Shown piece after piece: positions 1 to 64,000 of a DNA stretch of 64,000 bases; position 1 is the stretch's first letter, and each line of letters begins with the position of its first letter. The DNA lies in contig NZ_JADOUF010000001.1 in assembly GCF_015751905.1 (NCBI RefSeq), positions 8,493,501 through 8,557,500 on the forward strand, read 5' to 3'. The notes beneath the pieces were generated by a model. The model did no database searches. It had not been told where the DNA came from and saw only the letters and a list, made by a program, of their open reading frames with translations. Both the position numbers and the translations under genes were made by a program. The DNA is from Longispora fulva. Its GTDB lineage: Bacteria; Actinomycetota; Actinomycetes; Mycobacteriales; Micromonosporaceae.

Positions 1-553
1 CCGTCCGATCCGGTGGCGCCGACCGATCCTGCTGCTGGCGGCGGTGCTCACCCTCGTGACGGTGGCGTCGGCCCCGGGCCTGCGCGCGCTCCCCGGCAGG
101 GGACTGGCCGCCGTCCTGGACCGCACCACGAAGCCCGCCGCCGTCCTGCCGAGCGCCGCCCGCGCGTCCGGTTCGGCCGCCGGCACGTCCCCGGAGCGGC
201 TCTACGACGGCGCGAGCGACACCTTCTGGGCCCCGGCCGGCCCCGCCCCGGCCTGGATGGAGGTCGACTTCGCCAAGCCGTTCCGCCTGGTCGAGGTGAT
301 CGTGACGCCCGGGGTGTCCGCGGAGCAGAAGGCGTTCGTGACCGGTGGCCGCCCGGCGGTCCTGACGGTCGAGGTCACCGACGGGACCGGTGGGGTGACC
401 CGCCTGACGTGGCAGCTCCGCGACGCGCCGGGCGGGCAGACGTTCCCGGCGCACGTCAGTGACGTACGCCGGGTGCGGCTCACGATCGGGGCGGTCTACG
501 GAGCCCCCGACCGGCCCGCCGCCGTCGCCGAGCTGGAGTTCTACGGCCGATGA
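1..553 (+). CDS. Membrane-anchored discoidin-like (F5/8C / NADase-type glycan-binding) protein, 5' partial
   Basis: The reading frame is open from the first bases of the window, so the true start lies upstream. The visible N-terminal end is basic (RPIRWRRP) and runs directly into a hydrophobic stretch (ILLLAAVLTLVTVA), which is a membrane span. After a Pro/Ala-rich linker comes a domain of about 120 residues with LYDGASDTFWAP, WMEVDFAKPFRLVEVIVTPG and a final VAELEFYGR. This is the strand pattern of the galactose-binding-like fold used by F5/8C and NADase-type glycan-binding domains. It is inferred to bind a surface glycan. The missing N-terminus may hold a zinc ribbon, as in similar actinobacterial proteins, but that cannot be seen here. 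Confidence 0.7.
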   Translation, partial: RPIRWRRPILLLAAVLTLVTVASAPGLRALPGRGLAAVLDRTTKPAAVLPSAARASGSAAGTSPERLYDGASDTFWAPAGPAPAWMEVDFAKPFRLVEVIVTPGVSAEQKAFVTGGRPAVLTVEVTDGTGGVTRLTWQLRDAPGGQTFPAHVSDVRRVRLTIGAVYGAPDRPAAVAELEFYGR

Positions 554-591
554 ACCCCACCAGCGCGATAACGCCGACCTGGCCGATGTGC

Positions 592-1338
592 TCAGCCCAG
601 GGTCGCGAGGATCTCCGCGTACCGCTGCCGGGCCTGCCCCGCCGCCGCCAGATCCCCGACCCGCGTGCACGCGTCGATGAGGAGCCGCCACCCGGCGTCG
701 CAGTACCGGTCGATCTCCGTGCATTGGTGGGCCGCCGACACGGCCTCGTCGTGGTCGTCGCGGAGCACGGCCGAGCGGGCCAGGTCCACGGCGGCGGTGG
801 CCGCGCGGCGGCGCAGGGATTCGCGGGTGCCGACGACCCATTCCTCGGGACCGTCCTCGGGGAGCAGGTCGCCGTGGTAGACGTCGAGCGCCGTGCGGAG
901 CGCGACGGTGAGGGTGTCGAAGTCCCCGGCGAGCCGGGCGTCGTGCGCGGTGTCGATGGCGGCCCCGAAGGTCGCCACGTCGCAGTATCCCCCGGTGGGG
1001 AGGACGAGTTGGTAGGCGTCCCCGGAGCGCTGGAGCTGGCAGGATTCGCCGGTCGCGGTGTCGAGGAACTTGCGCAGGCTGGAGAGGGTGACGTGCAGGT
1101 TGTGCGTGGCCGGCACGGCGTCGGTGTCCGGCCACAGGGCGTCGAGCAGCGTCTCGCGGTGCACCGGGTGCCCGGTCCGCATGGCGAGCAGCCGCAGGGC
1201 GGTGCGGGTCCGGGGTCTGATCCCGGCGTAGTCGATGGGACGCCCGTGCACCCGGAGCCGGAATCCGCCGAAGCACCGGATCTCGACGCGTGAGGTGTGG
1301 ACGGTTCTGAACGGGCTGCGCTGTGCGAGTGTGGACAC
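592..1338 (-). CDS. SARP-type (BTAD) transcriptional regulator
   Basis: A 248-residue protein with a winged-helix OmpR-like DNA-binding domain (about residues 10-105; VEIRCFGGFRLRVHGRPI, HVTLSSLRKFLD) followed by a bacterial transcriptional activation domain (about 110-245). This is the short form of the Streptomyces antibiotic regulatory protein family, without an ATPase module. Such proteins bind direct heptameric repeats and activate nearby promoters. The GTG start at 1338 is chosen because GGGAGG lies 5 bases upstream; the frame stays open to 1623, but that extension has no domain. No biosynthetic cluster is visible beside it, so its target is unknown. Confidence 0.82.
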   Translation of the reverse strand: MSTLAQRSPFRTVHTSRVEIRCFGGFRLRVHGRPIDYAGIRPRTRTALRLLAMRTGHPVHRETLLDALWPDTDAVPATHNLHVTLSSLRKFLDTATGESCQLQRSGDAYQLVLPTGGYCDVATFGAAIDTAHDARLAGDFDTLTVALRTALDVYHGDLLPEDGPEEWVVGTRESLRRRAATAAVDLARSAVLRDDHDEAVSAAHQCTEIDRYCDAGWRLLIDACTRVGDLAAAGQARQRYAEILATLG

Positions 1339-1495
1339 ATGCCCTCCCGTGAAGTTACAGCAGGTCAGGGCAGAATCCCACGGTAAAGATCGAGTGTGGC
1401 GATTGAGCCCGGTATCCGACAGTAGTTTCCATCGATCGCAGCGTAGTTCCGGGAACCGGCTGGCCGTCGGCCGTCGCCTGGCGTAGTTTCCGCTG

Positions 1496-1693
1496 GTGGG
1501 CAGCACAGTGCGGGGCCGGTACCGGTGGCGGACGAGACTCCGGCGCCGGCTGCCGTGGGTGCTGGTCGACCGGGGCTGGGCCGACAAGGGAGCCTCGGAC
1601 TGCGGCGCCCACGAGTGGTACAACGCCGACGGAGTGGTCGAGCGCTGCTACCACTGCGCGCCGGGCGAGCGCCCCCGTTCCCCGCGCGCCTGA
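1496..1693 (+). CDS. Small conserved-looking Cys/His protein
   Basis: A 65-residue frame from a GTG start. The N-terminal half is Arg-rich (GRYRWRTRLRRRLPW). The C-terminal half has an ordered Cys/His pattern, DCGAHEWYNADGVVERCYHC, with three Cys and two His in about 20 residues. This looks like a small zinc- or heme-binding knuckle rather than a chance frame. It is divergent from the SARP gene, with 157 bases between them. The function is unknown. The case for coding rests on the ordered motif and on the lack of any competing gene on the other strand once the SARP start is set at 1338. Confidence 0.5.
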   Translation: MGSTVRGRYRWRTRLRRRLPWVLVDRGWADKGASDCGAHEWYNADGVVERCYHCAPGERPRSPRA

Positions 1694-1711
1694 CACCCGG
1701 GACGGGTGCGA

Positions 1712-3274
1712 CTACCTGGGCAGCTCGCGGATCAGCACCTTGCCGGTCGCGTTGCGCGGCAGCACGTCGAGGAACACCACGTCCCGGGGCACCGAGAACC
1801 GCGCCAGATGCTCCCGCACATGCGCCCGCACCGCGTCGGCGTCCAGTTCGGCTCCCGGGTGCAGCACCACCCAGGCCGCCAGCCGCTGCCCCCACTCGGG
1901 ATCGGCGACCCCGGCCACGCAACACTCCAGTACGGCGTCGAGACGGCTGAGCAGGTCCTCGACCTCGCGCGGGTACACGTTCTCCCCGCCCGAGATGATC
2001 ATGTCGTCCTCGCGGCCGTCGACGAACAGCCGGCCCTCGGCGTCGAGGTGCCCGACGTCGCCGGTGCGGAGCATGCCGTCGCGGATCTCCTTGCTGTCCC
2101 CGTGGGTGTACCCGTCGAACAGCATGTCGTTGGCGACGAAGATGTGCCCGGTCTCGCCGGGAGGGGTGGCCGCACCGTCCCCGGTGAGGATCGCCAGCCG
2201 GGTGCCGAGCGGGGGCCGGCCGGCGGTGCCGGGGGCGGCGCGCAGGTCGGCGGGCTGGGCGACGGCCACCCAGGAGGCCTCGGTGGAGCCGTAGAGGTTG
2301 TAGAGCACGTCGCCGTAGGCGTCCATGAACTCGGTGGCCAGGTCGCCGGGCAGGGGCGAGCCGCTGGCGGCGACGACCCGCAGGGAGGGCAGGCGGGGCA
2401 CGTCGCCGTGGTCGAGGAGGCGTTGCAGCATCACGGGCACGACCCACAGCGCGGTGCAGGCGTGTTCGGCGAGCAGCTTGTTGACGGCCGCCGGCTCGAA
2501 CTTTCGGCGCAGCACGAGGGTCGCGCGCAGCGCGGTGGAGAACTGCAGCCCGCCGAAGCCCCAGGTGTGGAACACGGGCGCGGCGATCAGGACCGTGTCG
2601 CCGACCTTGAGCGGGATCTTGGAAAGCATCGCGGCGACGGGGGCCAGGCTGTGCGCGGCGGGCCGCCGGGCGCCCTTGGGCGCGCCGGTGGTGCCGGAGG
2701 TGAGGATGATGGTCCGGCCGGGCCGGGCCGGTGGAGACAGGGGGTCGGCGGTGCCGTCGGAGCAGATCCGTTCGAGGTCGCCGAGGCCGTCGTCGGACCA
2801 GGCCAGGTAGCGGGGCAGGTCGACCCCGTCGAGCACGGGTGCGAACTCCTCGTCGGCGACGAGCACGTCGACCTTCTGCTGTTCGAGCACGGTGCGCATC
2901 TGGCCGGCCGACAGTCCGGTGTTCAACAGCACGACATCCGCGCCGATCTTGCTTGCCGCGATCATGGTCTCGATCGCGCCCCGGTGGTTGCGGCACAACA
3001 ACCCGATCCGGGGGGTACCGAACCGGGCGAGGTCCCGCGCCAGCCGGTTCGTCCGCAGGTCCACCTGCGCGAACGTCAGGCTGCCCGCGTCGTCGATGAT
3101 GGCCGTGCGGTGGGGATCGCGCCGGGCGGCCGACGTGTACTCCCCGGCCAGGCTCAGCCCCCACCGGGCGAGCGCGCCGACCTGGCGCACGATCCGGTCG
3201 GGTCGCCCCGGGTTCAGCAGTCCACTGCGGACGAAGGTGGTGGCCAGGCGGGTGAGTGCGCCGATCGAGTACAC
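1712..3274 (-). CDS. Fatty acyl-CoA synthetase (AMP-dependent ligase, FadD type)
   Basis: A 520-residue member of the adenylate-forming superfamily, which activates a fatty or other carboxylic acid with ATP and joins it to CoA. Visible motifs are the P-loop TSGTTGAPKG (192-201), YGSTEA in the A5 position, RTGDVGHLD, the hinge DGREDDMIISGGENVYP, and the C-terminal catalytic lysine in NATGKV. The GTG start has GGGAG 7 bases upstream. It lies downstream of the acyl-CoA dehydrogenase gene on the same strand, but a strong hairpin at 3304-3336 separates them. The neighbourhood indicates use in beta-oxidation. Chain-length preference cannot be read from the sequence. Confidence 0.92.
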   Translation of the reverse strand: MYSIGALTRLATTFVRSGLLNPGRPDRIVRQVGALARWGLSLAGEYTSAARRDPHRTAIIDDAGSLTFAQVDLRTNRLARDLARFGTPRIGLLCRNHRGAIETMIAASKIGADVVLLNTGLSAGQMRTVLEQQKVDVLVADEEFAPVLDGVDLPRYLAWSDDGLGDLERICSDGTADPLSPPARPGRTIILTSGTTGAPKGARRPAAHSLAPVAAMLSKIPLKVGDTVLIAAPVFHTWGFGGLQFSTALRATLVLRRKFEPAAVNKLLAEHACTALWVVPVMLQRLLDHGDVPRLPSLRVVAASGSPLPGDLATEFMDAYGDVLYNLYGSTEASWVAVAQPADLRAAPGTAGRPPLGTRLAILTGDGAATPPGETGHIFVANDMLFDGYTHGDSKEIRDGMLRTGDVGHLDAEGRLFVDGREDDMIISGGENVYPREVEDLLSRLDAVLECCVAGVADPEWGQRLAAWVVLHPGAELDADAVRAHVREHLARFSVPRDVVFLDVLPRNATGKVLIRELPR

Positions 3275-3303
3275 CTGCGGGCTCCCGGGGTCGAGGGTCG
3301 GGC

Positions 3304-3336
3304 CGGCATCCCCCTGGGGGAGCCAGGGGGATGCCG
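3304..3336 (-). terminator. Strong hairpin terminator behind the acyl-CoA dehydrogenase gene
   Basis: GGCATCCCCCT at 3305-3315 pairs perfectly with AGGGGGATGCC at 3325-3335, and one more C-G pair closes the stem at 3304/3336. The loop is 9 bases. There is no T-run, as is usual for actinomycete terminators. It lies between the stop of the dehydrogenase and the start of the ligase gene, both on the minus strand. Confidence 0.7.
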
Positions 3337-3338
3337 AT

Positions 3339-3378
3339 GACTGCTCAGGGCAGCGGTTGACTGCTCAGCGCAGCGACG
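3339..3378. repeat. 20-bp tandem duplication overlapping the 3' end of the dehydrogenase gene
   Basis: Two adjacent 20-base units (3339-3358 and 3359-3378) share GACTGCTCAG.GCAGCG and match at 16 of 20 positions. The second unit contains the stop codon and last residues of the acyl-CoA dehydrogenase gene. The first lies just downstream of the stop, so the gene's tail has been copied in place. Confidence 0.6.
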
Positions 3379-4570
3379 CGCCGGAGATCTGGCGGGCGAT
3401 GACCAGCCGCTGGATCTCGGACGTACCCTCGAAGATAGTGAAGATCTTCGAATCGCGGTACCACCGCTCGACCGGGTGTTCCCGGCTGTAGCCGTAGCCG
3501 CCGAGGATCTGCACCGCCTGCTCGGTGGTGCGCACCGCGACCTCGCCAGCCTTGAGCTTGGACATCGAGCCCTCGCCCATCGTGAACTTCTTGCCGTTGC
3601 GACCCATCCACGCGGCCCGCCAGACCAGCAGCCGGGCGGCCTCGATGTCCATGGCCATGTCGGCGAGCATGAACGCGATCGCCTGGTTCTCCACGATCGG
3701 CTTGCCGAACTGGACCCGGGTCTTGGCGTACTCCAGCGAGTACTCGTACGCCGCGCGGGCGATGCCCACGGCCATCGCGCCGACCGACGGCCGGGTCAGC
3801 TCGAAGGTCTGCATCGACTTGTTGCTGGCCTTCTTGCCCTCCCGGGCCCTGGCGAGGCGCTCGTCGAGGGCCTCCTTGCCGCCGAGCAGGCACGAGCCGG
3901 GCACCCGCACGTCGTCGAGGTAGACGTCGGCGGTGTGCGAGGCGCGCAGGCCCAGCTTCTTCATCTTGGTCGGGCTGGTCAGCCCCGGCGTGCCGGGCGG
4001 CACGATGAAGCCGGCCTGGCCGCGCGAGCCCAGCGACGGGTCGACGGAGGCCATCACGACGTGCACGCCGGCGATGCCGCCGTTGGTCGCGAAGCACTTG
4101 TTTCCGTTGAGGACCCACTCGTCGGTGGCCTCGTCGTACACCGCGCGGGTGCGCATCGCGCCCACGTCGGAGCCGGCCTCGGGCTCGGTGGAGCAGAACG
4201 CGGCGACGGCCGGCTTGTCCACGTCGCCGTAGCACTGCGGGATCCACTCGACCAGCTGCTCGGGGTCGCCAGCGGAGTAGATCGAGGCCACGGCGAGGTT
4301 CGTGCCGTAGATGGCCAGCCCGATGCCGGCGTCACCCCAGAAAAGCTCCTCCAGGGCGATCGGCAGGGACAGGCCCGTGCCGTCGGCCCAGAACTCGGCG
4401 ACGGTCTCGAACCCGTACAGCCCGATCTTCGCGGCCTCCTGGATGATCGGCCAGGGGGTCTCCTCCCGCTCGTCCCACTCGTGGGCTGCGGGGCGGATCA
4501 CGGACTCCGCGAAGCCGTGGATCCAGGTCCGCAGCTCCTCGTGGTCGTCGGTGAGCTCGAAGTCGACCAC
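3365..4570 (-). CDS. Acyl-CoA dehydrogenase (FadE type)
   Basis: A 401-residue flavoprotein of the acyl-CoA dehydrogenase family, which introduces the alpha-beta double bond of acyl-CoA and passes electrons to ETF. The N-terminal helical domain (about 1-130), the middle beta domain (CSTEPEAGSD, FATNGG, LGLRASHTADVYLDDVRVP) and the C-terminal helical domain are all present. The usual catalytic glutamate is in the IFEGTSEIQR motif (E about 381), and RVQFGKPI marks the FAD-binding region. Its start lies 4 bases after the stop of the SCP2 gene, so the two are co-transcribed. Expression is probably governed by the palindrome at 5053-5064. Confidence 0.93.
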   Translation of the reverse strand: MVDFELTDDHEELRTWIHGFAESVIRPAAHEWDEREETPWPIIQEAAKIGLYGFETVAEFWADGTGLSLPIALEELFWGDAGIGLAIYGTNLAVASIYSAGDPEQLVEWIPQCYGDVDKPAVAAFCSTEPEAGSDVGAMRTRAVYDEATDEWVLNGNKCFATNGGIAGVHVVMASVDPSLGSRGQAGFIVPPGTPGLTSPTKMKKLGLRASHTADVYLDDVRVPGSCLLGGKEALDERLARAREGKKASNKSMQTFELTRPSVGAMAVGIARAAYEYSLEYAKTRVQFGKPIVENQAIAFMLADMAMDIEAARLLVWRAAWMGRNGKKFTMGEGSMSKLKAGEVAVRTTEQAVQILGGYGYSREHPVERWYRDSKIFTIFEGTSEIQRLVIARQISGASLR

Positions 4571-4574
4571 GTCG

Positions 4575-5027
4575 TTACGCCTTGGGGATGTTGAAGAGGC
4601 TGGCCAGGCCGGCCGCGAACCCGAGGTCGCCCTTGATCTTGATCTTGCCGGTCATGAACTGCACCGGCGGGGAGGCGTTGCCCGAGGCGAGCTTGAGGAA
4701 CTCGGTGCCGTTCAGGCTGATGGTCGCGCGGGGCTCGCCCTCGCCGTCCTTGTTCACGGTGCACTCGGTGCCGTTGAGCACCGTCTCGTACAGGTCGTAG
4801 CCGCCGCCCGGCTTGTCCAGGATCTTCCAGTGCAGGATGGCGTTGGTGGACTTGCCGCCCTTGTATACCTGCTGCATCCGGCTGAACACCTCGTCGAGGA
4901 CCGTGGTCCGGGCGTCGGCGTCCTCCAGGATCTGCGCGAACACCTCCTTCGGCGCGGTCTTCACGAGCTTGGCGAAGTCGCTCGGGCTGATCTCGCTCAG
5001 ATTCCCGAAGCCGTCGATCTCGGCCAT
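4575..5027 (-). CDS. SCP2 sterol-carrier domain protein
   Basis: A 150-residue protein. The C-terminal 100 residues match the SCP2 fold (YETVLNGTECTVNKDGEGEP, TISLNGTEFLKLASGNASPP, MTGKIKIKGDLGFAAGLASLF). SCP2 domains bind acyl chains, acyl-CoA or sterols in a hydrophobic tunnel. It is first in the operon with the acyl-CoA dehydrogenase and probably presents or buffers acyl-CoA substrates. The start is supported by GGAGG 7 bases upstream of ATG. The gene reads away from the TetR gene across a 68-base promoter region that holds a palindromic operator. Confidence 0.87.
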   Translation of the reverse strand: MAEIDGFGNLSEISPSDFAKLVKTAPKEVFAQILEDADARTTVLDEVFSRMQQVYKGGKSTNAILHWKILDKPGGGYDLYETVLNGTECTVNKDGEGEPRATISLNGTEFLKLASGNASPPVQFMTGKIKIKGDLGFAAGLASLFNIPKA

Positions 5028-5047
5028 GGTGGTTCCTCCGTTTGTCC

Positions 5048-5073
5048 TAACCTACTTGCGAGTAAGGTTACGT
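5048..5073. promoter_or_regulatory. Operator for the divergent TetR regulator (site 1)
   Basis: The core TACTTGCGAGTA (5053-5064) is palindromic at 10 of 12 positions and is flanked by TAACC and AGGTTA. On the minus strand the block reads CTTACTCGCAAGTAGGTTAG, which matches the block at 7973-7992 in the fabG4/fadA2 promoter with a single difference over 20 bases. It lies midway between the SCP2 and TetR start codons. Confidence 0.75.
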
Positions 5074-5084
5074 CGCGGTAGGTA

Positions 5085-5096
5085 GACTGGCAAGTA
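5085..5096. promoter_or_regulatory. Possible weaker second operator at the TetR start codon
   Basis: GACTGGCAAGTA resembles the core of site 1 (reverse complement TACTTGCCAGTC). Its centre is 32 bp from the centre of site 1, three helical turns, and its last base is the first base of the TetR ATG. Binding here would block the TetR gene itself. The match is imperfect. Confidence 0.4.
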
Positions 5097-5734
5097 TGAC
5101 GACGACAAAATCGCGGCGACTTCCCCGGGCGGTCCGGGAACGGCAGATGCTCGACGCCGCGGTGGCCGTGTTCGCCGAACACGGGTACCACGCCGCTTCC
5201 ATGGACGAGATCGCCGAGCGAGCCGGCATCTCCAAGCCCATGGTGTACGCCTACCTCGGCACCAAGGAGGAGCTGTTCGTCGCGTGCATCAACCGCGAGT
5301 CCGAGCTGCTCATGACGGCAGTGGCCGAGGAGATCGTGGGCGAGATGGAGCCCGACGAGCGGCTCTGGCGGGGGCTGCGGGCGTTTCTCGGCTTCGTCGC
5401 CGCGCACCGCGACGCGTGGATCGTGCTGTACCGCCAGGCCCGCTCCCAGGGCGTGCCCTTCGCCAGTGAGGTGGAGGCCAGCCGGACCCGGGTCGTCGAC
5501 GCGGTCGCCGCGCTGCTCGGCGGCGCGGCGGAGCGCATGGAGCCCGGGCCGGTGAAGGGCGACCTGGCGGCGATGGCCACGGCGCTGGTCGGCGCGGGGG
5601 AGGCCCTCGCCGACTGGATCGCCGACCATCCCGACGCCGACCCGGAGGCCGCCGCCGCCCGGCTGATGAACCTGGTCTGGCTGGGCTTCGGCACCCTGCT
5701 CACCGGCGCGAGGTGGACCCCGCCGGCCGCCTGA
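5096..5734 (+). CDS. TetR-family repressor of the lipid-degradation genes
   Basis: A 212-residue protein with an N-terminal TetR helix-turn-helix (about residues 10-56: AVFAEHGYHAASMDEIAERAGISKPMVY in pieces, then AYLGTKEEL) and an all-helical ligand-binding domain. Family members are released from DNA by small ligands; here acyl-CoA esters are the likely effectors, inferred from the neighbours. It is divergent from the SCP2-dehydrogenase operon. The same palindrome found in its own promoter recurs before fabG4/fadA2, so autoregulation plus control of the island is likely. A 17-bp hairpin directly follows the stop. Confidence 0.85.
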   Translation: MTTTKSRRLPRAVRERQMLDAAVAVFAEHGYHAASMDEIAERAGISKPMVYAYLGTKEELFVACINRESELLMTAVAEEIVGEMEPDERLWRGLRAFLGFVAAHRDAWIVLYRQARSQGVPFASEVEASRTRVVDAVAALLGGAAERMEPGPVKGDLAAMATALVGAGEALADWIADHPDADPEAAAARLMNLVWLGFGTLLTGARWTPPAA

Positions 5735-5738
5735 GCGA

Positions 5739-5776
5739 CGCCAGGGGAGGTCGCCACCCGGCGACCTCCCCTGGCG
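5739..5776. terminator. Bidirectional terminator between the TetR and MaoC genes
   Basis: CGCCAGGGGAGGTCGCC (5739-5755) and GGCGACCTCCCCTGGCG (5760-5776) form a perfect 17-bp stem with a 4-base loop. It fills the space between the convergent stop codons of the TetR and MaoC genes, so it can serve both strands. Confidence 0.85.
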
Positions 5777-6607
5777 CTACGACACCGTTCCGCTCAGGTG
5801 CGGCTTGCCTGTGCGCACGTCGTGCACCGCGAACGCCCCGCCGTCCGAGGAGAAGCCCACCGTGGCGGGCAGCAGTACCGGCAGCTTGAACCGGACGTCC
5901 ACCGTGTACGCCGCCGGCAGCCGCCCCTCCAGCGCCGCCAGGCACCGCGCCTTCGTCCACATCCCGTGCGCGATGGCCCGGGGGAACCCGAAGGCGCGGG
6001 CGGTCAGCGCGTACAGGTGGATCGGGTTGGCGTCCCCGGAGACCGCGGCGTAGCGCCGACCGGCGTCGCCGGGCACCCGCCACACCGCGCTGGGTCTCGG
6101 CGCCTCGGGCCGGTCCGCCCCGCCGGCCCTGTCACCGGCGACCGGTTCGTCACCGGACGCCGCCTCGCCCCCGGAGCCCCCGGTCGCCGCGCCTTTGCGC
6201 AGATACGTCGACCAGTCCTGCCACACGAGCTCCCCGTCGACCCGCGCCTCGCTCACCACGTCGAACTGCCGCCCCTTGTCGTGCGGCCGCAGGTCGGCCG
6301 CCCGCACGGTCAGCGCCAACGTCTCAGACGCCAGCACCGGCCGGTGCACCGTGATCCGGTTGGCGACGTGCACGAGTCCCAGTACCGGAAAGGGGAAGTC
6401 CGACCGGGTGAGCAGGTCCATCTGGAGCGGGAAGGACAGCACGTGCGGATAGGTCGCCGGCAGCGCGTCGGACACCCGGAAACCGCACACCTTCGCGTAC
6501 CCGGCCAGCGCCCGCCGGTCGACGGACACCTCCCGGCTCAGCTCGGCCGTGGGCAGCGCGTCCCCGCGATGGGTGACCGTGGCCAGCGCCCGCAGAACGC
6601 TGACCAC
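5777..6607 (-). CDS. htdX: MaoC-family double-hotdog dehydratase, HtdX-like
   Basis: A 276-residue protein with two hotdog halves. The C-terminal half carries the hydratase-2 signature YAAVSGDANPIH (186-197) followed by AIAHGMWTKA. Asp, His and Ser of this motif handle water addition to, or loss from, 3-hydroxyacyl thioesters. A low-complexity linker (about 140-175) joins the halves. Together with fabG4 directly upstream and divergent fadA2, the order matches Rv0241c-Rv0242c-Rv0243 of Mycobacterium tuberculosis, hence the symbol. The GTG start lies 1 base after the fabG4 stop, so the two are translationally coupled. Confidence 0.83.
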   Translation of the reverse strand: MVSVLRALATVTHRGDALPTAELSREVSVDRRALAGYAKVCGFRVSDALPATYPHVLSFPLQMDLLTRSDFPFPVLGLVHVANRITVHRPVLASETLALTVRAADLRPHDKGRQFDVVSEARVDGELVWQDWSTYLRKGAATGGSGGEAASGDEPVAGDRAGGADRPEAPRPSAVWRVPGDAGRRYAAVSGDANPIHLYALTARAFGFPRAIAHGMWTKARCLAALEGRLPAAYTVDVRFKLPVLLPATVGFSSDGGAFAVHDVRTGKPHLSGTVS

Positions 6608-6608
6608 C

Positions 6609-7943
6609 TCAGGCCCCCAGCAGGCTCTGGCCGCAGACCCGCACGACGTTGCCGGTGACCCCGCCGGAGCCCGGGTGGGCGAACCAGGCGACGGTCTCGG
6701 CGATGTCGACGGGCAGGCCGCCCTGGGACAGCGAGTTCATCCGCCGGCCGGCCTCGCGGATGAACAGCGGCACAGACGCCGTCATCTGGGTCTCGATGAA
6801 GCCGGGCGCGATGGCGTTGATCGTGACGTCGCGGGTGGCCAGCTCCGGGGCCCAGGACTGTACGAACCCGATCACGCCGGCCTTGGAGGTGGCGTAGTTG
6901 GTCTGCCCGACGTTGCCGGCGATGCCCGCGATGGAAGACAGGGACACGATCCGGCCACCCGGCCGTAGCACCCCGAGCAGACCCTCGGTGATCCGTTCCT
7001 GCGCGGTGAGGTTGACGGCGAGCACCGCGTCCCACAGCTCGGGCTTCATCCGGCCGAGGGTCTTGTCGCGGATGATGCCGGCGTTGTGCACGACGATGTC
7101 GACGCCACCGTGCCGTTCGCGCAAGTGCTCGGCGAGGGTGCCGGGCGCGTCGTCGCGGGTGATGTCGAGTTGCAGGGCGGTGCCGCCGATCGCGTTGGCC
7201 ACGGCCGACAGCGCGTCGCCCATCGCCGGCACGTCGAGGCACACGACGTGCGCGCCGTCGCGGGCCAGCACCTGGGCGATGGACTCGCCGATGCCCCGGG
7301 ACGCACCGGTGACCAGGGCGACCTTGCCCTCAAGCGGCTTGTCCTCGGGGGCGGCGCCGACCGTGCCGGATCCGATCCGGATGACCTGGGCGTCCACGTA
7401 GGCCGACTTGGCCGACAGCAGGAAGCGCACCGTCGAGTCGGTGGCCTCTTCCGCGCCGGGGGCCACGTACACCAGGTGGGCGGTCGCGCCGCGCTTGAGT
7501 TCCTTGCCCACGGAGCGGACGAAGCCCTCCAGGGCGCGCTGCGCGGTGCGTGTCTGCCGGCCGGACGTGTCCTCCGGCGGGGTGCCGAGCACGATGACCC
7601 GGCCGGAGGCGGCGACCCGGCGGATCGTCGGGTGGAAGAAGTCGAAGAGGTGGCGCAGCTCGGCGCTCGACGTGATGCCGGTGGCGTCGAAGACGAGCGC
7701 GTGGTAGCGGGCGTCGGGGGCCTCGCTCGGCTCGGTGTGCACGGTGGCGTCCACGGCCGACAGGGTCTTGGTCAGTGCCGCGTCGAGCCGTCCACCGGGG
7801 GCGGAGCCCAGCAGCACCGGGCCGGCGACGACGGGCTGGCCCGGCCGGTACCGGCGGAGTTTCGCGGGGTCGGGCAGCCCCAGCTTGGGGACGAGAAAGC
7901 GCCCTGCCCCGGACGCGGCGAACTTCTGGTACCGATCGGTCAT
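6609..7943 (-). CDS. fabG4: High-molecular-weight 3-oxoacyl reductase, FabG4-like
   Basis: A 444-residue SDR with an extra N-terminal flavodoxin-like domain (about 1-200) before the classical Rossmann domain (TGASRGIG at 212-219, NAG, catalytic SS..YATSK near 335-351). This two-domain form is typical of FabG4 (Rv0242c, about 450 residues), an NADH-linked ketoacyl reductase, and differs from the short housekeeping FabG. ATG has GGGAGG 9 bases upstream. It is co-transcribed with the MaoC dehydratase and divergent from fadA2, so the three can carry out hydration, redox and thiolysis steps on the same acyl chain. Confidence 0.9.
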   Translation of the reverse strand: MTDRYQKFAASGAGRFLVPKLGLPDPAKLRRYRPGQPVVAGPVLLGSAPGGRLDAALTKTLSAVDATVHTEPSEAPDARYHALVFDATGITSSAELRHLFDFFHPTIRRVAASGRVIVLGTPPEDTSGRQTRTAQRALEGFVRSVGKELKRGATAHLVYVAPGAEEATDSTVRFLLSAKSAYVDAQVIRIGSGTVGAAPEDKPLEGKVALVTGASRGIGESIAQVLARDGAHVVCLDVPAMGDALSAVANAIGGTALQLDITRDDAPGTLAEHLRERHGGVDIVVHNAGIIRDKTLGRMKPELWDAVLAVNLTAQERITEGLLGVLRPGGRIVSLSSIAGIAGNVGQTNYATSKAGVIGFVQSWAPELATRDVTINAIAPGFIETQMTASVPLFIREAGRRMNSLSQGGLPVDIAETVAWFAHPGSGGVTGNVVRVCGQSLLGA

Positions 7944-7958
7944 GGAAAAATGCCTCCC

Positions 7959-7992
7959 TACTCCGGCGTAATCTTACTCGCCAGTAGGTTAG
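7959..7992. promoter_or_regulatory. Operator for the TetR regulator in the fabG4/fadA2 promoter (site 3, with a tandem weaker copy)
   Basis: TACTCGCCAGTA at 7975-7986 within CTTACTCGCCAGTAGGTTAG is the near-identical counterpart of the site beside the TetR gene. Sixteen bases upstream, TACTCCGGCGTA (7959-7970) is a second palindromic, weaker copy. Both lie in the short gap between the fabG4 and fadA2 start codons and could repress both directions at once. Confidence 0.75.
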
Positions 7993-8001
7993 AGTGGAAG
8001 C

Positions 8002-9282
8002 ATGACCCAGAAAATTCGCCGGGTCGCCGTGATCGGCGGCAACCGGATCCCGTTCGCCCGGTCCAACGGGCCGTACTCGCACGCCGCGAACCAGGACATG
8101 CTCACCGCCGCACTCGACGGCCTGGTCAGCAGGTACGGCCTGGCCGGCGAGCTGCTCGGCGAGGTCGCAGCGGGCGCGGTGCTCAAGCACAGTCGCGACT
8201 TCAACCTGACCCGCGAGGCGGTGCTGGGCAGCCGGCTGGACCCGAGGACGCCCGCCTACGACGTGCAGCAGGCGTGCGGCACCGGCCTGGAGGCCGCGAT
8301 CCTCGTCGCGAACAAGATCGCGCTCGGCCAGATCGAGGCGGGCATCGCCGGCGGGGTGGACACCACCTCCGACGCGCCGCTCGGGGTCAACGAGGACCTG
8401 CGGCAGATCATGCTCGACGCCAACCGGGCGAGGTCCCTGGGCGGCAAGCTCAAGCTGATCACCCGGCTGCGGCCCGGCCAACTCGTGCCGGACATGCCGC
8501 GCAACGCCGAGCCCCGCACCGGGAAGTCGATGGGCGAGCACGCGGCGATCACAGCGGCCGAGTGGGGCGTCACCCGCGAGGACCAGGACGAGCTGACCGC
8601 CGCGAGTCACCACCACCTGGCCGCCGCGTACGAGGCCGGCTTCTTCGACGACCTGGTCACCCCCTACCTGGGGCTGAACCGGGACCAGAACCTGCGGCCT
8701 GACTCCTCTGTGGAGAAGTTGGCGAAGCTCAAGCCGGTGTTCGGCCGGGGCGAGGGCGCGACGATGACGGCCGGCAACTCGACCCCGCTGTCCGACGGCG
8801 CGGCCGTGGTGCTGCTGGCCAGCGAGGAGTGGGCGAAGACGCACCGGCTGCCGGTCCGGGCGTACCTGACGTTCAGCGAGACCGCCGCCGTCGACTACGT
8901 GCACGGCGGGGAGGGCCTCCTGATGGCCCCCGCGTACGCCGTCCCGCGGATGCTCCAGCGCGCCGGCCTCACGTTGCAGGACTTCGACTTCTACGAGATC
9001 CACGAGGCGTTCGCGTCCCAGGTGCTCGCGACCCTCAAGGCCTGGGAGAGCCCCGAGTTCTGCAAGGAGAAGCTGGGCCTGGACGCGCCGCTCGGCTCGA
9101 TAGACCGCGCGAAGCTCAACGTCAACGGCTCCTCACTGGCCGCCGGCCACCCCTTCGCGGCCACCGGCGGCCGGATCGTCGCCACCCTGGCCAAGCTGCT
9201 GGAACGCAACGGCAAGGGCCGCGGCCTGATCTCGATCTGTGCGGCCGGCGGCCAGGGCGTGACCGCGATCCTCGAACGCTAG
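8002..9282 (+). CDS. fadA2: Acetyl-CoA acyltransferase (thiolase), FadA2-like
   Basis: A 426-residue thiolase that cleaves 3-oxoacyl-CoA with CoA. The acylated nucleophile is in VQQACGTGLEA (C92). The other catalytic elements are EIHEAF, GHPFAATGGR and the second cysteine in CAAGGQG near the C-terminus. The gene is divergent from fabG4 with an operator between them, as for M. tuberculosis fadA2 (Rv0243). The start is ATG with GTGGAAG just upstream. It completes the beta-oxidation set in this island (ligase, dehydrogenase, hydratase, reductase and thiolase). Confidence 0.93.
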   Translation: MTQKIRRVAVIGGNRIPFARSNGPYSHAANQDMLTAALDGLVSRYGLAGELLGEVAAGAVLKHSRDFNLTREAVLGSRLDPRTPAYDVQQACGTGLEAAILVANKIALGQIEAGIAGGVDTTSDAPLGVNEDLRQIMLDANRARSLGGKLKLITRLRPGQLVPDMPRNAEPRTGKSMGEHAAITAAEWGVTREDQDELTAASHHHLAAAYEAGFFDDLVTPYLGLNRDQNLRPDSSVEKLAKLKPVFGRGEGATMTAGNSTPLSDGAAVVLLASEEWAKTHRLPVRAYLTFSETAAVDYVHGGEGLLMAPAYAVPRMLQRAGLTLQDFDFYEIHEAFASQVLATLKAWESPEFCKEKLGLDAPLGSIDRAKLNVNGSSLAAGHPFAATGGRIVATLAKLLERNGKGRGLISICAAGGQGVTAILER

Positions 9283-9289
9283 AAACGCC

Positions 9290-9326
9290 GCCCCAGCTAT
9301 CCGGCATCACGTCGGGTAACTGGGGC
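9290..9326 (+). terminator. Terminator after fadA2
   Basis: GCCCCAG (9290-9296) pairs with CTGGGGC (9320-9326), and an inner CCG/CGG pair lies within the loop. It starts 7 bases after the fadA2 stop codon. Confidence 0.6.
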
Positions 9327-9403
9327 GCTTCGTGGGGTGTTCGGGGGCGGACATTCCGTCTACTGTGTCGGGAAAGCCACCCCGACACGGAGGTAACCCG
9401 AAG

Positions 9404-9883
9404 ATGGCCGACGCCCGGCAACTCCTCGAGGACTACGTTTCGACCGGGAAGGTCATGCAGGTCGCGACCCTGAACGACGAGGGAGCGCCGGTGGTGTGCA
9501 ACGTCTGGTTCGCCAGCACCCTGGCCCCGGACCGGCTGTACTTCATATCCCGCCCGACCCGGTTCCACAGCGCCAACATCCGCCGCGATTCCCGGGTCGC
9601 CGGCAGCGTGCTGGCCATCGACCTGACGGAGCTCGGCCAGGACGTCCGCGGCGCGACGTTCACCGGCTCGGCCGTCGAGCTGCCGACCACCGGGGTGGAC
9701 GAGGAGATCGCCGTGTTCGCCGGCCGCTGGCCCCGGGCGGCACGGGCGATCGACGCCCGGCGGATGGCCGATGGCGAGAACCACCACCGGATCTACCGGA
9801 TCGACGTGGACGGCTGGATCCTCTTCGACGAGGAGAACTTCCCCGACGAGCCCCGCCAGCCGGTCCCGGCCCACACGGACTGA
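9404..9883 (+). CDS. Pyridoxamine 5'-phosphate oxidase-fold protein
   Basis: A 159-residue protein of the split beta-barrel flavin-binding family (GKVMQVATLNDEGAPVVCNV at the start, then LYFISRPTRFHSANIRRDSRV, and IYRIDVDGWILFDEENF at the end). Members bind FMN, F420 or heme; the cofactor here cannot be assigned. The ATG at 9404 is preferred over the upstream frame because GGAGG lies about 10 bases upstream and MADARQLLEDYV begins the domain. It is convergent with the LuxR gene, 7 bases apart. No functional partner is evident. Confidence 0.8.
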   Translation: MADARQLLEDYVSTGKVMQVATLNDEGAPVVCNVWFASTLAPDRLYFISRPTRFHSANIRRDSRVAGSVLAIDLTELGQDVRGATFTGSAVELPTTGVDEEIAVFAGRWPRAARAIDARRMADGENHHRIYRIDVDGWILFDEENFPDEPRQPVPAHTD

Positions 9884-9890
9884 AACCTTT

Positions 9891-10955
9891 TCAGACGGTT
9901 ACGGCGGGGCCCGACCCGGCATTGTCGGCCCCAGGTGTCCAGCCCAGCGCGCGAGCCAGCAGCGTCCGGCGGTTGCGGGCGCCGGTCCTGGCGAACACCG
10001 ACTTCAGGTGGTCCTGCACGGTGTTCTCCGCCAGGAACATCCGCCGCGCGACCTCCCGGGTGTCCGCCCCGGCGGCCAGATGGCCGAGCAGCTCGGTCTC
10101 CCGGGCGCTGAGCCCGTACGCCCGGCAGAACAGCGCCACCCGTTCCCCCGGCGGGGTCTCCTCGATGGTGACCGCGATGTCCCGGCCGCCGATCCGGGCC
10201 GCGCGCAGGGTCAGCCACAGCCCGTCGCCGAGGTGCACCCTGGCCGAGGGCTGGTTCCCGTCCACCCCGGCCTCGACGGCCAGCAACTGGGCGGCCACGT
10301 TGTAGGCGCTAGCCGGGATCGGCTGGCGGTCGGGGGCCGGCGGGATGAGCGCCGTGAGAAAGTCGTGGGTCTCCGGCGTCTGGCCGAGTACCGCCAGCTC
10401 CGGGGACAGCAGCAGCACCAGCGGCCCGAGCCGCCGCGCCCCGGGCGGCCGGGTGACGAACGTGTCGGCCTGCGCGCGGCGCAGCGCGGCGGTGACCGGC
10501 CCGGCGACCTCCGCGAGGAACGCCGCCTCGCCCGGGTCGAACACCCCGCCCGTCCGCCACAGGTCCAGGAAGCCCCAGCAGCCGAACCGGTCCCGGAAGA
10601 CGACGGAGGCGACGTCGCGGACGCCGTAGCCGGCCAGCAGTTCCCGCCACAGCGGACCGCGCGCCGGATCGCCCACGCTGAGCAGCGCCACCGGCGGCTC
10701 GGCCAGGCCCGTCCACCGGTTGACCTCCGTGAGGTACTTCAACCGGATCAGCCGGGGCAGGTCCCGCACGTGCGGCACGGCCGCGACCGGCGCGGAACCG
10801 ACGGACGTCTCCGGATCGGTGAGCACGAACGCGTGGAAGTCGAAGTCGACGGCCCGGCGCAGCGCGTCGAGCAGGCGCAGCCGCAGCTCCCGCGCGTCGC
10901 CGCCCGCCTCGCACACCCGGAGGACCGGCCCCACGGACCGGGTAGCCCTGACCAC
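9891..10955 (-). CDS. LuxR-family regulator with a GAF-like sensory half
   Basis: A 354-residue protein. Residues about 15-170 resemble a GAF-type sensor (LRLRLLDALRRAVDFDFHAF, VASVVFRDRFGCWGFLDLWR), and about 280-345 form a LuxR helix-turn-helix (LSARETELLGHLAAGADTREVA, NTVQDHLKSVFARTG). Its ligand is unknown. It is divergent from a small cyclase-like gene at 11079. The last 13 codons (GADNAGSGPAVTV) and the sequence around the stop recur almost exactly at 28069-28113, in the opposite orientation. Confidence 0.82.
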   Translation of the reverse strand: MVRATRSVGPVLRVCEAGGDARELRLRLLDALRRAVDFDFHAFVLTDPETSVGSAPVAAVPHVRDLPRLIRLKYLTEVNRWTGLAEPPVALLSVGDPARGPLWRELLAGYGVRDVASVVFRDRFGCWGFLDLWRTGGVFDPGEAAFLAEVAGPVTAALRRAQADTFVTRPPGARRLGPLVLLLSPELAVLGQTPETHDFLTALIPPAPDRQPIPASAYNVAAQLLAVEAGVDGNQPSARVHLGDGLWLTLRAARIGGRDIAVTIEETPPGERVALFCRAYGLSARETELLGHLAAGADTREVARRMFLAENTVQDHLKSVFARTGARNRRTLLARALGWTPGADNAGSGPAVTV

Positions 10956-11078
10956 GCCCCGAGCCTAGGCCACCCCGGCCCCCGGCCGGCCCGCGACGCC
11001 GGTCGCGGACCCCAGGTTTCTGGGATGGGCCGGCGGCGCGGCCGGGACGACGATGGAGAGGACACCGAGGAGGACGCC

Positions 11079-11414
11079 ATGACCACCCTGCATATCGAGC
11101 ACGCGATCACCGGCTACGACGCCTGGAAGGCGGTGTTCGACCAGTTCGCCGAGGTCCGCCGCCAGTCAGGGGTCCGCGGCCACCGGATCAGCCGCCCGGT
11201 CGACGACGAGCGCTACGTCCTGATCGACCTGGACTTCGCGACCGTCGCCGAGGCGGAGAACTTCCGCACCTTCCTGGTGACGAAGGTCTGGTCCTCACCG
11301 GCCAGTTCCCCGGCGCTGATCGGCGCACCGCTGGCCAGGATCCTGGAGTCGGTGGAGGAGTCAGCCGAGGAGTTTGCCGAGGCGGGCCAGGCCCTCGGCG
11401 AGCACGTCGGCTGA
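11079..11414 (+). CDS. Small cyclase/monooxygenase-like alpha-beta barrel protein
   Basis: A 111-residue protein beginning MTTLHIEHAITGYDAWKAVF and containing YVLIDLDFATVAEAENFRTF. This is the pattern of dimeric ferredoxin-like proteins often annotated as cyclases or antibiotic-biosynthesis monooxygenase-like. GAGGAGG lies 5 bases before ATG. It is divergent from the LuxR gene, which may control it. Its 3' end overlaps the convergent aminotransferase gene by 54 bases. The substrate is unknown. Confidence 0.7.
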   Translation: MTTLHIEHAITGYDAWKAVFDQFAEVRRQSGVRGHRISRPVDDERYVLIDLDFATVAEAENFRTFLVTKVWSSPASSPALIGAPLARILESVEESAEEFAEAGQALGEHVG

Positions 11415-12563
11415 CGGCCCGTAGGAGAACCGGACGAACTCCGTGTGCCGCCGCCCGCCGCGCCGTCGCCGCCCCGGGTCCACGTCGAACAGGTGCCCCG
11501 GCACGGTGATCACCCGCTGGCGCAGGGCGGCCTCGAAGAACCCGTCCGCGTCGTTGAGGGGCGCGGGCAGGTCCGCGACGTCGCCCCACACGTAGAAGGC
11601 GCCGGCCGGCGGGGTGTCGACCCGGATCCCGAGCGCGCGCAGCCCGTCGACCATCAGGTCGCGCTTGCCGGCGAACGCCGCCCGGGTCGCCGCCGTCTCC
11701 CGATCGGCGTAGGAAGGGTCGAGGGCGGCGAGGGCCGCGCGCTGGGTGACCCTGGACGGGCCGCCGTCCAGGCCGCCGCCGGACCGGTCGAGCACCTCGA
11801 TCGCCGCGCGCGGCCCGAGCACCCAGCCGAGCCGCCAGCCCGGGTACCGGAAGCCCTTGGTCAGGCCGTCGATGATCAGGACGTCGTCGGCGTCCACGTC
11901 CGCCACGTGCGCCGCGGCGCTGACCGGCCCGCCGTCGTAGACGAACTGGCTGTAGAACTCGTCCACGACCAGCGCGCACCCGCCGGCGCGGGCCCGGTCG
12001 ACCAGGTCGGCGAGGTGGGCCCCGGCGAGCACGGAGCCGGTCGGGTTGCACGGGTTGGACAGCAGGAACGCGCCGATCCCGGCCCGGTCGACCAGCTCCG
12101 TGAGCGCCGCCGGCGTGAACGGCACCCCGGCCGGCACCGGGCTCAGTCGGGACAGGTGCGCGCCGATCAGGTCCTCGTAGAACGAGTAGTCCAGGTCGCG
12201 GTAGCCGATGGCGAGGTCGCCGAGGGCGGTGAACACCCGGTTCAGGGCGAGCCGGCCGCCGGGGGTGACGGAGACGTTCGCGGCCGTGTAGGGGGACTTC
12301 CCCTTCCGGTACAACCGGTTGTAGTGCTCGGCGATGGCGGTGCGTAGTTCGGGGACGCCGTTCACGGGCCCGTAGCCGTGGTCGTCCGGCGCGAGCTCCA
12401 CCGTCGTGATCCGCTCCGGCGCGCCGGGGAGGGGCCCGGTCTCCGGCTGGCCCTGGCCCAGGTTGACCCAGTCGGGGTCGCCGGGCGTGAAGCCGCGCCG
12501 GAGGGCCTCGTGGACGACGTACAGGACGCCGGCGGGGGGGACGTCGCGCAGATAGTGGGGCAC
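11361..12563 (-). CDS. PLP-dependent class I/II aminotransferase
   Basis: A 400-residue fold-type I aminotransferase. Visible features are LGQGQPETGPL at the N-terminus, LSNPCNPTGSVL, VVDEFYSQF, and the Schiff-base lysine in IDGLTKGFRYPGWRLGW, which anchors pyridoxal phosphate. The C-terminus has VRFSYGPS with the carboxylate-binding arginine. The GTG start at 12563 is preferred because GGGAGGA lies 8 bases upstream; the in-frame ATG at 12599 lacks a ribosome-binding site. It is divergent from a LysR gene that probably regulates it. The amino donor and keto acid cannot be told from sequence. Confidence 0.88.
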   Translation of the reverse strand: MPHYLRDVPPAGVLYVVHEALRRGFTPGDPDWVNLGQGQPETGPLPGAPERITTVELAPDDHGYGPVNGVPELRTAIAEHYNRLYRKGKSPYTAANVSVTPGGRLALNRVFTALGDLAIGYRDLDYSFYEDLIGAHLSRLSPVPAGVPFTPAALTELVDRAGIGAFLLSNPCNPTGSVLAGAHLADLVDRARAGGCALVVDEFYSQFVYDGGPVSAAAHVADVDADDVLIIDGLTKGFRYPGWRLGWVLGPRAAIEVLDRSGGGLDGGPSRVTQRAALAALDPSYADRETAATRAAFAGKRDLMVDGLRALGIRVDTPPAGAFYVWGDVADLPAPLNDADGFFEAALRQRVITVPGHLFDVDPGRRRRGGRRHTEFVRFSYGPSADVLAEGLARLGKLLG

Positions 12564-12646
12564 ACGACCATCCTCCCGGGGCCGCGTGCCCATCGACAAG
12601 AACGACAGTCCTTTGCGGACCCCAAAGCCACGGTTATGGTTGGGCT

Positions 12647-13546
12647 GTGATCGATACCCGTCAACTGGAGATGTTCGCGGCCGTGGTGCGGGCCGGATCC
12701 TTCTCCGCCGCCGCCCGCGAGCTGAACTGCAGCCAACCGGCGATCAGCCAACAGATGCGCGCCCTGGAGCGGCACGTCGGCGGCCCGCTGTTCCTCCGGG
12801 TCGGCCGGGGCCTGCGGCTCACCGAGGCCGGCCGGATCCTCGCCGAGCGCGGCAAGGCGGTCCTCGACGAGCTGGCGGTCACCCACCAGCAGGTCAGGGC
12901 GGTGGCGGCCCTGGACTTCGGCACGGTGCGGATCTGCGCGTTCCCGAGCGCCAACGCCTCGATCGTGCCGGGCGCCGCCGCGGCACTGTCGAAGGAACGG
13001 CCCCGGCTGCGCCTCGAACTGATCGAGAAGGAGCCGCCCGACTCGTTCGACCTGCTCCGGCACGCCGAGTGCGAGCTGGTGATCGGCTTCTCCTACGCCG
13101 ACGAGGACGAGGAGGAGGCCACCGCGGGGATGCTGCGGGTGCCGCTGCTGGAGGACCGGCTCGCGCTGCTGCTGCCGGCCGGGCACCCGTTCGCCGGCCG
13201 CGACCGGGTGGACCTGGCCGAGATGGCGGGGGAGCGGTGGATCGCCGGCTGCCCGCGGTGCTGCGGCGCGTTCGTCCGGGCCTGCGAGCGGGCCGGGTTC
13301 ACGCCCGACATCGCGTGCGCCACGGACGACAACATGGCGATCCAGAGCCTGGTGGCGGCGGGACTCGGGGTGGCGTTGGTGCCGATGCTGGTGCTGTCGT
13401 TCCTGCGGCACGGGAGCGTGGTGGCGGTGCCGGTGGAGTCGACGATCCGACGGCGGACGGCCGTGTACACCTGGCCTGATCTGATCCGGGTGCCGGTGGT
13501 GCGGGCCACGATCGACGCCCTGGTCACGGTCGCCCACCAGGCGTGA
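12647..13546 (+). CDS. LysR-family transcriptional regulator
   Basis: A 299-residue protein with the N-terminal LysR winged helix (DTRQLEMFAAVVRAGSFSAA, CSQPAISQQMRALE) and a periplasmic-binding-protein-like effector domain (about 90-295). LysR proteins usually regulate the divergent neighbour, here the aminotransferase gene, with 83 bases between start codons. An unusual CPRCC motif sits in the effector domain (about residues 205-209) and could be redox- or metal-sensitive; that is inference. It is convergent with the kinase-like gene, 12 bases apart. Confidence 0.88.
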   Translation: MIDTRQLEMFAAVVRAGSFSAAARELNCSQPAISQQMRALERHVGGPLFLRVGRGLRLTEAGRILAERGKAVLDELAVTHQQVRAVAALDFGTVRICAFPSANASIVPGAAAALSKERPRLRLELIEKEPPDSFDLLRHAECELVIGFSYADEDEEEATAGMLRVPLLEDRLALLLPAGHPFAGRDRVDLAEMAGERWIAGCPRCCGAFVRACERAGFTPDIACATDDNMAIQSLVAAGLGVALVPMLVLSFLRHGSVVAVPVESTIRRRTAVYTWPDLIRVPVVRATIDALVTVAHQA

Positions 13547-13558
13547 AACCGCCGACCC

Positions 13559-14206
13559 TCAATCCGGGTACGGGAACCCCGCCGTCGCCGCTGACGAGAT
13601 CACCCCGGTGGGAAGGGTCGCGTCGACGGATACCAGTTTGTCCAGTGCTCGGTAGTGGTCGAGCGCCGGTGCCATGGCGGCTCGGTAGGTCCGCAGCCCA
13701 AGGGCGACGCGTGCGGGACTGTCATCGTGGCGCTGGAACAACTCCCCGCGGCAGTTGTCGCAGGTGTCTGAGCGCGCCGGGGGCGCGAACCGGAGGTGCC
13801 AGACCTTGCCGCAGGCGCGACAGAGACGCCGGCCGGAGAGGCGGCGCAGGACCTCGGCGTCGGACAGAGTCAGGTCGACCGCCCGGTCGATGGGTGTGCC
13901 CCGTCCAGCGAGCATGACGTCGATCGCCGTTGCCCGGGCCGCGTGGTCGGGAGGCCCCTCGAGGACGAAGCCGGTGGCGTCGAGCCGGGTGAGGTGGTCG
14001 TGAGCCATGGACGCGAGCAACTGTTCGGGCAGGGGTTCGCCCACGTTCATGTGGTGCCGCGCCCGCACGGAGAGCGGAGTGCCCGCCCGGACGGCGACCT
14101 TGATGATGTCGCTCCAGGTGATCGCGGGGACGCTCCGACGTGCGGCGATGAAGCTGGCGATGGCCTTCCGTTCGCTGCCGGGTGGTCCGAAGATGACAAG
14201 GCGCAT
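13559..14206 (-). CDS. Adenylate-kinase-like protein with zinc lid but altered P-loop
   Basis: A 215-residue protein with the order of adenylate kinase: N-terminal glycine-rich loop, NMP-binding region, a zinc-type LID (C129, C132, C149, C152 around RLCRACGKVWHLRF and DTCDNCRGEL), and DDSPARVALGLRTY after the lid. The phosphate-binding loop reads GPPGSERKA (7-15) instead of GPPGAGKGT, so the Walker A Gly-Lys is replaced by Glu-Arg. The core fold is kept but canonical ATP phosphoryl transfer is doubtful. It is clearly not the housekeeping adk, which normally lies in the ribosomal protein operon. The role is unknown. Confidence 0.75.
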   Translation of the reverse strand: MRLVIFGPPGSERKAIASFIAARRSVPAITWSDIIKVAVRAGTPLSVRARHHMNVGEPLPEQLLASMAHDHLTRLDATGFVLEGPPDHAARATAIDVMLAGRGTPIDRAVDLTLSDAEVLRRLSGRRLCRACGKVWHLRFAPPARSDTCDNCRGELFQRHDDSPARVALGLRTYRAAMAPALDHYRALDKLVSVDATLPTGVISSAATAGFPYPD

Positions 14207-14342
14207 CGACCCAGCCTATGCACTCCGCGCTCGACGCGCGCCGGTGTCAGGGCGTCGCGCCGCGGTATCCATAACCGCCGCTTATCTGGCCCCAGGAAAG
14301 CACCGTCTACTCCGGACAGCTCGCCGCTGACATCGTGACGGC

Positions 14343-15350
14343 ATGGCCACCGACAGCATCGAGACCCCCACCCGTACCCCCGTCTCGGTCCTGCCCGGTC
14401 TGGCCGTCGTCGCCTGCGGGGTGACCCTCGCGGTCATCGCGAACAAGCTGCTGCCGGCGGTCAGCGCGCTCACCGTCGCCGTCCTGCTCGGCGCGGTCGC
14501 GGCCAACGCGCACCTGCTGCGGCCGTCGTTCGCGCCGGGCCTGAAGCTCGCCAGCCGGCGGCTGCTGCGGATCGGGGTCGCGCTCCTCGGGCTGAAGCTG
14601 GTGTTCGGCGAGGTGCTCGCCCTCGGGCCCGGGGTGCTGGCCCTCGTCGTCGTCGCCGTGGGCGTCACGTTCGTCGGCACCCGGTGGCTGGGCCGGCTGC
14701 TCGGGGTCGGCGAGGGGTTGTCCCTGCTGGTGGCCACCGGCTTCTCCATCTGCGGGGCCTCGGCGGTCGTCGCGATGAACGGGGTCCGCGAGCAGGACGA
14801 GGAGGACGTCGCCAAGGCGCTCGGCCTCGTCACCCTGTGCGGGACGATCGCGATGTTCACGCTGCCGGCCCTGTTCCACCCGACCGGACTGTCGGCGGCC
14901 GGGTACGGCATCTGGGCCGGCGGCAGCGTGCACGAGGTCGCCCAGGTCGTCGCGGCGGCCGCCCCGGTGAGCGGTGCGCTCGCCGTGGCGGTGGCCGTGA
15001 AGCTCACCCGGGTGGTGCTGCTGGCCCCGATGCTCGCGGTGGTCAGCGTGGCCGAACGCCGCCGGCACGCCGCGGCCCCGGTCGGCGAACGGCCCCCGGT
15101 GGTGCCGCTGTTCGTCGTCGGCTTCCTGCTGATGGCGGTGCTGCGCAGCGTGCACGTGCTGCCGGCCCCCGTGCTCGACGCGGCGACGTTCGTGGACGGC
15201 CTGCTGCTCGCGGCCGGGATGTTCGCCCTGGGCACGGCGGTGCGGCTGCGGTCGTTGCTGCGGTCCGGTCTGCCGGTGCTCGCCCTGGGTCTGTTGTCCT
15301 CCGCCCTGATCGCCGGCCTGGTGCTGGCCGGGGCGACCCTGCTCACCTGA
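14343..15350 (+). CDS. YeiH/PSE-family putative sulfur-oxyanion exporter
   Basis: A 335-residue membrane protein with about ten hydrophobic spans. Family features include LKLASRRLLRIGVALLGLKL and the conserved ATGFSICGASAVVA and GGSVHEVAQVVAA stretches typical of the UPF0324/YeiH (putative sulfate exporter) family. Related proteins such as TauZ are proposed to export sulfite or sulfate formed during organosulfur breakdown. The next gene downstream encodes a cysteine dioxygenase, which gives a coherent sulfur-disposal pair. The 226-base gap and a separate ribosome-binding site leave co-transcription open. Confidence 0.82.
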   Translation: MATDSIETPTRTPVSVLPGLAVVACGVTLAVIANKLLPAVSALTVAVLLGAVAANAHLLRPSFAPGLKLASRRLLRIGVALLGLKLVFGEVLALGPGVLALVVVAVGVTFVGTRWLGRLLGVGEGLSLLVATGFSICGASAVVAMNGVREQDEEDVAKALGLVTLCGTIAMFTLPALFHPTGLSAAGYGIWAGGSVHEVAQVVAAAAPVSGALAVAVAVKLTRVVLLAPMLAVVSVAERRRHAAAPVGERPPVVPLFVVGFLLMAVLRSVHVLPAPVLDAATFVDGLLLAAGMFALGTAVRLRSLLRSGLPVLALGLLSSALIAGLVLAGATLLT

Positions 15351-15523
15351 GTCCGGGGCGGACGCGGACCACCGCCCGACGCGCCACCAACCCGCGGCCC
15401 ACCACCAGCCCGGGTCCACCACCGGCCCGGCCCGCAACCCCGGCCCGGCCCGCAACCCCGGCCTGGGCGGCTGTCCGGACGTGCCCGATCCGGCGCATAC
15501 CGGGCCGTGCCACCCGCCCAGCC

Positions 15524-15577
15524 TCTCGTCTCAGCGAAGGAGTCCCGTGATCTCGTCACAGCGAAGGAGTTCCGCCA
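15524..15577 (+). repeat. Tandem duplicated ribosome-binding-site/start module before the cysteine dioxygenase
   Basis: Two 27-base units (15524-15550 and 15551-15577) match at 23 of 27 positions and each contains GCGAAGGAGT. The first is followed by GTG at 15547 and the second by ATG at 15577. The two start codons are 30 bases apart and in the same frame, so initiation at either gives the same protein with or without ten extra residues. Confidence 0.7.
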
Positions 15578-16140
15578 TGCCGACCCATCTGCTCTCCCCA
15601 GTGGCGGCCCGCCTGGTCGCGGACATCCGCGCGGCCCTGCGGGGCGACCCCGGCGCGATTCCGGTCCCGAGGGAGCCGCACGAGGCGGCCCCGGCCCGGA
15701 TCACCCGCGCCCTGGCCGGCTACCTGTTCGACGACACCCTCCTCGGCCCCGAACACCGGGTGCCCGACCCGGATCCGACGTCCTACCGCCAGCACGTCCT
15801 GCACGTCGAGGACGACGGCAGCTTCTCCCTCGTCGCGCTCGTCTGGCTGCCGGGCCAGGCCACCTGCGTGCACGACCACGTGTCGTGGTGCGTGGTGGGC
15901 ACGTACCTCGGCGAGGAGGAGGAGACCAGCTACCGCGTCGTGCGGGGCCATCTGGTGCCGGTCCGCACCACGCGCACCCCGCGCGGCGCCGCGTCGTTCC
16001 TCGTTCCGCCGGGGGACATCCACACGGTGCGTAACGCCTCGGACGGACTCGCCATCTCGCTGCACGTGTACGGCGCGGACATCGCAGTCCTCGGCACCAG
16101 CGTCCGCCGCCGCTACGACCTGCCCATTCGTCCCGCGTGA
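15577..16140 (+). CDS. Cysteine dioxygenase-family protein
   Basis: A 187-residue cupin. The iron ligands are visible as HDH (H99, H101 in CVHDHVSWCVVGTYLGEEEE) and a third His in PPGDIHTVRN (H149), the pattern of thiol dioxygenases that oxidise cysteine to cysteine sulfinate. ATG at 15577 has GAAGGAG 8 bases upstream; an in-frame GTG at 15547 with its own copy of the site is an alternative. It follows the YeiH-type exporter, suggesting that sulfite released from cysteine sulfinate is pumped out. 3-Mercaptopropionate is a possible alternative substrate for this family. Confidence 0.83.
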   Translation: MPTHLLSPVAARLVADIRAALRGDPGAIPVPREPHEAAPARITRALAGYLFDDTLLGPEHRVPDPDPTSYRQHVLHVEDDGSFSLVALVWLPGQATCVHDHVSWCVVGTYLGEEEETSYRVVRGHLVPVRTTRTPRGAASFLVPPGDIHTVRNASDGLAISLHVYGADIAVLGTSVRRRYDLPIRPA

Positions 16141-16261
16141 GTTCCGGCTGTCCGCCCGGTCGGCCGCGCGGCGAATAGCCGGGATTGGCAAATGGCGCAA
16201 AGGCCGTCACCTCGGTACGTCACACCCCGTTGACCCGGGTGCGTGACGCGAGGAGGACTGA

Positions 16262-18010
16262 ATGGCAGTGCGCTGGGAGACCGTGTTCGTCCAGAACTAC
16301 GGTCGGCTCGTCCGGGCGGCCTATGTGGTCGATGCCGGGCAGGACGGCCGGTCCCGCCGGTGGTGGCGGGCGCACCGGCTGGTGCGCCGGGCGCTGCCGT
16401 TGCGGTCGGGACGGAAGGTGGCCGACGACCTCGACGCCGGGTACCGCACGCTGCTCGCCCGGGTGCTGACCCGTTCGCTGGGCCGGCGTCTCCCGTGGCC
16501 GGGGCCGTTGCGGCGCGGCGCGGTGTCCGTCCCCGACGGCGGGCCGGGGCACGAGGCGCTCGACCGGGCGCTGGCGGCCGTCGCGCCGCCGGTCCGCGCG
16601 GCGTACCTGCTGCTGCTCGGCGAGGGCATGAACCGCAAGAGCGCGACCGGGGCGTTGCAGCTGGTGGGGGTCGCCGACCCGTACGCCGCCGTGAACCGTG
16701 CGCTGAAGGTCCGCGACGAGCTCGACGCCGACCACGGGCTCGACCCGGAGCGGCAGGCCGAGCTGCTCGACGAGCCGGCGATGAACCCGGCGGCCGCCGA
16801 GGTCCGGGCCCCGGCGCCCGCGATGCTGCGCACCGCCCGGGTCGGCCGGGGCGCGCTCGCCACGGCCGCCGGGGTGTCGGCCCTGATCGGGGTCGCGACC
16901 CTGGCCACCGGCGCGTGGAGCGGCCCGGAGCCGCAGAAGGTCGAGCCCGTGCGGCCGGTCACGGACACGGAGTGGCGCAACAATCCCAATCCGGTACTGG
17001 CCGCCTGGCCGTCGAGGGGCGACGCCCGCACCGACACGAAGCTGACCAGCGCGGCCGTCACCGCGTGGCGGACCGGCAAGAGGCTCGTCATCGGGCGCGG
17101 CGCGGAGGGCTCCCCGCCGGTGGGCGTGCCGCAGCTGTTGTTCGCCGGGCACGTCGACGGCAAGCCGGTCGTGGTGTTGGCGGACCGGTCGCGGCTGGCC
17201 CGGTACACGGAAAAGGGTCTTGAACTGTCGCCGATGCCGGTCCTCGGCACCGCCGGGGCGAGCGGCATCCGGCTCGCCGGCACCCGCTACCTGCTCGCCC
17301 CGTGGGTGGCGAAGGCCCAGGTGTCCACCCTGGGCGGCGCGTGGCAGGACCTGGCGGCCGTCGACGGGGTCACCGACCCGGTCCGCCCGGTGCCCGGGTC
17401 CTGCTACACGGGGCCACTGCTGCGGCTGACCACGAAGGACGTCGCGGCCCCGAGCCCGCTGACCCTGGCGGACCTCGGCCAGATCAGCCTCGCGCACATC
17501 ACGGTCGGCGACCCGCACGCCGCGCGGTACCTGGACTCGCAGGGCGCGTGGGACCGCCTCGGCTGCCAGGTCACCGAATGGGCCGGCTCGGCCGTGGTGG
17601 CCGTGCACGCGTGGGAGTTCGCGGCCGGCCCGCTGCCCGGCAAGGCCGGCACCGGCACGTGGGTGTGCCTGCGCGGCGATCTCGTCGGCGGCGACAACCT
17701 GGTCCGCGCCGTCCTGCTCGGACCGGGCGGCACCGCGACCCCGGTGGCGCACGGCACCCGGATGTGCAGCGCCCGGGGCGGCCCGGTTGCGGCGACCGCG
17801 TGGTGGAAGGCCCCTGCGGGCTCGTGGTACCTGCTGGCTGCCGGCTCGCCCGGCATCGACCGGATCGACGCCGCGGCGGGCGTCCTCAAGGGCTCGGGCA
17901 AGAGCTTCGTGACCCTCGGCCCGGTGCCGAACCAGACCCCGACCATGACCGTGAAGGCACGCGACGCGGCCGGCACGGACGTCCCGGTGCTAGGCGTGAT
18001 CGGAGGATGA
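16262..18010 (+). CDS. Membrane protein with sigma-factor-like cytoplasmic half and extracytoplasmic domain
   Basis: A 582-residue protein. The N-terminal part (about 1-170) resembles a degenerate ECF sigma factor: VFVQNYGRLVRAAYVVDA recalls region 2, and LDRALAAVAPPVRAAYLLLL with AVNRALKVRDEL recalls region 4. One membrane span (about 199-219, ALATAAGVSALIGVATLATGAW) leads to a roughly 360-residue outside domain with four Cys and no recognised family. GAGGAG precedes ATG. It overlaps the next small gene by ATGA. It is inferred to be a sensor or regulator that links the envelope to transcription, or a structural relic of one. Confidence 0.6.
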   Translation: MAVRWETVFVQNYGRLVRAAYVVDAGQDGRSRRWWRAHRLVRRALPLRSGRKVADDLDAGYRTLLARVLTRSLGRRLPWPGPLRRGAVSVPDGGPGHEALDRALAAVAPPVRAAYLLLLGEGMNRKSATGALQLVGVADPYAAVNRALKVRDELDADHGLDPERQAELLDEPAMNPAAAEVRAPAPAMLRTARVGRGALATAAGVSALIGVATLATGAWSGPEPQKVEPVRPVTDTEWRNNPNPVLAAWPSRGDARTDTKLTSAAVTAWRTGKRLVIGRGAEGSPPVGVPQLLFAGHVDGKPVVVLADRSRLARYTEKGLELSPMPVLGTAGASGIRLAGTRYLLAPWVAKAQVSTLGGAWQDLAAVDGVTDPVRPVPGSCYTGPLLRLTTKDVAAPSPLTLADLGQISLAHITVGDPHAARYLDSQGAWDRLGCQVTEWAGSAVVAVHAWEFAAGPLPGKAGTGTWVCLRGDLVGGDNLVRAVLLGPGGTATPVAHGTRMCSARGGPVAATAWWKAPAGSWYLLAAGSPGIDRIDAAAGVLKGSGKSFVTLGPVPNQTPTMTVKARDAAGTDVPVLGVIGG

Positions 18011-18180
18011 CCATGACATCGATGCGGTGGGCGGTGGCCCCGGAGGACATTCCGAAGCCCCGGCGCGGGGTGGAACTGTGGGCCGTCATCTCGCGCAAGC
18101 TCCCGGCCGGGCGGCGCAACGACCAACCGGTCCGCTACACCAGGACCCGGACCCGCAACGGGGCCCGGCACCGCTACTAG
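18007..18180 (+). CDS. Small basic protein coupled to the sigma-like membrane protein
   Basis: A 57-residue protein, MTMTSMRWAVAPEDIPKPRR at the start, then VELWAVISRKLPAGRRNDQP and a very Arg-rich tail. Its ATG overlaps the stop of the preceding gene (ATGA), and CGGAGG sits just before it, which argues for real translation and coupling. No known domain. The basic tail could bind nucleic acid or membrane, but that is a guess. Confidence 0.55.
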   Translation: MTMTSMRWAVAPEDIPKPRRGVELWAVISRKLPAGRRNDQPVRYTRTRTRNGARHRY

Positions 18181-18307
18181 GCCGGGCCGGATCGCGGCCG
18201 GCGGGGCGGCCGCGATCCGGCGACGCGACATCGCCCGCCCGGGCGCGGGGCGGGCCCGGTGATGCGGGGTCGATCCGGCCCGGGATCGGCCCGCCGGTGC
18301 CCGGGCA

Positions 18308-18919
18308 CTACTCGGCCAGGATGCCGTAGAGCTTGCGGCGGGCCTCGTTGAGGATCTCCAGCGCCCGCTGCCGCTGCTCCTCGGTGCCGACCTGCCCCAC
18401 CTGGCCCAGGGCCTGCATGATGCCCATCGCCGCGGTGCGCAGCTCGTGCGCGTTGCTCCCGGCCTCCTCCGCGAACTGGGTCCACGGCGCGGCGTCGGCC
18501 TTGCCCGCCGCCTCGCGGCCGGCGTCGGTGAGGGTGAACCGCTTGCGGCCCTCGGACTCCTCGCCCGTGATCAGGCCCTCGTCCTCCAGGAGCTGGAGGG
18601 TGGGGTAGACCGAGCCGGGGCTGGGCCGCCACGCGCCGCCGGTGCGCTGGTCGAGCTCGGAGATCATCTCGTAGCCGTGCATGGGGCGCTCGAGGAGCAG
18701 CCCGATGATGGCGGCCCGGACGTCGCCGCGCCGCGCGCCGCGCCCCCGGGAGTGCGGCCCGCGCATCCCGCCGCCGCGTCCGCCGCCGAAGCCGCCGCGC
18801 CCGCCGAAGGGGCCGAAGGCGTACAGCCGGTCGTGGCCGGGGTGCTCGCCACGGTGGCCGTGGTCGTGCCGGTGTTCGGGGCCATGCTCGCGGCCGGCCC
18901 GCTCGAAGTGTCGTCGCAT
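18308..18919 (-). CDS. PadR-family regulator with His- and Gly-rich N-terminal extension
   Basis: A 203-residue protein. Residues about 66-140 form the PadR winged helix (RAAIIGLLLERPMHGYEMI, SPGSVYPTLQLLEDEGLI, KRFTLTDAGREAA), followed by a helical dimerisation arm. The first 62 residues are a His-rich run (EHRHDHGHRGEHPGHD) and then a Gly/Arg-rich run. PadR proteins are usually repressors of an adjacent efflux or stress gene; the His run could bind a metal. Two perfect palindromes at 18961-18987, 42 bp upstream of the start, are the likely operator. Confidence 0.85.
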   Translation of the reverse strand: MRRHFERAGREHGPEHRHDHGHRGEHPGHDRLYAFGPFGGRGGFGGGRGGGMRGPHSRGRGARRGDVRAAIIGLLLERPMHGYEMISELDQRTGGAWRPSPGSVYPTLQLLEDEGLITGEESEGRKRFTLTDAGREAAGKADAAPWTQFAEEAGSNAHELRTAAMGIMQALGQVGQVGTEEQRQRALEILNEARRKLYGILAE

Positions 18920-18960
18920 CTGTCGCTACCTCTTCGTTCGTCATCCGACAGCCCGTGTGG

Positions 18961-18987
18961 CTATCGCGATAGTGAAACGATATATCG
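18961..18987. promoter_or_regulatory. Paired palindromes upstream of the PadR gene
   Basis: CTATCGCGATAG (18961-18972) and CGATATATCG (18978-18987) are both perfect palindromes. They are rare AT-rich elements in this GC-rich window and sit just upstream of the PadR start. They probably form its autoregulatory operator. Confidence 0.6.
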
Positions 18988-19093
18988 GAACCGCTCGCGA
19001 GGCAACGTTATTGACGTCATGGATTTGCTTCACACGCATAGGGTTCGACGTCGTACGGTTCATAGGGGTACGACCAGGCGTCGGGAGGTCGAT

Positions 19094-19678
19094 GTGCGGC
19101 AGATCGTGCGAAGGGCGGCCAGGGCTGTCCTGTACGACGATGAGGGTAGGTTGCTGCTCATTCGACGGACAAAGGCCAACAGGCCGGTATATTTCACCAC
19201 GCCCGGGGGTGGGATCGAGCCGGGCGACTCCTCGCCGGTCGACGCGCTGCGCCGGGAACTGCGGGAGGAGCTCGGGGCCACGGCCGACCGGTACCAGCAG
19301 GTGCTGGTCAACACGTTCCCGTACGGGGAGGGCGTGGTCGTGCAGTACTTCTTCGTGTGCCGGCTCGTCGCCCTGGACATGTCGGCCCGGCACGGCCCGG
19401 AGTTCGACGACCCGTCGCGGGGCCGGTACGACCTGGCGAGGGTCACTCCGCCCGCCGGCCTGACGGGGCTGCGGCTGCGGCCCGAGGGCCTGACGGACTT
19501 TCTCACGAACAACCACGAGGCGCTGATGCTCGCGGTGGACCTGGCCCCACCGGACCTGGTCCTGGCGGAGCATCCCCCGGCCGCCGCAGGGGAGCAGCCC
19601 CCGGGCCCGGAGCAGCCGCGCGCGGAAGGCGCGGCACAGGCTCCAGGCCCGGAGGGAACGGCTCAGGTCGCCGGGTAA
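19094..19678 (+). CDS. Nudix hydrolase-family protein
   Basis: A 194-residue protein with a Nudix fold: VLYDDEGRLLLIRR, then the Nudix box region TPGGGIEPGDSSPVDALRRE-LREELGA (about 37-62). The REL.EELG half with the metal-binding glutamates is intact, while the first conserved Glu position reads Ser after Gly-Asp. Nudix enzymes cleave nucleoside diphosphates linked to another group; the substrate is unknown. The GTG start at 19094 has GGGAGG 5 bases upstream. The C-terminal 35 residues are a Pro/Ala/Gly-rich tail whose end overlaps the convergent aldehyde dehydrogenase gene by 16 bases. Confidence 0.78.
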   Translation: MRQIVRRAARAVLYDDEGRLLLIRRTKANRPVYFTTPGGGIEPGDSSPVDALRRELREELGATADRYQQVLVNTFPYGEGVVVQYFFVCRLVALDMSARHGPEFDDPSRGRYDLARVTPPAGLTGLRLRPEGLTDFLTNNHEALMLAVDLAPPDLVLAEHPPAAAGEQPPGPEQPRAEGAAQAPGPEGTAQVAG

Positions 19679-21195
19679 CGCGAGTAGTCGGCGAAGTTGC
19701 CGTACAGCCGCTCGGCCGCCGGCCCCACCGTCACCGCGTGCACGAGCAGCTCGCCGCCGACGAACGCCCCCTTCCAGGACGCCCCCCGCCCGCCGAACGG
19801 CTCCGCGCGGTCCCCCCGGGACCGCGGCTTGTTGATTCCCACCTTGAACGCCTGCACGTCCATCGCGAGCTTCTCGGCCAGTTCCTCGTCGTCGCACGCG
19901 AGGCTGGCCACGAGGGACCCGTTGGACGCGTTCATGGCGGCGAGCAGCTCGTCCTTGGTGTCGACCACGATGATGGTGTCGACCGGCCCGAACGGTTCGG
20001 CGTGCGCGAGCCGGGACCGGCCGGGCGGCGCGAGCAGGGCCACGGGCGCGACGTAGGCGGAGGTGTCCTGGCCGGGCAGGAAGTGGTCGCCGAGGGTCCC
20101 GCGGTGCAGCGGCACGGCCCCGCCCCGCAGCGCCTCGTCCACCTTCCGCCGCAGCTCGTCGGCCTTCGCCGCGCTGATCAGCGGCCCGAAGTCCAGCTCC
20201 GGCAGCACGCCGTCGGCACTCGCGAGGGGATGCCCGAGCCGGATCGAGGACACCACGGGCAGGTACATCGCGAGGAACTTGTCCACGAGTTCGCGCTGCA
20301 CGACGTAGCGGGGGTACGCGGTGCACCGCTGCTTGCCGTACTCGAAACCCTTGCGCAGGTGCCCGGCGAGCAGGTCCCACTGGGAGAAGTCCCAGATGCC
20401 CCACGCGTTGAGGCCCTCCTGCTCGATGAAGTGCGGCTTGTCGGAGTCCAGGAGCGCCGCAGCCACCTTGCCGCCGTTGGACCGGCCGCCGACGAAGGCG
20501 ACGGCGCCGATCTCGGGCGCGCGGACCAGTACCTCGGAAAGCTCCTCACCGCCGCCCGACAGCAGCGTGACGGGCAGCCCGGCCCGGCGCATCAGGGCGT
20601 GCGCGACGGTGAGGCACACGGCCCCGCCCTGGGTGGGGGTCTTGGCGATCACGGCGTTGCCGGCGAGCAGTTGGACGAGCTCGGCGTGCACGAGCACGCT
20701 CATCGGGTAGTTCCAGGAGGCGATGTTCGACACCGGGCCGGGCAACGGCTCACGGCCGTGCACCATGGGCCCGATCTCGTCGAGATACCACCGGACGCCG
20801 TCGAGGGCCCGGTCCACGTCCGCGCAGGCCAGCCGCCACGGCTTGCCGATCTCCCAGCACAGCAGCAACGCGAGCAGGTCCCGCTCGGCCTGCAACGCCT
20901 CGACCGCGGCGGTGACCCGCGCGTGCCGCTCGGCGAGGGGGACGCGCGCCCAGGTCCGGTGCTCGGCGGCGGAGAAGGCCAGGGCCCGGCCGGCGGTCGC
21001 GGCGTCCAGGCGCGGCAGCCAGCCGATCAGGGTGCCGTCGACGGGGGTGTGCAGCGCGGCGGGCGTCCCGACATCGGACCACACACCCTCGACCAGGTTG
21101 AGCAGCCGGTCGTCGGAGAACGCCTCGGGGGTCGCGGCGACGGCACGGGCGTGCACGTCGGCCCAGGCCGCGCCGGATACAACACTCAACGCCAT
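19663..21195 (-). CDS. Aldehyde dehydrogenase-family protein
   Basis: A 510-residue NAD(P)-dependent aldehyde dehydrogenase homologue. Seen are ASWNYPMSVLVHAELVQLLAGNAVI (cofactor-binding region), AFVGGRSNGGKVAA, the Glu region HFIEQEGLNAWG, the nucleophile Cys in YGKQRCTAYPRY (about 291) and AEPFGPVDTIIVV. The Glu and Cys contexts deviate from the common ELGGKNP and GQ.C patterns, so it belongs to a divergent branch. ATG at 21195 is preceded by AAGGAG; an upstream extension to 21288 is low-complexity and not favoured. The substrate is unknown. Confidence 0.82.
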   Translation of the reverse strand: MALSVVSGAAWADVHARAVAATPEAFSDDRLLNLVEGVWSDVGTPAALHTPVDGTLIGWLPRLDAATAGRALAFSAAEHRTWARVPLAERHARVTAAVEALQAERDLLALLLCWEIGKPWRLACADVDRALDGVRWYLDEIGPMVHGREPLPGPVSNIASWNYPMSVLVHAELVQLLAGNAVIAKTPTQGGAVCLTVAHALMRRAGLPVTLLSGGGEELSEVLVRAPEIGAVAFVGGRSNGGKVAAALLDSDKPHFIEQEGLNAWGIWDFSQWDLLAGHLRKGFEYGKQRCTAYPRYVVQRELVDKFLAMYLPVVSSIRLGHPLASADGVLPELDFGPLISAAKADELRRKVDEALRGGAVPLHRGTLGDHFLPGQDTSAYVAPVALLAPPGRSRLAHAEPFGPVDTIIVVDTKDELLAAMNASNGSLVASLACDDEELAEKLAMDVQAFKVGINKPRSRGDRAEPFGGRGASWKGAFVGGELLVHAVTVGPAAERLYGNFADYSRYPAT

Positions 21196-21471
21196 GACGG
21201 CTCCTTCACGGGCAGTGGGAAGAAGCGGCGGCGGCGTTGGCGTCGCTGTGGTGGGCTTCACCCTGCCGTGCGCACGGGCCGTGCGCAATAGCGTGTGACA
21301 TGCGTCAAACCCAAATCAAGATCATGATTTTGTTACGGAGGTTCCTCCTCCGGCGCGCGTCGGCCCTCGGCCTCGGACGGCCCGGCCACCGGTCCAGGAG
21401 AGGTCGCTGACCCGGCTCGGAGGGGGCGACCACGGCCCCGGCAGCGGTGGTCGGGGGATCCGGCTGACCCA
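21196..21471. other. Intergenic region, divergent promoter side of the aldehyde dehydrogenase gene
   Basis: No open frame with coding character was found. The segment includes the likely promoter of the aldehyde dehydrogenase gene and a short AT-rich stretch (CAAGATCATGATTTTG around 21311-21326) containing the palindrome ATCATGAT. Confidence 0.4.
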
Positions 21472-21508
21472 GGCTGGCACCTTGGTGCCAGGCACCTTGA
21501 GGCCAGCC
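21472..21508 (+). ncRNA. Leader hairpin with competing pairings
   Basis: GGCTGGC (21472-21478) pairs with GCCAGCC (21502-21508). Inside, GGTGCC (21484-21489) can pair either with GGCACC at 21476-21481 or with GGCACC at 21491-21496. These exclusive pairings in the leader of the lipoprotein gene resemble an attenuator. No known RNA family was recognised. Confidence 0.35.
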
Positions 21509-21542
21509 CGCAGCTAGTGACAGCCCCACGGGGTGTCCGGCA

Positions 21543-21596
21543 GGCTTATCCACATCGGAAGCGCCAGCCCGAACCGGGTTGGAATACCGATAAGCC
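21543..21596 (+). ncRNA. Nested two-stem structured leader before the lipoprotein gene
   Basis: GGCTTATC (21543-21550) pairs perfectly with GATAAGCC (21589-21596). Within it CCAGCCCG (21564-21571) pairs with CGGGTTGG (21575-21582) around a 3-base loop. The asymmetric internal loop has CACATCGGAAGCG on one side and AATACC on the other. The element ends 39 bases before the lipoprotein ATG. The ATCGG in the internal loop can also pair with CCGAT, giving an alternative fold. A cis-regulatory RNA of unknown type is inferred. Confidence 0.45.
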
Positions 21597-21635
21597 AATT
21601 AATCAGTCCATTACGCACACAGGTGGAGTCTGTCC

Positions 21636-22193
21636 ATGTCCAGGATCGTCGCACTGTTCCGCCCCGCCGCGAGGTCCCTGGCCCCGACCGCCATGGGACG
21701 ACGCACCGTGCTGGCCCTCGCCAGCCTCACGTCGGCCCTGGCGCTGGCCGCCTGCGGCTCTCCGAGCACCGATCAGGCGACGGAGCCCACCACCACGCAC
21801 AGCGCTCCGACCACCGGCGCGGTACAGCCCAGCCGGTCCGCCGCACCGTCGGCGACGCGGTCCGCCGCACCCTCCGCGACCCGGGCCGCCGGAGCCGCCG
21901 CGACACCGGGTGCCGCCGCCTGTCCGGTGCGGGCGGAGGACCTGGTCTCGGCGTTGAAGACCGGTTCGGGGGACCTCTACACCCGGGCCGGCAGGCCGGC
22001 GGCGGTGGAGGCGGTCGTCTGCGTCGGCGACTTCTCCGTGGCCCGCACGGTCTCAGACGGCACCACCCAACCCTCCCGGGTGCTGTTCCACCACGTCGAC
22101 GGGACGTGGCGCCCGATCAGCCTCGGTTCCGCGCACTACTGCACGGCGGAAGTACCCGCCGACATCGCAGCGCAGCTACCCGGCTGCGCCTGA
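21636..22193 (+). CDS. Secreted lipoprotein of unknown function
   Basis: A 185-residue protein with a signal sequence (RRTVLALASLTSALALAACG) ending in the lipobox LAAC, so it is predicted to be lipid-anchored on the outer face of the membrane. A Thr/Ser/Pro/Ala-rich linker (about 45-90, with repeated SAAPSATR) precedes a domain of about 95 residues with VEAVVCVGDFSVARTV, LFHHVDGTWRPISLGSAHYC and a final C. Cys pairs suggest disulfides. GGTGGAG lies about 8 bases before ATG; the internal Met at residue 20 is an alternative start. The same-strand gene downstream is also secreted. Confidence 0.72.
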   Translation: MSRIVALFRPAARSLAPTAMGRRTVLALASLTSALALAACGSPSTDQATEPTTTHSAPTTGAVQPSRSAAPSATRSAAPSATRAAGAAATPGAAACPVRAEDLVSALKTGSGDLYTRAGRPAAVEAVVCVGDFSVARTVSDGTTQPSRVLFHHVDGTWRPISLGSAHYCTAEVPADIAAQLPGCA

Positions 22194-22272
22194 CCTCCCT
22201 CCCGCCTCCTTCGTCATCTCTTCCTCATCCATCTCTCATCCATCCCTCACCACACAGAAGGACACCTCTCCC

Positions 22273-23676
22273 ATGAACACGTACGTTCGCCGTGCCCTCG
22301 CGGGCCTCGTCGCCGCCACCGCCCTGACCGGTAGCCTGCTCGCCGCCGTCACTCCGGCCCACGCCTCGTTCACCTCCAGCCTCGGCGGCTCGATCAGCCG
22401 CTCCGAGGTGATCGAACGCGCCCAGTACTGGGTCGACCACCAGCCCGGCGACTACAACCAGGGCGCGAGCTCACCCGGCCCGACCGGGGACCGCAACTAC
22501 CGTCGCGACTGCTCCGGATTCGTCGACATGGCCTGGCACCTCAACTCCGACCCCAACACCCAGGGCCTGCCCGGCGTCTCCACCGAGATCGCCCGCACCG
22601 ACCTACAGGCCGGCGACATCCTCGACAGCTACTACGACCACGTGATCCTGTTCAACGCCTGGGAGGCCGACCACGTCCACTACTCCTACTACGCCTTCGG
22701 CGCGACCCCGGTGCACTTCGTGCCCCGAGCCTCCATCAACGACGCCCAGATCGACGGCCACCCCAACGGCGACTACAAGGCGTACCGGTACCGGAACATC
22801 ACCGGCAGCCAGACCGCAGCCTCGGCGTCGCCGATGTTCGCCGACCTGGACGGCGACGGCCGGGCCGAGATGATCGTCGCCTCCCCCAACGGGAACGTGA
22901 CCGCCTACCGCAACGTCAGCACCAGCGGGCTGTGGGCGGCGGGCTTCTACACGGGCAGCGACTACATGGTCGTCGCCGGGGTCGGCAGCAACTACGACAA
23001 GCTGCGCTTCGCCGACCTGGACAAGGACGGCCGCGCTGAGATGATCATCGCTCAGGCCGACGGCTCCGTGGTCGCCTACCGCAACATCAACACGAGTGGG
23101 CTGTGGGCTGCGGGCTTCTTCACAGGCGTCGACTACATGACGGTCGCCGGCGTGGGGAGCAACTATGACAAGGTGCGGTTCGCCGACCTGGACAAGGACG
23201 GCCGCGCTGAGATGATCATCGCTCAGGCCGACGGCTCCGTGGTCGCCTACCGCAACATCAACACGACCGGCCTGTGGGCTGCGGGCTTCTTCACCGGCGT
23301 CGACTACATGAACGTCGCCGGGGTCGGCAGCAACTACGACAAGGTGCGCTTCGCCGACCTGGACAAGGACGGCCGCGCTGAGATGATCATCGCCCAGGCC
23401 GACGGTTCCCTGATCGCGTACCGCAACATCAACACCACTGGCCTGTGGGCTGCGGGCTTCTTCACCGGCGTCGACTACATGAACGTCGCCGGGGTGGGCA
23501 GCAACTACGACCGGGTGCGGTTCGCTGACCTGGACAAGGACGGCCGCGCCGAGATGATCATCGCGGCGGCCGACGGCAACGTGACCGCGTACCGCAACAT
23601 CAACACCACCGGCCTGTGGGCTGCGGGCTTCTACACCGGCGCCGACTACATGGTGGTCGCCACGGGCGTGCACTAA
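22273..23676 (+). CDS. Secreted NlpC/P60-like domain protein with five tandem FG-GAP repeats
   Basis: A 467-residue secreted protein with a signal peptide (about 1-31, ending AHA). Residues about 41-180 look like a papain-fold NlpC/P60-type domain: Cys in NYRRDCSGFVDMAWHL (C80) and His in YDHVILFNAW (H123). Then come five 57-residue repeats (F-A-D-L-D-K-D-G-R-A-E-M-I) with DLDKDGRAE Ca-binding loops, as in FG-GAP/VCBS beta-propellers; the last is cut at the C-terminus. It is inferred to hydrolyse a peptidoglycan peptide or related amide while the repeats bind ligand. A full propeller usually has seven blades, so five is odd. Confidence 0.8.
   Translation: MNTYVRRALAGLVAATALTGSLLAAVTPAHASFTSSLGGSISRSEVIERAQYWVDHQPGDYNQGASSPGPTGDRNYRRDCSGFVDMAWHLNSDPNTQGLPGVSTEIARTDLQAGDILDSYYDHVILFNAWEADHVHYSYYAFGATPVHFVPRASINDAQIDGHPNGDYKAYRYRNITGSQTAASASPMFADLDGDGRAEMIVASPNGNVTAYRNVSTSGLWAAGFYTGSDYMVVAGVGSNYDKLRFADLDKDGRAEMIIAQADGSVVAYRNINTSGLWAAGFFTGVDYMTVAGVGSNYDKVRFADLDKDGRAEMIIAQADGSVVAYRNINTTGLWAAGFFTGVDYMNVAGVGSNYDKVRFADLDKDGRAEMIIAQADGSLIAYRNINTTGLWAAGFFTGVDYMNVAGVGSNYDRVRFADLDKDGRAEMIIAAADGNVTAYRNINTTGLWAAGFYTGADYMVVATGVH
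22837..23673 (+). repeat. Five 171-bp tandem coding repeats (FG-GAP units)
   Basis: Units start at 22837, 23008, 23179, 23350 and 23521, exactly 171 bases apart. Units 2 and 3 are identical over their first 86 bases, including synonymous positions, and units 2-4 are near-identical. This implies recent expansion or gene conversion. The fifth unit is incomplete. Confidence 0.95.
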
Positions 23677-23727
23677 CACCCGGCAGCCAGCCGGTATCGG
23701 GTGACACGTCACGCACAGCGAACGAAC

Positions 23728-23755
23728 GGGGCGCGGACCACACGGTCCGCGCCCC
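23728..23755. terminator. Bidirectional terminator between the FG-GAP gene and endonuclease V
   Basis: GGGGCGCGGACC (23728-23739) and GGTCCGCGCCCC (23744-23755) form a perfect 12-bp stem with the loop ACAC. It lies between convergent genes. Confidence 0.85.
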
Positions 23756-23860
23756 GACCGTGTACCGGCCGGAACACCCGGCAGTGCCCGGAACCCATGG
23801 CCGGCCGCGCTGAGCTGGCCGTGCTGAACCGGCCGCGCCGGGCAGCGGTTACCGGGCGGG

Positions 23861-24520
23861 TCACCCGGCCCGAAGGGCGAGCCGCGACAACTGGTCGGCG
23901 GCCCGGGTGGTCTCGGGCAGCCGGTACCTCGGCGTCAGAGCGAGAGTCAGCTCCGTCGCGCTGTCCAGGTCGAACCGGTGCCCCACGGACACGAACACCG
24001 GCTTGACCCCCGCCCTCGTCCGCAGCACCCGGCCGATCACCTCACCGCCGTCCGTGAGCGGCGACCAGTCGCCCCGTTGGTCCCCGGGCTCCTCGTACTC
24101 CCCGATGAACAAGGTCTTGGCCACCCCGATCGTCGGCAGCCCGGTCTCCAGCCCGACGTGGCACGCGAGCCCGAACCGCTCCGGATGCGCGAGCCCCTGC
24201 CCGTCACACACCAGCACGTCCGGGGTGACGGTCAGCTGGGCGAGCGCCTCGAGCAGCGTCGGCAACTCCCGGAACGCGAACAGCCCCGGCACGTAGGGGA
24301 ACGTCGCCAGCCCGGTGGCGGTGGCCTGCTGAACGGGCAGCAGGTTGCCGGCGTCGAGCACCACGACAGCGGCGGCGACCCGGTCGGACCCGTCGGCGTA
24401 GGCGACGTCGAGTCCCGCGACCGTCCGGGGGTTGGTCGGGCCGGGGGAGACCTCGACCTGATGTCGCAGCGCGCGCTGGAGGGCGACGGCCTCCTCGGCC
24501 GTCGTGGGGAGCGCGGGCAC
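23861..24520 (-). CDS. nfi: Endonuclease V (deoxyinosine repair)
   Basis: A 219-residue endonuclease V, which nicks DNA one base 3' of deoxyinosine or related lesions. Catalytic acidic residues and lysine are in place: D38 in VAGLDVAYAD, E84 in FRELP, D106 in VLVCDGQGLAHPERFG, and K135 in TIGVAKTLF. The GTG start overlaps the stop of the upstream DUF397 gene (TAGTG), so the repair gene is co-transcribed with a regulatory pair. A longer upstream frame exists but has no domain. The size matches the family (about 220 residues). Confidence 0.9.
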   Translation of the reverse strand: MPALPTTAEEAVALQRALRHQVEVSPGPTNPRTVAGLDVAYADGSDRVAAAVVVLDAGNLLPVQQATATGLATFPYVPGLFAFRELPTLLEALAQLTVTPDVLVCDGQGLAHPERFGLACHVGLETGLPTIGVAKTLFIGEYEEPGDQRGDWSPLTDGGEVIGRVLRTRAGVKPVFVSVGHRFDLDSATELTLALTPRYRLPETTRAADQLSRLALRAG

Positions 24521-24714
24521 TACAGCGCGCCGGCCTTGAGCGCGACGGTGAACGTGACCCAGTCGGTGGTGGAGAAGATGAGCACCGGCCCGCCCTGGTC
24601 CTTGCTGTCCCGCACCCCGGTCACCTGGGGAAGCAGCGCGACCTCGACGCACGCCGCGTCATTGCCGCTACGGTTACTTTTCCGCCACGGTGCCCCGTTC
24701 AGGTGTGTGGTCAC
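24520..24714 (-). CDS. DUF397 small protein
   Basis: A 64-residue protein with the DUF397 pattern: APWRKSNRSGNDAACVEVA, VRDSKDQGGPVLIFSTTDW, ending with a hydrophobic tail. DUF397 proteins are very common in actinomycetes and are nearly always encoded beside an XRE/DUF5753 regulator, as here. They are thought to modulate that partner. The gene overlaps the XRE gene by 41 bases and endonuclease V by one base of the stop. Confidence 0.88.
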   Translation of the reverse strand: MTTHLNGAPWRKSNRSGNDAACVEVALLPQVTGVRDSKDQGGPVLIFSTTDWVTFTVALKAGAL

Positions 24715-25558
24715 GCAGATCCCTACTCGCCGCTTCGATCAGCGCGGCTGACGCCTCGGGGTCGAGGGCAGCCCGGTCGATGTCATCGTACGTCGACAGG
24801 ATCTTGTTGACCTTCGGGGATTCCACGTAGAGGCAGCCGGCCAGGTTCTCGAAATATCCGAACGGGAGGAAGGGCTCGCCGAGGTGGAGGAGTGTGAAGC
24901 CGCCGCCCAGGGCGCGATGCATCTCCGTGTCACGGGGCAGGACGCGAATGGAGACACCGGGCCGGTCTCCCAGGACGAGGAGATGACGGAGCTGGTCGGC
25001 CATAGTGGCCGGACCGCCGATGGGCCTGAGCAGGATCGACTCATCCAGGATCACGGAGATCTCGGGGTGGTGCAGTTGGTCGAGGAGTTCCTGCCGTTTC
25101 GCGCGAAGTTGGATGCCCCGCTCGCGCTGTTCGGCGTCGAATGACGGATCCTCGTCGAACAACGCCTGCATGTAGCCGCGCGACTGAACGAGGCCCGGCA
25201 CGTAGCCGAGGGTGAAGATCTGGATGCGCGTGGCCCGCGACTCCAGCCACACCAGGTCGAGAAACTGTCCCGGCAGCACGTCGCCGTATTCGTCCCACCA
25301 GCCGCGCTTCCAGGCATCCTTCGCCAGCTGGATCAGACCGGCCCGGTGTGCCGCGTCGTGCACGCCGTAGAGGCTGAGCAGTGCGTCGACGTCGGGCCAG
25401 TTGATCGGGACGTGCGCGTTCTCGTAGCGGCTGACCGTGCCGCCGCTCTTGTTGATGTGTTCGGCGACCGCGTCCAACGTGAACCCGGCAGCCTCCCGGA
25501 GTTCCCTCAGTTGCTTGCCGAGCATGAGACTCCGGAGCGTGCCGGTTTCATTAGCCAC
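24674..25558 (-). CDS. XRE-family regulator with DUF5753 domain
   Basis: A 294-residue protein with an N-terminal helix-turn-helix (LGKQLRELREAAGFTLDAVA, SGGTVSRYENAHVP) and a DUF5753 effector domain (about 100-275; YVPGLVQSRGYMQALF, LLHLGEPFLPFGYFE). The XRE/DUF397 pair resembles the WhiJ-type systems that control development in Streptomyces. The start is GTG with AGGA 7 bases upstream. Its operon includes endonuclease V, which hints at control of the repair gene or simple co-location. A perfect 7-bp inverted repeat lies 62 bp upstream. Confidence 0.88.
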   Translation of the reverse strand: MANETGTLRSLMLGKQLRELREAAGFTLDAVAEHINKSGGTVSRYENAHVPINWPDVDALLSLYGVHDAAHRAGLIQLAKDAWKRGWWDEYGDVLPGQFLDLVWLESRATRIQIFTLGYVPGLVQSRGYMQALFDEDPSFDAEQRERGIQLRAKRQELLDQLHHPEISVILDESILLRPIGGPATMADQLRHLLVLGDRPGVSIRVLPRDTEMHRALGGGFTLLHLGEPFLPFGYFENLAGCLYVESPKVNKILSTYDDIDRAALDPEASAALIEAASRDLRDHTPERGTVAEK

Positions 25559-25619
25559 CAGCTTATCCTATGCGAAATGTCGTGTTAGGCAAGTCGACAG
25601 CATATGGAAATCAACATTA

Positions 25620-25635
25620 CATGCAATCTTGCATG
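25620..25635. promoter_or_regulatory. Inverted repeat upstream of the XRE operon
   Basis: CATGCAA and TTGCATG flank a 2-base spacer, a perfect 16-bp element in an AT-rich island (about 25560-25635). It is well placed for an XRE autoregulatory operator. The rest of the 310-base gap (25559-25868) shows no gene. Confidence 0.5.
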
Positions 25636-25868
25636 GATGGGTCATCGGGCGTAACGTCCCTGACGCACCGGTCACCGGATGGGGACTGACGGTCACTGTC
25701 GTGGGGTCCGGTGCGCCAGCAGGGCGCTCCCGGCCCGTCGAATTCCCGCCCTCTCCCCAGCGCGGCGGACGTCGAGTAGGCAGGCCGGGAGTGCCCCCAC
25801 CCACAGTGGCCGATGGCCCTCCGCGCGCACCTCGGGCGGGCCGCGGCCGCCCACCCAGGGAGGTCACC

Positions 25869-26063
25869 ATGCAGCACACGCCAGCGCACGCGGTCGGGAT
25901 CAGGACCGACGAGGACGCCCGGGCGGTCGCGGCCGCCCACACCGAGGACGACGACGGCTACTGCGTGGCCTGCCGGGAGTCCGGCGTCCGGGTGCACGTG
26001 CCGTGCTTCGCGCGGATCGAGGCCGCCCGCCACCTCGACCGGCTGGGTGTCCTGCCGTGCTGA
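25869..26063 (+). CDS. Small Cys-containing protein
   Basis: A 64-residue protein with a Shine-Dalgarno sequence GGGAGG 5 bases before ATG. It contains DDDGYCVACRESGVRVHVPC, a C-x2-C-x9-11-C arrangement, and ends GVLPC. Small zinc-finger-like proteins of this kind are often found beside DUF397/XRE pairs in actinomycetes, but no family was recognised. The end overlaps the start of another small frame (GTGCTGA). Confidence 0.55.
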   Translation: MQHTPAHAVGIRTDEDARAVAAAHTEDDDGYCVACRESGVRVHVPCFARIEAARHLDRLGVLPC

Positions 26064-26248
26064 AGGTGCTGCCGTGCACGGCCCCGGAGTGCGCTGACCG
26101 CCGGCTATCGCTCGCGAGGTTCACCGCGCGTGAGGTGGAGAACTTCACGCCCCTCGCCAAGGCCCGGGTCAAACCGGTCCCGTGCGCCAGCTTCCCGGGC
26201 TTCTTCCACACGATGCGCCGGGTCGGGACCACGAGCACCGGGTACTGA
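26057..26248 (+). CDS. Possible small protein overlapping the previous gene
   Basis: A 63-residue frame from GTG at 26057, overlapping the preceding stop by 7 bases. It reads VLKVLPCTAPECADRRLSLA and later VKPVPCASFPGFFHTMRR. The overlap and three Cys suggest a translationally coupled partner, but there is no ribosome-binding site of its own and no known domain. It could be a chance frame. Confidence 0.3.
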   Translation: MLKVLPCTAPECADRRLSLARFTAREVENFTPLAKARVKPVPCASFPGFFHTMRRVGTTSTGY

Positions 26249-26271
26249 GGCGTCAGTACCCGGAAAGTCGC

Positions 26272-27294
26272 TCAGCTGATCGTGACCTTGGCTCCGGTGG
26301 AGGACATCGTCTCGTGCAGGGTCAGGTACGCCAGGCCTGCGCCCTTCGGGATGTCGAACGCCAGTGTCCCGCTCGACTCCACGCCAGGGTTGACGCTGTC
26401 CAGGCCGAAGGTCACGTGGCCGGGGTTGAGGTACAGGGAGGCGCCGGAGTCCGTGCCGTACTTGGTGCCGTCCTGGCCGAACGCGCTCTGACTGAACTCC
26501 TGGAACTGGCCCTGCTTCTGTCCGACGTTCTTCACGCTCAGACTGACCAGGCAGAACTGGCCCTGCGCCTTGCGGGTGAGTACGTCGCGCCTGATCTCCG
26601 GCACCCCGCATTCCACCTTGCTCACGGTGAACTCGAACAGCCCGTCGCGGACCGGGGTGTTCAGGCCGACCACGGGCGCGGACGGCGAGGGGGCGGCGGT
26701 CTGAGGGGCCTCCCACGGGAACCATGAGCGGGTGGCTTCCGGTGTGGGGCGGGAGCTTCCCCGCGCCTCCGGATGCGTCCCGTCCCGGAGGATCTGGAAG
26801 CCGACGACGCAGCCCACGCAGATCAGCAGCAGTATCGCGCCGGCCGCGCCGAGGGCGATGAACAGCGTCTTGTTGCTCTTGGCTGGCGGCCGGGGGTAGC
26901 CCGGTGCCGGAGCGCCGCCCGCCGCGTGGTGCGCGCCCCACAGCGGAGCCCCGGCAGTCGTCTGGGACCCACCCCAGGTCGCAGACCCGTCCACGGCCGG
27001 AACCGGGCCTGTCGGCTGCGACCCGCCCCACGCCGGAACCGAGGCAGCCGTCTCGGGACCGCTCCATGCCGGAGGTCCGCTCGCCGTGAGCGGTTCGCTG
27101 AAAGCCGCAGAGCCACTCGCCGTGAGCGGTCCGCTGGGCGTCGGAGAACCGTCCGGGGTCGGGGGCCCGCCCAGGATCGGCGGCGAGTCCGGGGCGGCCC
27201 ACGGACTCGCGGGGGACGGCGACGAACCCTCAGGGGCTGCCCCGTGACTCTCCGACGGGGTCGGCTCGGGACCGGGCTCACTGGGCGCTGACAT
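26272..27294 (-). CDS. Membrane protein with Pro-rich cytoplasmic region and DUF4352-like outer domain
   Basis: A 340-residue protein. The first 135 residues are extremely rich in Pro, Ser, Ala, Thr and Gly, with loose repeats such as LTASGSAAF, LTASGPPAW and WGGSQ. One membrane span follows (TLFIALGAAGAILLLICVGCVVGF). The outer domain (about 205-340; VRDGLFEFTVSKVECG, FCLVSLSVKNVGQKQGQF, YLTLHETMSSTGAKVTIS) matches the immunoglobulin-like DUF4352 fold. AAGGGA precedes ATG at 27294, so the frame's extension to 27591 is not used. The role is unknown; such proteins are common on actinomycete envelopes. Confidence 0.75.
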   Translation of the reverse strand: MSAPSEPGPEPTPSESHGAAPEGSSPSPASPWAAPDSPPILGGPPTPDGSPTPSGPLTASGSAAFSEPLTASGPPAWSGPETAASVPAWGGSQPTGPVPAVDGSATWGGSQTTAGAPLWGAHHAAGGAPAPGYPRPPAKSNKTLFIALGAAGAILLLICVGCVVGFQILRDGTHPEARGSSRPTPEATRSWFPWEAPQTAAPSPSAPVVGLNTPVRDGLFEFTVSKVECGVPEIRRDVLTRKAQGQFCLVSLSVKNVGQKQGQFQEFSQSAFGQDGTKYGTDSGASLYLNPGHVTFGLDSVNPGVESSGTLAFDIPKGAGLAYLTLHETMSSTGAKVTIS

Positions 27295-27462
27295 GACGTC
27301 CCTTCGGTGGATCTTGGCGTGGCGCCCAGAGAGGCTACCCCTGATCAAGGCCGCCGTCAGGCCCGCTCGGGAGGGAATGTGACCCGACCGACCCACGAAA
27401 ACCAGACCGCGGATCCGACCGGATGGTCTGTGCGCGGTGGACCCGAGTTCTGTACAGACTTC

Positions 27463-27484
27463 GCGCCACTTTTGGCGTACCCTG
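27463..27484 (+). promoter_or_regulatory. Putative promoter/operator of the toxin-antitoxin pair
   Basis: CGCCA-CTTT-TGGCG is a 5-bp inverted repeat around 27464-27477, and TACCCT (27479-27484) is a -10-like hexamer 5 bases before the antitoxin ATG. No Shine-Dalgarno sequence is present, so a leaderless transcript is plausible. The inverted repeat could be the site for antitoxin autoregulation. Confidence 0.4.
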
Positions 27485-27489
27485 GGTGT

Positions 27490-27774
27490 ATGACGATTCT
27501 GCCGTTCACTGACGTCCGCAACCGGCTGTCGGAGTTGATCGACGAAGTGGGTCGCACGCACGAGCGCGTGACGATCACCCGGCATGGCCAAGACGTCGCG
27601 GTCCTGCTGTCCCCGGCCGATCTGGAAGCGCTCGAGGAGACTCTCGAGGTGCTCTCCAGCCCGGAAGCCATGCGTCAGCTCGCGGAGTCGCGCGAAGCGA
27701 TCGAGGCTGGCGACGTGCTCGACGCTGAGGAACTTGCGGCGTTGATGGCCAAGCGCGCCAAGAAGGTCGCGTGA
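27490..27774 (+). CDS. Phd/YefM-family antitoxin
   Basis: A 94-residue antitoxin. MTILPFTDVRNRLSELIDEV is the typical N-terminal Phd/YefM fold, followed by RVTITRHGQDVAVLLSPADL. The acidic C-terminal tail (SREAIEAGDVLDAEELAALM) would wrap and neutralise the toxin. It overlaps the toxin gene (GTGA), the usual tight coupling of type II pairs. Autoregulation through the inverted repeat just upstream is inferred. Confidence 0.9.
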   Translation: MTILPFTDVRNRLSELIDEVGRTHERVTITRHGQDVAVLLSPADLEALEETLEVLSSPEAMRQLAESREAIEAGDVLDAEELAALMAKRAKKVA

Positions 27775-28064
27775 CCCACCAGGGCCAGGGCGGTTACCAG
27801 CTGCGGGTCGCTGGCCCGGCCGCGCGTGCGCTCGCGGGTCGGCTTCCGGAGAAGGTGGCGGCGGCGGTCTACGAGTTCATCACGACGACGCTACTCGACA
27901 ACCCCCGCAGGGTCGGAAAGCCGTTGGCGCTCCCGCCATACCAGGGCACGTGGTCCGCACGGCGAGGTAGCTACCGGGTCCTTTACGAGATCGATGACCA
28001 GGCCCGAACCGTGACCGTGACCGTGATCGAGCACCGAGGTGACGTCTACCGGTCGCGCGGCTAG
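27771..28064 (+). CDS. RelE/ParE-family toxin
   Basis: A 97-residue toxin. YQLRVAGPAARALAGRLPEK, FITTTLLDNPRRVGKPL, and the C-terminal SARRGSYRVLYEIDDQ with VIEHRGDVYR form the RelE/ParE barnase-like fold. RelE members cleave mRNA on the ribosome; ParE members poison gyrase. The Arg-rich GSYRVLYEI core and final HRGDVYR are closer to RelE/YoeB-type mRNA interferases. The GTG start overlaps the antitoxin stop. A remnant of another gene's 3' end begins 5 bases after the stop. Confidence 0.88.
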   Translation: MTHQGQGGYQLRVAGPAARALAGRLPEKVAAAVYEFITTTLLDNPRRVGKPLALPPYQGTWSARRGSYRVLYEIDDQARTVTVTVIEHRGDVYRSRG

Positions 28065-28068
28065 CACC

Positions 28069-28113
28069 ACGGGGGCCGACGCTGTCGGGTCGGGCCCCGC
28101 CGTAACCGTCTGA
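28069..28113 (+). pseudogene. 3' remnant of a paralogue of the LuxR gene at 9891
   Basis: These 45 bases read GADAVGSGPAVTV-stop on the plus strand. The LuxR gene on the minus strand ends GADNAGSGPAVTV-stop. At DNA level a 30-base block (28085-28114, ending TCTGAAA) is identical to the reverse complement of 9888-9917, and similarity extends upstream through GGGCCGAC. No promoter or other part of the gene is present, so only the tail survives. Confidence 0.65.
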
Positions 28114-28120
28114 AAGGTCT

Positions 28121-28792
28121 TTAAGAGGCCCAGATGGTGCGCACGTGGTTGATGTGCACCGTCATGATCTTCTCGGACGCCTCGGTGTCGCCCTTCGCGA
28201 GGGCGTCCAGGAGCGTGTGGTGCTCGCGGGCCGAGTCGACCAGGCCGCCGCGCTCGTGCAGCTCGGCGAGGCCGTAGAGCCGGGAGCGGGTGCGCAGCTC
28301 GTTGACGACGCTGACCAGGTGCTGGTTGCCGGCGAGGGCGAGCAGGCCCAGGTGGAAGCGCAGGTCGGCGTCGATGTAGGCGATCAGGTCGCCGCGCTCG
28401 GCCGCCGCGACGATCTCGTCGGCGATCGGACGCAGGGCGGTGAGGGCTGGCTGGCTGGCCTGCTCGATGACCCGGCGCATCATGGGGACCTCGATCAGGG
28501 CCCGGATCTCCAGGAACTCGTCGAGGTCGCGGTCCGACAGGGCGGTGACCCGGAAGCCCCGGTTGCGGACGACCTCGAACATGCCCTCCTTGACCAGGTC
28601 GAGGAGAGCCTCGCGGACCGGCGTGACCGAGACGCCGAACGTGCTGGCGAGGGTGGCGGCCGAGTAGACCACCGCCGGGCGCAGCTCGCCGGAGATCAGG
28701 GCGGCCCGCAGCGCGGCCGTGACCTCCTCGCGGAGGGTGCGCCGGGCTGCGGACGGCAGCCGGAGCGTGGGGAGGTCGTGTTCACTCACCAC
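28121..28792 (-). CDS. GntR-family (FadR subfamily) regulator
   Basis: A 223-residue protein with an N-terminal GntR winged helix (VTAALRAALISGELRPAVVY, LASTFGVSVTPVREALLDLV) and a C-terminal all-helical FCD domain (about 85-215). Its Asp/His ligands (EIRALIE, DLRFHLGLLALAGN, EHHTLLDAL) usually bind a metal and a small carboxylate effector. The GTG at 28792 has GGAG 7 bases upstream and is preferred over 28831. The palindrome at 28870-28885 is a probable operator. The target metabolic gene is not obvious, since the neighbour is a secreted peptidase homologue. Confidence 0.87.
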   Translation of the reverse strand: MVSEHDLPTLRLPSAARRTLREEVTAALRAALISGELRPAVVYSAATLASTFGVSVTPVREALLDLVKEGMFEVVRNRGFRVTALSDRDLDEFLEIRALIEVPMMRRVIEQASQPALTALRPIADEIVAAAERGDLIAYIDADLRFHLGLLALAGNQHLVSVVNELRTRSRLYGLAELHERGGLVDSAREHHTLLDALAKGDTEASEKIMTVHINHVRTIWAS

Positions 28793-28869
28793 AGGAGTAC
28801 TCCGTTCGCCAAGGTGACCAGACGTTACCACCTAGAACCAACGACCCCGTTGTCGTCAAGGTCCCATTC

Positions 28870-28885
28870 TATGTAGTACGTCATA
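28870..28885. promoter_or_regulatory. Probable GntR operator
   Basis: TATGTAGTACGTCATA has the symmetric form TATG-NN-GTAC-NN-CATA, 78 bp upstream of the GntR start codon. FadR-type regulators bind short AT-flanked palindromes of this kind. Confidence 0.5.
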
Positions 28886-28925
28886 TGCTAGGTCACCGGC
28901 CGAACGGCTACCAGGCCGCCCACGA

Positions 28926-30137
28926 TCATGAGATGGTTCGGAACACCTCCACGACCTGGCCGACGATCGCCGCCTCGGTGCGCTCGAACTCCGGTCCGGT
29001 CACCAGCGTGTCGTCGTCGGGCAGACCGGTCAAGACCGGTGTGTGCAGGTGACCGCCCGGGATGGCACTGCCCAGGGCGACCCGCAGCCGGTTGCTCCGG
29101 TAGGCGACCTCATTGGACAGGTACCCGCCACCGCCGCCCTGCACCGCGCGCGACCCCTGCGTCGGACCATTCTCCCGGTACACCGGGGACGTGCCCCCGG
29201 CCGGGATCTCCACGACGACATTGTTGACCCTGACCGGGTACGGGCCGGCCGCCGTCACCATCGCGGCCGTCGGCAGCGTGCCCGGGATGAACTCGGCCCC
29301 CGGCCCCATGCCCGGCGCGACCACCGGTGAGCTGTAGGTGCCCCCGGACAGGGCGCCCTCGTTGTCCGGGAACGGGTCGGCCGACCGGGCCCGGCCGTTG
29401 AAGCCCTCCAGGGTGAACTCGCCCGGGTAGCCCTGGCTGACGCTGGAGATCAGGGCCGCCTGCGCGATCCGGGGGCCGAAGGCGCGCTCGACGATGTCGG
29501 CGTCGAAGTCGGCGTAGCGGACCGGCAGCACCACGGCCCGCACCTCCGCCTGGCCGCCGCCGCGCAGGGTGATCCGCCGGCCGTTGAGCGCCAGGGCCGC
29601 CGCGCCCGACGGGTTCGCGGTGCGGGGGTCGTGGTCCAGGCCGAACGGGTCGAAGCCGCTGACGAAGATCTTCGGGATCCCGGTACTGGAGAAGGCGTTG
29701 TCGACGAGGCCCCTGCTGGCGTCCTCGAACGCGCTGACCGTACCGGCGGTCGCGTGGAACTGTCGGAGCTGGCGGGCCATGGTGAGCCGGGTCCAGTACA
29801 GCGGGCGGTCGTCCAGGGCGGCCAGCGGGGCAGGGTCGGTGGTGGGGCGGCGGCCCTGGGAGCGGTTCACCGCCGCCGACCAGAGCGCCGTGCCCCAGTC
29901 GGTGACCAGGGCGGTCAGCTCGGCGGGGCTTCTCGTGCCGCACAGGGCCGCCGGGAACCGGTCGCCGAAGCTGGTCAGCCCGGCCCGCCGGATGATCTCG
30001 GCGGGCTGCGGGCCCAGGCGGGACTGCTCGGTGGTCGGGGCCACGGAGGTGTCCAGGCAGGACGGGGCGGCGGCGGTGGCGGGGACCGGGGCGGCGAGGA
30101 GGGCGACGGCCGTGACGGCGCCGAGCAGGATGCGCAT
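28926..30137 (-). CDS. Secreted pyroglutamyl-peptidase (C15)-like protein with Ser at the catalytic Cys position
   Basis: A 403-residue protein with a signal peptide (MRILLGAVTAVALLAAPVPA). After about 150 residues of helical sequence comes a C15 peptidase-like domain: IFVSGFDPFGLD with NPS, the Glu motif region TLEGFNGRA with DPFPDNEG, and GGYLSNEVAYRS with GGHLHTP. In cytosolic pyroglutamyl peptidases the nucleophile is the Cys of a TYLCN motif; here that position is Ser (about residue 340). His is kept. Either it is a serine variant or a binding protein. The usual family size is about 215 residues, so the N-terminal half is extra. Confidence 0.78.
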   Translation of the reverse strand: MRILLGAVTAVALLAAPVPATAAAPSCLDTSVAPTTEQSRLGPQPAEIIRRAGLTSFGDRFPAALCGTRSPAELTALVTDWGTALWSAAVNRSQGRRPTTDPAPLAALDDRPLYWTRLTMARQLRQFHATAGTVSAFEDASRGLVDNAFSSTGIPKIFVSGFDPFGLDHDPRTANPSGAAALALNGRRITLRGGGQAEVRAVVLPVRYADFDADIVERAFGPRIAQAALISSVSQGYPGEFTLEGFNGRARSADPFPDNEGALSGGTYSSPVVAPGMGPGAEFIPGTLPTAAMVTAAGPYPVRVNNVVVEIPAGGTSPVYRENGPTQGSRAVQGGGGGYLSNEVAYRSNRLRVALGSAIPGGHLHTPVLTGLPDDDTLVTGPEFERTEAAIVGQVVEVFRTIS

Positions 30138-30192
30138 GGGTAATACATTACACACCACTTAGGAGGGTGGGGTGTGAGCCCGGAACGCTTGC

Positions 30193-30246
30193 GGGGAAGT
30201 CGTCGAGCGCCGGGGGTGGCGGTCGACAACTTCCCCGAGGGGTGTC
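30193..30246 (-). terminator. Hairpin downstream of the GH31 gene
   Basis: GGGGAAGTCGTCGA (30193-30206) pairs with TCGACAACTTCCCC (30233-30246), a 14-bp stem with one C-A mismatch. It lies 73 bases beyond the GH31 stop on the minus strand and just upstream of the peptidase-like gene. Confidence 0.6.
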
Positions 30247-30318
30247 GCGTCCCCGAAGGGGGTGGGGGCGCGACCGTGGGGCCGGGACCGCCGTGGGAGG
30301 CGGCCCCGGACCCTCGTC

Positions 30319-33300
30319 CTACTGGATGGCCCACTTCTGGCCGGTGGCACCGGAGCATGTCGCCAGCTCCAGCTTCGTGCTGTTCGCGGTCCCGTTGCCC
30401 ACCGTGCCCAGGCAATTGCCGCCCAGCCCGGTCACGGACCCGTCGCTCTGCTGCGCCCACTGCTGCCCGGCCGCGCCGGAGCAGGTCTGGATCGCGACCA
30501 CCGCCGCCGAACCGTCCAGGCAGACGCCGTTCTTGCCGGTCAGCGTGCCGTTGGCGTTGAACGACCACTGCTGGTGCAGGGCGCCGTTGCAGGAGTACAA
30601 CGTCGGCTGCGAGCCCGGCGTCGTCGTGCCGTAGGGGATGTCCACGCACTTCGAGGACGCCTGGTGCACGAGGGCCCCGGAGGTCGCCGGCGCGGTCCCC
30701 GCGGTGCCGGTCGCGGACAGCTCCGCCACCGACGTCCACGGGCCCCGGTTGCCGGCCTCGGTGAGGGCCCGGAACCGGATGTACCGGCCGGTCTTCGCCG
30801 CGAAGCTCACGGTTTTCTCCGTGGCGTCGTCCGCGAAGGTGCCCGTGGCCACGGCCGTGCCCCAGCTGCTCGTGGAGTTGGACACGTAGACCTCATACTG
30901 GCCGGGCCTGCCGTTGGCGCCGCCGTCCTGGCGGGGGAGCACCTTCAGCGAGTCCACGTTGTACGTGCCGCCCAGGTCCACCTGGATCTCGTGCGGGAGC
31001 GTCCCGCCCGACCAGGCGGTGTGCCACATGGTGGCGGTGTTCCCGTCGAAGGCGTTGGTGGCCGCGTCGTTCTCGGCCGCCGTCTCCTGGCTGTCGGCGG
31101 ACACCAGCGACCAGGCCGTCTTCGGGATCGGCTGCGAACCGGTCGGCGGGGTGGTGGTCGCCGGCAGCGTGGCCCCGGTCAGCGTGACCGAGAACGCGCC
31201 GGACTGCGAGCCGACCTTGGTCCACAGCACCTTGCCGTCGAAGAACCAACCCGTCGCGGCGCTGTCGTACGCCGCCTTGGAGGCCTGCTGGGTCAGGGTG
31301 GTCGAGCCCAGCTTCACCGTGGTCGGCGCGCCGCCCAGGTGGGTGCTGAACTCGTAGCCGCGTGCGGACGGCTTGCCGGTGTAGGAACCGACCGACGCGC
31401 CGACGTTGACCGTGATGTCACCGGTGCCGGTGGCCGGCGCCGTCATCGTGACGGCCTGGGTGGCCGACGAGCCGGTCTGGTAGGCGCGGGTGATGCCGTC
31501 GTCCTCGTAGAGGGTGAAGTTCGAGGTGCCGCGCGGGTAGAGGTCGTAGGTGAGGGTGTCCACCGGCTTCTCGCCGGTGTAGTTCATCTGCGGCCACATC
31601 GGCACGATGGCGCCGCCCTTGACGAACAGCGGCAGCGTGTCCAGGGGCGCGCTGTAACCGTTGAGCGTGGCCGGGCCCTGGTAGACGGTCCCGGTCCAGT
31701 AATCGGTCCAGGTGCCGGCCGGCAGGTAGATGCCGTCGCGGGTGCTGGTGTTGGTGACGACCGGGGCGACGAGGAAGGAGTCGCCGGACAGGAACTCGCC
31801 GGACGTCTGGTTGCCGCGCGCGACCGGGTCGTTGGGGTAGTCGAGGACCATGGCCCGGACGGCCGGGGTGCCGGTGGCGGTGGCGTTGGCGCTCATCGTG
31901 TACATGTACGGCATCAGCCGCATCTTCAGCTGCAGGTACTTGCGGTTGATGCTCAGCGTCGGCTCGGCCCACCGCCACGGCTGCTTGTCGTTGTAGCCGG
32001 TCGACGGGTTCGTCGGGCCCCAGCCGGACATGGTCATGAACGCCGGGGTGAACGCCTTCCACTGCAGGTCACGCGCGTAGGTCGCGGGCGAGCCCTCGAA
32101 GATGCCGTCGACGTCGCCGGACGCGTAGTTCAGCGCCGACAGGCCGGCCCCGGCGATGGCCGGCACGTGCCAGCGCATGTTCGCCCAGTTGCCCTCGGTG
32201 TCGCCGGTCCAGACGATCGCGTTGCGCTGGGTGCCGGCCCAGCCGTCCACGGTCCACACGTAGCGGCGGGCGTCGGAGTTGGACTCGATCCCGCTGACGG
32301 CCTGGTTCACGCCGTCGAACGCCGTCTTGTAGCCGCCGCCGATCCACGCCACGTCGGTCTTGACGCCGCGCGAGCCGGCCGCGATCTCACCGGGCATGCC
32401 GGTGAGGCCGGTGGACGTCCACAGGCCGGTCTTGAAGCCCTTCGCGGCCAGCCCGGAGACGGACTGCGACAGATTGGTGTAGCCGCAGCCGTAGCCGTCG
32501 TTCGGGAGGAACCAGCCCGAGGGCATGTCCTTGGCCCGCGCGTCGTTGGCGTACGCGACGACGTCCGGGGTGGTCTGGTGGCCGAGGCGGTCGTGGGCGC
32601 CCTGGTAGGACGGGTTGGAGGCGTTGAAACAGTCGGCGTTGCCCAGCTCGAAGCCCCACAGCGGGGCCAGGAACGGCTTGCCGGTGACGTCGGTGTAGGC
32701 GTTCAGGACGCCCTTGAGGTCGCCCGGGCCGTTGCCCGCGAAGTAGTACGCGTCGAACCGGTTCTCGTCGTGGGTGAACGACGAGGGGCCCGTGAACGCG
32801 TAGGAGCCGGGCTTCCAGGTGTTGCGCAGGACGCCGTACCCGTTGGTGGACATGTAGAACGGCGCCGGGGAGGCGTTGTTGTTCTCGTTCCACTGGTTGT
32901 CGACCTTGATGGGTACCGTCTTGCCGCGCAGTGCCCAGTCGCCGAGCCGCAGCCCGGTGCCGTAGTACTGCTCGTCGGTGCCCTGGCTCAGGGTCTGGGT
33001 GGTCTGGGTCCCGGTCCAGCTCAGCGCGGCCGACTCCGACCACAGCAGCGTCGTGTTGTCCGCCTTGTAGGCGGAGAACTTCAGCGGCGACTTGTTCACC
33101 CGGACGGTGACCGAGCTGGTGGTGACCTTGTAGTACGTGCCGGCGTCGGTGAAGGCCGGTGCCGTGTAGCCGAAGTCCGTCTTGATGGTGATGTCGGTGC
33201 CGGCCGGGTCGTCGTACGTCCCGGTCGGGGCGAGCTGCACCCGGAAGATGTCGGCGCGGGCGAAGACCACTCTGGCCTTCGCCGCGCCGGACGTCGTGAT

Positions 33301-33444
33301 GTTGTAGGTGTTGCCGGACTGGCTGAACCCGGTCACGTCCCCGGCCGTGGCGGCGGCGGCGGGGGAGATCGGACACACGCTGAGCGCGGTGCCGACCAGG
33401 AGGGCTCCGAGTAGCAGGCGGAGTCTACGAGGAGGTGAAGTCAT
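30319..33444 (-). CDS. Secreted glycoside hydrolase family 31 enzyme with CBM32 and ricin-B lectin domains
   Basis: A 1041-residue secreted protein. After a signal peptide (RLRLLLGALLVGTALSV) come the N-terminal beta-sandwich, the GH31 barrel with the nucleophile in GVKTDVAWIGGGY and acid/base in AIVWTGDTEGNW, then beta domains. A discoidin-type CBM32 (about 790-915; FDGNTATMWHTAWSGG, RYIRFRALTE) and a C-terminal ricin-B trefoil (about 925-1041; KCVDIPYG, VCLDGS, NCLGTVG with QQW repeats) follow. GH31 enzymes act on alpha-glucosides or transfer alpha-glucosyl or isomaltosyl groups; this sequence is nearest the transferase-like branch by eye. It is predicted to work outside the cell on alpha-glucan. 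Confidence 0.9.
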   Translation of the reverse strand: MTSPPRRLRLLLGALLVGTALSVCPISPAAAATAGDVTGFSQSGNTYNITTSGAAKARVVFARADIFRVQLAPTGTYDDPAGTDITIKTDFGYTAPAFTDAGTYYKVTTSSVTVRVNKSPLKFSAYKADNTTLLWSESAALSWTGTQTTQTLSQGTDEQYYGTGLRLGDWALRGKTVPIKVDNQWNENNNASPAPFYMSTNGYGVLRNTWKPGSYAFTGPSSFTHDENRFDAYYFAGNGPGDLKGVLNAYTDVTGKPFLAPLWGFELGNADCFNASNPSYQGAHDRLGHQTTPDVVAYANDARAKDMPSGWFLPNDGYGCGYTNLSQSVSGLAAKGFKTGLWTSTGLTGMPGEIAAGSRGVKTDVAWIGGGYKTAFDGVNQAVSGIESNSDARRYVWTVDGWAGTQRNAIVWTGDTEGNWANMRWHVPAIAGAGLSALNYASGDVDGIFEGSPATYARDLQWKAFTPAFMTMSGWGPTNPSTGYNDKQPWRWAEPTLSINRKYLQLKMRLMPYMYTMSANATATGTPAVRAMVLDYPNDPVARGNQTSGEFLSGDSFLVAPVVTNTSTRDGIYLPAGTWTDYWTGTVYQGPATLNGYSAPLDTLPLFVKGGAIVPMWPQMNYTGEKPVDTLTYDLYPRGTSNFTLYEDDGITRAYQTGSSATQAVTMTAPATGTGDITVNVGASVGSYTGKPSARGYEFSTHLGGAPTTVKLGSTTLTQQASKAAYDSAATGWFFDGKVLWTKVGSQSGAFSVTLTGATLPATTTPPTGSQPIPKTAWSLVSADSQETAAENDAATNAFDGNTATMWHTAWSGGTLPHEIQVDLGGTYNVDSLKVLPRQDGGANGRPGQYEVYVSNSTSSWGTAVATGTFADDATEKTVSFAAKTGRYIRFRALTEAGNRGPWTSVAELSATGTAGTAPATSGALVHQASSKCVDIPYGTTTPGSQPTLYSCNGALHQQWSFNANGTLTGKNGVCLDGSAAVVAIQTCSGAAGQQWAQQSDGSVTGLGGNCLGTVGNGTANSTKLELATCSGATGQKWAIQ

Positions 33445-33480
33445 GGCGTCATTGGACGAACGCTTGAGCATTCATGTCAA
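33445..33480 (-). promoter_or_regulatory. Promoter of the GH31 gene, probable leaderless transcript
   Basis: On the minus strand TTGACA (33480-33475) and TCCAAT (33456-33451) are 18 bases apart, and the ATG at 33444 begins 6 bases after the -10 element. No Shine-Dalgarno sequence is present, so transcription probably starts at or next to the A of ATG. This also rules out the upstream in-frame ATG at 33471. Confidence 0.6.
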
Positions 33481-33599
33481 TACTTGACTGGAAACGAGCA
33501 ACTGCGTGCATCAATGCGCGCCGGCTATGCGTGTACACGCAGATTCCGCGCACCGATCGGCCGTGTCCTGTCATATATTGCACGTTCGCCATGTCGCCG

Positions 33600-34535
33600 T
33601 CAGGCGGTCGCGTGGACCCGCGTCCCGGGCTCCGCGGGAGCCTCGTGCTCCACCGGCGCGGCGGTCGGTGCGGCCCCGGATCCGGCGAGCCGGGAGACGA
33701 CGCCGGCCACGACCTCCGGGGCCCGCAGGATCCGCCGGTGCCCCAGGCCCTCCGTGGACCACAGATCCGCCCCCGGCCACGCCGCGACCACGGCCCCGGC
33801 GTCGGAATGGCGCACCTCCTTGTCGCCCGCGTCGTGCACGACCAGGGCCTTCGGCAGCGCCGACACGGCGGCCCTGGCCCGGGCCGGGATGTCGAAGTCG
33901 CTCATCCGGCGCTTGACCCGCCGCTCCAGCTTCGTCAGGAACCCGGTCCGCACCGCCTCGCTGATGCCGAACGCCGCGGCGAAGTCCCGGGTGTACGGGA
34001 TCGGGTCCGCCGCCGCCGCGACCAGCACCAGGTGCTCGGTGCGCAACCCGTCGAGGACGGCGATCGCCGCGGCAGACCCGCCGAGGGAGTGCCCGATGAC
34101 CGCGTGCGCGGGGCCGACCGCCTCCACGACCCGGGTCAGCGCGACCGACAGCTCGGGCAGCAGCCCGCGCCCCTTGCCGAACGCGCCCGGGGCGGAGTCG
34201 CCGTGGCCGGGCGCGTCGAGCGCCACCACCCGGAACCCGGCGTCCAGCAGTGGCCCGAGGAACCCGCCGAACTGTCCGCGCCAGCCGCCCCAGCCGTGCA
34301 GCAGGTACACGATCGGGCCCTCGCCCCAGGACTCGACGACGACGGCCCGCCCGTCGACCGGGACGACGAACTGTTCGCCGGGGGTGTCGAACGGCCGGAC
34401 CGGGCCCTTCGGGATGGTGCACCACAGCCGTTCGGCGAGGGCGACGGCCGCGGCCGGGGCGACCGTGTCGAGGGTGCGGAAGGTCACTCGAAGAGAACGA
34501 ACGATCGTGCTTTTTACGAACGAGGAAGCGGCCAT
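33600..34535 (-). CDS. Alpha/beta hydrolase
   Basis: A 311-residue alpha/beta hydrolase. The oxyanion region is LLHGWGGWRGQFGG, the nucleophile elbow is GHSLGG, the acid lies in HDAGDKEV and the His in GLGHRRIL. AGGAG lies 9 bases upstream of ATG. It is last in an operon with a TetR regulator (20-base gap) and an HxlR-peroxiredoxin fusion. The substrate is unknown; an ester or lactone is likely for this fold. Confidence 0.87.
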   Translation of the reverse strand: MAASSFVKSTIVRSLRVTFRTLDTVAPAAAVALAERLWCTIPKGPVRPFDTPGEQFVVPVDGRAVVVESWGEGPIVYLLHGWGGWRGQFGGFLGPLLDAGFRVVALDAPGHGDSAPGAFGKGRGLLPELSVALTRVVEAVGPAHAVIGHSLGGSAAAIAVLDGLRTEHLVLVAAAADPIPYTRDFAAAFGISEAVRTGFLTKLERRVKRRMSDFDIPARARAAVSALPKALVVHDAGDKEVRHSDAGAVVAAWPGADLWSTEGLGHRRILRAPEVVAGVVSRLAGSGAAPTAAPVEHEAPAEPGTRVHATA

Positions 34536-34555
34536 GGCGGAGTACTCCTAAAAAA

Positions 34556-35140
34556 TCAGGGTCTGGCGTTGTCGAGGAGAGTGTCGAAGGCTCGCCGGGT
34601 CCTGGCCTCCGCGCGTGGATCGCGCATCAGCCGGTGCGAGTGGTAGAAGCCGAGCATCATGCTGTTCAGGTCGTGCGCGAACTGCTCGGCGTCGGCGTCG
34701 GCGCGGAAATGGCCCTCGGAGATCCCGGCCCGGACCATCTGCGCGACCGAGTCCAGCATGTCCTGGTGGTCGTGCACGAGCTGGTCGCGGACCAGGCCGT
34801 CGCGGTCGTCGAACTCGGTCGCCGCCGACACGAACAGGCAGCCGGCCGCGAAGCTGCGGCCCAACTCCAGCCAGCGGTCGAACATCACCCGCAGCCGGGG
34901 CTCGCCGCGCGGGGCCGCCAGGGCCGGGCGGATCACCAGGTCGGTGAAGTTCTCCCTGGCGAAGGCCAGGACCTGTAGTTGCAGGGCCTCCTTGGACCGG
35001 AAGTGGCCGAACAGCCCGCTCTTGGACATGTTCGTCGCGGTCGCCAGGGAGCCGATCGTGAGCCCCTCGAGGCCGAGCCGGGCGGCGATCGTCGTCGCCT
35101 CCTCCAGCACGGCCTGCTTGGTCAGCTCGCCCTTGCTCAT
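34556..35140 (-). CDS. TetR-family regulator
   Basis: A 194-residue TetR protein (if started at ATG 35140; 35149 and 35158 are alternatives). The helix-turn-helix is GLEGLTIGSLATATNMSKSG with LFGHFRSKEAL; the rest is the C-terminal ligand-binding domain (WLELGRSFAAGCLFVSAATE, typical of the TetR_C_16/YcdC-like type). Its start is 1 base past the stop of the HxlR-peroxiredoxin gene (TGACATG), so translation is coupled. It probably controls the hydrolase in the same operon. Confidence 0.85.
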   Translation of the reverse strand: MSKGELTKQAVLEEATTIAARLGLEGLTIGSLATATNMSKSGLFGHFRSKEALQLQVLAFARENFTDLVIRPALAAPRGEPRLRVMFDRWLELGRSFAAGCLFVSAATEFDDRDGLVRDQLVHDHQDMLDSVAQMVRAGISEGHFRADADAEQFAHDLNSMMLGFYHSHRLMRDPRAEARTRRAFDTLLDNARP

Positions 35141-35141
35141 G

Positions 35142-36002
35142 TCAGCCATTCTGCGCACGGTCGTGCGGAAGTGTCAACCGCCGGACGATCTCCAGCGCGT
35201 CCTCGACGCTCCCGGTGACGTCCGGGATGGGGTAGAGCACCCCGCGCACGGTCCGGCCGGCGTCGACCACCAGGGTCAGCCGCTTGAGCCGGGCGGTGCC
35301 GGCCGCGCGGAAGGTCGGCAGCCGCAGCGCCGTGGCCAGTTCCAGGTCGCCGTCGGACAGCAGCGGGAACCGGATCCGCTCGGCGCTGGCGAACGCCGCC
35401 TGCTCGGCCGGGGTCTGGGTGCTCACCCCGTGCACGGTCGCACCGAGGGCCGCGAACTCGCCGAGCCGGTCGCGGTAGGTGCACGACTCCAGGGTGCAGC
35501 CGGCCGCGCCCGGCACGCCCGCCGCGCCCAGGCCGGTGCCGGGGTAGCAGTACAGCACCGTCCATGGTGTCGCGGCGACCGGATCAAGACCTTCCAGGAC
35601 CGGGATCCGGGAACCGACGAGAGCGCGCACCCTGGCCGCCTCGGTCGAGTCCGCGCTCGCCGTCGCCGTCGCCGTGCCGTCGCCCATCAGCCACCGGTCC
35701 CCCCAGTCCTGGAGCGCGACCAGCACGGGCAGCAGCCCCCGGCCGAGATCCGTCAGCACGTACTCCGAGCGCGGCGGCCGGTCGGTGTACGGCCGGCGCT
35801 CCAGCACCCGGTGCCCGACGAGGTCGCCGAGCCGCTCGGTGAGCACCTTGCGGGACACGCCCAGCGACGCCCGCAACTCCTCGAACCGGTGCAGCCCCCG
35901 GGCCACGTCGCGCAGCACGAGCAGGCTCCACCAGTCGCCGACCACGTCGAGGGCCTGGGCGATGGCGCAGGCCGGGTCCTGCAACCGGGTTGTGCGGTCC
36001 AT
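35142..36002 (-). CDS. HxlR-type regulator fused to a PrxQ/BCP-like peroxiredoxin domain
   Basis: A 286-residue two-domain protein. Residues 1-105 are an HxlR winged helix (QDPACAIAQALDVVGDWWSL, LRASLGVSRKVLTERLGDLV, YVLTDLGRGLLPVL). Residues about 140-280 are a thioredoxin-fold peroxiredoxin: WTVLYCYPGTG, AAGCTLESCTYRDRLGEF, then IRFPLLSDGDLELATAL. C169 and C174 have the Cp-x4-Cr spacing of PrxQ/BCP enzymes. The fusion suggests a regulator that senses peroxide through its own thiols. It is divergent from an MFS exporter, with a partial palindrome at 36018-36040 between them, and heads an operon with TetR and a hydrolase. Confidence 0.83.
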   Translation of the reverse strand: MDRTTRLQDPACAIAQALDVVGDWWSLLVLRDVARGLHRFEELRASLGVSRKVLTERLGDLVGHRVLERRPYTDRPPRSEYVLTDLGRGLLPVLVALQDWGDRWLMGDGTATATASADSTEAARVRALVGSRIPVLEGLDPVAATPWTVLYCYPGTGLGAAGVPGAAGCTLESCTYRDRLGEFAALGATVHGVSTQTPAEQAAFASAERIRFPLLSDGDLELATALRLPTFRAAGTARLKRLTLVVDAGRTVRGVLYPIPDVTGSVEDALEIVRRLTLPHDRAQNG

Positions 36003-36017
36003 GCGCCCCAGTCTAGG

Positions 36018-36040
36018 GTCAGTTCCGAAAAGAGACTTAC
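36018..36040. promoter_or_regulatory. Possible HxlR operator in the divergent promoter
   Basis: GTCAGTTCC-N5-GAGACTTAC has interrupted symmetry (GTNAGTNNC / GNNACTNAC). It sits between the start codons of the HxlR-peroxiredoxin gene and the MFS gene, which are only 52 bases apart, so one bound protein could affect both. Confidence 0.4.
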
Positions 36041-36054
36041 TCGGAGGCACTCTC

Positions 36055-37293
36055 ATGCGCGACATCCCCCGACTGGTCTGGGTCCTGGCCGGCGGCCGGT
36101 TCGTCAACGCGATCGGCTCGTTCGTGTCGATCTACCTGTTCCTGTACCTGACCGGCCCCCGGCACCTGACCCTCGGCCACGCGGCGGCCGTCAGTGCGGC
36201 GCTCGGGGTCGGCGTGCTCGCCGGCAACTTCACCGGCGGCGGGTTCGGGGACCGGTTCGGGCACCGGCGGACCCTGGTGGTCACCTCCGCCGTCGTCGGG
36301 GTCGGCATGATCGCGGTGCCGTGGCTGCCGTCGGCCGTGCTCGCCGCGCACATGGCCCTCGTCGGCTACGCGGGGGCCACCCTCGGGGTGTCGCAGGGCG
36401 CGCTCGTGGCGCTCGCCGTGCCCGAGGGGGACCGGCGCCGGTCCGTGGCGGTCACCCGGGCGGCGTTCAACGCGGGGTGCGTGCTCGGGCCGCCGCTGGG
36501 CGCGGTGCTCGCGGCGTACTCGTACACGTGGATGTTCGTGATCGACGGGGTCGTGACCCTGCTGGTGCGGGCGGTGACCACCCGGTTGCTGCCCCGGGAG
36601 GATCCCGTCGCCCGGAGTGCGGGGGGCTCCGGGCGACGGGCCCAGGGTCCGACCGGGCGCGGTGGACCCAGGGCGAGCCTGTGGCGGAGTCTGCGCGCCG
36701 ACCGGCGGCTGCTCACCTTCCTGCCCGCCATCGTCGTCGTCGACCTCGTCTACCGGCAGCTCTACTCGACCCTGCCCGTGCACCTCCGCGACACCGGCCA
36801 CCCCGTCGGGCTGTACGCGGCGCTGATCGCGATCGGCTCCGGCCTGATCCTGGTGTGCGAGATCCCGGTGACCCTGGCGCTGCGCCGGCTGCCGTCGCTG
36901 GGCATCGTGGGCGCCGGGTACCTCCTGGTGGGGGCGGGGTTCGGGCTCTTCGGGGTCAGCTCGGCGGCCTGGGTGGTGATCGGCGGCATGGTGGTGCTCA
37001 CCGCCGGGGAGATCCTGTACAAGACCACCGCCAACGCGCACGTCGTCGACGCCGCGGCCCCGGAACTCGTCGGCCGCTACCAGGGCCTCTACGTCGGACT
37101 CGCCACCAGCGGCACCCTGCTGTCCGCCCCGCTCGGCGCCGCCGTCTACGCCCGGGCCCCCGGTGCGCTCTGGGGACTGTGCGCGGCGCTCGCCGCCGGG
37201 GCCGCTGCGCTCGCCTGGTGGTCGGGACGGCCTCCCACCAGGGGCGAACCGCGCGATCCGGTCCCGGCGGCCACCGGTGTCGCGTCCGGCTGA
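36055..37293 (+). CDS. Major facilitator superfamily transporter
   Basis: A 412-residue protein with about 12 membrane spans. The conserved loop after span 2 is GGGFGDRFGHRRTLV (motif A, G-x3-DR-x-GR-R type), and AFNAGCVLGPPLGAVLAAYS corresponds to motif C of drug:H+ antiporters. A long cytoplasmic loop (about 185-215) splits the two halves. GGAGG lies 8 bases before ATG. It is divergent from the HxlR-peroxiredoxin regulator, the common regulator/exporter arrangement, so it is likely induced by what the regulator senses. The substrate is unknown. Confidence 0.88.
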   Translation: MRDIPRLVWVLAGGRFVNAIGSFVSIYLFLYLTGPRHLTLGHAAAVSAALGVGVLAGNFTGGGFGDRFGHRRTLVVTSAVVGVGMIAVPWLPSAVLAAHMALVGYAGATLGVSQGALVALAVPEGDRRRSVAVTRAAFNAGCVLGPPLGAVLAAYSYTWMFVIDGVVTLLVRAVTTRLLPREDPVARSAGGSGRRAQGPTGRGGPRASLWRSLRADRRLLTFLPAIVVVDLVYRQLYSTLPVHLRDTGHPVGLYAALIAIGSGLILVCEIPVTLALRRLPSLGIVGAGYLLVGAGFGLFGVSSAAWVVIGGMVVLTAGEILYKTTANAHVVDAAAPELVGRYQGLYVGLATSGTLLSAPLGAAVYARAPGALWGLCAALAAGAAALAWWSGRPPTRGEPRDPVPAATGVASG

Positions 37294-37367
37294 CGATCAC
37301 CCCTTGCCGGTCCCTTGCCTACTCCCTTGTGCCGTTGTTATCGAGGTAACAGCCGTCTTAACGTCCG

Positions 37368-37419
37368 TTCACCGGGTCAGACATTGATCGTTTTCTCCCC
37401 TCTCACGTGACCCGGTGAA
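37368..37419 (+). promoter_or_regulatory. 12-bp perfect inverted repeat covering the ribosome-binding site of the M4 protease
   Basis: TTCACCGGGTCA (37368-37379) and TGACCCGGTGAA (37408-37419) pair perfectly around a 28-base loop. The right arm runs into GAAGGGA, the ribosome-binding site of the protease gene (ATG at 37429). In the mRNA the stem would hold part of that site, giving a possible switch on translation. It could instead be a DNA operator. Confidence 0.55.
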
Positions 37420-37428
37420 GGGATCGAC

Positions 37429-39585
37429 ATGTCCAGCAGGAAGATGACGGTCGCCATCGGCGTGGCCGTGGTCGCCGTCGCGGTGACCGGGGTGGGCCTC
37501 GCGCAGGCCGGCACCGGCGCCAGTGGCGAAGCCCTGGTGACCGCCAGGAAGCTCAGCCCTCAGGACCGGGCGGCGGCACTCCAGGTGGGGCAGAGCGAGG
37601 CCGTGGCCGCCGCGAAGGCGCTCGGCCTCGGCGCGCAGGAGAAGCTCGTCGTCAAGGACGTCGTGGTGGACTCCGACGGCTCCCGGCACGTCCGCTACGA
37701 CCGCACGTACGCGGGCCTGCCCGTCGTCGGTGGCGACCTGATCGTGCACCGCGCCCCCGGCGGGGCCGTCCGCACCACCCAGAAGGCCGTCGAGGCGAAG
37801 GTCACGGTGCCCAGCACCACGCCGAAGATCAGCGGCTCCCAGGCCGCCGCGTCGGCCGCCGCCGGGTTCGCGGCCGGCAAGGCGAGCCCCGAGCTGGTCG
37901 TCTACGCCGTTGACGGCACCCCGACGCTGGCCTACCGCAGCACTGTGGAGGGTACTGACGCCGCCGGCCAATACACCAAGTCGGCCGTCGTCACCGACGC
38001 GCAGAGCGGCGCGGTGATCACCTCCTACGAGCTGATCCACGACGTCGTCGGCACCGGCAAGGGCCAGCACTCCGGCACGGTCAGCCTCGACACCACCCAA
38101 GCCGGCTCGTCGTACTCCATGACCGACCCGGTGCGCGGCAACACCAGGATCTACGACGCGCACGGCGCGTCGGAGAACTCCCCGTCGCAGGGCGCGACCC
38201 TGTTCACCGACGCCGACAACACCTGGGGCTCCGGCACGAGCAGCGACCGGGCCACCGCCGGCGTCGACGCCAACTACGGGCTGGCCAAGACGTGGGACTT
38301 CTACAAGAACACGTTCGGCCGCAGCGGGATCCGGGGCGACGGCGTGGGGGCCTCGGCCTACGTGCACGTCGGCTCGAACCTGCTCAACGCGTACTGGCAG
38401 GACGACTGCTTCTGCATGGTGTTCGGCGACGGCAACTCGCAGAACAACTACACCCCGCTCACCGCGCTCGACGTGGACGGCCACGAGCTGACCCACGGCG
38501 TGACGTCGGCGACGGCGGGGCTGCAGTACCAGGGCGAGTCCGGCGGCCTGAACGAGGCCACCTCGGACATCTTCGGCACCACGGTGGAGTTCTACGCGAA
38601 CAACGCCAGCGATCCCGGTGACTACTACATCGGCGAGAAGATCGGCTGGAACGTCGGCAACGCCGGCGGTCTGCGGCGAATGGACGATCCGACCCTGGAC
38701 GGCCAGAGCAAGGGTTGCTGGTACTCCGGCGTCGGCAACCTCGACGTGCACCTGTCCTCGGGCGTCGGCAACCACTTCTTCTACCTGCTGTCCGAGGGCA
38801 GCGGCGCGAAGACGATCGGCGGCCGGGCGCACAACGGAGTCACCTGCAACAGCTCCACCGTGGCCGGCATCGGCCGGGACAAGGCCATCGCCATCTACTA
38901 CCGGGCGCTGACCACCTACATGGGCTCGACCACCAACTACTCGCAGGCCCGCACCGCGACCCTCAACGCCGCCAAGGACCTCTACGGCGCGTCGTCGGTC
39001 GAGTACTGGCAGACGTCGGTCGCGTGGGCGGCCGTCTCGGTCGGCACCGCCGTGCCGTCGCCGACGACCAGCCCGACCGGCAACCCGACGACCAGTCCCA
39101 CCGCGTCGCCGACCGCCTCCCCGACCGTCAGCCCGACGGCCGGCCCCGGCGGCAACCTGATCGCGAACCCGGGCTTCGAGTCGGGCGTCACCGGCTGGAC
39201 CCAGTCCGCGCAGGACATCACCAACAGCACGCAGCAGGCCGCGCACGGCGGCAGCTGGTACGCCTGGATGAACGGCGTGGGCTCGGCCAACACCGAGACC
39301 GTGTCCCAGAGCGTCACCATCCCGGCCACCGCCTCGGGCACCCTGACCTTCTGGCTCAAGGTGACCACGGCCGAGAGCGGCTCCACCGTGTACGACACCC
39401 TCAAGGTGCAGGCGGGGTCCACGACCCTGGCGACGTACTCCAACGCGAATGCCAGCGCCGGCTATGTACAGAAGAGCGTGAATCTGGCTGCGTACCGTGG
39501 TCAGACGATCACGTTGAAGTTCCTGGGCGCGGAGGACGCCTACCTGCAGACGACCTTCCTCGTCGACGACGTGTCGCTGACGTAG
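37429..39585 (+). CDS. Secreted M4 (thermolysin-like) metalloprotease with C-terminal binding module
   Basis: A 718-residue secreted protease. It has a signal peptide (about 1-28), an FTP/PepSY-type propeptide (about 60-210) and the M4 catalytic domain with HELTH (H352, E353, H356) and the third zinc ligand in GGLNEATSD (E376). The histidine that stabilises the transition state lies further on. A PT-rich linker (SPTTSPTGNPTTSPTASPTA) leads to a jelly-roll-like module of about 150 residues (NLIANPGFESGVTGWTQSAQ, LKVQAGSTTLATYS) that probably binds carbohydrate or protein. The likely role is extracellular protein digestion. A 12-bp terminator hairpin follows. Confidence 0.93.
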   Translation: MSSRKMTVAIGVAVVAVAVTGVGLAQAGTGASGEALVTARKLSPQDRAAALQVGQSEAVAAAKALGLGAQEKLVVKDVVVDSDGSRHVRYDRTYAGLPVVGGDLIVHRAPGGAVRTTQKAVEAKVTVPSTTPKISGSQAAASAAAGFAAGKASPELVVYAVDGTPTLAYRSTVEGTDAAGQYTKSAVVTDAQSGAVITSYELIHDVVGTGKGQHSGTVSLDTTQAGSSYSMTDPVRGNTRIYDAHGASENSPSQGATLFTDADNTWGSGTSSDRATAGVDANYGLAKTWDFYKNTFGRSGIRGDGVGASAYVHVGSNLLNAYWQDDCFCMVFGDGNSQNNYTPLTALDVDGHELTHGVTSATAGLQYQGESGGLNEATSDIFGTTVEFYANNASDPGDYYIGEKIGWNVGNAGGLRRMDDPTLDGQSKGCWYSGVGNLDVHLSSGVGNHFFYLLSEGSGAKTIGGRAHNGVTCNSSTVAGIGRDKAIAIYYRALTTYMGSTTNYSQARTATLNAAKDLYGASSVEYWQTSVAWAAVSVGTAVPSPTTSPTGNPTTSPTASPTASPTVSPTAGPGGNLIANPGFESGVTGWTQSAQDITNSTQQAAHGGSWYAWMNGVGSANTETVSQSVTIPATASGTLTFWLKVTTAESGSTVYDTLKVQAGSTTLATYSNANASAGYVQKSVNLAAYRGQTITLKFLGAEDAYLQTTFLVDDVSLT

Positions 39586-39594
39586 ACGGCACCC

Positions 39595-39627
39595 GGCCGG
39601 CAGGTCTCCACCCGGGACCTGCCGGCC
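39595..39627 (+). terminator. Terminator after the M4 protease gene
   Basis: GGCCGGCAGGTC (39595-39606) pairs perfectly with GACCTGCCGGCC (39616-39627), loop 9 bases, followed by TTT. It lies 9 bases after the stop codon. Confidence 0.88.
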
Positions 39628-39664
39628 TTTCGCGTACCCGGGGAGGAAGCGCACACTGTCCCGC

Positions 39665-42418
39665 ATGAGCGATCAACCGACCCTGTTGGGGCGCGAGGAC
39701 GTTCTCGAACGGTGCCGGGCACAGCTGGACGCGGGTGCCGGCGTGCTGCTGTACGGACCGGCCGGCATCGGCAAGTCCGCGGTCGTGGAGGTCCTGGGCG
39801 CCGAAGCCGCCGCCCAGGGGCAGCTCGTCCTGCGCAGCACGCCCTCGGCCGTCGAGGCCGGACTCCCGCACCTGACCCTGTGCGACCTGTTCAGCGGCGT
39901 GCTCGACGTGGACCCGCCAGCCCTGCCCGGCCACCTGCGCGCGGCGCTGGAGACCGCGCTGCTGCGCGGGGCGCCCCTCGCCGGGGCCGCCACCGACCAG
40001 CTCGCCATCCGGCTCGGCGTCCTGGAACTGCTGCGCGGCCTCGCCCTGCGCGGCACCGTCCTGCTCGTCCTCGACGACGCGCACTGGATCGACCCGGCCA
40101 GCGCCGAGGTGCTCGCGTTCGCCGCCCGCAGGCTCGGCGGCCTGCCCGTCCGGATGCTCGTCACCGAACGCGTCGAGCCCGGCGCCGAACCGCTCGCGAT
40201 CGAGCTGCTCCCGCCACAGGTGACGGAGATCGCGCTCGACGGCCTGCCCGAGACCCTCCTCGGCGAACTGCTGCGCAACCGCCTGGACATGCCGCTCACC
40301 GGCGACACCCTCGGCCGGGTCCGCGCGTCCAGCGGCGGCAACCCGCTCTACGCCCTCGAACTCGGCCGGGCCCTGCGCCGCCGGGGCGAGCCGGTCCGCC
40401 CGGACGAGCCGCTGCCCGTCCCCGACCGGCTCCGGCCACTGCTGTCCGCCCGGCTCGCCGAACTGCCGGTCGCGGCCATGCCCGCGCTGCTCCTCGTCGC
40501 CGCGGCGGCCCGGCCCGGGCGCGAACTGCTGCCCACCGACGACCCCGGGCTCGCCGTCGGGCTGGCCACCGGGGTGCTGGGCCTGTCCCCGGGCGGCGAA
40601 CTGCGGTTCAGCCACCCGCTGCTCGGCGAGCTGGTCTACGCCGACGCGACCCCGGCACAGCGCCAGGCGGCCCACACCCGGCTCGCCGACCTCGTCCCCG
40701 ACCCGGTCGAAAGGGTCCGGCACCGGGCACTGGCCACGCCGGGACCCGACCGGGCGCTCGCCGAGGCCCTGGAGGCCGCGGCGGAGGTGGCCCTGGCCCG
40801 GGGCGCGCCGGGCACGGCCGCCGAACTGTGCCGGCTCGCCGCCGAACACACCCCAGGGGTCGTCGACGAGGAGCCCGCCGGAGCACCCGCCGACGGGCCG
40901 GCGCTCGTGTCGCACCGGCTGCTCGCCGCCGCCCGGCACGCGCACGCCGCCGGCCTGCCCGACCAGGTCCGCTCGGCGTGCCTGGCCGTCATCCGGGGCC
41001 CGGACCCTGCCGACCGGGTGGGCGCCCGGCTGCTGCACGCCCGGCTCCCCGGCCAGGATCCGGCCGACGTCAAGGCCCTGCTCGACGCCGCGGCCCTCGA
41101 CGCCGGGGGCGACCCGCGCCTCACCGGCTGGGTGCTGCTGGCCCGCGCCTACCAGGCCTTCCACGAGACCGGCGTCCGCGCCGGGCCGCCCGGCCTCGAC
41201 CGGATCGAGGAACTGGCCCGCGACGCCGGCGACGAGGAACTGGAGGTCGAGGCCATCGCCACCCGGCTCGCCCACCAGCTGCACCGCGACCCGCAGGGCT
41301 CCCTGGCGGTCCTGGAACGCGGCTGCGCCCTGGCCGCCGGCCAGCCGCTCACCGAGGCGTCGATCTTCATGCGGCAGATCCAGGCCGTGGCGCTGGTCCG
41401 GTCCGGGGACGTGCCCGGGGCGCTCGGCGCGCACGAACGCCTCCGGGCCGACACCGAACGCGCCGGCCGCACCCTGGACCTGTGCGACCTGTTGTTCACC
41501 GCCACCGGCCTGTACGAGCGGGCCGGCCGGTGCTCGGAGGCGCACGCCACGGGCCAGTACGGGGGCCGGCTGCGCGCGGAACTCGAGTCCGACCGGCTCG
41601 GCGAGCTGCTGCAACGGGGCGCGGCCGAACTCAACGGCGGCACGGCCGAACGCGCGTTCGAGCTGCTGGACGCCGCTGCGTCGGCCTGGGCGCGCACCGA
41701 CGCCGTGGAGTGGCTGGCCTACGCCCTCGGGCTGCGCGGCCGGGCCGAATGGCTCCTCGGCCGGTACGAGGCGTCCGCGCGCAGCCAGCGCCGCAGCCGT
41801 TCCCTGCTGCACCGCCAGGGTTACACCGACCCGGCGATGTTCCTGATCGACGCCGACCTCGCCGAGAGCCTGATCCTGACCGGGGCCACGGCCGAGGCCG
41901 CCGGCCTGCTCGGCGAGGCGCGCGCCGAGGCCGCCCGGCTGGGCCGCGACGTGGTGACCCTGGGCCTGACCAGGTCCCGGATCCTGCTCGCCGGGGTGAC
42001 CGGCGACCCCCGGGCCGCGGCCGACGAGCTGCGGGCGCTCCTGCCCGGGGATCACCCGTACCCGTTGGAGGTGGCCCGCGCGCTGCTCACCCTCGCCGCG
42101 TTGGAGCGCAGGGCGCGGCGGCGGGCGGCGGCCAGGGCGGCGTTGCAGGAGGCTGCCGAGCGGTACACCCTGGCCGGCTGCGTGCCGTACCTGCGGCACG
42201 CCGAGGCGGAGCTGGCCCGGCTCGACGCGCCCGAGGGTCCGCTGTCCGACCTGGAGCTGCGGATTGCGGAGCTGGTCCGGGCCGGGGCCACGAACCGGGA
42301 GATCGCCGGGGTGCTGCACCTGTCGGTCAAGGCGGTGGAGGCCAACCTGACCCGGCTGTTCCGCCGGCTGGGCGTGCGCAACCGGGCCGAACTGATCAGC
42401 CGGGCCCCGGCTGGATAG
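39665..42418 (+). CDS. LuxR-family large ATP-binding (LAL) regulator
   Basis: A 917-residue protein of the LAL (MalT-like) family. The N-terminal ATPase has Walker A GPAGIGKS (31-38) and Walker B LLVLDDAHWID. A long helical repeat region, poor in motifs, fills the middle. The C-terminal LuxR helix-turn-helix is LSDLELRIAELVRAGATNRE and HLSVKAVEANLTRLFRRLGV (about 855-915). Such regulators use ATP/ADP and an inducer to switch activator oligomers, often for sugar or secondary-metabolite genes. It is convergent with the polysaccharide operon and lies beside the secreted protease. The target is unknown. Confidence 0.9.
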   Translation: MSDQPTLLGREDVLERCRAQLDAGAGVLLYGPAGIGKSAVVEVLGAEAAAQGQLVLRSTPSAVEAGLPHLTLCDLFSGVLDVDPPALPGHLRAALETALLRGAPLAGAATDQLAIRLGVLELLRGLALRGTVLLVLDDAHWIDPASAEVLAFAARRLGGLPVRMLVTERVEPGAEPLAIELLPPQVTEIALDGLPETLLGELLRNRLDMPLTGDTLGRVRASSGGNPLYALELGRALRRRGEPVRPDEPLPVPDRLRPLLSARLAELPVAAMPALLLVAAAARPGRELLPTDDPGLAVGLATGVLGLSPGGELRFSHPLLGELVYADATPAQRQAAHTRLADLVPDPVERVRHRALATPGPDRALAEALEAAAEVALARGAPGTAAELCRLAAEHTPGVVDEEPAGAPADGPALVSHRLLAAARHAHAAGLPDQVRSACLAVIRGPDPADRVGARLLHARLPGQDPADVKALLDAAALDAGGDPRLTGWVLLARAYQAFHETGVRAGPPGLDRIEELARDAGDEELEVEAIATRLAHQLHRDPQGSLAVLERGCALAAGQPLTEASIFMRQIQAVALVRSGDVPGALGAHERLRADTERAGRTLDLCDLLFTATGLYERAGRCSEAHATGQYGGRLRAELESDRLGELLQRGAAELNGGTAERAFELLDAAASAWARTDAVEWLAYALGLRGRAEWLLGRYEASARSQRRSRSLLHRQGYTDPAMFLIDADLAESLILTGATAEAAGLLGEARAEAARLGRDVVTLGLTRSRILLAGVTGDPRAAADELRALLPGDHPYPLEVARALLTLAALERRARRRAAARAALQEAAERYTLAGCVPYLRHAEAELARLDAPEGPLSDLELRIAELVRAGATNREIAGVLHLSVKAVEANLTRLFRRLGVRNRAELISRAPAG

Positions 42419-42430
42419 TCCGGAGAGCGG

Positions 42431-42448
42431 GCCGCGCACCGGCGCGGC
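42431..42448. terminator. Short hairpin between convergent LAL and acyltransferase genes
   Basis: GCCGCGC (42431-42437) and GCGCGGC (42442-42448) pair around a 4-base loop in the 41-base gap between the two stop codons. Confidence 0.55.
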
Positions 42449-42459
42449 ACGCCCCGGGA

Positions 42460-45216
42460 TCAGCCGCCGTTCGAGCGCGTCGACACCGCCACCCAGTCGA
42501 CGAGCATCGGCTTCCCGGAAACGGTCGCGGCGTTCGGCCCGCCCGGCATCGTGCCGCCGACCGCCACGTTCAGGATCAGGAAGAATCCGTGCTCGGTGGC
42601 CGCCCGCCACGTCGCGGCGTCCACACTGTCCGCCCGGACCGTCTGGGTCAGCGCGCCGTCGAGGTACCAGCGCACCTCGGCGGCCTCCAGCTCCACCCGG
42701 TAGGTGTGGAACCCCGTGACACAGGCCGCGCACGGCCGCTCGCCCTTGCCCAGCCCCCGGGGCTCGTCGCACGGCCCGGCGACGTAGACCCCGCAGTGCA
42801 TCGTGGCGAGCACCCCTGGCCGGCCGTTGAGCTGTTCGACGACGTCCAGCTCGCCGACGCCCGGCCAGCCGGTGTACCCGTCGCGGAGCGCCCCGCCGAG
42901 CATCCAGAACGCCGGCCAGTACCCGGCCCCGGTGCCGGGGTCGACCTGGGGCAGCTGGATCGACGCCTCGACCCGCAGCGTGCCGGACCTCGGGGCGGCG
43001 AAGTCGGCGCGCCGGGACTCGATCCGCCCGGACGTCCACGTCCCGTCCCGCAGGGTCGGGGTGATCGCCAGCCGGCCGCCGGCCACGGCCACCGCGTCGG
43101 CGGTCATGGTCTCGACCTCGCCGGTGCCCCAGTTCGGGGCGGGGCAGCCGGGGTAGCAGGTGCCGAGGTCGTACAGCCAGTCGCGGGTGGACAAGGTCGT
43201 GCCGTCGAAGTCGTCCCGCCAGACCTGCTGCCAACCGGTGCCGGCGAGCAGGCCGCGCTGTTCGAGCAGCGCCTCGACCCGGGGCGCGAGCAGCGAGGTC
43301 AGGGTGGCCGTGAGGTGGCTGTCGTCGCGGTAGAGCAGCACGCCGCCGATCACAGCCGGACACGCGTCACCGGGGCAGAGCAGGTCGTCCACGTCGACGA
43401 CCCGCACGCCGGTCGGGGGCCGGTCGGCGACCGGGTCGGGGCGCAGCGCCGCCGACCGGGGGAACTGGCAGGCCCGCCAGTCGTCCAGGGCCCCGGACAC
43501 GCAGGTGGGCACGTCCCGGCCGGGCAGGGGAGTGGCCCGCAGATAGCCGACCGGGAGCCCGGCGAGCCCGGCGAGGGTGGCGTCCCAGCCGGCCCTCGGG
43601 TCGGCCACGTAGGCGTTCAGGGAGGCGGCCAGGACGAGCTTGGGCTGCGGCCAGGCGTTCACCCGGTTGAGCGCGTACCTGCGCCACTCGGTGCACTCGC
43701 GGTACTCCCGACCCAGTTGCGGGTTCACCACGGTCAGGGTCGCCAGCGGGCAGCCCTGTTTGGTCAGCACCTCGACGCCGAGGCCGCGCCGGGCGGCGAT
43801 CTGCGACACGGCCGGGAACCACTGTGCGGCCTGCGAGTCCCCGAGCAGCACGACCCGGTCCCCGGAAGCGGGGCCGAACCGGCACGGCGGGCTGACCACG
43901 GCGGCCGGGGCCACGAGGCACTCGCCCGGCAGCGGCCCGTAGTCGACCCGCGCGGCGGCCGGCGCCGGCACCACGGGCCCGCCGGTGGCCGGGCTGGCCG
44001 ACAGGGCGGCGGCCGTGAACTCGGCGAGCCCCGGCAGCCGGCCGCCGCCGTCCCCGAGCCCGCGCACGGCGGCGGTCCCGAGGACGAGTCCGGCGGCGAG
44101 GGGCAGCACGACGGCCGTCGCGCCGATCGCCAGTCCCCGGCGGGGGAACGCCGAGATGGCGGCGGAGAACCGGATCGGCCGCTCCACGAGCCACAGGGTC
44201 GCGGCGGCGGGCATCCCGGCGGCCAGCACCAGGGCGAGCTTCACCGGCCACTCCACGGGCCCGTAACGGGCCTCGGCGAGCACCAGAACGGGCCAGTGCC
44301 ACAGGTACCAGGCGAAGGACAGCCGGCCGACGAGGCGCACCGGGGCCCAGGACAACAGGGTCCGGGCCGGCCCCGCCCCGGACAGCAGCACGGCGACCGC
44401 GCCGAGCGTGGGCACCAGGGCGGCGGTACCCGGAAAAGGAGTCTGGCTTGTGAACGCCACGGTCGAGAAACCGATGGCGGCCAGCCCGGCCGCCCCGAGG
44501 ACCCCGCGCAGCCAGAGCGGCACCCGGGCGGCCCACGGCGCAGCCAGCGCGGCGAGCCCGCCGACCCCGAACTGCCACGCCCGCGACGGCGAGGAGAGAT
44601 AGGCCAGCGGCCCCGACGTCGCGGTCCAGCGCAGCGACAGCGCGAACGACGCCGCCGTGCCGAGCACCAGCACGGCCGCCACCACGGCGACCGGCCGCCG
44701 CCGGGCCAGGAACGCCACGAGGGCCAGCACCGGCGCCCAGAGCAGGTAGAACTGCTCCTCCACGCCGAGCGACCAGTAGTGCAGCAGCGGGCTGGGGTCC
44801 CCGGCGTGCAGGTAGTCGGTCCGGATGGCGATGAACCGCCAGTTGCCGACGTGTGCCGCCGCCGCGAGCACGTCGGTGGCCACGTCGCGCTGCCGGAGCG
44901 GCGGCAGCAGCACCCGGCCCGCGACGGCCGTGGCCAGCAGCACGAGCCCGGCGGCCGGCAGGATCCGCCGGGCCCGGCGGGCGTAGAACTCCGGCAGCGA
45001 CACCCGGCCGGTCCGGCGCAGCTCGGCGACGAGCAGGCCGGTGATCAGGAAGCCGGAGATCGCGAAGAAGACGTCCACGCCGATGTAGCCGCCCCCGAGA
45101 TGCGGCACGGCGGCGTGGAAGCCCAGCACGGTGAGGACCGCGACGGCGCGCAGGCCCTCGATGTCGGGCCGCCAGCCCGGACCCGCCGGCCCGGTCGGGC
45201 CGCCGACAGGCCTCAT
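42460..45216 (-). CDS. Fusion protein: membrane acyltransferase-3, SGNH domain and GH16 glucanase domain
   Basis: A 918-residue protein with three modules. Residues about 15-395 are an acyltransferase-3 (OafA-like) membrane domain of 10-11 spans, with the R-x10-H motif in GLRAVAVLTVLGFHA and GGYIGVDVFFAISGFLITG. Residues about 415-640 form an outside SGNH domain with GDSQAAQW (S about 460) and DDSH (D about 630, H about 633). Residues about 650-918 are a GH16 domain with intact catalytic E-x-D-x2-E in GELDVVEQ (about 787-792). AT3-SGNH pairs add O-acyl groups to extracellular sugars; GH16 cleaves or transglycosylates beta-glucans. The start at 45216 overlaps the 45-residue gene by ATGA. Confidence 0.88.
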   Translation of the reverse strand: MRPVGGPTGPAGPGWRPDIEGLRAVAVLTVLGFHAAVPHLGGGYIGVDVFFAISGFLITGLLVAELRRTGRVSLPEFYARRARRILPAAGLVLLATAVAGRVLLPPLRQRDVATDVLAAAAHVGNWRFIAIRTDYLHAGDPSPLLHYWSLGVEEQFYLLWAPVLALVAFLARRRPVAVVAAVLVLGTAASFALSLRWTATSGPLAYLSSPSRAWQFGVGGLAALAAPWAARVPLWLRGVLGAAGLAAIGFSTVAFTSQTPFPGTAALVPTLGAVAVLLSGAGPARTLLSWAPVRLVGRLSFAWYLWHWPVLVLAEARYGPVEWPVKLALVLAAGMPAAATLWLVERPIRFSAAISAFPRRGLAIGATAVVLPLAAGLVLGTAAVRGLGDGGGRLPGLAEFTAAALSASPATGGPVVPAPAAARVDYGPLPGECLVAPAAVVSPPCRFGPASGDRVVLLGDSQAAQWFPAVSQIAARRGLGVEVLTKQGCPLATLTVVNPQLGREYRECTEWRRYALNRVNAWPQPKLVLAASLNAYVADPRAGWDATLAGLAGLPVGYLRATPLPGRDVPTCVSGALDDWRACQFPRSAALRPDPVADRPPTGVRVVDVDDLLCPGDACPAVIGGVLLYRDDSHLTATLTSLLAPRVEALLEQRGLLAGTGWQQVWRDDFDGTTLSTRDWLYDLGTCYPGCPAPNWGTGEVETMTADAVAVAGGRLAITPTLRDGTWTSGRIESRRADFAAPRSGTLRVEASIQLPQVDPGTGAGYWPAFWMLGGALRDGYTGWPGVGELDVVEQLNGRPGVLATMHCGVYVAGPCDEPRGLGKGERPCAACVTGFHTYRVELEAAEVRWYLDGALTQTVRADSVDAATWRAATEHGFFLILNVAVGGTMPGGPNAATVSGKPMLVDWVAVSTRSNGG

Positions 45217-45350
45217 CGCGTCCACGGCAGCATCGGGTCGACGAGGCCGGAGGCGACCAGCGCCAGTACGGCCAACACGAGCGTGGCGGCCAGGCCCTCG
45301 GGCCAGCCGTAGCCGGAGGTCGTGCGGCGGCCGGCGGAAACCGTGGTCAT
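45213..45350 (-). CDS. 45-residue single-span membrane protein of the polysaccharide operon
   Basis: A 45-residue protein: MTTVSAGRRTTSGYGWPEGL, then a span ATLVLAVLALVASGLV and DPMLPWTR. It is joined to its neighbours by ATGA overlaps on both sides (start in the GT2 stop, stop in the acyltransferase start), so it is almost certainly translated. Small single-span subunits accompany several processive polysaccharide synthases. A role as an assembly or channel subunit of the GT2 enzyme is inferred from position only. Confidence 0.7.
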   Translation of the reverse strand: MTTVSAGRRTTSGYGWPEGLAATLVLAVLALVASGLVDPMLPWTR

Positions 45351-46876
45351 GACTTCTCCTTGAGCAGTGGTCGGAGCAGAGCGAAGATCAAGGGCACGCT
45401 GAGATACGAGGTGAGCGCGACGTAACCGCCCATCGCCCAGTGGTCGCGCGGGCCGAACCGGACGAGGTCGTAGCCGAGGCCGACCCAGGACAGCAGGGTG
45501 GTCAGGGTGAGCCAGCCGATCGCGACCCGGGCCACGGTGGTGGACAGCTTCGACCTCCCGGTCCCGGTGCCGGTCGGCACCCAGGTGGCGCTGCGCCGGC
45601 GCAGGGTGTGCACGAGGGCCGCCCCGGCGGCGAAGCTGACCAGCAGGTGCGAGCGGATCACCTCGACCCGCCAGTGCGTGGTCGACACCATCGGCAGCAG
45701 CACGAACCACATCCACACCGGCAGGATGATCGGCAGCACGTGCCAGGGCCGGATGTCGCCCGGGTAGCACAGCATCATGATGATCGGCGGCAGTGGGGCG
45801 GCGAACGCGTTCACCGCCGTCAGGACATAACTGAGAATGCCGTTCCAGTAGGACACCTTGAACCGCCACGGCGCCGACATCCGGTGGAACGCACGGTCGT
45901 GAATGAGGTGGAGATTGCCCATCGCCCACCGGTACTGCTGGTTGATGTAGGCGGGCAATGCGTCGGGCGACAATCCCTTCGCGAGTACGATCGGGACATA
46001 CTGCGTGCGGTATCCGTGTTTCAGCAGTTCCAGCCCGGTGTACATGTCCTCGCTGTGTTCGAGTTTCGCGAATCCGTCGATCTCCTCGATGGCCGACCGG
46101 CGGTAGAGCGCGTTGCTCCCGCAACAGATCGCCGCATTGTCGGCGTCCCGGGACGGTTGCAGCCAGCGGAAGAACCATTCCTGCGCGGAACCCGCCGAAC
46201 GCTGGATCCAGTTCATCGCCGGATCGGTGTCGAAGAACTGCGGACTCTGCACGATGCCCACCGCCGGGTCGGCCAGGTACGGCGCGAGGTGCCGGAGGAA
46301 GTCGGGCCGGGGGCAGAAGTCCGCGTCGAGGATCGCGATCAGGTCGCCGGCGCTGACGGTCAGCGCGTGGTTGAGGTTGCCGGCCTTCTTCAGCACCCCT
46401 CGGTCGGGGCGCACCACGTACTCATAGCCGTGGCGGAAAGCGAGTTCGCGCACCTCAGGGCGGTCGCCGTCGTCGAGGACCCAGACCGTGAGCGGCCCGT
46501 CCCAGTCGAGGGCGGCCACGGCGCGGTAGGCGTTGGCGAGCACGTCGAGCGGCTCGCCGCAGGTGGGCAGGAAGACGTCCACGTCAGGGACCAGCGCCGG
46601 GGTCCACGACCGGACCAGCAGCTCGTGCGAGGCGCGGGTCAGCCGGCGCTGGCGTTGACCGTCCACGAGGGACAGGGCCCAGCCGGCGACATTGACCGCG
46701 AGTACGGCGAGGAATGCCCATAACGCGGGATGCCGGAGCGCGAACAGGAATAGGGTGACGGCCGTGAATATGTAGGAGAAGAGTACCGACAGGAGCACCC
46801 ATCGGCGTTGCGGGCCGAAGTACGAGTAGAGCTCGTCGTCGTCGGGTGGAGCGGGGAGGAGCGTTGTCGCGGACAT
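45347..46876 (-). CDS. Processive family-2 glycosyltransferase, cellulose/curdlan-synthase-like
   Basis: A 509-residue membrane glycosyltransferase. Two N-terminal spans (about 27-70) precede a GT2 domain with D135/D136 in VLDDGDR, D-A-D in AILDADFCPR (184-186), the base in HSEDMYTG (276-277) and the QxxRW-type motif QQYRWAMGN (313-317). About five C-terminal spans follow. This is the layout of BcsA and of curdlan synthase, which join UDP-glucose units and thread the chain through the membrane. No PilZ domain is present. The GH16 domain in the same operon favours a beta-1,3-containing glucan, but this is inference. The start at 46876 is chosen because MSATTLLPAPP begins the conserved part. 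Confidence 0.87.
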   Translation of the reverse strand: MSATTLLPAPPDDDELYSYFGPQRRWVLLSVLFSYIFTAVTLFLFALRHPALWAFLAVLAVNVAGWALSLVDGQRQRRLTRASHELLVRSWTPALVPDVDVFLPTCGEPLDVLANAYRAVAALDWDGPLTVWVLDDGDRPEVRELAFRHGYEYVVRPDRGVLKKAGNLNHALTVSAGDLIAILDADFCPRPDFLRHLAPYLADPAVGIVQSPQFFDTDPAMNWIQRSAGSAQEWFFRWLQPSRDADNAAICCGSNALYRRSAIEEIDGFAKLEHSEDMYTGLELLKHGYRTQYVPIVLAKGLSPDALPAYINQQYRWAMGNLHLIHDRAFHRMSAPWRFKVSYWNGILSYVLTAVNAFAAPLPPIIMMLCYPGDIRPWHVLPIILPVWMWFVLLPMVSTTHWRVEVIRSHLLVSFAAGAALVHTLRRRSATWVPTGTGTGRSKLSTTVARVAIGWLTLTTLLSWVGLGYDLVRFGPRDHWAMGGYVALTSYLSVPLIFALLRPLLKEKS

Positions 46877-47103
46877 GCTGAAGGAAGCCCCCTGGATACG
46901 GGCCTGAATAAGTGGGATTCGATGGATGGGCCGGCCGGACTGCCACACTGCCGGCCGGTCGACAGCATTTAGTAAACACGTCTCACAGTTAGTGTGGGAA
47001 GCGTAAAGGCGACGCTGTGATCGGGCTCACCGGATACCCATTCCATACTGGACGGTAATCTCCCGGCGCGCCATTCCCTGGTCATCCGTTGTTTAATGGC
47101 GGC
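46877..47103. promoter_or_regulatory. Divergent promoter region of the polysaccharide operon and methyltransferase gene
   Basis: A 227-base gap with an AT-richer island (TTTAGTAAACACG near 46968-46980) that gives a -10-like TACTAAAT on the minus strand for the GT2 gene. On the plus strand TTTAAT lies about 7 bases before the methyltransferase ATG with no ribosome-binding site, suggesting a leaderless start. No clear operator was seen. Confidence 0.4.
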
Positions 47104-47739
47104 ATGGAAGACGCCAGCATCCGCACCCGCGCCGTGTACGACCACGTGGCCGACCGCTACGCCCAACTGCACGGCACGGTGCCGCCGGCCGTCGTGGACC
47201 TCGCCGACGACTTCGCCCGGGTCGGCGGGGCGGCGGGGGCGGTTCTCGACCTCGGGTGCGGCGCCGGGCGCGACATGGCGTTCTGGGAGGCCCGCGGCGC
47301 CCGGGTGGTCGGTCTCGACCTGTCCACCGGGATGCTCGACCACGCGGCCGGGCTGGTGGCGGGGCCGCTGGTCCAGGGCGACATGCTCCGGCTGCCGTTC
47401 GCGGACGGGGCGTTCACCGGGGTGTGGTCGATCGCGTCGATCCTGCACCTGCCGCACGCGGTCGCGCCCGCCGCCGTCGCCGAGATCGCCCGGGTGCTGA
47501 AGCCCGGCGGGGTGCTCGCGCTCAGTCTCCAGGCGGGCAGGGGCGAGTCCTGGGAGGTGGGGCCGTACCAGGAGGAGCGGTTCTTCGCCCGCTACGACCT
47601 GGCCGGCGCCCGGGCCCTGGTCTCCGGCGCGGGGCTGGCGGTCGGGGACTCCCGGAGCATCCGGCACGGGGACGGGCGCGGCTGGCTGCAGGTGCTGGCC
47701 GTGCGGCCGGTCGCGCGATCCCCGAAGCCTTCGCACTAA
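47104..47739 (+). CDS. Class I SAM-dependent methyltransferase
   Basis: A 211-residue methyltransferase. Motif I is VLDLGCGAGRDMAF, the acidic end of strand 2 is VVGLDLSTGML, and motif IV-like VWSIASILHLPHAVAP is followed by LKPGGVLALSL. These bind S-adenosylmethionine in the Methyltransf_11/25 group. The substrate is unknown. It lies 10 bases before the epimerase gene and is probably co-transcribed with it, so a sugar or lipid substrate is possible. Confidence 0.85.
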   Translation: MEDASIRTRAVYDHVADRYAQLHGTVPPAVVDLADDFARVGGAAGAVLDLGCGAGRDMAFWEARGARVVGLDLSTGMLDHAAGLVAGPLVQGDMLRLPFADGAFTGVWSIASILHLPHAVAPAAVAEIARVLKPGGVLALSLQAGRGESWEVGPYQEERFFARYDLAGARALVSGAGLAVGDSRSIRHGDGRGWLQVLAVRPVARSPKPSH

Positions 47740-47749
47740 TATCAGCCGA

Positions 47750-48679
47750 ATGCGCATTCTCGTCACCGGTGGCGCCGGGTACGTCGGCTCGACCCTCGTC
47801 CCGATGCTGCTCGCCGACGGGCACGCCGTCCGGGTCCTCGACACCCTGCGGTTCGGCGGCCAGGGGCTGCTCGGCTGCGCGCGGTACCCGGCGTTCGAGC
47901 TGGTCAAGGGCGACGTGCGCGACTTCGCGGCCGTGGACGACGCGGCCGACGACGTGGACGTGATCGTGCACCTGGCCGCGATCGTCGGCTACCCGGCGTG
48001 CAAGAAGGAGCCGGACGTCGCCGTGGCCACCAACGTCGACGGCACCCGCAACGTGGTCCGCGCCCGCCGCCCCGGCCAGCGCCTCGTGTTCGCCTCCACC
48101 GGCAGCGTGTACGGCGCGGTGCCCGACTACCTGTGCCACGAGGACACCCCGCGCGCCCCGATCACGCTGTACGGCGAGACGAAGGCCGAGGCCGAGCAAC
48201 TCGTCCTCGCCGCGGGCGACGCGGTGGCGCTGCGCTACGCCACGGCCTTCGGCGCGAGCCCCCGGATGCGGCTGGACCTGATGCCGAACACGTTCGCCTA
48301 CCAGGCCGTCCACGACCGGAGCCTCATCGTGTACGAGGGCGGCTTCAAGCGCACCTTCGTCCACGTCCACGACATGGCCCGCTCGATCGTGTTCGCCCTG
48401 GACAACTGGGCGGCCATGCGCGACGACGTGTACAACGTCGGCCACGAGCGGATGAACTTCACGAAGGCCGAGGTGGCCCGCAAGATCCTGGAGCACGTGG
48501 ACTACTACCTGTACTTCGCCGAGACCGGGTCCGACGAGGACAAGCGCGACTACGAGGTGTCCTACGCGAAGATCCGCTCCCGGGGTTTCGAGACCGAGAT
48601 CGACCTGGACGCCGGCGTGGCGGAGCTGGTCAAGGCGGTGTCGCTGATTAACGTTGTGAACCCGTACGGCAACGTTTAA
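47750..48679 (+). CDS. NAD-dependent epimerase/dehydratase (extended SDR)
   Basis: A 309-residue extended short-chain dehydrogenase. The Rossmann motif GGAGYVG is at the N-terminus, the active site has S/T in FASTGSVYG and Y-x3-K in LYGETKAEAE (about Y141, K145). Family members interconvert or dehydrate nucleotide sugars. It follows the methyltransferase gene by 10 bases and lies 0.9 kb from the GT2 operon, so it may supply a modified sugar. The exact substrate cannot be assigned. Confidence 0.87.
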   Translation: MRILVTGGAGYVGSTLVPMLLADGHAVRVLDTLRFGGQGLLGCARYPAFELVKGDVRDFAAVDDAADDVDVIVHLAAIVGYPACKKEPDVAVATNVDGTRNVVRARRPGQRLVFASTGSVYGAVPDYLCHEDTPRAPITLYGETKAEAEQLVLAAGDAVALRYATAFGASPRMRLDLMPNTFAYQAVHDRSLIVYEGGFKRTFVHVHDMARSIVFALDNWAAMRDDVYNVGHERMNFTKAEVARKILEHVDYYLYFAETGSDEDKRDYEVSYAKIRSRGFETEIDLDAGVAELVKAVSLINVVNPYGNV

Positions 48680-48751
48680 CCCTTTCCATACCGGTGGGGG
48701 CCGGACCGCCTGAGATCATATTGGGCATCTTCAATATCTAGGGAGATGTCC

Positions 48752-49657
48752 ATGCGACTCCGTCGACCCCTCGTCATCCTCCTCCTCGCCGCCGGCACCC
48801 TGCTGGCCACGGCGCTGCCCGCCCAGGCCGCCGGGCCGGGCTACGCGGCACTCGGGGACTCCTACTCCTCCGGCGTCGGCACCCGCGACTACTACGCCGA
48901 CTCGGGCAACTGCCAGCGCTCGCAGTACGCCTACCCGACCCTGGACTCCGGCCGGCTCGGCGCGTCGCTCACCTTCGTCGCGTGCAGCGGGGCCCGGGTC
49001 GCCGACGTGCAGAACAACCAGCTCGGCGCGCTGAACGCCGCCACGAGCTACGTCACCGTCTCGGTCGGCGGCAACGACGCAGGGTTCGCCGACGTGATCA
49101 CCCAGTGCGCGAAGCCGTGGCCGTGGACCTGCACCTCGGAGATCAACAACGCCAACGCCTTCATCCGCAACACGCTGCCGGGCCGGCTCGACGGGCTCTA
49201 CGCGCAGATCAGGTCCCGCGCGCCCGGGGCCCGGGTCGTGGTCGTCGGCTACCCACGGCTGTTCCAGGGCGAGTCCTGCAACGTGCTGGCCCGGATCTCC
49301 GCCGCCGAGGCGTCCGCGCTCAACGGCACGGCCGACCTGCTCGCGACCACGACCGCCGGCCGGGCGTCGGCCGCCGGGTTCTCCTTCGTCGACTCACGGG
49401 CGGCGTTCACCGGCCACGCCGTGTGCTCCAACAGCGAATGGCTCAACGGCCTGTCCAACCCGATCAGCGAGTCCTACCACCCCAACCGGAGCGGACACGT
49501 CGGGTACGCCAACATCGTCGAGCCCGTCCTGCGCGGCGCGGCAGCCCCGGTGTTCCTCTCGCTGGAGCCCTCCCTCACGGACCCGGCCGAGGTAACGGCA
49601 ACCCTGGCGGCCTCCTACCGTCAGGAGGCAGCGGAAGCCCACCGCTCCCGCGACTAG
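48752..49657 (+). CDS. Secreted SGNH/GDSL lipase or esterase
   Basis: A 301-residue secreted hydrolase. The signal peptide is RRPLVILLLAAGTLLATALP with AQA cleavage. The SGNH blocks are GDSYSSGVG (S37), GGNDAGF, and SYHPNRSGH, as in Streptomyces extracellular lipases and phospholipases. Several Cys pairs suggest disulfides. The ATG at 48752 has GGGAG 6 bases upstream, while the ATG at 48746 directly abuts that site, so 48752 is preferred. A role in extracellular ester or lipid hydrolysis is likely. Confidence 0.9.
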   Translation: MRLRRPLVILLLAAGTLLATALPAQAAGPGYAALGDSYSSGVGTRDYYADSGNCQRSQYAYPTLDSGRLGASLTFVACSGARVADVQNNQLGALNAATSYVTVSVGGNDAGFADVITQCAKPWPWTCTSEINNANAFIRNTLPGRLDGLYAQIRSRAPGARVVVVGYPRLFQGESCNVLARISAAEASALNGTADLLATTTAGRASAAGFSFVDSRAAFTGHAVCSNSEWLNGLSNPISESYHPNRSGHVGYANIVEPVLRGAAAPVFLSLEPSLTDPAEVTATLAASYRQEAAEAHRSRD

Positions 49658-49671
49658 CCCCGTCTCTCGGT

Positions 49672-49733
49672 GATCAACTACACGTTGTTGCGACTTTTCC
49701 GGGCCGAAGAGGAGCAGGAGCGTGTAGTTGATC
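49672..49733. repeat. 13-bp perfect inverted repeat between the lipase gene and thrS
   Basis: GATCAACTACACG (49672-49684) and CGTGTAGTTGATC (49721-49733) are perfectly complementary around 36 bases. It starts 15 bases after the lipase stop and ends 110 bases before thrS. It may terminate the lipase transcript or act in the thrS leader. The arm GATCAACTA is shared with the hairpin at 62686-62718. Confidence 0.65.
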
Positions 49734-49843
49734 GAGGGCTTGGGGGCCGGCTCAGGGCGGGCGAGCACCCCGCCGGGGGCGGCAGATAGCATTTCGGGCA
49801 GGTCTCCGCACGCGGCGGGGACACCGTCGCAAAGGAGCTCACA

Positions 49844-51871
49844 GTGTCCGCACCGAACCCAGCCGTCAAGGCCGACGCCCCAGCGCGCGTTCTGGTCCCG
49901 GCCGGGACGACGGCGGCGGAGGCTGTCGAGGTCGCGGGGCTGCCGATGACCGGCCCCAAGGCGATCGTCGTGCTGCGTACCGATGAAGGGGTTCTCAAGG
50001 ATCTGTCCTGGGTCCCCGACACCGACACCGGAGCCGAGGCCGTCGCCCTGGACAGCAAGGACGGCCTCAACGTCCTGCGGCACTCGACCGCGCACGTGCT
50101 CGCCCAGGCCGTCCAGGACGTGTTCCCCGACGCCAAGCTCGGCATCGGCCCGCCGGTCCTCAACGGCTTCTACTACGACTTCTCGGTGACCACCCCGTTC
50201 ACGCCCGAGGACCTCTCCAAGCTCGACAAGCGCATGCAGGAGATCATCAAGTCGGGGCAGAAGTTCTCCCGGCGGGTCTTCGGCACCCTCGACGAGGCGA
50301 AGGCCGAGCTCAAGGACGAGCCGTTCAAGCTCGAGCTGGTCGACATCAAGGGCGACGTCGACGAGGACGTCATGGAGGTGGGCGGCGGCGAGCTGACCAT
50401 CTACGACAACGTCGACGCCAAGACCGGCGAGCGCTGCTGGGGCGACCTGTGCCGCGGCCCGCACCTGCCGACCACCCGGCACATCCCGGCGTTCAAGCTG
50501 ATGCGCACCGCCGCAGCCTACTGGCGCGGCAGTGAGAAGAACCCGCAGCTCCAGCGCATCTACGGCACCGCGTGGCCGACCCGCGACGCCCTCAAGGAGC
50601 ACCTGCGCCTGCTGGAGGAGGCGGCCAAGCGCGACCACCGCAAGCTCGGCGCGGAGCTGGACCTGTTCAGCTTCCCCGACGAGATCGGCTCCGGGCTGGC
50701 CGTGTTCCACCCGAAGGGCGGCATCATCCGCCGCGAGATGGAGAACTACTCGCGGCTGCGGCACGAGCAGGCCGGCTACGAGTTCGTGAACACCCCGCAC
50801 ATCGCGAAGGGTTCGCTGTTCGAGATCTCCGGGCACCTGCAGTGGTACAAGGACGGCATGTACCCGCCCATGCAGCTCGACGGCGCGGACTACTACGCCA
50901 AGCCGATGAACTGCCCGTTCCACAACCTGATCTTCCGGTCCCGGGGCCGCTCGTACCGCGAGCTGCCGCTGCGGATGTTCGAGTTCGGCACCGTCTACCG
51001 GTTCGAGAAGTCCGGCGTGGTGCACGGCCTGACCCGGGTGCGCGGCATGACGCAGGACGACGCGCACATCTACTGCACCCGCGAGCAGATGGCCGGCGAG
51101 CTCAAGAGCCTGCTGGACTTCGTCCTCAACCTGCTCCGCGACTACGGCCTCGACGACTTCTACCTGGAGCTGTCGACCCGCGACGACTCGCCGAAGTTCG
51201 TCGGCGAGCAGGCCGACTGGGACGAGGCGACGGCGGCCCTGCAGGCCGCTGCCGACGAGTCAGGCCTGGAGCTCGTGCCGGACCCGGGTGGCGCGGCGTT
51301 CTACGGCCCGAAGATCTCCGTGCAGTGCCGCGACGCGATCGGCCGGACCTGGCAGATGTCCACGATCCAGGTGGACTTCCAGCTCCCGCAGCGCTTCGAG
51401 CTGGAGTTCAACGGCCCCGACGGCACCCGGCCGCGCCCCGTCATGATCCACCGGGCGCTGTTCGGCTCGATCGAGCGGTTCTTCGGCGTCCTCACCGAGC
51501 ACTACGCTGGCGCGTTCCCGGCCTGGCTGGCCCCGGTGCAGGTCGTCGGCATCCCGGTCCGCGACGAGAACGTGGCGTACCTCGAGGAGTTCGTGGCGCT
51601 GCTCAAGAAGGAGGGCATCCGGGCCGAGGTGGACGCCTCCGACGACCGGATGCAGAAGAAGATCCGCACCGCCCAGCAGCAGAAGATCCCGTTCATGGCG
51701 ATCGTGGGCGACGACGACGCGAACGGCGGGACGGTGTCCTTCCGGTACCGCGACGGCTCGCAGCGCAACGCCGTCCCGCTCGCCGAGGCGGTGGCGCACG
51801 TGGCCGAGGTGGTCCGCTCCCGGACGAACGTCGGACCGTCGGCGCCGGCCGAGGCCGCGGCACACGAGTAG
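49844..51871 (+). CDS. thrS: Threonyl-tRNA synthetase
   Basis: A 675-residue class II aminoacyl-tRNA synthetase that charges tRNA-Thr. It has an N-terminal TGS-like domain (about 1-70), the editing domain with [11 protein letters not shown] and [10 protein letters not shown], the catalytic core with motif 2 [20 protein letters not shown] and motif 3 [19 protein letters not shown], and the anticodon-binding domain (about 570-660; [20 protein letters not shown]). The GTG start has AAAGGAG 6 bases upstream. As in mycobacteria it precedes the HIT gene and the pgsA/patA/pimA block, though here three other genes intervene. Confidence 0.97.
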
Positions 51872-51951
51872 ACCCGGCGCGCCCACCGCCGGCGTCGACA
51901 GCGCACCACGGCGGAAGGCGCGCGGGCCGTCCGCGCAATAGGATCTGCTGC

Positions 51952-52470
51952 ATGACGGACGATCGGCTGCAACGCCTCTGGACTCCCCACCGGCTCGCGT
52001 ACGTGGCCGGTGGGGAGAACAACCCCGTCGGCGACGGCCCCGACGGCTGCCCGTTCTGCCTGTCCCAGGCCCGTCCGGACGAAGAGGTCAACATCATCGT
52101 CCGGGGCGAGCACGTGTTCGCGCTGCTCAACCTGTATCCGTACAACTCCGGGCACCTGATGGTCTGCCCGCGGCGGCACGTGGCCGACTACACGGACCTG
52201 ACGCCGGAGGAGGCCGTGGAGCTCGCGGAGTTCACCCAGAAGGCGATGCGCGCGCTGCGGCTGGCCCAGAGCCCGCACGGTTTCAACATCGGGATGAACC
52301 AGGGCTCGGCGGCCGGGGCCGGGATCGCCGCCCACCTGCACCAGCACGTGGTGCCCCGGTGGAGCGGCGACGCGAACTTCATGCCGATCGTCGGCCAGAC
52401 GAAGGTCATCCCGCAGCTGCTGCCCGAAACACGCAAACTTCTCGTGGAGGCATGGAACTCCCTAGGGTAA
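51952..52470 (+). CDS. HIT-family nucleotide hydrolase/phosphorylase
   Basis: A 172-residue HIT protein with the catalytic histidine triad in AHLHQHVVPRW and a zinc/Cys motif CPFCLSQ near residue 35. The order thrS-HIT matches Rv2614c-Rv2613c; Rv2613c is described as an Ap4A phosphorylase, which is the likely activity here. NYLYPYNSGHLMV-type sequence (NLYPYNSGHLMVCPRRHV) marks the nucleotide-binding strand. There are 80 bases from the thrS stop and no clear terminator between. Confidence 0.92.
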   Translation: MTDDRLQRLWTPHRLAYVAGGENNPVGDGPDGCPFCLSQARPDEEVNIIVRGEHVFALLNLYPYNSGHLMVCPRRHVADYTDLTPEEAVELAEFTQKAMRALRLAQSPHGFNIGMNQGSAAGAGIAAHLHQHVVPRWSGDANFMPIVGQTKVIPQLLPETRKLLVEAWNSLG

Positions 52471-52531
52471 AACCCGGATGTCGCCTCCCGTTCACCCATG
52501 AAACCATTTCGGGGGTACGGGAGGGGACAAC

Positions 52532-53341
52532 GTGGGGATCTCAAGGCGGGGCCTGCTGAGGGGCACACTGCTCGCGGCAGGCGGCGCGCTGGCCGGGGCC
52601 GGCACGGTGGCGGCGGCCGAGCGGCTGCCCCGGTGGTTCGGCCCGGACCGCCAACCGATCGGCGGGGGCTACGCGCCGGGCAGCGACCGCAACATCTGGG
52701 CCGACGACGGCCAGCAGACCGTGACGTGGCACGTGACCACCGACCAGCCGCTGGTCGCGCTGACCTTCGACGACGGGCCGGGGCCGAACTACACCCCGAA
52801 GGTCCTCGACGCCCTCGACGCGCACGAATGCCCGGCGACGTTCTTCATGGTCGGCGAGCGGGTGCAGCAGTACCACCAGCTCATCGACGGGCGGCTCGAC
52901 CGGCACGAGGTCGGCAACCACACCTGGAACCACGTGGACCTCGCCGAGCAGGACTTCGACGGGGTCACCTCGCAGCTGCGCCGGACGCACGCCGCGATCG
53001 TGAAGTACACCGGGAAGACGCCCAGGCTGATGCGCCCGCCGTGGGGGCACCTCGGCGGCAGCACCCTGCTCGCGGCCAACGCGATGAACTACAACGTTGC
53101 CCTGTGGTCGCACCAGATGCGGGAGAAGTTCTACCAGAAGGACCCAGCGGGCAACGTCCGCTACATCGTCGAGGGCGTGCGGCCCGGCGCGGTGATCCTG
53201 GCCCACGACTACGGCGACCCGTTGCGCCTGGTCACGATCGACCACCTCGGCGAGATGATCGAGGGCATCCGGGCCAGAGGCCTGAAGCTGGTCACCCTGT
53301 CGGAGCTGCTCGCGGTCGGGGACCAGCCCATTCGCCACTGA
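52532..53341 (+). CDS. Exported NodB-type polysaccharide deacetylase
   Basis: A 269-residue protein with a probable twin-arginine signal (SRRGLLRGTLLAAGGALAGA). The NodB domain has motif 1 TFDDGPGPNYT, motif 2 H-x3-H in NHTWNHVDL, motif 3 RPPWGH, and a C-terminal LAHDYG, giving the Asp-His-His metal site. The enzymes remove N- or O-acetyl groups from peptidoglycan or other glycans. The GTG start has GGGAGGGG 5 bases upstream. It precedes an L,D-transpeptidase gene, consistent with cell-wall remodelling. Confidence 0.9.
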   Translation: MGISRRGLLRGTLLAAGGALAGAGTVAAAERLPRWFGPDRQPIGGGYAPGSDRNIWADDGQQTVTWHVTTDQPLVALTFDDGPGPNYTPKVLDALDAHECPATFFMVGERVQQYHQLIDGRLDRHEVGNHTWNHVDLAEQDFDGVTSQLRRTHAAIVKYTGKTPRLMRPPWGHLGGSTLLAANAMNYNVALWSHQMREKFYQKDPAGNVRYIVEGVRPGAVILAHDYGDPLRLVTIDHLGEMIEGIRARGLKLVTLSELLAVGDQPIRH

Positions 53342-53372
53342 ATTCCATGCTTGTGGTTGTACCGTGCGTTTT

Positions 53373-54575
53373 ATGGCCAAAGGCATGATTCTCGGTCTGG
53401 TGCTCGTGCTGGGCGGCTGCACGGCCCCGCAGGCCCACTACGTCGCCGCGCCCAGCCCCGCCCCGCCGGCAGCCCCGGTCACCGCCGCCGTCACGAGCCC
53501 GGCGCCGGGCGAGACCGGGGTGTCCACGGCGCTGGAGATCCGCACGACGGTCACCGGCACGTCGGCGGCCGTGGTGACCCTGACCGGCCCGGGCGGCCCG
53601 GTGGCCGGCGAGCCCTACCCGGACGGCGCGAGCTGGATCCCGGCCGCGCAGCTGGCGTACGCGACGTCGTACACGGCGACGGTCACCGCGACCGGGGCCG
53701 ACGGTCGGCGGACGGCGGCCAGCAGCACGTTCACGACGATGGCCGCGCCCGGTCGCACCGCCGGCTCGGGGCTCTACCCGCCCGACGGGGAGACGGTCGG
53801 CGTGGGGATGCCCGTCGTCGTCGAGCTGGGCCGGGACGTGGCCGACGACCGCCGCGAGGCCGTGCAGCGCCGGCTGTCGGTGCGCTCCGACCCGCCGCAG
53901 GTCGGCGGCTGGCACTGGTTCAGCGCGCACGAGGTGCACTACCGGCCGCAGGCGCCGTGGCGGACCGGCACCCGGATCGACGTCCGGCTCGGGATCGGCG
54001 GCCTGGACATGGGCGGCTGGTACGGCGAGGCCGACCGGTCCGGCACCGTGACCGTCGGCCCCGACCAGCGCCTCGTCGTCGACAACGGGACCAAGCAGAT
54101 GACCGTCACCCGCGACGGGGCCGTGCTGCGGACCATCCCGGTGAGCCTGGGCAAGCCGAGCATGCCCTCGTCCAGCGGGAACCTGGTGGTGATGGAGAAG
54201 GCCGAGTCGATGGTGTTCGACTCCAGCACGTTCGGCGTGCCGGTGAACTCCCCGGACGGCTACCGCACCACCGTGTACTGGGACCTGCGGCTCACCTGGG
54301 GCGGCGAGTTCGTGCACGCCGCCCCGTGGTCGGTGGGCGACCAGGGGGAGCGCAACGTGTCGCACGGCTGCGTGAACATGTCCACGGAGAACGCGACGTG
54401 GCTGTTCCACCTGGCCCAGCGCGGCGACATGGTGACCGTCGCCGGTACCGAGGCGCACGTGGGCACCGGCGACGGGTGGACCGACTGGGAGCTGGGCTTC
54501 GACCAGTACCAGCAGGTCGGGCCGTCGCCCCGCCCCGGGCTCGCCGACGCGGTCCAGGAAGCCCGCCAGCGCTGA
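53373..54575 (+). CDS. L,D-transpeptidase lipoprotein (LdtMt2-like)
   Basis: A 400-residue lipoprotein with lipobox LGGC, two Ig-like domains (about 40-245) and a YkuD catalytic domain (about 250-375) with SHGCVNMS (Cys about 333) and HAAPWSV. This is the layout of mycobacterial LdtMt2 (408 residues), which makes 3-3 cross-links between peptidoglycan stems and resists most penicillins. The ATG at 53373 is favoured; GTG 53364 and ATG 53385 are possible. No Shine-Dalgarno is evident, so a leaderless transcript may be used. A 94-nt hairpin follows the gene. Confidence 0.92.
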   Translation: MAKGMILGLVLVLGGCTAPQAHYVAAPSPAPPAAPVTAAVTSPAPGETGVSTALEIRTTVTGTSAAVVTLTGPGGPVAGEPYPDGASWIPAAQLAYATSYTATVTATGADGRRTAASSTFTTMAAPGRTAGSGLYPPDGETVGVGMPVVVELGRDVADDRREAVQRRLSVRSDPPQVGGWHWFSAHEVHYRPQAPWRTGTRIDVRLGIGGLDMGGWYGEADRSGTVTVGPDQRLVVDNGTKQMTVTRDGAVLRTIPVSLGKPSMPSSSGNLVVMEKAESMVFDSSTFGVPVNSPDGYRTTVYWDLRLTWGGEFVHAAPWSVGDQGERNVSHGCVNMSTENATWLFHLAQRGDMVTVAGTEAHVGTGDGWTDWELGFDQYQQVGPSPRPGLADAVQEARQR

Positions 54576-54659
54576 CGGGCCCGTCGGCGCTGGCGTGACC
54601 GCGAACGAACCGCCGCGCGCCGTGAAAGGAACGCGGCGTAACCGCCAAAAGATCTTGGT

Positions 54660-54677
54660 CTTGGATCTTGATCCAAG
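54660..54677. repeat. Short perfect palindrome in the transpeptidase/fusA2 gap
   Basis: CTTGGATC (54660-54667) and GATCCAAG (54670-54677) are separated by TT. It lies just before the large 94-nt hairpin and may work with it. Confidence 0.45.
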
Positions 54678-54687
54678 GCGAGGTGGC

Positions 54688-54781
54688 CCGCTGAGGGCGG
54701 CGCTGGCAAGCGACGGAGGGAGCCGCTAGGGCAGCGCCCTGCGGCTCCCTCCGTCGCGCAGTCCAGCGTCGCCCTCAGCGG
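54688..54781. terminator. 94-nt composite hairpin, bidirectional terminator or palindromic element
   Basis: The outer arm 54688-54706 pairs with 54763-54781 over 19 bp (CCGCTGAGGGCG / CGCCCTCAGCGG plus seven more, one G-T). After a small internal loop, GCGACGGAGGGAGCCGC (54710-54726) pairs perfectly with 54741-54757 over 17 bp. The tip AGGGC-AGC-GCCCT adds 5 bp. It fills the gap between the convergent transpeptidase and fusA2 genes. Confidence 0.8.
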
Positions 54782-54788
54782 GTCGGCA

Positions 54789-56939
54789 CTACCCGTGCTC
54801 CTTGCGGACCTGCTCGGCCACGTTGGCGGGCATCGGGTCGTAGCGGGCGAAGGTCCGCTGGAACGTGCCCGTGCCCGAGGTCATGGCCCGCAGCTCGACC
54901 GCGTAACGCAGCAGCTCCGTCGCCGGCACCTCCGCGCGGACCACGGTGCGCTCGGCCGCGCCGGTCAGCTCCGGCTCGCTGCCCAGCACCCGGGCCCGCC
55001 GGGGGGACAGGTCGCTGAGCACGGCGCCCACGAACGCGTCGGGCACCACGATCCGGATCTCGTCGACGGGCTCCAACAGCGAGATCTGGGTCTTGTCCGC
55101 CGCGTCCTTCAGGGCGAGGGACCCGGCGGTCTGGAACGCGGCGTCGGAGGAGTCCACGCTGTGCGCCTTGCCGTCGACGAGCGTGACCCGCAGGTCCACG
55201 ACCTCGTTGCCGGTGACCAGGCCCTTGGCGAGCTGGTGCCGGATGCCCTTCTCCACGCTCGGGATGTACGACTTGGGCACCGCCCCGCCGACCACCTTGT
55301 CCACGAACTCGAAGCCCGAACCCTGCGGCAGCGGCTCGACCTCGATGTCGCACACCGCGTACTGCCCGTGCCCGCCCGACTGCTTCACGTGCCGGCCGTG
55401 CCCCTTGGCGGGCGCGGCGAACGTCTCGCGGAACGCCACCCTCACCGGCTCGGTCTCCAGCTCCACCCCGCCGGTGCGCAGCCGGTCGAGCACCACGTCG
55501 GCGTGCGCCTCGCCCATGCACCACAGCACGAGCTGGTGGGTCTCCGCGCTGCGTTCCAGGCGCAGCGTCGGGTCGCCGGCGACCAGCCGGGCCAGGTTCT
55601 TGGCCAGGTTGTCCTCGTCGGCGCGGCTGCGGGCGACGATCGCGATCGGCAGCAGCGGCTCCGGCATCTCCCACGGCGCGACGAGCAGCGGGTTGTCCTT
55701 CGCCGAGATCGTGTCCCCGGTCTCGGCCGTCGTGGACTTGGTGATCGCGCACAGGTCGCCGGCCACGCAGTACGGCACCTCGCGCAGGGTCGAGCCCAGC
55801 GGGCTGAACAGGTGCGCGACCCGCTCGTCGGCGTCGTGGTCGGGGTGCCCGCGCTCGGCCAGGCCGTGCCCGGAGATGTGCAGCGCCGTGTCGGGGCGCA
55901 GTGTGCCGGAGAACACCCGGACCAGGGAGACCCGGCCCACGTACGGGTCGATGGTCGTCTTGACCACCTCGGCGACCAGCGGCCCGTCCGGGTCGCAGGT
56001 CAGCTCGCGCGGATCGCCGTCCAGGGTGGTGACCGGCGGCAGGTCGTGCTCCAGCGGCGACGGGAACGCGCTGGTCAGCACCTCCAGCAGCACGTCGAGG
56101 CCCAGGCCGGTGGGCGCGCAGACCGGGACCACGGGATAGAACGTGCCCCGGGCCACGGCCGTCTCCAGGTCGTCGACCAGGGTCTCGACCGGGATCTCCT
56201 CGCCGGCGAGGTACCGGTCCATCAGGGTCTCGTCCTCGCTCTCGGCGATGATGCCCTCGATCAGCTCGGCGCGGGCCTCCTCGATCGCCGCGACGTGCTG
56301 CGGGTCTGGCTCCTTCACCACCGCCGGGTGCCCGTTCGTGTAGTCGAACACCCGCTGGGTGATCAGGCTGAGCAACCCGACCACGCTGTCGTCGTCGCCG
56401 TGCATCGGCAGGTACAGCGGCAGCAGCCCGTCGCCGAAAACCCGCTGGCACAGCGCCACCATCTCGTCGAAGTCGGCGCGGTGGTGGTCCATCCGGGCCA
56501 CGGCCACGGCGCGCGGCATCCCGACGGCGGCGCACTCCTCCCACAGGGCCACGGTCGCCGCGTCCATGCCGTCGACGGCGGACACGACGAAGAGGGCGGC
56601 GTCGGCGGCGCGCAGACCGGCGCGCAGCTCACCGACGAAGTCGGCGTACCCCGGGGTGTCCAGGAGGTTGATCTTCACGTCCTGGTACGTGAGTGGCGCG
56701 CAGGACAGGCTCACGGACCGCTGCTGTTTGACGGCGGACGGGTCGTTGTCGGTGACCGTGGTGCCCTCGGTCACGCTGCCGGCGCGGGCGATCGTGCCGG
56801 TCGCGGCGAGCAACGCCTCGACCAGCGTGGTCTTCCCCGCGCCGGAGTGACCGACGAGCACGACACTGCGGACCACGTCGGGCCGCTCCGCCACCGGCGC
56901 GGCGCCGGTCACCCCACGTTCCGGGCTCTTCTGGGCCAT
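54789..56939 (-). CDS. fusA2: Elongation factor G-like GTPase (FusA2 type)
   Basis: A 716-residue translational GTPase with all EF-G domains. The P-loop is GHSGAGKTT, G3 is DTPGY, and G4 reads VARMDHHRADF where canonical EF-G has NKMD. Domains II-V follow (domain IV tip region about 480-600: GHGRHVKQSGGHGQYAVCDI). The size and divergence fit the second EF-G of mycobacteria (FusA2, Rv0120c, 714 residues), not the main fusA, which sits in the ribosomal str operon. Its role in translation is unsettled. It is divergent from pgsA. Confidence 0.9.
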   Translation of the reverse strand: MAQKSPERGVTGAAPVAERPDVVRSVVLVGHSGAGKTTLVEALLAATGTIARAGSVTEGTTVTDNDPSAVKQQRSVSLSCAPLTYQDVKINLLDTPGYADFVGELRAGLRAADAALFVVSAVDGMDAATVALWEECAAVGMPRAVAVARMDHHRADFDEMVALCQRVFGDGLLPLYLPMHGDDDSVVGLLSLITQRVFDYTNGHPAVVKEPDPQHVAAIEEARAELIEGIIAESEDETLMDRYLAGEEIPVETLVDDLETAVARGTFYPVVPVCAPTGLGLDVLLEVLTSAFPSPLEHDLPPVTTLDGDPRELTCDPDGPLVAEVVKTTIDPYVGRVSLVRVFSGTLRPDTALHISGHGLAERGHPDHDADERVAHLFSPLGSTLREVPYCVAGDLCAITKSTTAETGDTISAKDNPLLVAPWEMPEPLLPIAIVARSRADEDNLAKNLARLVAGDPTLRLERSAETHQLVLWCMGEAHADVVLDRLRTGGVELETEPVRVAFRETFAAPAKGHGRHVKQSGGHGQYAVCDIEVEPLPQGSGFEFVDKVVGGAVPKSYIPSVEKGIRHQLAKGLVTGNEVVDLRVTLVDGKAHSVDSSDAAFQTAGSLALKDAADKTQISLLEPVDEIRIVVPDAFVGAVLSDLSPRRARVLGSEPELTGAAERTVVRAEVPATELLRYAVELRAMTSGTGTFQRTFARYDPMPANVAEQVRKEHG

Positions 56940-57112
56940 ACAATCCTCCCTGCCTCACGGGTACTCAACCGCTCGGCCGGTCGCGCGCCTCGCGTTTCGC
57001 GCCCTAGATCCACGGAGTGTGACCGCTGTCACTACTCTGTGTCCGATTCCATACCCGAAGTGCCGGGTAGCGCAACCCTTGACACTAGCCGGCCCGTATC
57101 GTGTCACCCGAC

Positions 57113-57718
57113 ATGGCAAAGCTTCTCAGTGTGTTCGGCCGAGCCCGGCTCGCGCGCGTCCTCGACCCGGTGGGTTCAGCCCTCGTGCGCGCCGGCATCT
57201 CCCCGAACACGGTCACCGTCGCCGGCACGTTGGGCGTGGTCATCGGGTGCGTCGGTTTCGTCACCCGTGGTCACCTTCTCACAGGCCTGGTCATCGTGAC
57301 CCTCAGTTGTCTCACCGACCTCATCGACGGGGCGATGGCCCGGGCGAGGGGGACCGCCAGCAGCTTCGGCGCGTTCCTCGACTCGACCATGGACCGGGTG
57401 GCCGACGGTGCCATCTTCGGCGCCCTGGCCTTCTGGCTGGGCACCACGGGCCACCCGTGGCCGGCCGCCGCCGCGCTGCTGGCCCTGGTCCTCGGCCAGG
57501 TCGTCTCCTACGCCAAGGCCCGCGCCGAGGGCCTGGGCATGACCTGCAACGTGGGCATCGCCGAGCGGCCCGAGCGCCTGATCCTGATCGGGATCGGCGG
57601 CCTGCTCGCCGGCCTGGGCGTGCCCTACGGCCTCGACGCGGTCCTGTGGCTGCTCGTCGCGCTGTCCGCCGTCACGGTATGGCAGCGGGTCGCGCACGTG
57701 CACAAGCAGGCGTCATGA
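57113..57718 (+). CDS. pgsA: CDP-alcohol phosphatidyltransferase, phosphatidylinositol-phosphate synthase
   Basis: A 201-residue membrane enzyme with about six spans and the CDP-alcohol motif DG-x2-AR-x8-G-x3-D-x3-D seen in LIDGAMARARGTASSFGAFL followed by DSTMDR. In actinobacteria the copy next to patA and pimA joins CDP-diacylglycerol to inositol-1-phosphate, the first step to phosphatidylinositol and PIMs. The ATG at 57113 (MAKLLSVFGRARLARV) is favoured over GTG 57101; TATCGT at 57097-57102 could be a -10 element for a near-leaderless mRNA. It overlaps patA by ATGA. Confidence 0.93.
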   Translation: MAKLLSVFGRARLARVLDPVGSALVRAGISPNTVTVAGTLGVVIGCVGFVTRGHLLTGLVIVTLSCLTDLIDGAMARARGTASSFGAFLDSTMDRVADGAIFGALAFWLGTTGHPWPAAAALLALVLGQVVSYAKARAEGLGMTCNVGIAERPERLILIGIGGLLAGLGVPYGLDAVLWLLVALSAVTVWQRVAHVHKQAS

Positions 57719-58584
57719 CTCTCCAGGAGTGGGGCTACACCGCCGGCTGGCGGATCGTCCGCGCCCTGCCGGGGCCGGTGGCGACCGGCGTCTTCCGGGC
57801 CGGGGCCGACCGGGCCGCCCGCCGCCGGGGCCCCGGGGTGCAGCGGCTGGAGGCCAACCTCCGCCGGGTGGCCGCCCCTGACGCCGACATCGACGCGCTG
57901 GTCCGCGCCGGCATGCGCTCCTACGCCCGGTACTGGATGGAGGCCTTCCGCCTGCCGTCGCGCAGCCGGGCCCAGATCCTCGACGGTTTCCGCCTCGAGG
58001 GCGGCGAGACGCTGATCCAGCACGGCAAGGCCGGCGAGGGCGCCGTCGTGGCATTGCCGCACGGCGGCAACTGGGACGCCGCCGGGGCCTGGGCCGCGGC
58101 CAGCGGCATCCCGCTCACCACCGTCGCCGAACGCCTCAAGCCCGAGGCTCTCTACCAGCGGTTCCTCGACTTCCGCGAGAGCCTGGGCATGAGCATCATC
58201 CCCGAGCGCGGCGGCGACCGGCCGCCGATCGACGTGCTGGTCGAACGGGTCCAGGCGGGGCACCTGGTGCCGCTGCTCGCCGACCGGGACCTGTCCCGAC
58301 GCGGCGTCGAGGTCACCTTCTTCGGCGGCCGGACCCGGATGCCCGCAGGCCCGGCGCTGCTGGCCCTGCGGACCGGCGCACCCCTGTACACGGTCTCCAT
58401 GTGGTACGAACCGGACGCCGCCTGCGGCCGGCTCGTCGGCCCGCTGCCGGTCCCCGCGTCGGGCACCCTGGCGGAGCGGGTCGCGGCGCTGACCCAGTCG
58501 GTGGCCGATTCCCTCGCCCTGGGCATCGCCGAGCACCCCGAGGACTGGCACATGCTCCAGAAGCTGTGGCTGGACCCGTCGTGA
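57715..58584 (+). CDS. patA: Phosphatidylinositol mannoside acyltransferase
   Basis: A 289-residue member of the lipid A/PatA acyltransferase family. The H-x4-D motif is in LPHGGNWDAAGAW, and conserved FFGGRTRMPAGPA lies further on. PatA moves an acyl chain, such as palmitate, onto the mannose of PIM1 at the cytoplasmic membrane. It overlaps both pgsA (ATGA) and pimA (GTGA), so the three enzymes are made together, as in Rv2612c-Rv2611c-Rv2610c of M. tuberculosis. Confidence 0.93.
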   Translation: MTLQEWGYTAGWRIVRALPGPVATGVFRAGADRAARRRGPGVQRLEANLRRVAAPDADIDALVRAGMRSYARYWMEAFRLPSRSRAQILDGFRLEGGETLIQHGKAGEGAVVALPHGGNWDAAGAWAAASGIPLTTVAERLKPEALYQRFLDFRESLGMSIIPERGGDRPPIDVLVERVQAGHLVPLLADRDLSRRGVEVTFFGGRTRMPAGPALLALRTGAPLYTVSMWYEPDAACGRLVGPLPVPASGTLAERVAALTQSVADSLALGIAEHPEDWHMLQKLWLDPS

Positions 58585-59738
58585 GGATCGGCATCGTCTG
58601 CCCGTACTCCTTCGACGTGCCCGGCGGGGTGCAGTTTCACATCCGCGACCTCGCCGAGGCGCTGATGGACCTCGGACACCAGGTCAGCGTGCTGGCCCCG
58701 GCCGAGGACGAGGACGCGCTGCCGGAGTACGCGGTGTCGGCGGGGCGGGCGGTGGCCGTCAAGTACAACGGATCGGTCGCGCGGTTGACCTTCGGGCCGA
58801 TCTCCGCCGCCCGGGTCCGGCGCTGGCTGGCCCGGGGGAAGTTCGACGTCCTGCACGTGCACGAGCCGGTCACCCCGAGCCTGTCGATGCTGGCCACCCT
58901 GGCCGCCCGGGGCCCGGTGGTGGCCACGTTCCACACCGCGATGACCCGGTCGCGGACCATGGCCGCCAGCGCCCCCGTCCTGCAACTGGTCCTGGAGAAG
59001 ATCACGGCCCGGATCGCCGTCAGCGCGCTGGCCCGCAAGGTGCAGGTCGAACACCTCGGCGGGGGAGCGGTCGAGATCCCCAACGGGGTGTCGATGGCGG
59101 CCTTCACCGGCGCGGAACCCCTGCCCGGCTGGCCCGGCACCGGCGGGGCCATCGGCTTCCTCGGCCGGTTCACCGAGCCCCGCAAGGGCTTCGACGTGCT
59201 GGTGGACGCGTTCGCCCGGCTGGCCCCCGACCGCCCGGGACTGCGGCTGCTGCTCGCCGGCCCGGGCGACCTGTCGGAGATCGACCTGCCCGACGTGGTC
59301 CGCGACCGGATCACCTTCCTCGGCAAGGTCTCCGAGGAGGACAAGCCCCGGATGCTCCGCAGCGTGGACGTCTACGTCGCCCCCAACACCGGCGGCGAGT
59401 CCTTCGGCATGATCCTCACCGAGGCGATGGCGGCCGGGGCCCCCGTGCTGGCCAGCGACATCGACGCCTTCCGGCGGGTTCTCGACGACGGCCGCGCCGG
59501 CGCCCTGTTTCCCGTGGCGGATCCCGCGGCCCTGGCCGCAGAACTCGCCGACCTGCTGGACGACCCGGCGCGGCGGCGGGCGCTGTCGGAGGCCGCGACC
59601 CGGGCCGTCGAGAACTACGACTGGCCGGTCGTGGCCCGCCGGATCGTGGAGGTGTACGCCACCGCGATCGCCGCCACGACCGGGGTGGTGACCGGGGACG
59701 ACCCGGAGCTCGACGCACGGCTGGCCGGCCTGCCGTAA
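58581..59738 (+). CDS. pimA: Phosphatidylinositol alpha-mannosyltransferase PimA
   Basis: A 385-residue GT4 glycosyltransferase. GIVCPYSFDVPGGVQFHIRD holds the Gly-rich acceptor loop, HVHEPVTPS the catalytic His, GFLGRFTEPRKGFDVLVDAF the nucleotide-binding start, and NTGGESFGMILTEAMAAG the GDP-mannose E-x7-E region. PimA adds the first mannose to phosphatidylinositol. It starts at GTG inside the patA stop. It is the last member of the overlapping operon; a 94-base gap separates it from the next gene. Confidence 0.95.
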   Translation: MRIGIVCPYSFDVPGGVQFHIRDLAEALMDLGHQVSVLAPAEDEDALPEYAVSAGRAVAVKYNGSVARLTFGPISAARVRRWLARGKFDVLHVHEPVTPSLSMLATLAARGPVVATFHTAMTRSRTMAASAPVLQLVLEKITARIAVSALARKVQVEHLGGGAVEIPNGVSMAAFTGAEPLPGWPGTGGAIGFLGRFTEPRKGFDVLVDAFARLAPDRPGLRLLLAGPGDLSEIDLPDVVRDRITFLGKVSEEDKPRMLRSVDVYVAPNTGGESFGMILTEAMAAGAPVLASDIDAFRRVLDDGRAGALFPVADPAALAAELADLLDDPARRRALSEAATRAVENYDWPVVARRIVEVYATAIAATTGVVTGDDPELDARLAGLP

Positions 59739-59832
59739 CGGGGCTGCCCCAGCCGTCGTGCCGTGCCGGAGCCCGCCTGTCAGGCGAGTCGTCGCGCGGC
59801 CTCCTTGCGCCCGGGGGATAGGATCCGGCCTC

Positions 59833-60297
59833 ATGTGGTGGGTGGTGGTCGTCGTCCTCGCCGTGGTGCTGGTGGCGTCCTACGTGACCTGGCTCGCCGC
59901 GCGCGTCGAGCGCCTGCACGACCGCGCGGCCGCCGCCGCCGCGGCCCTCGACGCCCACCTCGTCCGGCGCGCGGTCGCCGCGACGAGCCTCGCCAACGGC
60001 GGCCTGCCGGAGCTGCGCGACGCCGCCCGCACCGCCCTGGCCGCCGGCCCGGAGGACCGGTCCGGCGCGGAGAACGACCTGACCCGCCAGCTGCGGGCGC
60101 TGGAGTGGGACCCCGACGCCATGGCTGACGTTGTCACCACGAGTCGCCGGGTGGCCCTGGCCCGCCAGGTGCACGACGATCTGGTCCGCGACGCCCTCGC
60201 GGCCCGACGTCGGAACATCGTGCGGATGCTCCGTCTGGCCCGTAAATACCCCAAGCCCACCTATTTCGATATCGAAGAGCCGACGCTGGGCACGTGA
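59833..60297 (+). CDS. Small membrane-anchored helical protein of the PIM locus
   Basis: A 154-residue protein with one N-terminal span (WWVVVVVLAVVLVASYVTWL), a long helical region (AARVERLHDRAAAAAAALDAHLV) and a C-terminal ARKYPKPTYFDIEEPTLGT. In mycobacteria the gene after pimA (Rv2609c) has a similar membrane/helical N-terminal part fused to a Nudix domain. Here the protein stops before any Nudix domain, so only the membrane part remains. It may act with the PIM enzymes or be a separate family. The start is ATG without an obvious ribosome-binding site. Confidence 0.7.
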   Translation: MWWVVVVVLAVVLVASYVTWLAARVERLHDRAAAAAAALDAHLVRRAVAATSLANGGLPELRDAARTALAAGPEDRSGAENDLTRQLRALEWDPDAMADVVTTSRRVALARQVHDDLVRDALAARRRNIVRMLRLARKYPKPTYFDIEEPTLGT

Positions 60298-60384
60298 GGC
60301 CCCTCACACCGCCGGGCGGGTTCCCGGGTGGTGGGACGTACCATGAGGTGACGATCCCTATTCCCCTCAGCAAGGAGCACGAAC

Positions 60385-61278
60385 GTGACTGAGACCGCCG
60401 TCACCGGTACCGCCCGCGTCAAGCGCGGCATGGCCGAGATGCTCAAGGGCGGCGTGATCATGGATGTGGTCAACGCTGAGCAGGCCAAGATCGCCGAGGA
60501 TGCCGGCGCCGTCGCCGTCATGGCGCTCGAGCGCGTTCCCGCCGACATCCGCGCCCAGGGTGGCGTCTCCCGGATGAGCGACCCCGACATGATCGACGGC
60601 ATCATCAACGCCGTGTCGATCCCGGTGATGGCCAAGGCCCGCATCGGTCACTTCGTCGAGGCCCAGATCCTCCAGTCGCTCGGCGTCGACTACATCGACG
60701 AGTCCGAGGTCCTCACCCCGGCCGACTACGCCAACCACATCGACAAGTGGGCCTTCACGGTCCCGTTCGTCTGCGGCGCGACGAACCTGGGCGAGGCGCT
60801 CCGCCGGATCACCGAGGGCGCGGCCATGATCCGCTCCAAGGGCGAGGCCGGCACGGGCGACGTCTCCAACGCCACCACCCACATGCGCAAGATCCGTGGC
60901 GAGCTGCGCCGCCTGAGCACCCTGGCCGAGGACGAGCTGTACGTGGCGGCCAAGGAGCTCCAGGCGCCGTACGAGCTGGTCAAGGAGGTCGCCGAGTCCG
61001 GCAAGCTCCCGGTGGTGCTGTTCACCGCCGGCGGCATCGCCACCCCGGCCGACGCGGCGATGATGATGCAGCTCGGCGCCGAGGGCGTGTTCGTCGGCTC
61101 CGGCATCTTCAAGTCGGGCAACCCGGCCGAGCGTGCCGCCGCCATCGTCAAGGCCACCACGTTCTTCGACGACCCGGACGTCCTCGCGAAGGTCTCCCGC
61201 GGCCTCGGCGAGGCCATGGTCGGCATCAATGTCGACGAGATCCCGCAGCCCCACCGCCTGGCCGAGCGCGGCTGGTAG
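60385..61278 (+). CDS. pdxS: Pyridoxal 5'-phosphate synthase subunit PdxS
   Basis: A 297-residue TIM-barrel synthase that makes PLP from ribose-5-phosphate, glyceraldehyde-3-phosphate and ammonia supplied by PdxT. The imine-forming lysines are K84 in [10 protein letters not shown] and K152 in [13 protein letters not shown], with the phosphate loop [18 protein letters not shown] follows AAGGAGC. A hairpin terminator directly follows, so pdxS is not co-transcribed with pdxT, which lies 1.5 kb downstream. Confidence 0.97.
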
Positions 61279-61287
61279 CCACTCACC

Positions 61288-61321
61288 CGAAGAAGCCCTC
61301 CCAGCCGGGGGGGCTTCTTCG
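61288..61321 (+). terminator. Terminator after pdxS
   Basis: CGAAGAAGCCC (61288-61298) pairs with GGGCTTCTTCG (61311-61321) over 11 bp, loop 12 bases. It starts 9 bases after the pdxS stop. Confidence 0.85.
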
Positions 61322-61432
61322 CGTTCACGATCAAACCCCTGTTTCCCGGTACGCCGTGCGCCCGACACGACCCCGGCGGATGTCAGGGCACTCCCTCGGC
61401 GACGATCGCTCGTCCAGGGGCCGCCCGCGGCG

Positions 61433-61801
61433 TCACCAGATGACGACGCCGCCACCCTCGACGCCCCGTGCACGCTCGATCGCCGCGACGATGTTGCCTA
61501 TCCGGTCGGCCACGTACTCCTCGCCGTAGCCGGTCGTCGGGGCGACCGCCGCGATGTCGCCCCGGATCGCCGCGCACTCCACCGCCAGCCCGTCGAGCTC
61601 CTCTGGGCCGACCCACGGATCGGCCCGGGCGAGGGTGGGCAGGAGCCGAAGGTCGAGGCCGAGCTCGGCGACCCCCGGCGACCACCGGAGCGTGTGCCTG
61701 GTCATCTCGGATCCGGCGGAGTCACTGACGCCTGGCACCCCGTCGAGGACGGTCGAGCTTCCGTCGGACAGTCGGACGAACACATCGACGCAGAGGCTCA
61801 T
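61433..61801 (-). CDS. Hypothetical protein
   Basis: A 122-residue protein, MSLCVDVFVRLSDGSSTVLD at the start, with LGLDLRLLPTLARADPWVGP and a C-terminal GYGEEYVADRIGNIVAAIER. No signal peptide, membrane span or known motif was seen. Base composition fits the genome and no competing frame is better. It lies on the opposite strand between pdxS and pdxT, 147 bases from the YdjM-like gene. The function is unknown. Confidence 0.55.
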   Translation of the reverse strand: MSLCVDVFVRLSDGSSTVLDGVPGVSDSAGSEMTRHTLRWSPGVAELGLDLRLLPTLARADPWVGPEELDGLAVECAAIRGDIAAVAPTTGYGEEYVADRIGNIVAAIERARGVEGGGVVIW

Positions 61802-61948
61802 GCGTTCACCCCATCACTCCGCGACGTCGCGGCCACGCGATTTCCGGCTCGGCGAGCCGGGTGCGCGCGCTGGGCGTCGCTCGCACCGTCGGTGGGGCGC
61901 CCCGTGACCACCGCCGTAGCCGGAGACAGTGATCACCGCATGCTGTGA

Positions 61949-62515
61949 CTACCCCAGCGCCAGCAGATCCGCCACGAGCGCCAGCACGAGGAGTACCCCC
62001 ATCGACGCCGCCGCGACGAGTGCCCGGCGAGGTTCGCCGCCCCGCCCGCGCACCGACCGGTAGTAGACGACCGTGCCGGCCACGATCAGCGTCCCCTCGA
62101 CGACGGCGCTGAGCCAGCCGATCCGCCACAGCCCGAACCCGAGCGTCGGCATGCCGCCGACGTTCCCGGGCAGGATCGGCAGGTCGGCCCGGTGCACGAC
62201 CAGGTCAAGGATCCAGTGGCTGAACACGAGGCCGCCGAACAGCAGCCCGCCGCGCCGCCCCCACCGCCACCCGGCCAGGGCCCCGCCGACCGCCGCGATG
62301 GCCAGCGCCCCGACTAGGGAGTGGGTGTAGTCGGCGTGGATGACCGCTCCGCCGTAGCCGGGGTGCACCTCGTCGAAGTACTCGATCTTGCCGGACAGGT
62401 ACAGGATGACGAAGAAGACGTCGAGCAGCTGGGTGGCGAGCATCAGCGCCCACAGCGGGGTGGTGCGGTCTGCGGTCTTGCTCGCGGCGGCGACCGCGAA
62501 GTGTCCGGCGAACAT
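61949..62515 (-). CDS. YdjM/DUF457-like membrane protein
   Basis: A 188-residue membrane protein with about five spans. Polar residues typical of membrane-bound metal-dependent hydrolases (YdjM/YbcI, DUF457) are present: AGHFAVAAASK at the N-terminus, HADYTHSLVGAL and FSHWILDLVVHR. Enzyme activity has not been shown for the family as far as I know. ATG at 62515 overlaps the stop of the 29-residue gene (TGATG), so translation is coupled. Regulation is probably through the TTAGCTA repeats upstream. Confidence 0.7.
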   Translation of the reverse strand: MFAGHFAVAAASKTADRTTPLWALMLATQLLDVFFVILYLSGKIEYFDEVHPGYGGAVIHADYTHSLVGALAIAAVGGALAGWRWGRRGGLLFGGLVFSHWILDLVVHRADLPILPGNVGGMPTLGFGLWRIGWLSAVVEGTLIVAGTVVYYRSVRGRGGEPRRALVAAASMGVLLVLALVADLLALG

Positions 62516-62604
62516 CAGCGGCTGCCTTTCGGGGTACGGGTCGCCCAGCGGTCGAGCCAGCCGCCGAGCAGGATGAACAGCAGGGTGAAGACTATGAAGC
62601 TCAT
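62515..62604 (-). CDS. 29-residue membrane microprotein
   Basis: A very short gene encoding MSFIVFTLLFILLGGWLDRW followed by ATRTPKGSR. GAGAGAGG lies 6 bases before ATG, and the stop overlaps the next start as TGATG. The protein is one hydrophobic span with a basic tail. The good ribosome-binding site and stop-start overlap argue for translation, either as a functional subunit or as a leader peptide coupling the YdjM-like gene. Confidence 0.6.
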   Translation of the reverse strand: MSFIVFTLLFILLGGWLDRWATRTPKGSR

Positions 62605-62628
62605 GCCTCGCCTCTCTCACTAACGCAC

Positions 62629-62667
62629 TTAGCTAAGGAATTTAGCTACGGCCATTAGCTACGTCAA
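62629..62667. promoter_or_regulatory. Three TTAGCTA direct repeats at 13-bp spacing
   Basis: TTAGCTA occurs at 62629-62635, 62642-62648 and 62655-62661, each 13 bases from the next, within units TTAGCTA-N6. TAGCTA is itself a palindrome. The array begins 25 bp upstream of the microprotein start codon and is AT-rich against the surroundings, so it is a likely binding array for a regulator of that operon. Confidence 0.65.
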
Positions 62668-62685
62668 CCCCACGGTCGCGCACCA

Positions 62686-62718
62686 TGATCAATTACGGAA
62701 CATAGATCTAGTTGATCA
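62686..62718. repeat. Hairpin sharing its arm with the thrS-side inverted repeat
   Basis: TGATCAATTA (62686-62695) pairs with TAGTTGATCA (62709-62718), one G-T, around a 13-base loop. The arm TGATCAACTA also forms the stem base of the repeat at 49672-49733. Confidence 0.5.
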
Positions 62719-62771
62719 CCGTGAACAGGGGGGATCGAGCCGGCCACGCGCCGGGACACTAAGCTCGCACC

Positions 62772-63383
62772 GTGAGTGAAGACTTGATCATTGGTGTGTT
62801 CGCCCTCCAGGGGGACGTCCGTGAGCACTTGGCCGCCCTGGCCGAGTGCGACGTGGTGGCCCGGCCCGTCCGCCGCCCCGAGGAGCTGGCCTCGGTGCAC
62901 GCCCTCGTGATCCCCGGGGGTGAGTCCACGACCATGAGCAAACTGGTCGAGATCTTCGGGATGCTGGAGCCGATCCGGGAGCGGATTCGCGGCGGCATGC
63001 CCGTGTACGGCTCCTGCGCCGGCATGATCATGCTGGCTGACCACGTACTCGACGGCCGCAGCGACCAGGTCTTCTTCGGCGGGATCGACATGGTCGTCCG
63101 GCGCAACGCGTTCGGCCGCCAGGTCGACTCCTTCGAGGCGAATGTCGACCTCGCGGGGGTTGAGGGCGACCCGTTCCACGCCGTGTTCATCCGCGCGCCG
63201 AGGGTCGAATCGGTCGGCGAGGGCGTCGAGGTGCTCTCGCGGATCAGCGGCGGGGACGCTGACGGTACGATCGTGGCGGTGCGGCAGGGCCCCCTGCTGG
63301 CGACGGCGTTCCACCCGGAGTTGACGGGGGACCTGCGCGTACACGCTCTCTTCGTCGAGATGGTGCGCGCCGCCGCGCGTTAG
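62772..63383 (+). CDS. pdxT: Pyridoxal 5'-phosphate synthase glutaminase subunit PdxT
   Basis: A 203-residue class I glutaminase that supplies ammonia to PdxS. The nucleophile is C82 in [11 protein letters not shown], and the His-Glu pair is in AFHPELTGD (about H182, E184). [12 protein letters not shown] forms the oxyanion region. The GTG start has no clear Shine-Dalgarno. It is split from pdxS by 1.5 kb with three genes on the other strand. It is followed 26 bases later by yebC, which is probably co-transcribed. Confidence 0.95.
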
Positions 63384-63408
63384 TCGAGACGACGGAGGAA
63401 AGCGACAG

Positions 63409-64000
63409 ATGAGCGGCCACTCAAAATGGGCGACGACGAAGCACAAGAAGGCCGTCGTCGATGCCAAGCGTGGAAAGATGTTCGCCAAGCTCATCAAGAA
63501 CATCGAGGTCGCCGCGCGCACCGGCGGCGGTGACCCCACGGGCAACCCGACCCTGTTCGACGCCATCCAGAAGGCGAAGAAGAGCTCGGTCCCCAACAAC
63601 AACATCGACGGCGCGGTCAAGCGCGGCTCGGGCGCCGAGGTCGGCGGGGCCGACTGGCAGACGATCATGTACGAGGGCTACGGCCCCAACGGCGTCGCGG
63701 TCCTGATCGAGTGCCTCACCGACAACCGCAACCGCGCGGCCGCCGAGGTGCGCACCGCGCTGTCCCGCAACGGCGGCAGCCTCGCGGACCCGGGCAGCGT
63801 CGCGTACATGTTCAACCGCAAGGGCATCGTGATCATCGGCAAGCAGGGTCGCTCCGAGGACGACATCCTGGAGATCGTGCTCGACGCGGGCGCGGAGGAG
63901 GTCAACGACCTCGGCGACGAGTTCGAGGTGGTCTCCGAGCCGACCGATCTGGTCGCCGTGCGCACCGCGCTCCAGGGCGCCGGCGTGGACTACGAGTCGG
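63409..64000 (+). CDS. yebC: YebC/PmpR-family translation or transcription factor, 3' partial
   Basis: The first 197 codons are present and the gene runs off the window end. It starts [20 protein letters not shown], the invariant YebC opening, with [13 protein letters not shown] and [19 protein letters not shown] further on. GGAGGAAA lies about 9 bases before ATG. YebC proteins have been described as transcription factors and more recently as ribosome-associated factors that help at polyproline stretches. In actinobacteria the gene precedes ruvC, consistent with the pdxT-yebC order here. Confidence 0.95.

Follow-up and report, generated by a model that had tools for sequence, protein, structure and literature searches.

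An AT3-SGNH-GH16 fusion in a recurrent actinobacterial gene cassette that may synthesize, acylate and trim a beta-glucan-type polymer

We analyzed a 64,000-nt stretch of DNA from the soil actinobacterium Longispora fulva (GCF_015751905.1, contig NZ_JADOUF010000001.1, positions 8,493,501–8,557,500), hereafter referred to as the window. Its minus strand carries three genes between positions 42460 and 46876, in the order of a 509-residue BcsA-like GT2 synthase without a PilZ domain (45347..46876), a 45-residue single-helix membrane peptide, here called SP (45213..45350), and a 918-residue chain that combines acyltransferase-3 (AT3), SGNH and GH16 domains (42460..45216). Both gene junctions, GT2/SP and SP/fusion, are ATGA overlaps, so that the ORF coordinates bear out the layout of three minus-strand genes and two such overlaps given in the initial annotation. 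The fusion length is counted from the ATG codon; an in-frame GTG at position 45225 would make it 921 residues. A divergent methyltransferase gene and a GDSL esterase gene flank the operon and were considered as parts of the system, but they are shared with Longispora albida only (1 of 85 loci, tblastn E<=1e-8) and we therefore place them outside it.

The AlphaFold model of the fusion has a mean pLDDT of 84.4 and a pTM of 0.71, and Pfam recognizes all three domains. The AT3 membrane domain (PF01757, Acyl_transf_3) covers residues 18–341 (44194..45165, minus strand) with 105.9 bits against a cut-off of 31, and the SGNH domain (PF19040) covers residues 433–648 (43273..43920, minus strand) with 101.7 bits against 27. 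The GH16 domain extends over approximately residues 660–918 (42463..43239, minus strand), of which residues 749–893 match PF00722 with 32.7 bits (cut-off 22). The motif positions are R23-x10-H34 in AT3, the GDS triplet at 459–461 and D631-x2-H634 in SGNH, and E789-x-D791-x2-E794 in GH16, the latter reading E789-L-D-V-V-E794 (42835..42852, minus strand). Thus, the description of a single 918-residue chain with these domains and a GH16 E-x-D-x2-E motif holds. Across the aligned relatives, 78 of 79 rows retain R23 and H34 (the exception is truncated), and 75 of 79 retain S461, D631 and H634 (the other four are truncated). The GH16 E, D and E residues are kept in 57 of 59 rows, with two broken copies making up the remainder, and the catalytic residues are present in all complete copies aligned. 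The fusion has the architecture and residues of AT3-SGNH O-acyltransferases, and PF01757 and PF19040 were both found in 41/41 rows of alignment A3.

The GH16 part displays the predicted GH16 fold as well as the ExDxxE motif. Its nearest solved structure is the endo-1,3-beta-glucanase of Streptomyces sioyaensis (PDB 3dgt; 50% identity, 2.9e-77, TM-score over the target 0.87). By sequence it stands nearest to endo-1,3-beta-glucanases, in keeping with a product of the beta-glucan type. At E<=0.001 the Pfam GH16 model recognizes only 2 of the 34 GH16-bearing fusions scanned in A3 and misses 32 of 34, a blind spot exposed by these fusions, and automated annotation would therefore tend to name them plain acyltransferases. 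Two further GH16 genes are located elsewhere in the L. fulva genome. Relatives commonly carry free-standing GH16 genes with a similar sequence, many of them at 45–57% identity over the GH16 part, and such genes also occur in plasmid records.

In the window GT2 we located D135, D184/D186, E276-D277 and QQYRW at 313–317, and no PilZ match was obtained in the Pfam scan at E<=0.01, in agreement with the motif set and PilZ absence noted previously. The D,D,D,QxxRW, KAG and QxPH/Q motifs of bacterial GT2 beta-glucan synthases are all present (as KAG and QxPQ in the window). KAG is found in 83/84 and QxPH/Q in 84/84 aligned GT2 rows; both are called fully conserved in bacterial beta-glucan synthases, as is the FxVTxK gating motif in the bacterial beta-glucan GT2 set (PMC6821405). 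FxVTxK was found in 0/84 rows, its loop being occupied by WxP[TS]G in 83 of 84, with the remaining row (L090) truncated. The score of the window GT2 against the CelA model TIGR03030 (NCBIfam) was 182.2 bits, far below the cut-off of 699.1. Cellulose, curdlan and mixed-linkage synthase were considered as identities, and because of the low CelA score and the absence of FxVTxK, the gating motif that described enzymes of these three kinds possess, we assign the window GT2 to none of them.

SP showed no match in Pfam or NCBIfam at E<=0.01, and a single match in PHROGs at E 0.28. It is kept in five cassettes and present in 76 of 80 named loci, and in 62 of these 76 it forms the C-terminal tail of the GT2 itself. 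Based on this fusion pattern, SP is a detached last helix of the GT2 and thus a part of the synthase, a view that replaces the separate "span protein" of the initial annotation. Helix counting in the model suggests an extra single membrane crossing with the C-terminus outside. Equivalence with the last helix of BcsA was also considered and dropped, since the alignment of the model with BcsA chains stopped at about residue 533 of 557.

The set of 80 named actinobacterial loci was gathered by GT2 similarity. AT3-SGNH is present in 76 of them and GH16 in 54; the order GT2-SP-AT3/SGNH is found in 76/80 and the order GT2-SP-AT3/SGNH-GH16 in 54/80. The cassette recurs in many Streptomyces and relatives; the Streptomyces griseus locus (L051) carries it with SP fused to the GT2 and GH16 fused to AT3-SGNH. 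Where GH16 occurs, it is fused as in the window in 44 of 54 loci (two of them, L050 and L073, with a broken GH16 part) and encoded by a separate gene in 10. The co-occurrence of the AT3-SGNH-GH16 chain with a GT2, proposed earlier as a check, is seen at 44 of 80 GT2 loci. No adjoining GH16 was found at 18 of the 76 AT3-SGNH loci, although AT3-SGNH is complete; at two of these (L098 and L101) no more than 0.4 kb of contig follows. An even sample of 394 genomes from the class was also searched, with GT2 called at E<=1e-190; seven genomes including L. fulva carry the GT2, and 7/7 have AT3-SGNH at most 0.5 kb downstream. The GT2 linkage, whose loss in related genomes would have spoken against the operon, is hence conserved, and none of the refuting outcomes listed in the initial annotation was encountered. 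All five full-length triple fusions of this sample adjoin the GT2; the other two GT2 genomes have a split GH16 in one case and no GH16 within 15 kb in the other. The 81-row GT2 tree requires at least four changes between fused and split states for GH16 and at least three for SP. No description of the fusion or the cassette was found in the literature searched, and the terms GH16 and glycoside hydrolase have 0 uses in PMC9558356.

The difference between fused and split forms lies at the SGNH/GH16 junction (43240..43275, minus strand), which in split relatives carries a stop, a new start and a lipobox-like signal. Of the 13 split GH16 domains examined, 12 are preceded by a strict lipobox and all 13 by a loose one, whereas neither precedes any of 46 fused GH16 domains. 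In the sister species L. albida, GH16 is likewise a separate lipoprotein-like gene. Since the lipobox precedes split GH16 and never fused GH16, a shared tether is strongly suggested by the sequences, with fusion exchanging one membrane tether for another. The two-gene state of L. albida could also be taken to mean that the window fusion is a sequencing frameshift or a misassembly. We regard this as extremely improbable and reject it: the same fusion is present in 44 named loci and, uninterrupted at 51% identity, in a further family member (G014), and a single-base error is excluded because the entire lipoprotein signal of the split forms is missing from the junction. The proposal that acylation and cleavage are covalently linked did not survive as a general rule; the linkage is not essential, because L. 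albida and others have split genes and 18/76 loci lack an adjoining GH16. In some loci, cutting would therefore be dispensable.

We consider it somewhat probable that the cassette encodes an exopolysaccharide machine that is complete in itself and bound to the membrane. It would synthesize a polymer of the beta-glucan type, O-acylate this polymer as it exits and cut or trim it. At the cytoplasmic face the GT2 would polymerize a UDP-sugar (UDP-glucose being the most likely) and thread the chain through its membrane helices; we infer that the product contains beta-1,3 links. SP may pack against the GT2 and be required for its folding or activity, much as BcsB supports BcsA through its membrane anchor. 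The AT3 domain would move acyl groups, of a type that is a matter of prediction, through the membrane and hand them to the SGNH domain for O-acylation of the emerging chain outside. GH16, kept at the exit by the fusion (in relatives, by a lipid anchor), would then cut or transfer the chain, thereby setting its length or releasing it, and acylation would probably determine where it cuts. A bolder version, which we put forward tentatively, is a one-chain gauge in which SGNH would write an acyl mark on the polymer leaving the GT2 and the tethered GH16 would read it and accordingly cut or transfer the polymer, a single protein thus setting the length of a secreted acyl-beta-glucan, with SP as an obligatory single-helix partner of the synthase.

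The product could instead be another beta-linked chain, for example mannan-, uronic-acid- or glucomannan-like, with GH16 acting as a transglycosylase that attaches the polymer to a wall glycan. The absence of FxVTxK from the GT2 is consistent with this, as are the 19 of 41 A3 rows that match the fungal SKN1/KRE6 model and the neighbors of distant GT2 relatives. GT2s at 44–45% identity (L033, L034) adjoin GH26 genes, more distant ones adjoin UDP-sugar dehydrogenase, PMT_2 or DUF1800 genes, and a UDP-glucose/GDP-mannose dehydrogenase lies beside L034 and L145. Such partners leave room for a mixed or non-glucan product and do not settle what is made. Neither GH26 nor such a dehydrogenase was found in the window operon or the nine neighbors scanned, and the nearest solved GH16 structures are endo-1,3-beta-glucanases, so that we hold this alternative to be rather unlikely. 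Still less probable, in our view, is that GH16 is an ordinary scavenging beta-glucanase tethered by chance to AT3-SGNH, with acylation and synthesis serving another glycan. The free-standing homologs in relatives, the two additional GH16 genes of L. fulva and the 18 loci that manage without GH16 would agree with scavenging, but the linkage of GH16 to GT2 spans many genera and persists through the repeated fused/split changes within the operon, the five full-length fusions of the class sample all adjoin the GT2, and every GH16 copy examined has either a membrane-tether signal or the fusion.

With the beta-glucan-type machine as the preferred reading, the cassette points to an uncharacterized glucan, probably acylated, that Streptomyces, Kitasatospora and other actinobacteria would make. 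It represents a minimal synthase kit with parts that were joined and split repeatedly, and the two natural fusion sets, SP-GT2 and AT3-SGNH-GH16, hint at which of the parts are in contact. The coordination of acylation with cleavage on an emerging polysaccharide is a general question; here both predicted activities reside in one chain.

The operon pairs a single membrane GT2 with modifying and cutting enzymes of its own and is, as known here from its genes, a variant of synthase-dependent exopolysaccharide systems. PgaB and PelA, like the window fusion, each join a modifying domain to a cutting domain within a single exported protein of an exopolysaccharide system; they deacetylate rather than acylate and use hydrolase families other than GH16. 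The S. sioyaensis enzyme 3dgt shares the GH16 fold and is the closest sequence among solved structures, but to our knowledge it is a free hydrolase outside any synthase operon, and those GH16 enzymes that come nearest to the window domain act as free glucanases and not as synthase partners. BgsA (mixed-linkage glucan, Sinorhizobium meliloti) and CrdS (curdlan) are GT2 beta-glucan synthases that, like the window GT2, lack PilZ, and we know of no acyltransferase in a described BgsA or CrdS operon. The S. meliloti pSymB GT2 (an unannotated record), which we take to be BgsA, matches window GT2 residues 5–326 at 35.4%. Its gating loop contains FKVTPK, whereas the window family lacks FxVTxK; in the added pSymB profile, FKVTPK and WVPTG are not aligned by column and correspond by position in the same loop. 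In the bacterial cellulose synthase BcsA-BcsB-BcsZ and the Streptomyces CslA-GlxA-CslZ, too, one cluster holds a GT2, a partner anchored in the membrane and a glucanase (PMC11022532), whereas the window has one bare helix as partner, an acyltransferase, a glucanase of family GH16, no PilZ and no FxVTxK. OafA, OatA and mycobacterial SucT have the same AT3-then-SGNH order and catalytic residues as the fusion, but no GH16 domain is described for them in the available portion of PMC9558356. The SucT model scored the fusion at 177.7 bits, below its cut-off of 1275.

In S. meliloti succinoglycan, an AT3 acyltransferase (ExoH/ExoZ) and an endo-beta-glucanase (ExoK, presumably a GH16 member) act on one exopolysaccharide, as predicted for the window cassette. 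Succinoglycan is a repeat-unit polymer and not the product of a single GT2 synthase. Its enzymes are separate proteins with a stand-alone AT3 without SGNH (PMC9558356), in contrast to the single AT3-SGNH-GH16 chain of the window. Succinoglycan that lacks ExoH succinylation resists cleavage by ExoK and ExsH (PMC4916376), and a single fragment carries both exoH and exoK, the latter resembling endo-beta-1,3-1,4-glucanases (reference title in PMC9558356). By analogy, the cassette resembles the ExoH/ExoK pair joined into one chain.

The cassette at positions 42460–46876 of the window consists of three minus-strand genes, all joined by ATGA overlaps, which encode a GT2 of 509 aa, a small peptide of 45 aa and a fusion protein of 918 aa with acyltransferase-3 (AT3), SGNH and GH16 domains. 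The source genome is a single contig of 8.68 Mb, on which the window spans 8,493,501–8,557,500. The reading frame of the fusion is uninterrupted, and the same fusion is present in a genome of the comparison set, G014 (51% identity). A five-sequence GT2 alignment, used as query against one genome per species, identified 80 named loci, the best 80 of 226 confirmed, and the fusion was found in 44 of these. Because the frame is unbroken and the fusion recurs in G014 and among the named loci, we conclude that the fusion in the window is real. This confirms the architecture described in the initial annotation, the functional reading of which is a plausible hypothesis; its assignment of the 45-residue peptide needs correction.

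Among the same best 80 loci, AT3-SGNH and GH16 were adjoining genes in 10, and AT3-SGNH was missing in 4, one of which (L075) has little sequence past the GT2. Another 22 loci had AT3-SGNH, complete in 18 and cut short in 4 (L043, L103, L107 and L117), without an adjoining GH16. In two of the 18, L098 and L101, the contig ends within 0.4 kb, so that a separate GH16 may lie beyond it. Since the loci were picked by GT2 similarity, the counts show what comes after this GT2, not how frequent the fusion is among all AT3 proteins. Fused copies occur in, among others, Streptomyces, Kitasatospora, Streptacidiphilus (where GH16 is broken), Crossiella, Actinocrispum, Catenulispora and Rhizohabitans, and the split form occurs in Longispora, Solihabitans, Catelliglobosispora, Streptosporangium, Sinosporangium, Nonomuraea and one Streptomyces.

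A less biased sample of 394 genomes, spread evenly over the class and including the window's own, contained the GT2 (E<=1e-190) in seven genomes. In all seven, AT3-SGNH matched in the 0.5 kb that follow the GT2, showing that the GT2 linkage is kept in related genomes, as the initial annotation would lead one to expect. The full-length triple fusion was present in five of the seven, the window's included; in G525, GH16 was a lipobox-bearing gene of its own, and in G463 no GH16 was found within 15 kb. Seven more genomes had an AT3-SGNH match without a GT2 at this threshold. In one, G597, a weaker GT2 adjoins the match; another, G735, has an SGNH-GH16 fragment (7763–9361 of locus L156) with no small helix, AT3 or GT2 within 15.5 kb and seems to be a relic of the cassette.

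The catalytic residues were highly conserved in alignments where two rows per set repeat a genome: GT2 D135, D184, D186, D277, Q313, R316 and W317 in 84/84 rows, AT3 R23 and H34 in 78/79, SGNH S461, D631 and H634 in 75/79, and GH16 E134, D136 and E139 (domain numbering) in 57/59. The rows without them are truncated or broken.

The nearest relative in the comparison set, G001 of the same genus, shares its GT2 sequence with Longispora albida. In L. albida, the AT3-SGNH frame closes with LLAAKGLL-stop and overlaps the start of the GH16 gene by 4 bases; the short signal with which that gene opens ends in LLASC. In the split form (13 copies, from 10 named loci, G010, G525 and G076), a strict lipobox pattern precedes the GH16 domain in 12 and a looser pattern in all 13. 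In the fused form (46 copies, from 44 named loci, the window and G014), neither pattern was found in any copy. This pattern suggests that the fusion takes the place of a lipid tether, and that in both forms GH16 is apparently retained on the external side of the membrane, which argues for action next to AT3-SGNH rather than in the medium.

A quick IQ-TREE analysis of 81 GT2 rows, with some long branches and with 28 of 78 inner branches starred and 23 open, gave a minimum of four changes between fused and split GH16, seven with absence as a third state, and three for the small peptide. Among 74 rows scored for both, GH16 and the peptide were both fused in 41 and both split in 11; the peptide was fused with GH16 absent in 18, and split with GH16 fused in 4. 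A fused peptide with a split GH16 was seen in none of the 74. The tree contains a GH16-less clade of 17 Kitasatospora and Streptomyces rows (L095, L102, L114 and 14 others; 15 scored absent, 2 truncated and unscored). Its copy is paralogous to, and occurs alongside, a GH16-fused copy in K. purpeofusca, K. indigofera and Kitasatospora sp. Root107.

As for the flanks, a divergent SAM methyltransferase and a secreted-looking GDSL esterase at 47089–49657 (plus strand), separated in the window by an NAD epimerase gene, also lie upstream of the L. albida cassette (61% and 81% identical, respectively) and were not found near the remaining cassettes searched. A LuxR-type regulator with an AAA domain (39665–42418, plus strand) converges on the 3' end of the cassette; near the other cassettes searched, no full-length relative was found, and L079 alone gave a short match.

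Bacterial beta-glucan synthases are described as having three fully conserved motifs, KAG, QxPQ and FxVTxK, among others (PMC6821405). The window GT2 has KAG and QxPQ. FxVTxK, reported in the mixed-linkage synthase of Romboutsia ilealis (PMC10374906), is in contrast absent from all 84 family rows, 83 of which have WxP[TS]G in the corresponding loop. Among solved structures, GH16 is closest to the Streptomyces endo-1,3-beta-glucanase 3dgt (263 bits for the window, 301 bits for S. griseus), and the window GH16 model matches it with 50% identity and a target-normalised TM-score of 0.87. Taken together, these features favour a beta-glucan with 1,3 links as the probable product. More distant GT2s have as neighbours GH26 (L033 and L034), AT3-SGNH with a UDP-glucose/GDP-mannose dehydrogenase (L034 and L145) and a PMT_2 protein (L145), suggesting that other kinds of acylated, modified polymer may be handled in the wider family. 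In L034 (6873–14361, a same-order genome), the dehydrogenase, AT3-SGNH, GT2 and GH26 form one cluster, with a GH16 on the opposite strand. In a second distant arrangement, GT2 is followed by AT3-SGNH in 4/4 loci (L145–L148). Among the next genes of these loci, scanned in part, are those for the PMT_2 protein and the dehydrogenase in L145 and for a DUF1800 protein in L147 and L148.

The Pfam GH16 model matched (E<=0.001) only 2 of the 34 GH16-bearing rows in a 41-row alignment of AT3-SGNH proteins, and the fungal SKN1/KRE6 model matched 19 of the 41 rows. No description of the AT3-SGNH-GH16 architecture was found in the open literature, a scope that leaves out most subscription papers and bioRxiv preprints, or by word search of an AT3 review (PMC9558356). 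The cassette may have been overlooked, perhaps, through this poor recognition of the fusions.

Thus, the cassette is real, recurrent and functionally coherent, and is a new form among synthase-dependent exopolysaccharide systems. In the proposed mechanism, the polymer chain would exit GT2, acyl groups would be handed from the AT3 domain to SGNH, which is thought to carry out the last transfer step in AT3-SGNH enzymes (PMC9558356), and GH16 would cut or transfer the chain alongside SGNH. The best precedent for joint acylation and cleavage is ExoH with ExoK and ExsH in succinoglycan: the polymer of exoH mutants, which is without succinyl groups, is described as resistant to both of these glycanases (PMC4916376). 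By analogy, holding the domains together through fusion or co-tethering may serve a similar coupling.
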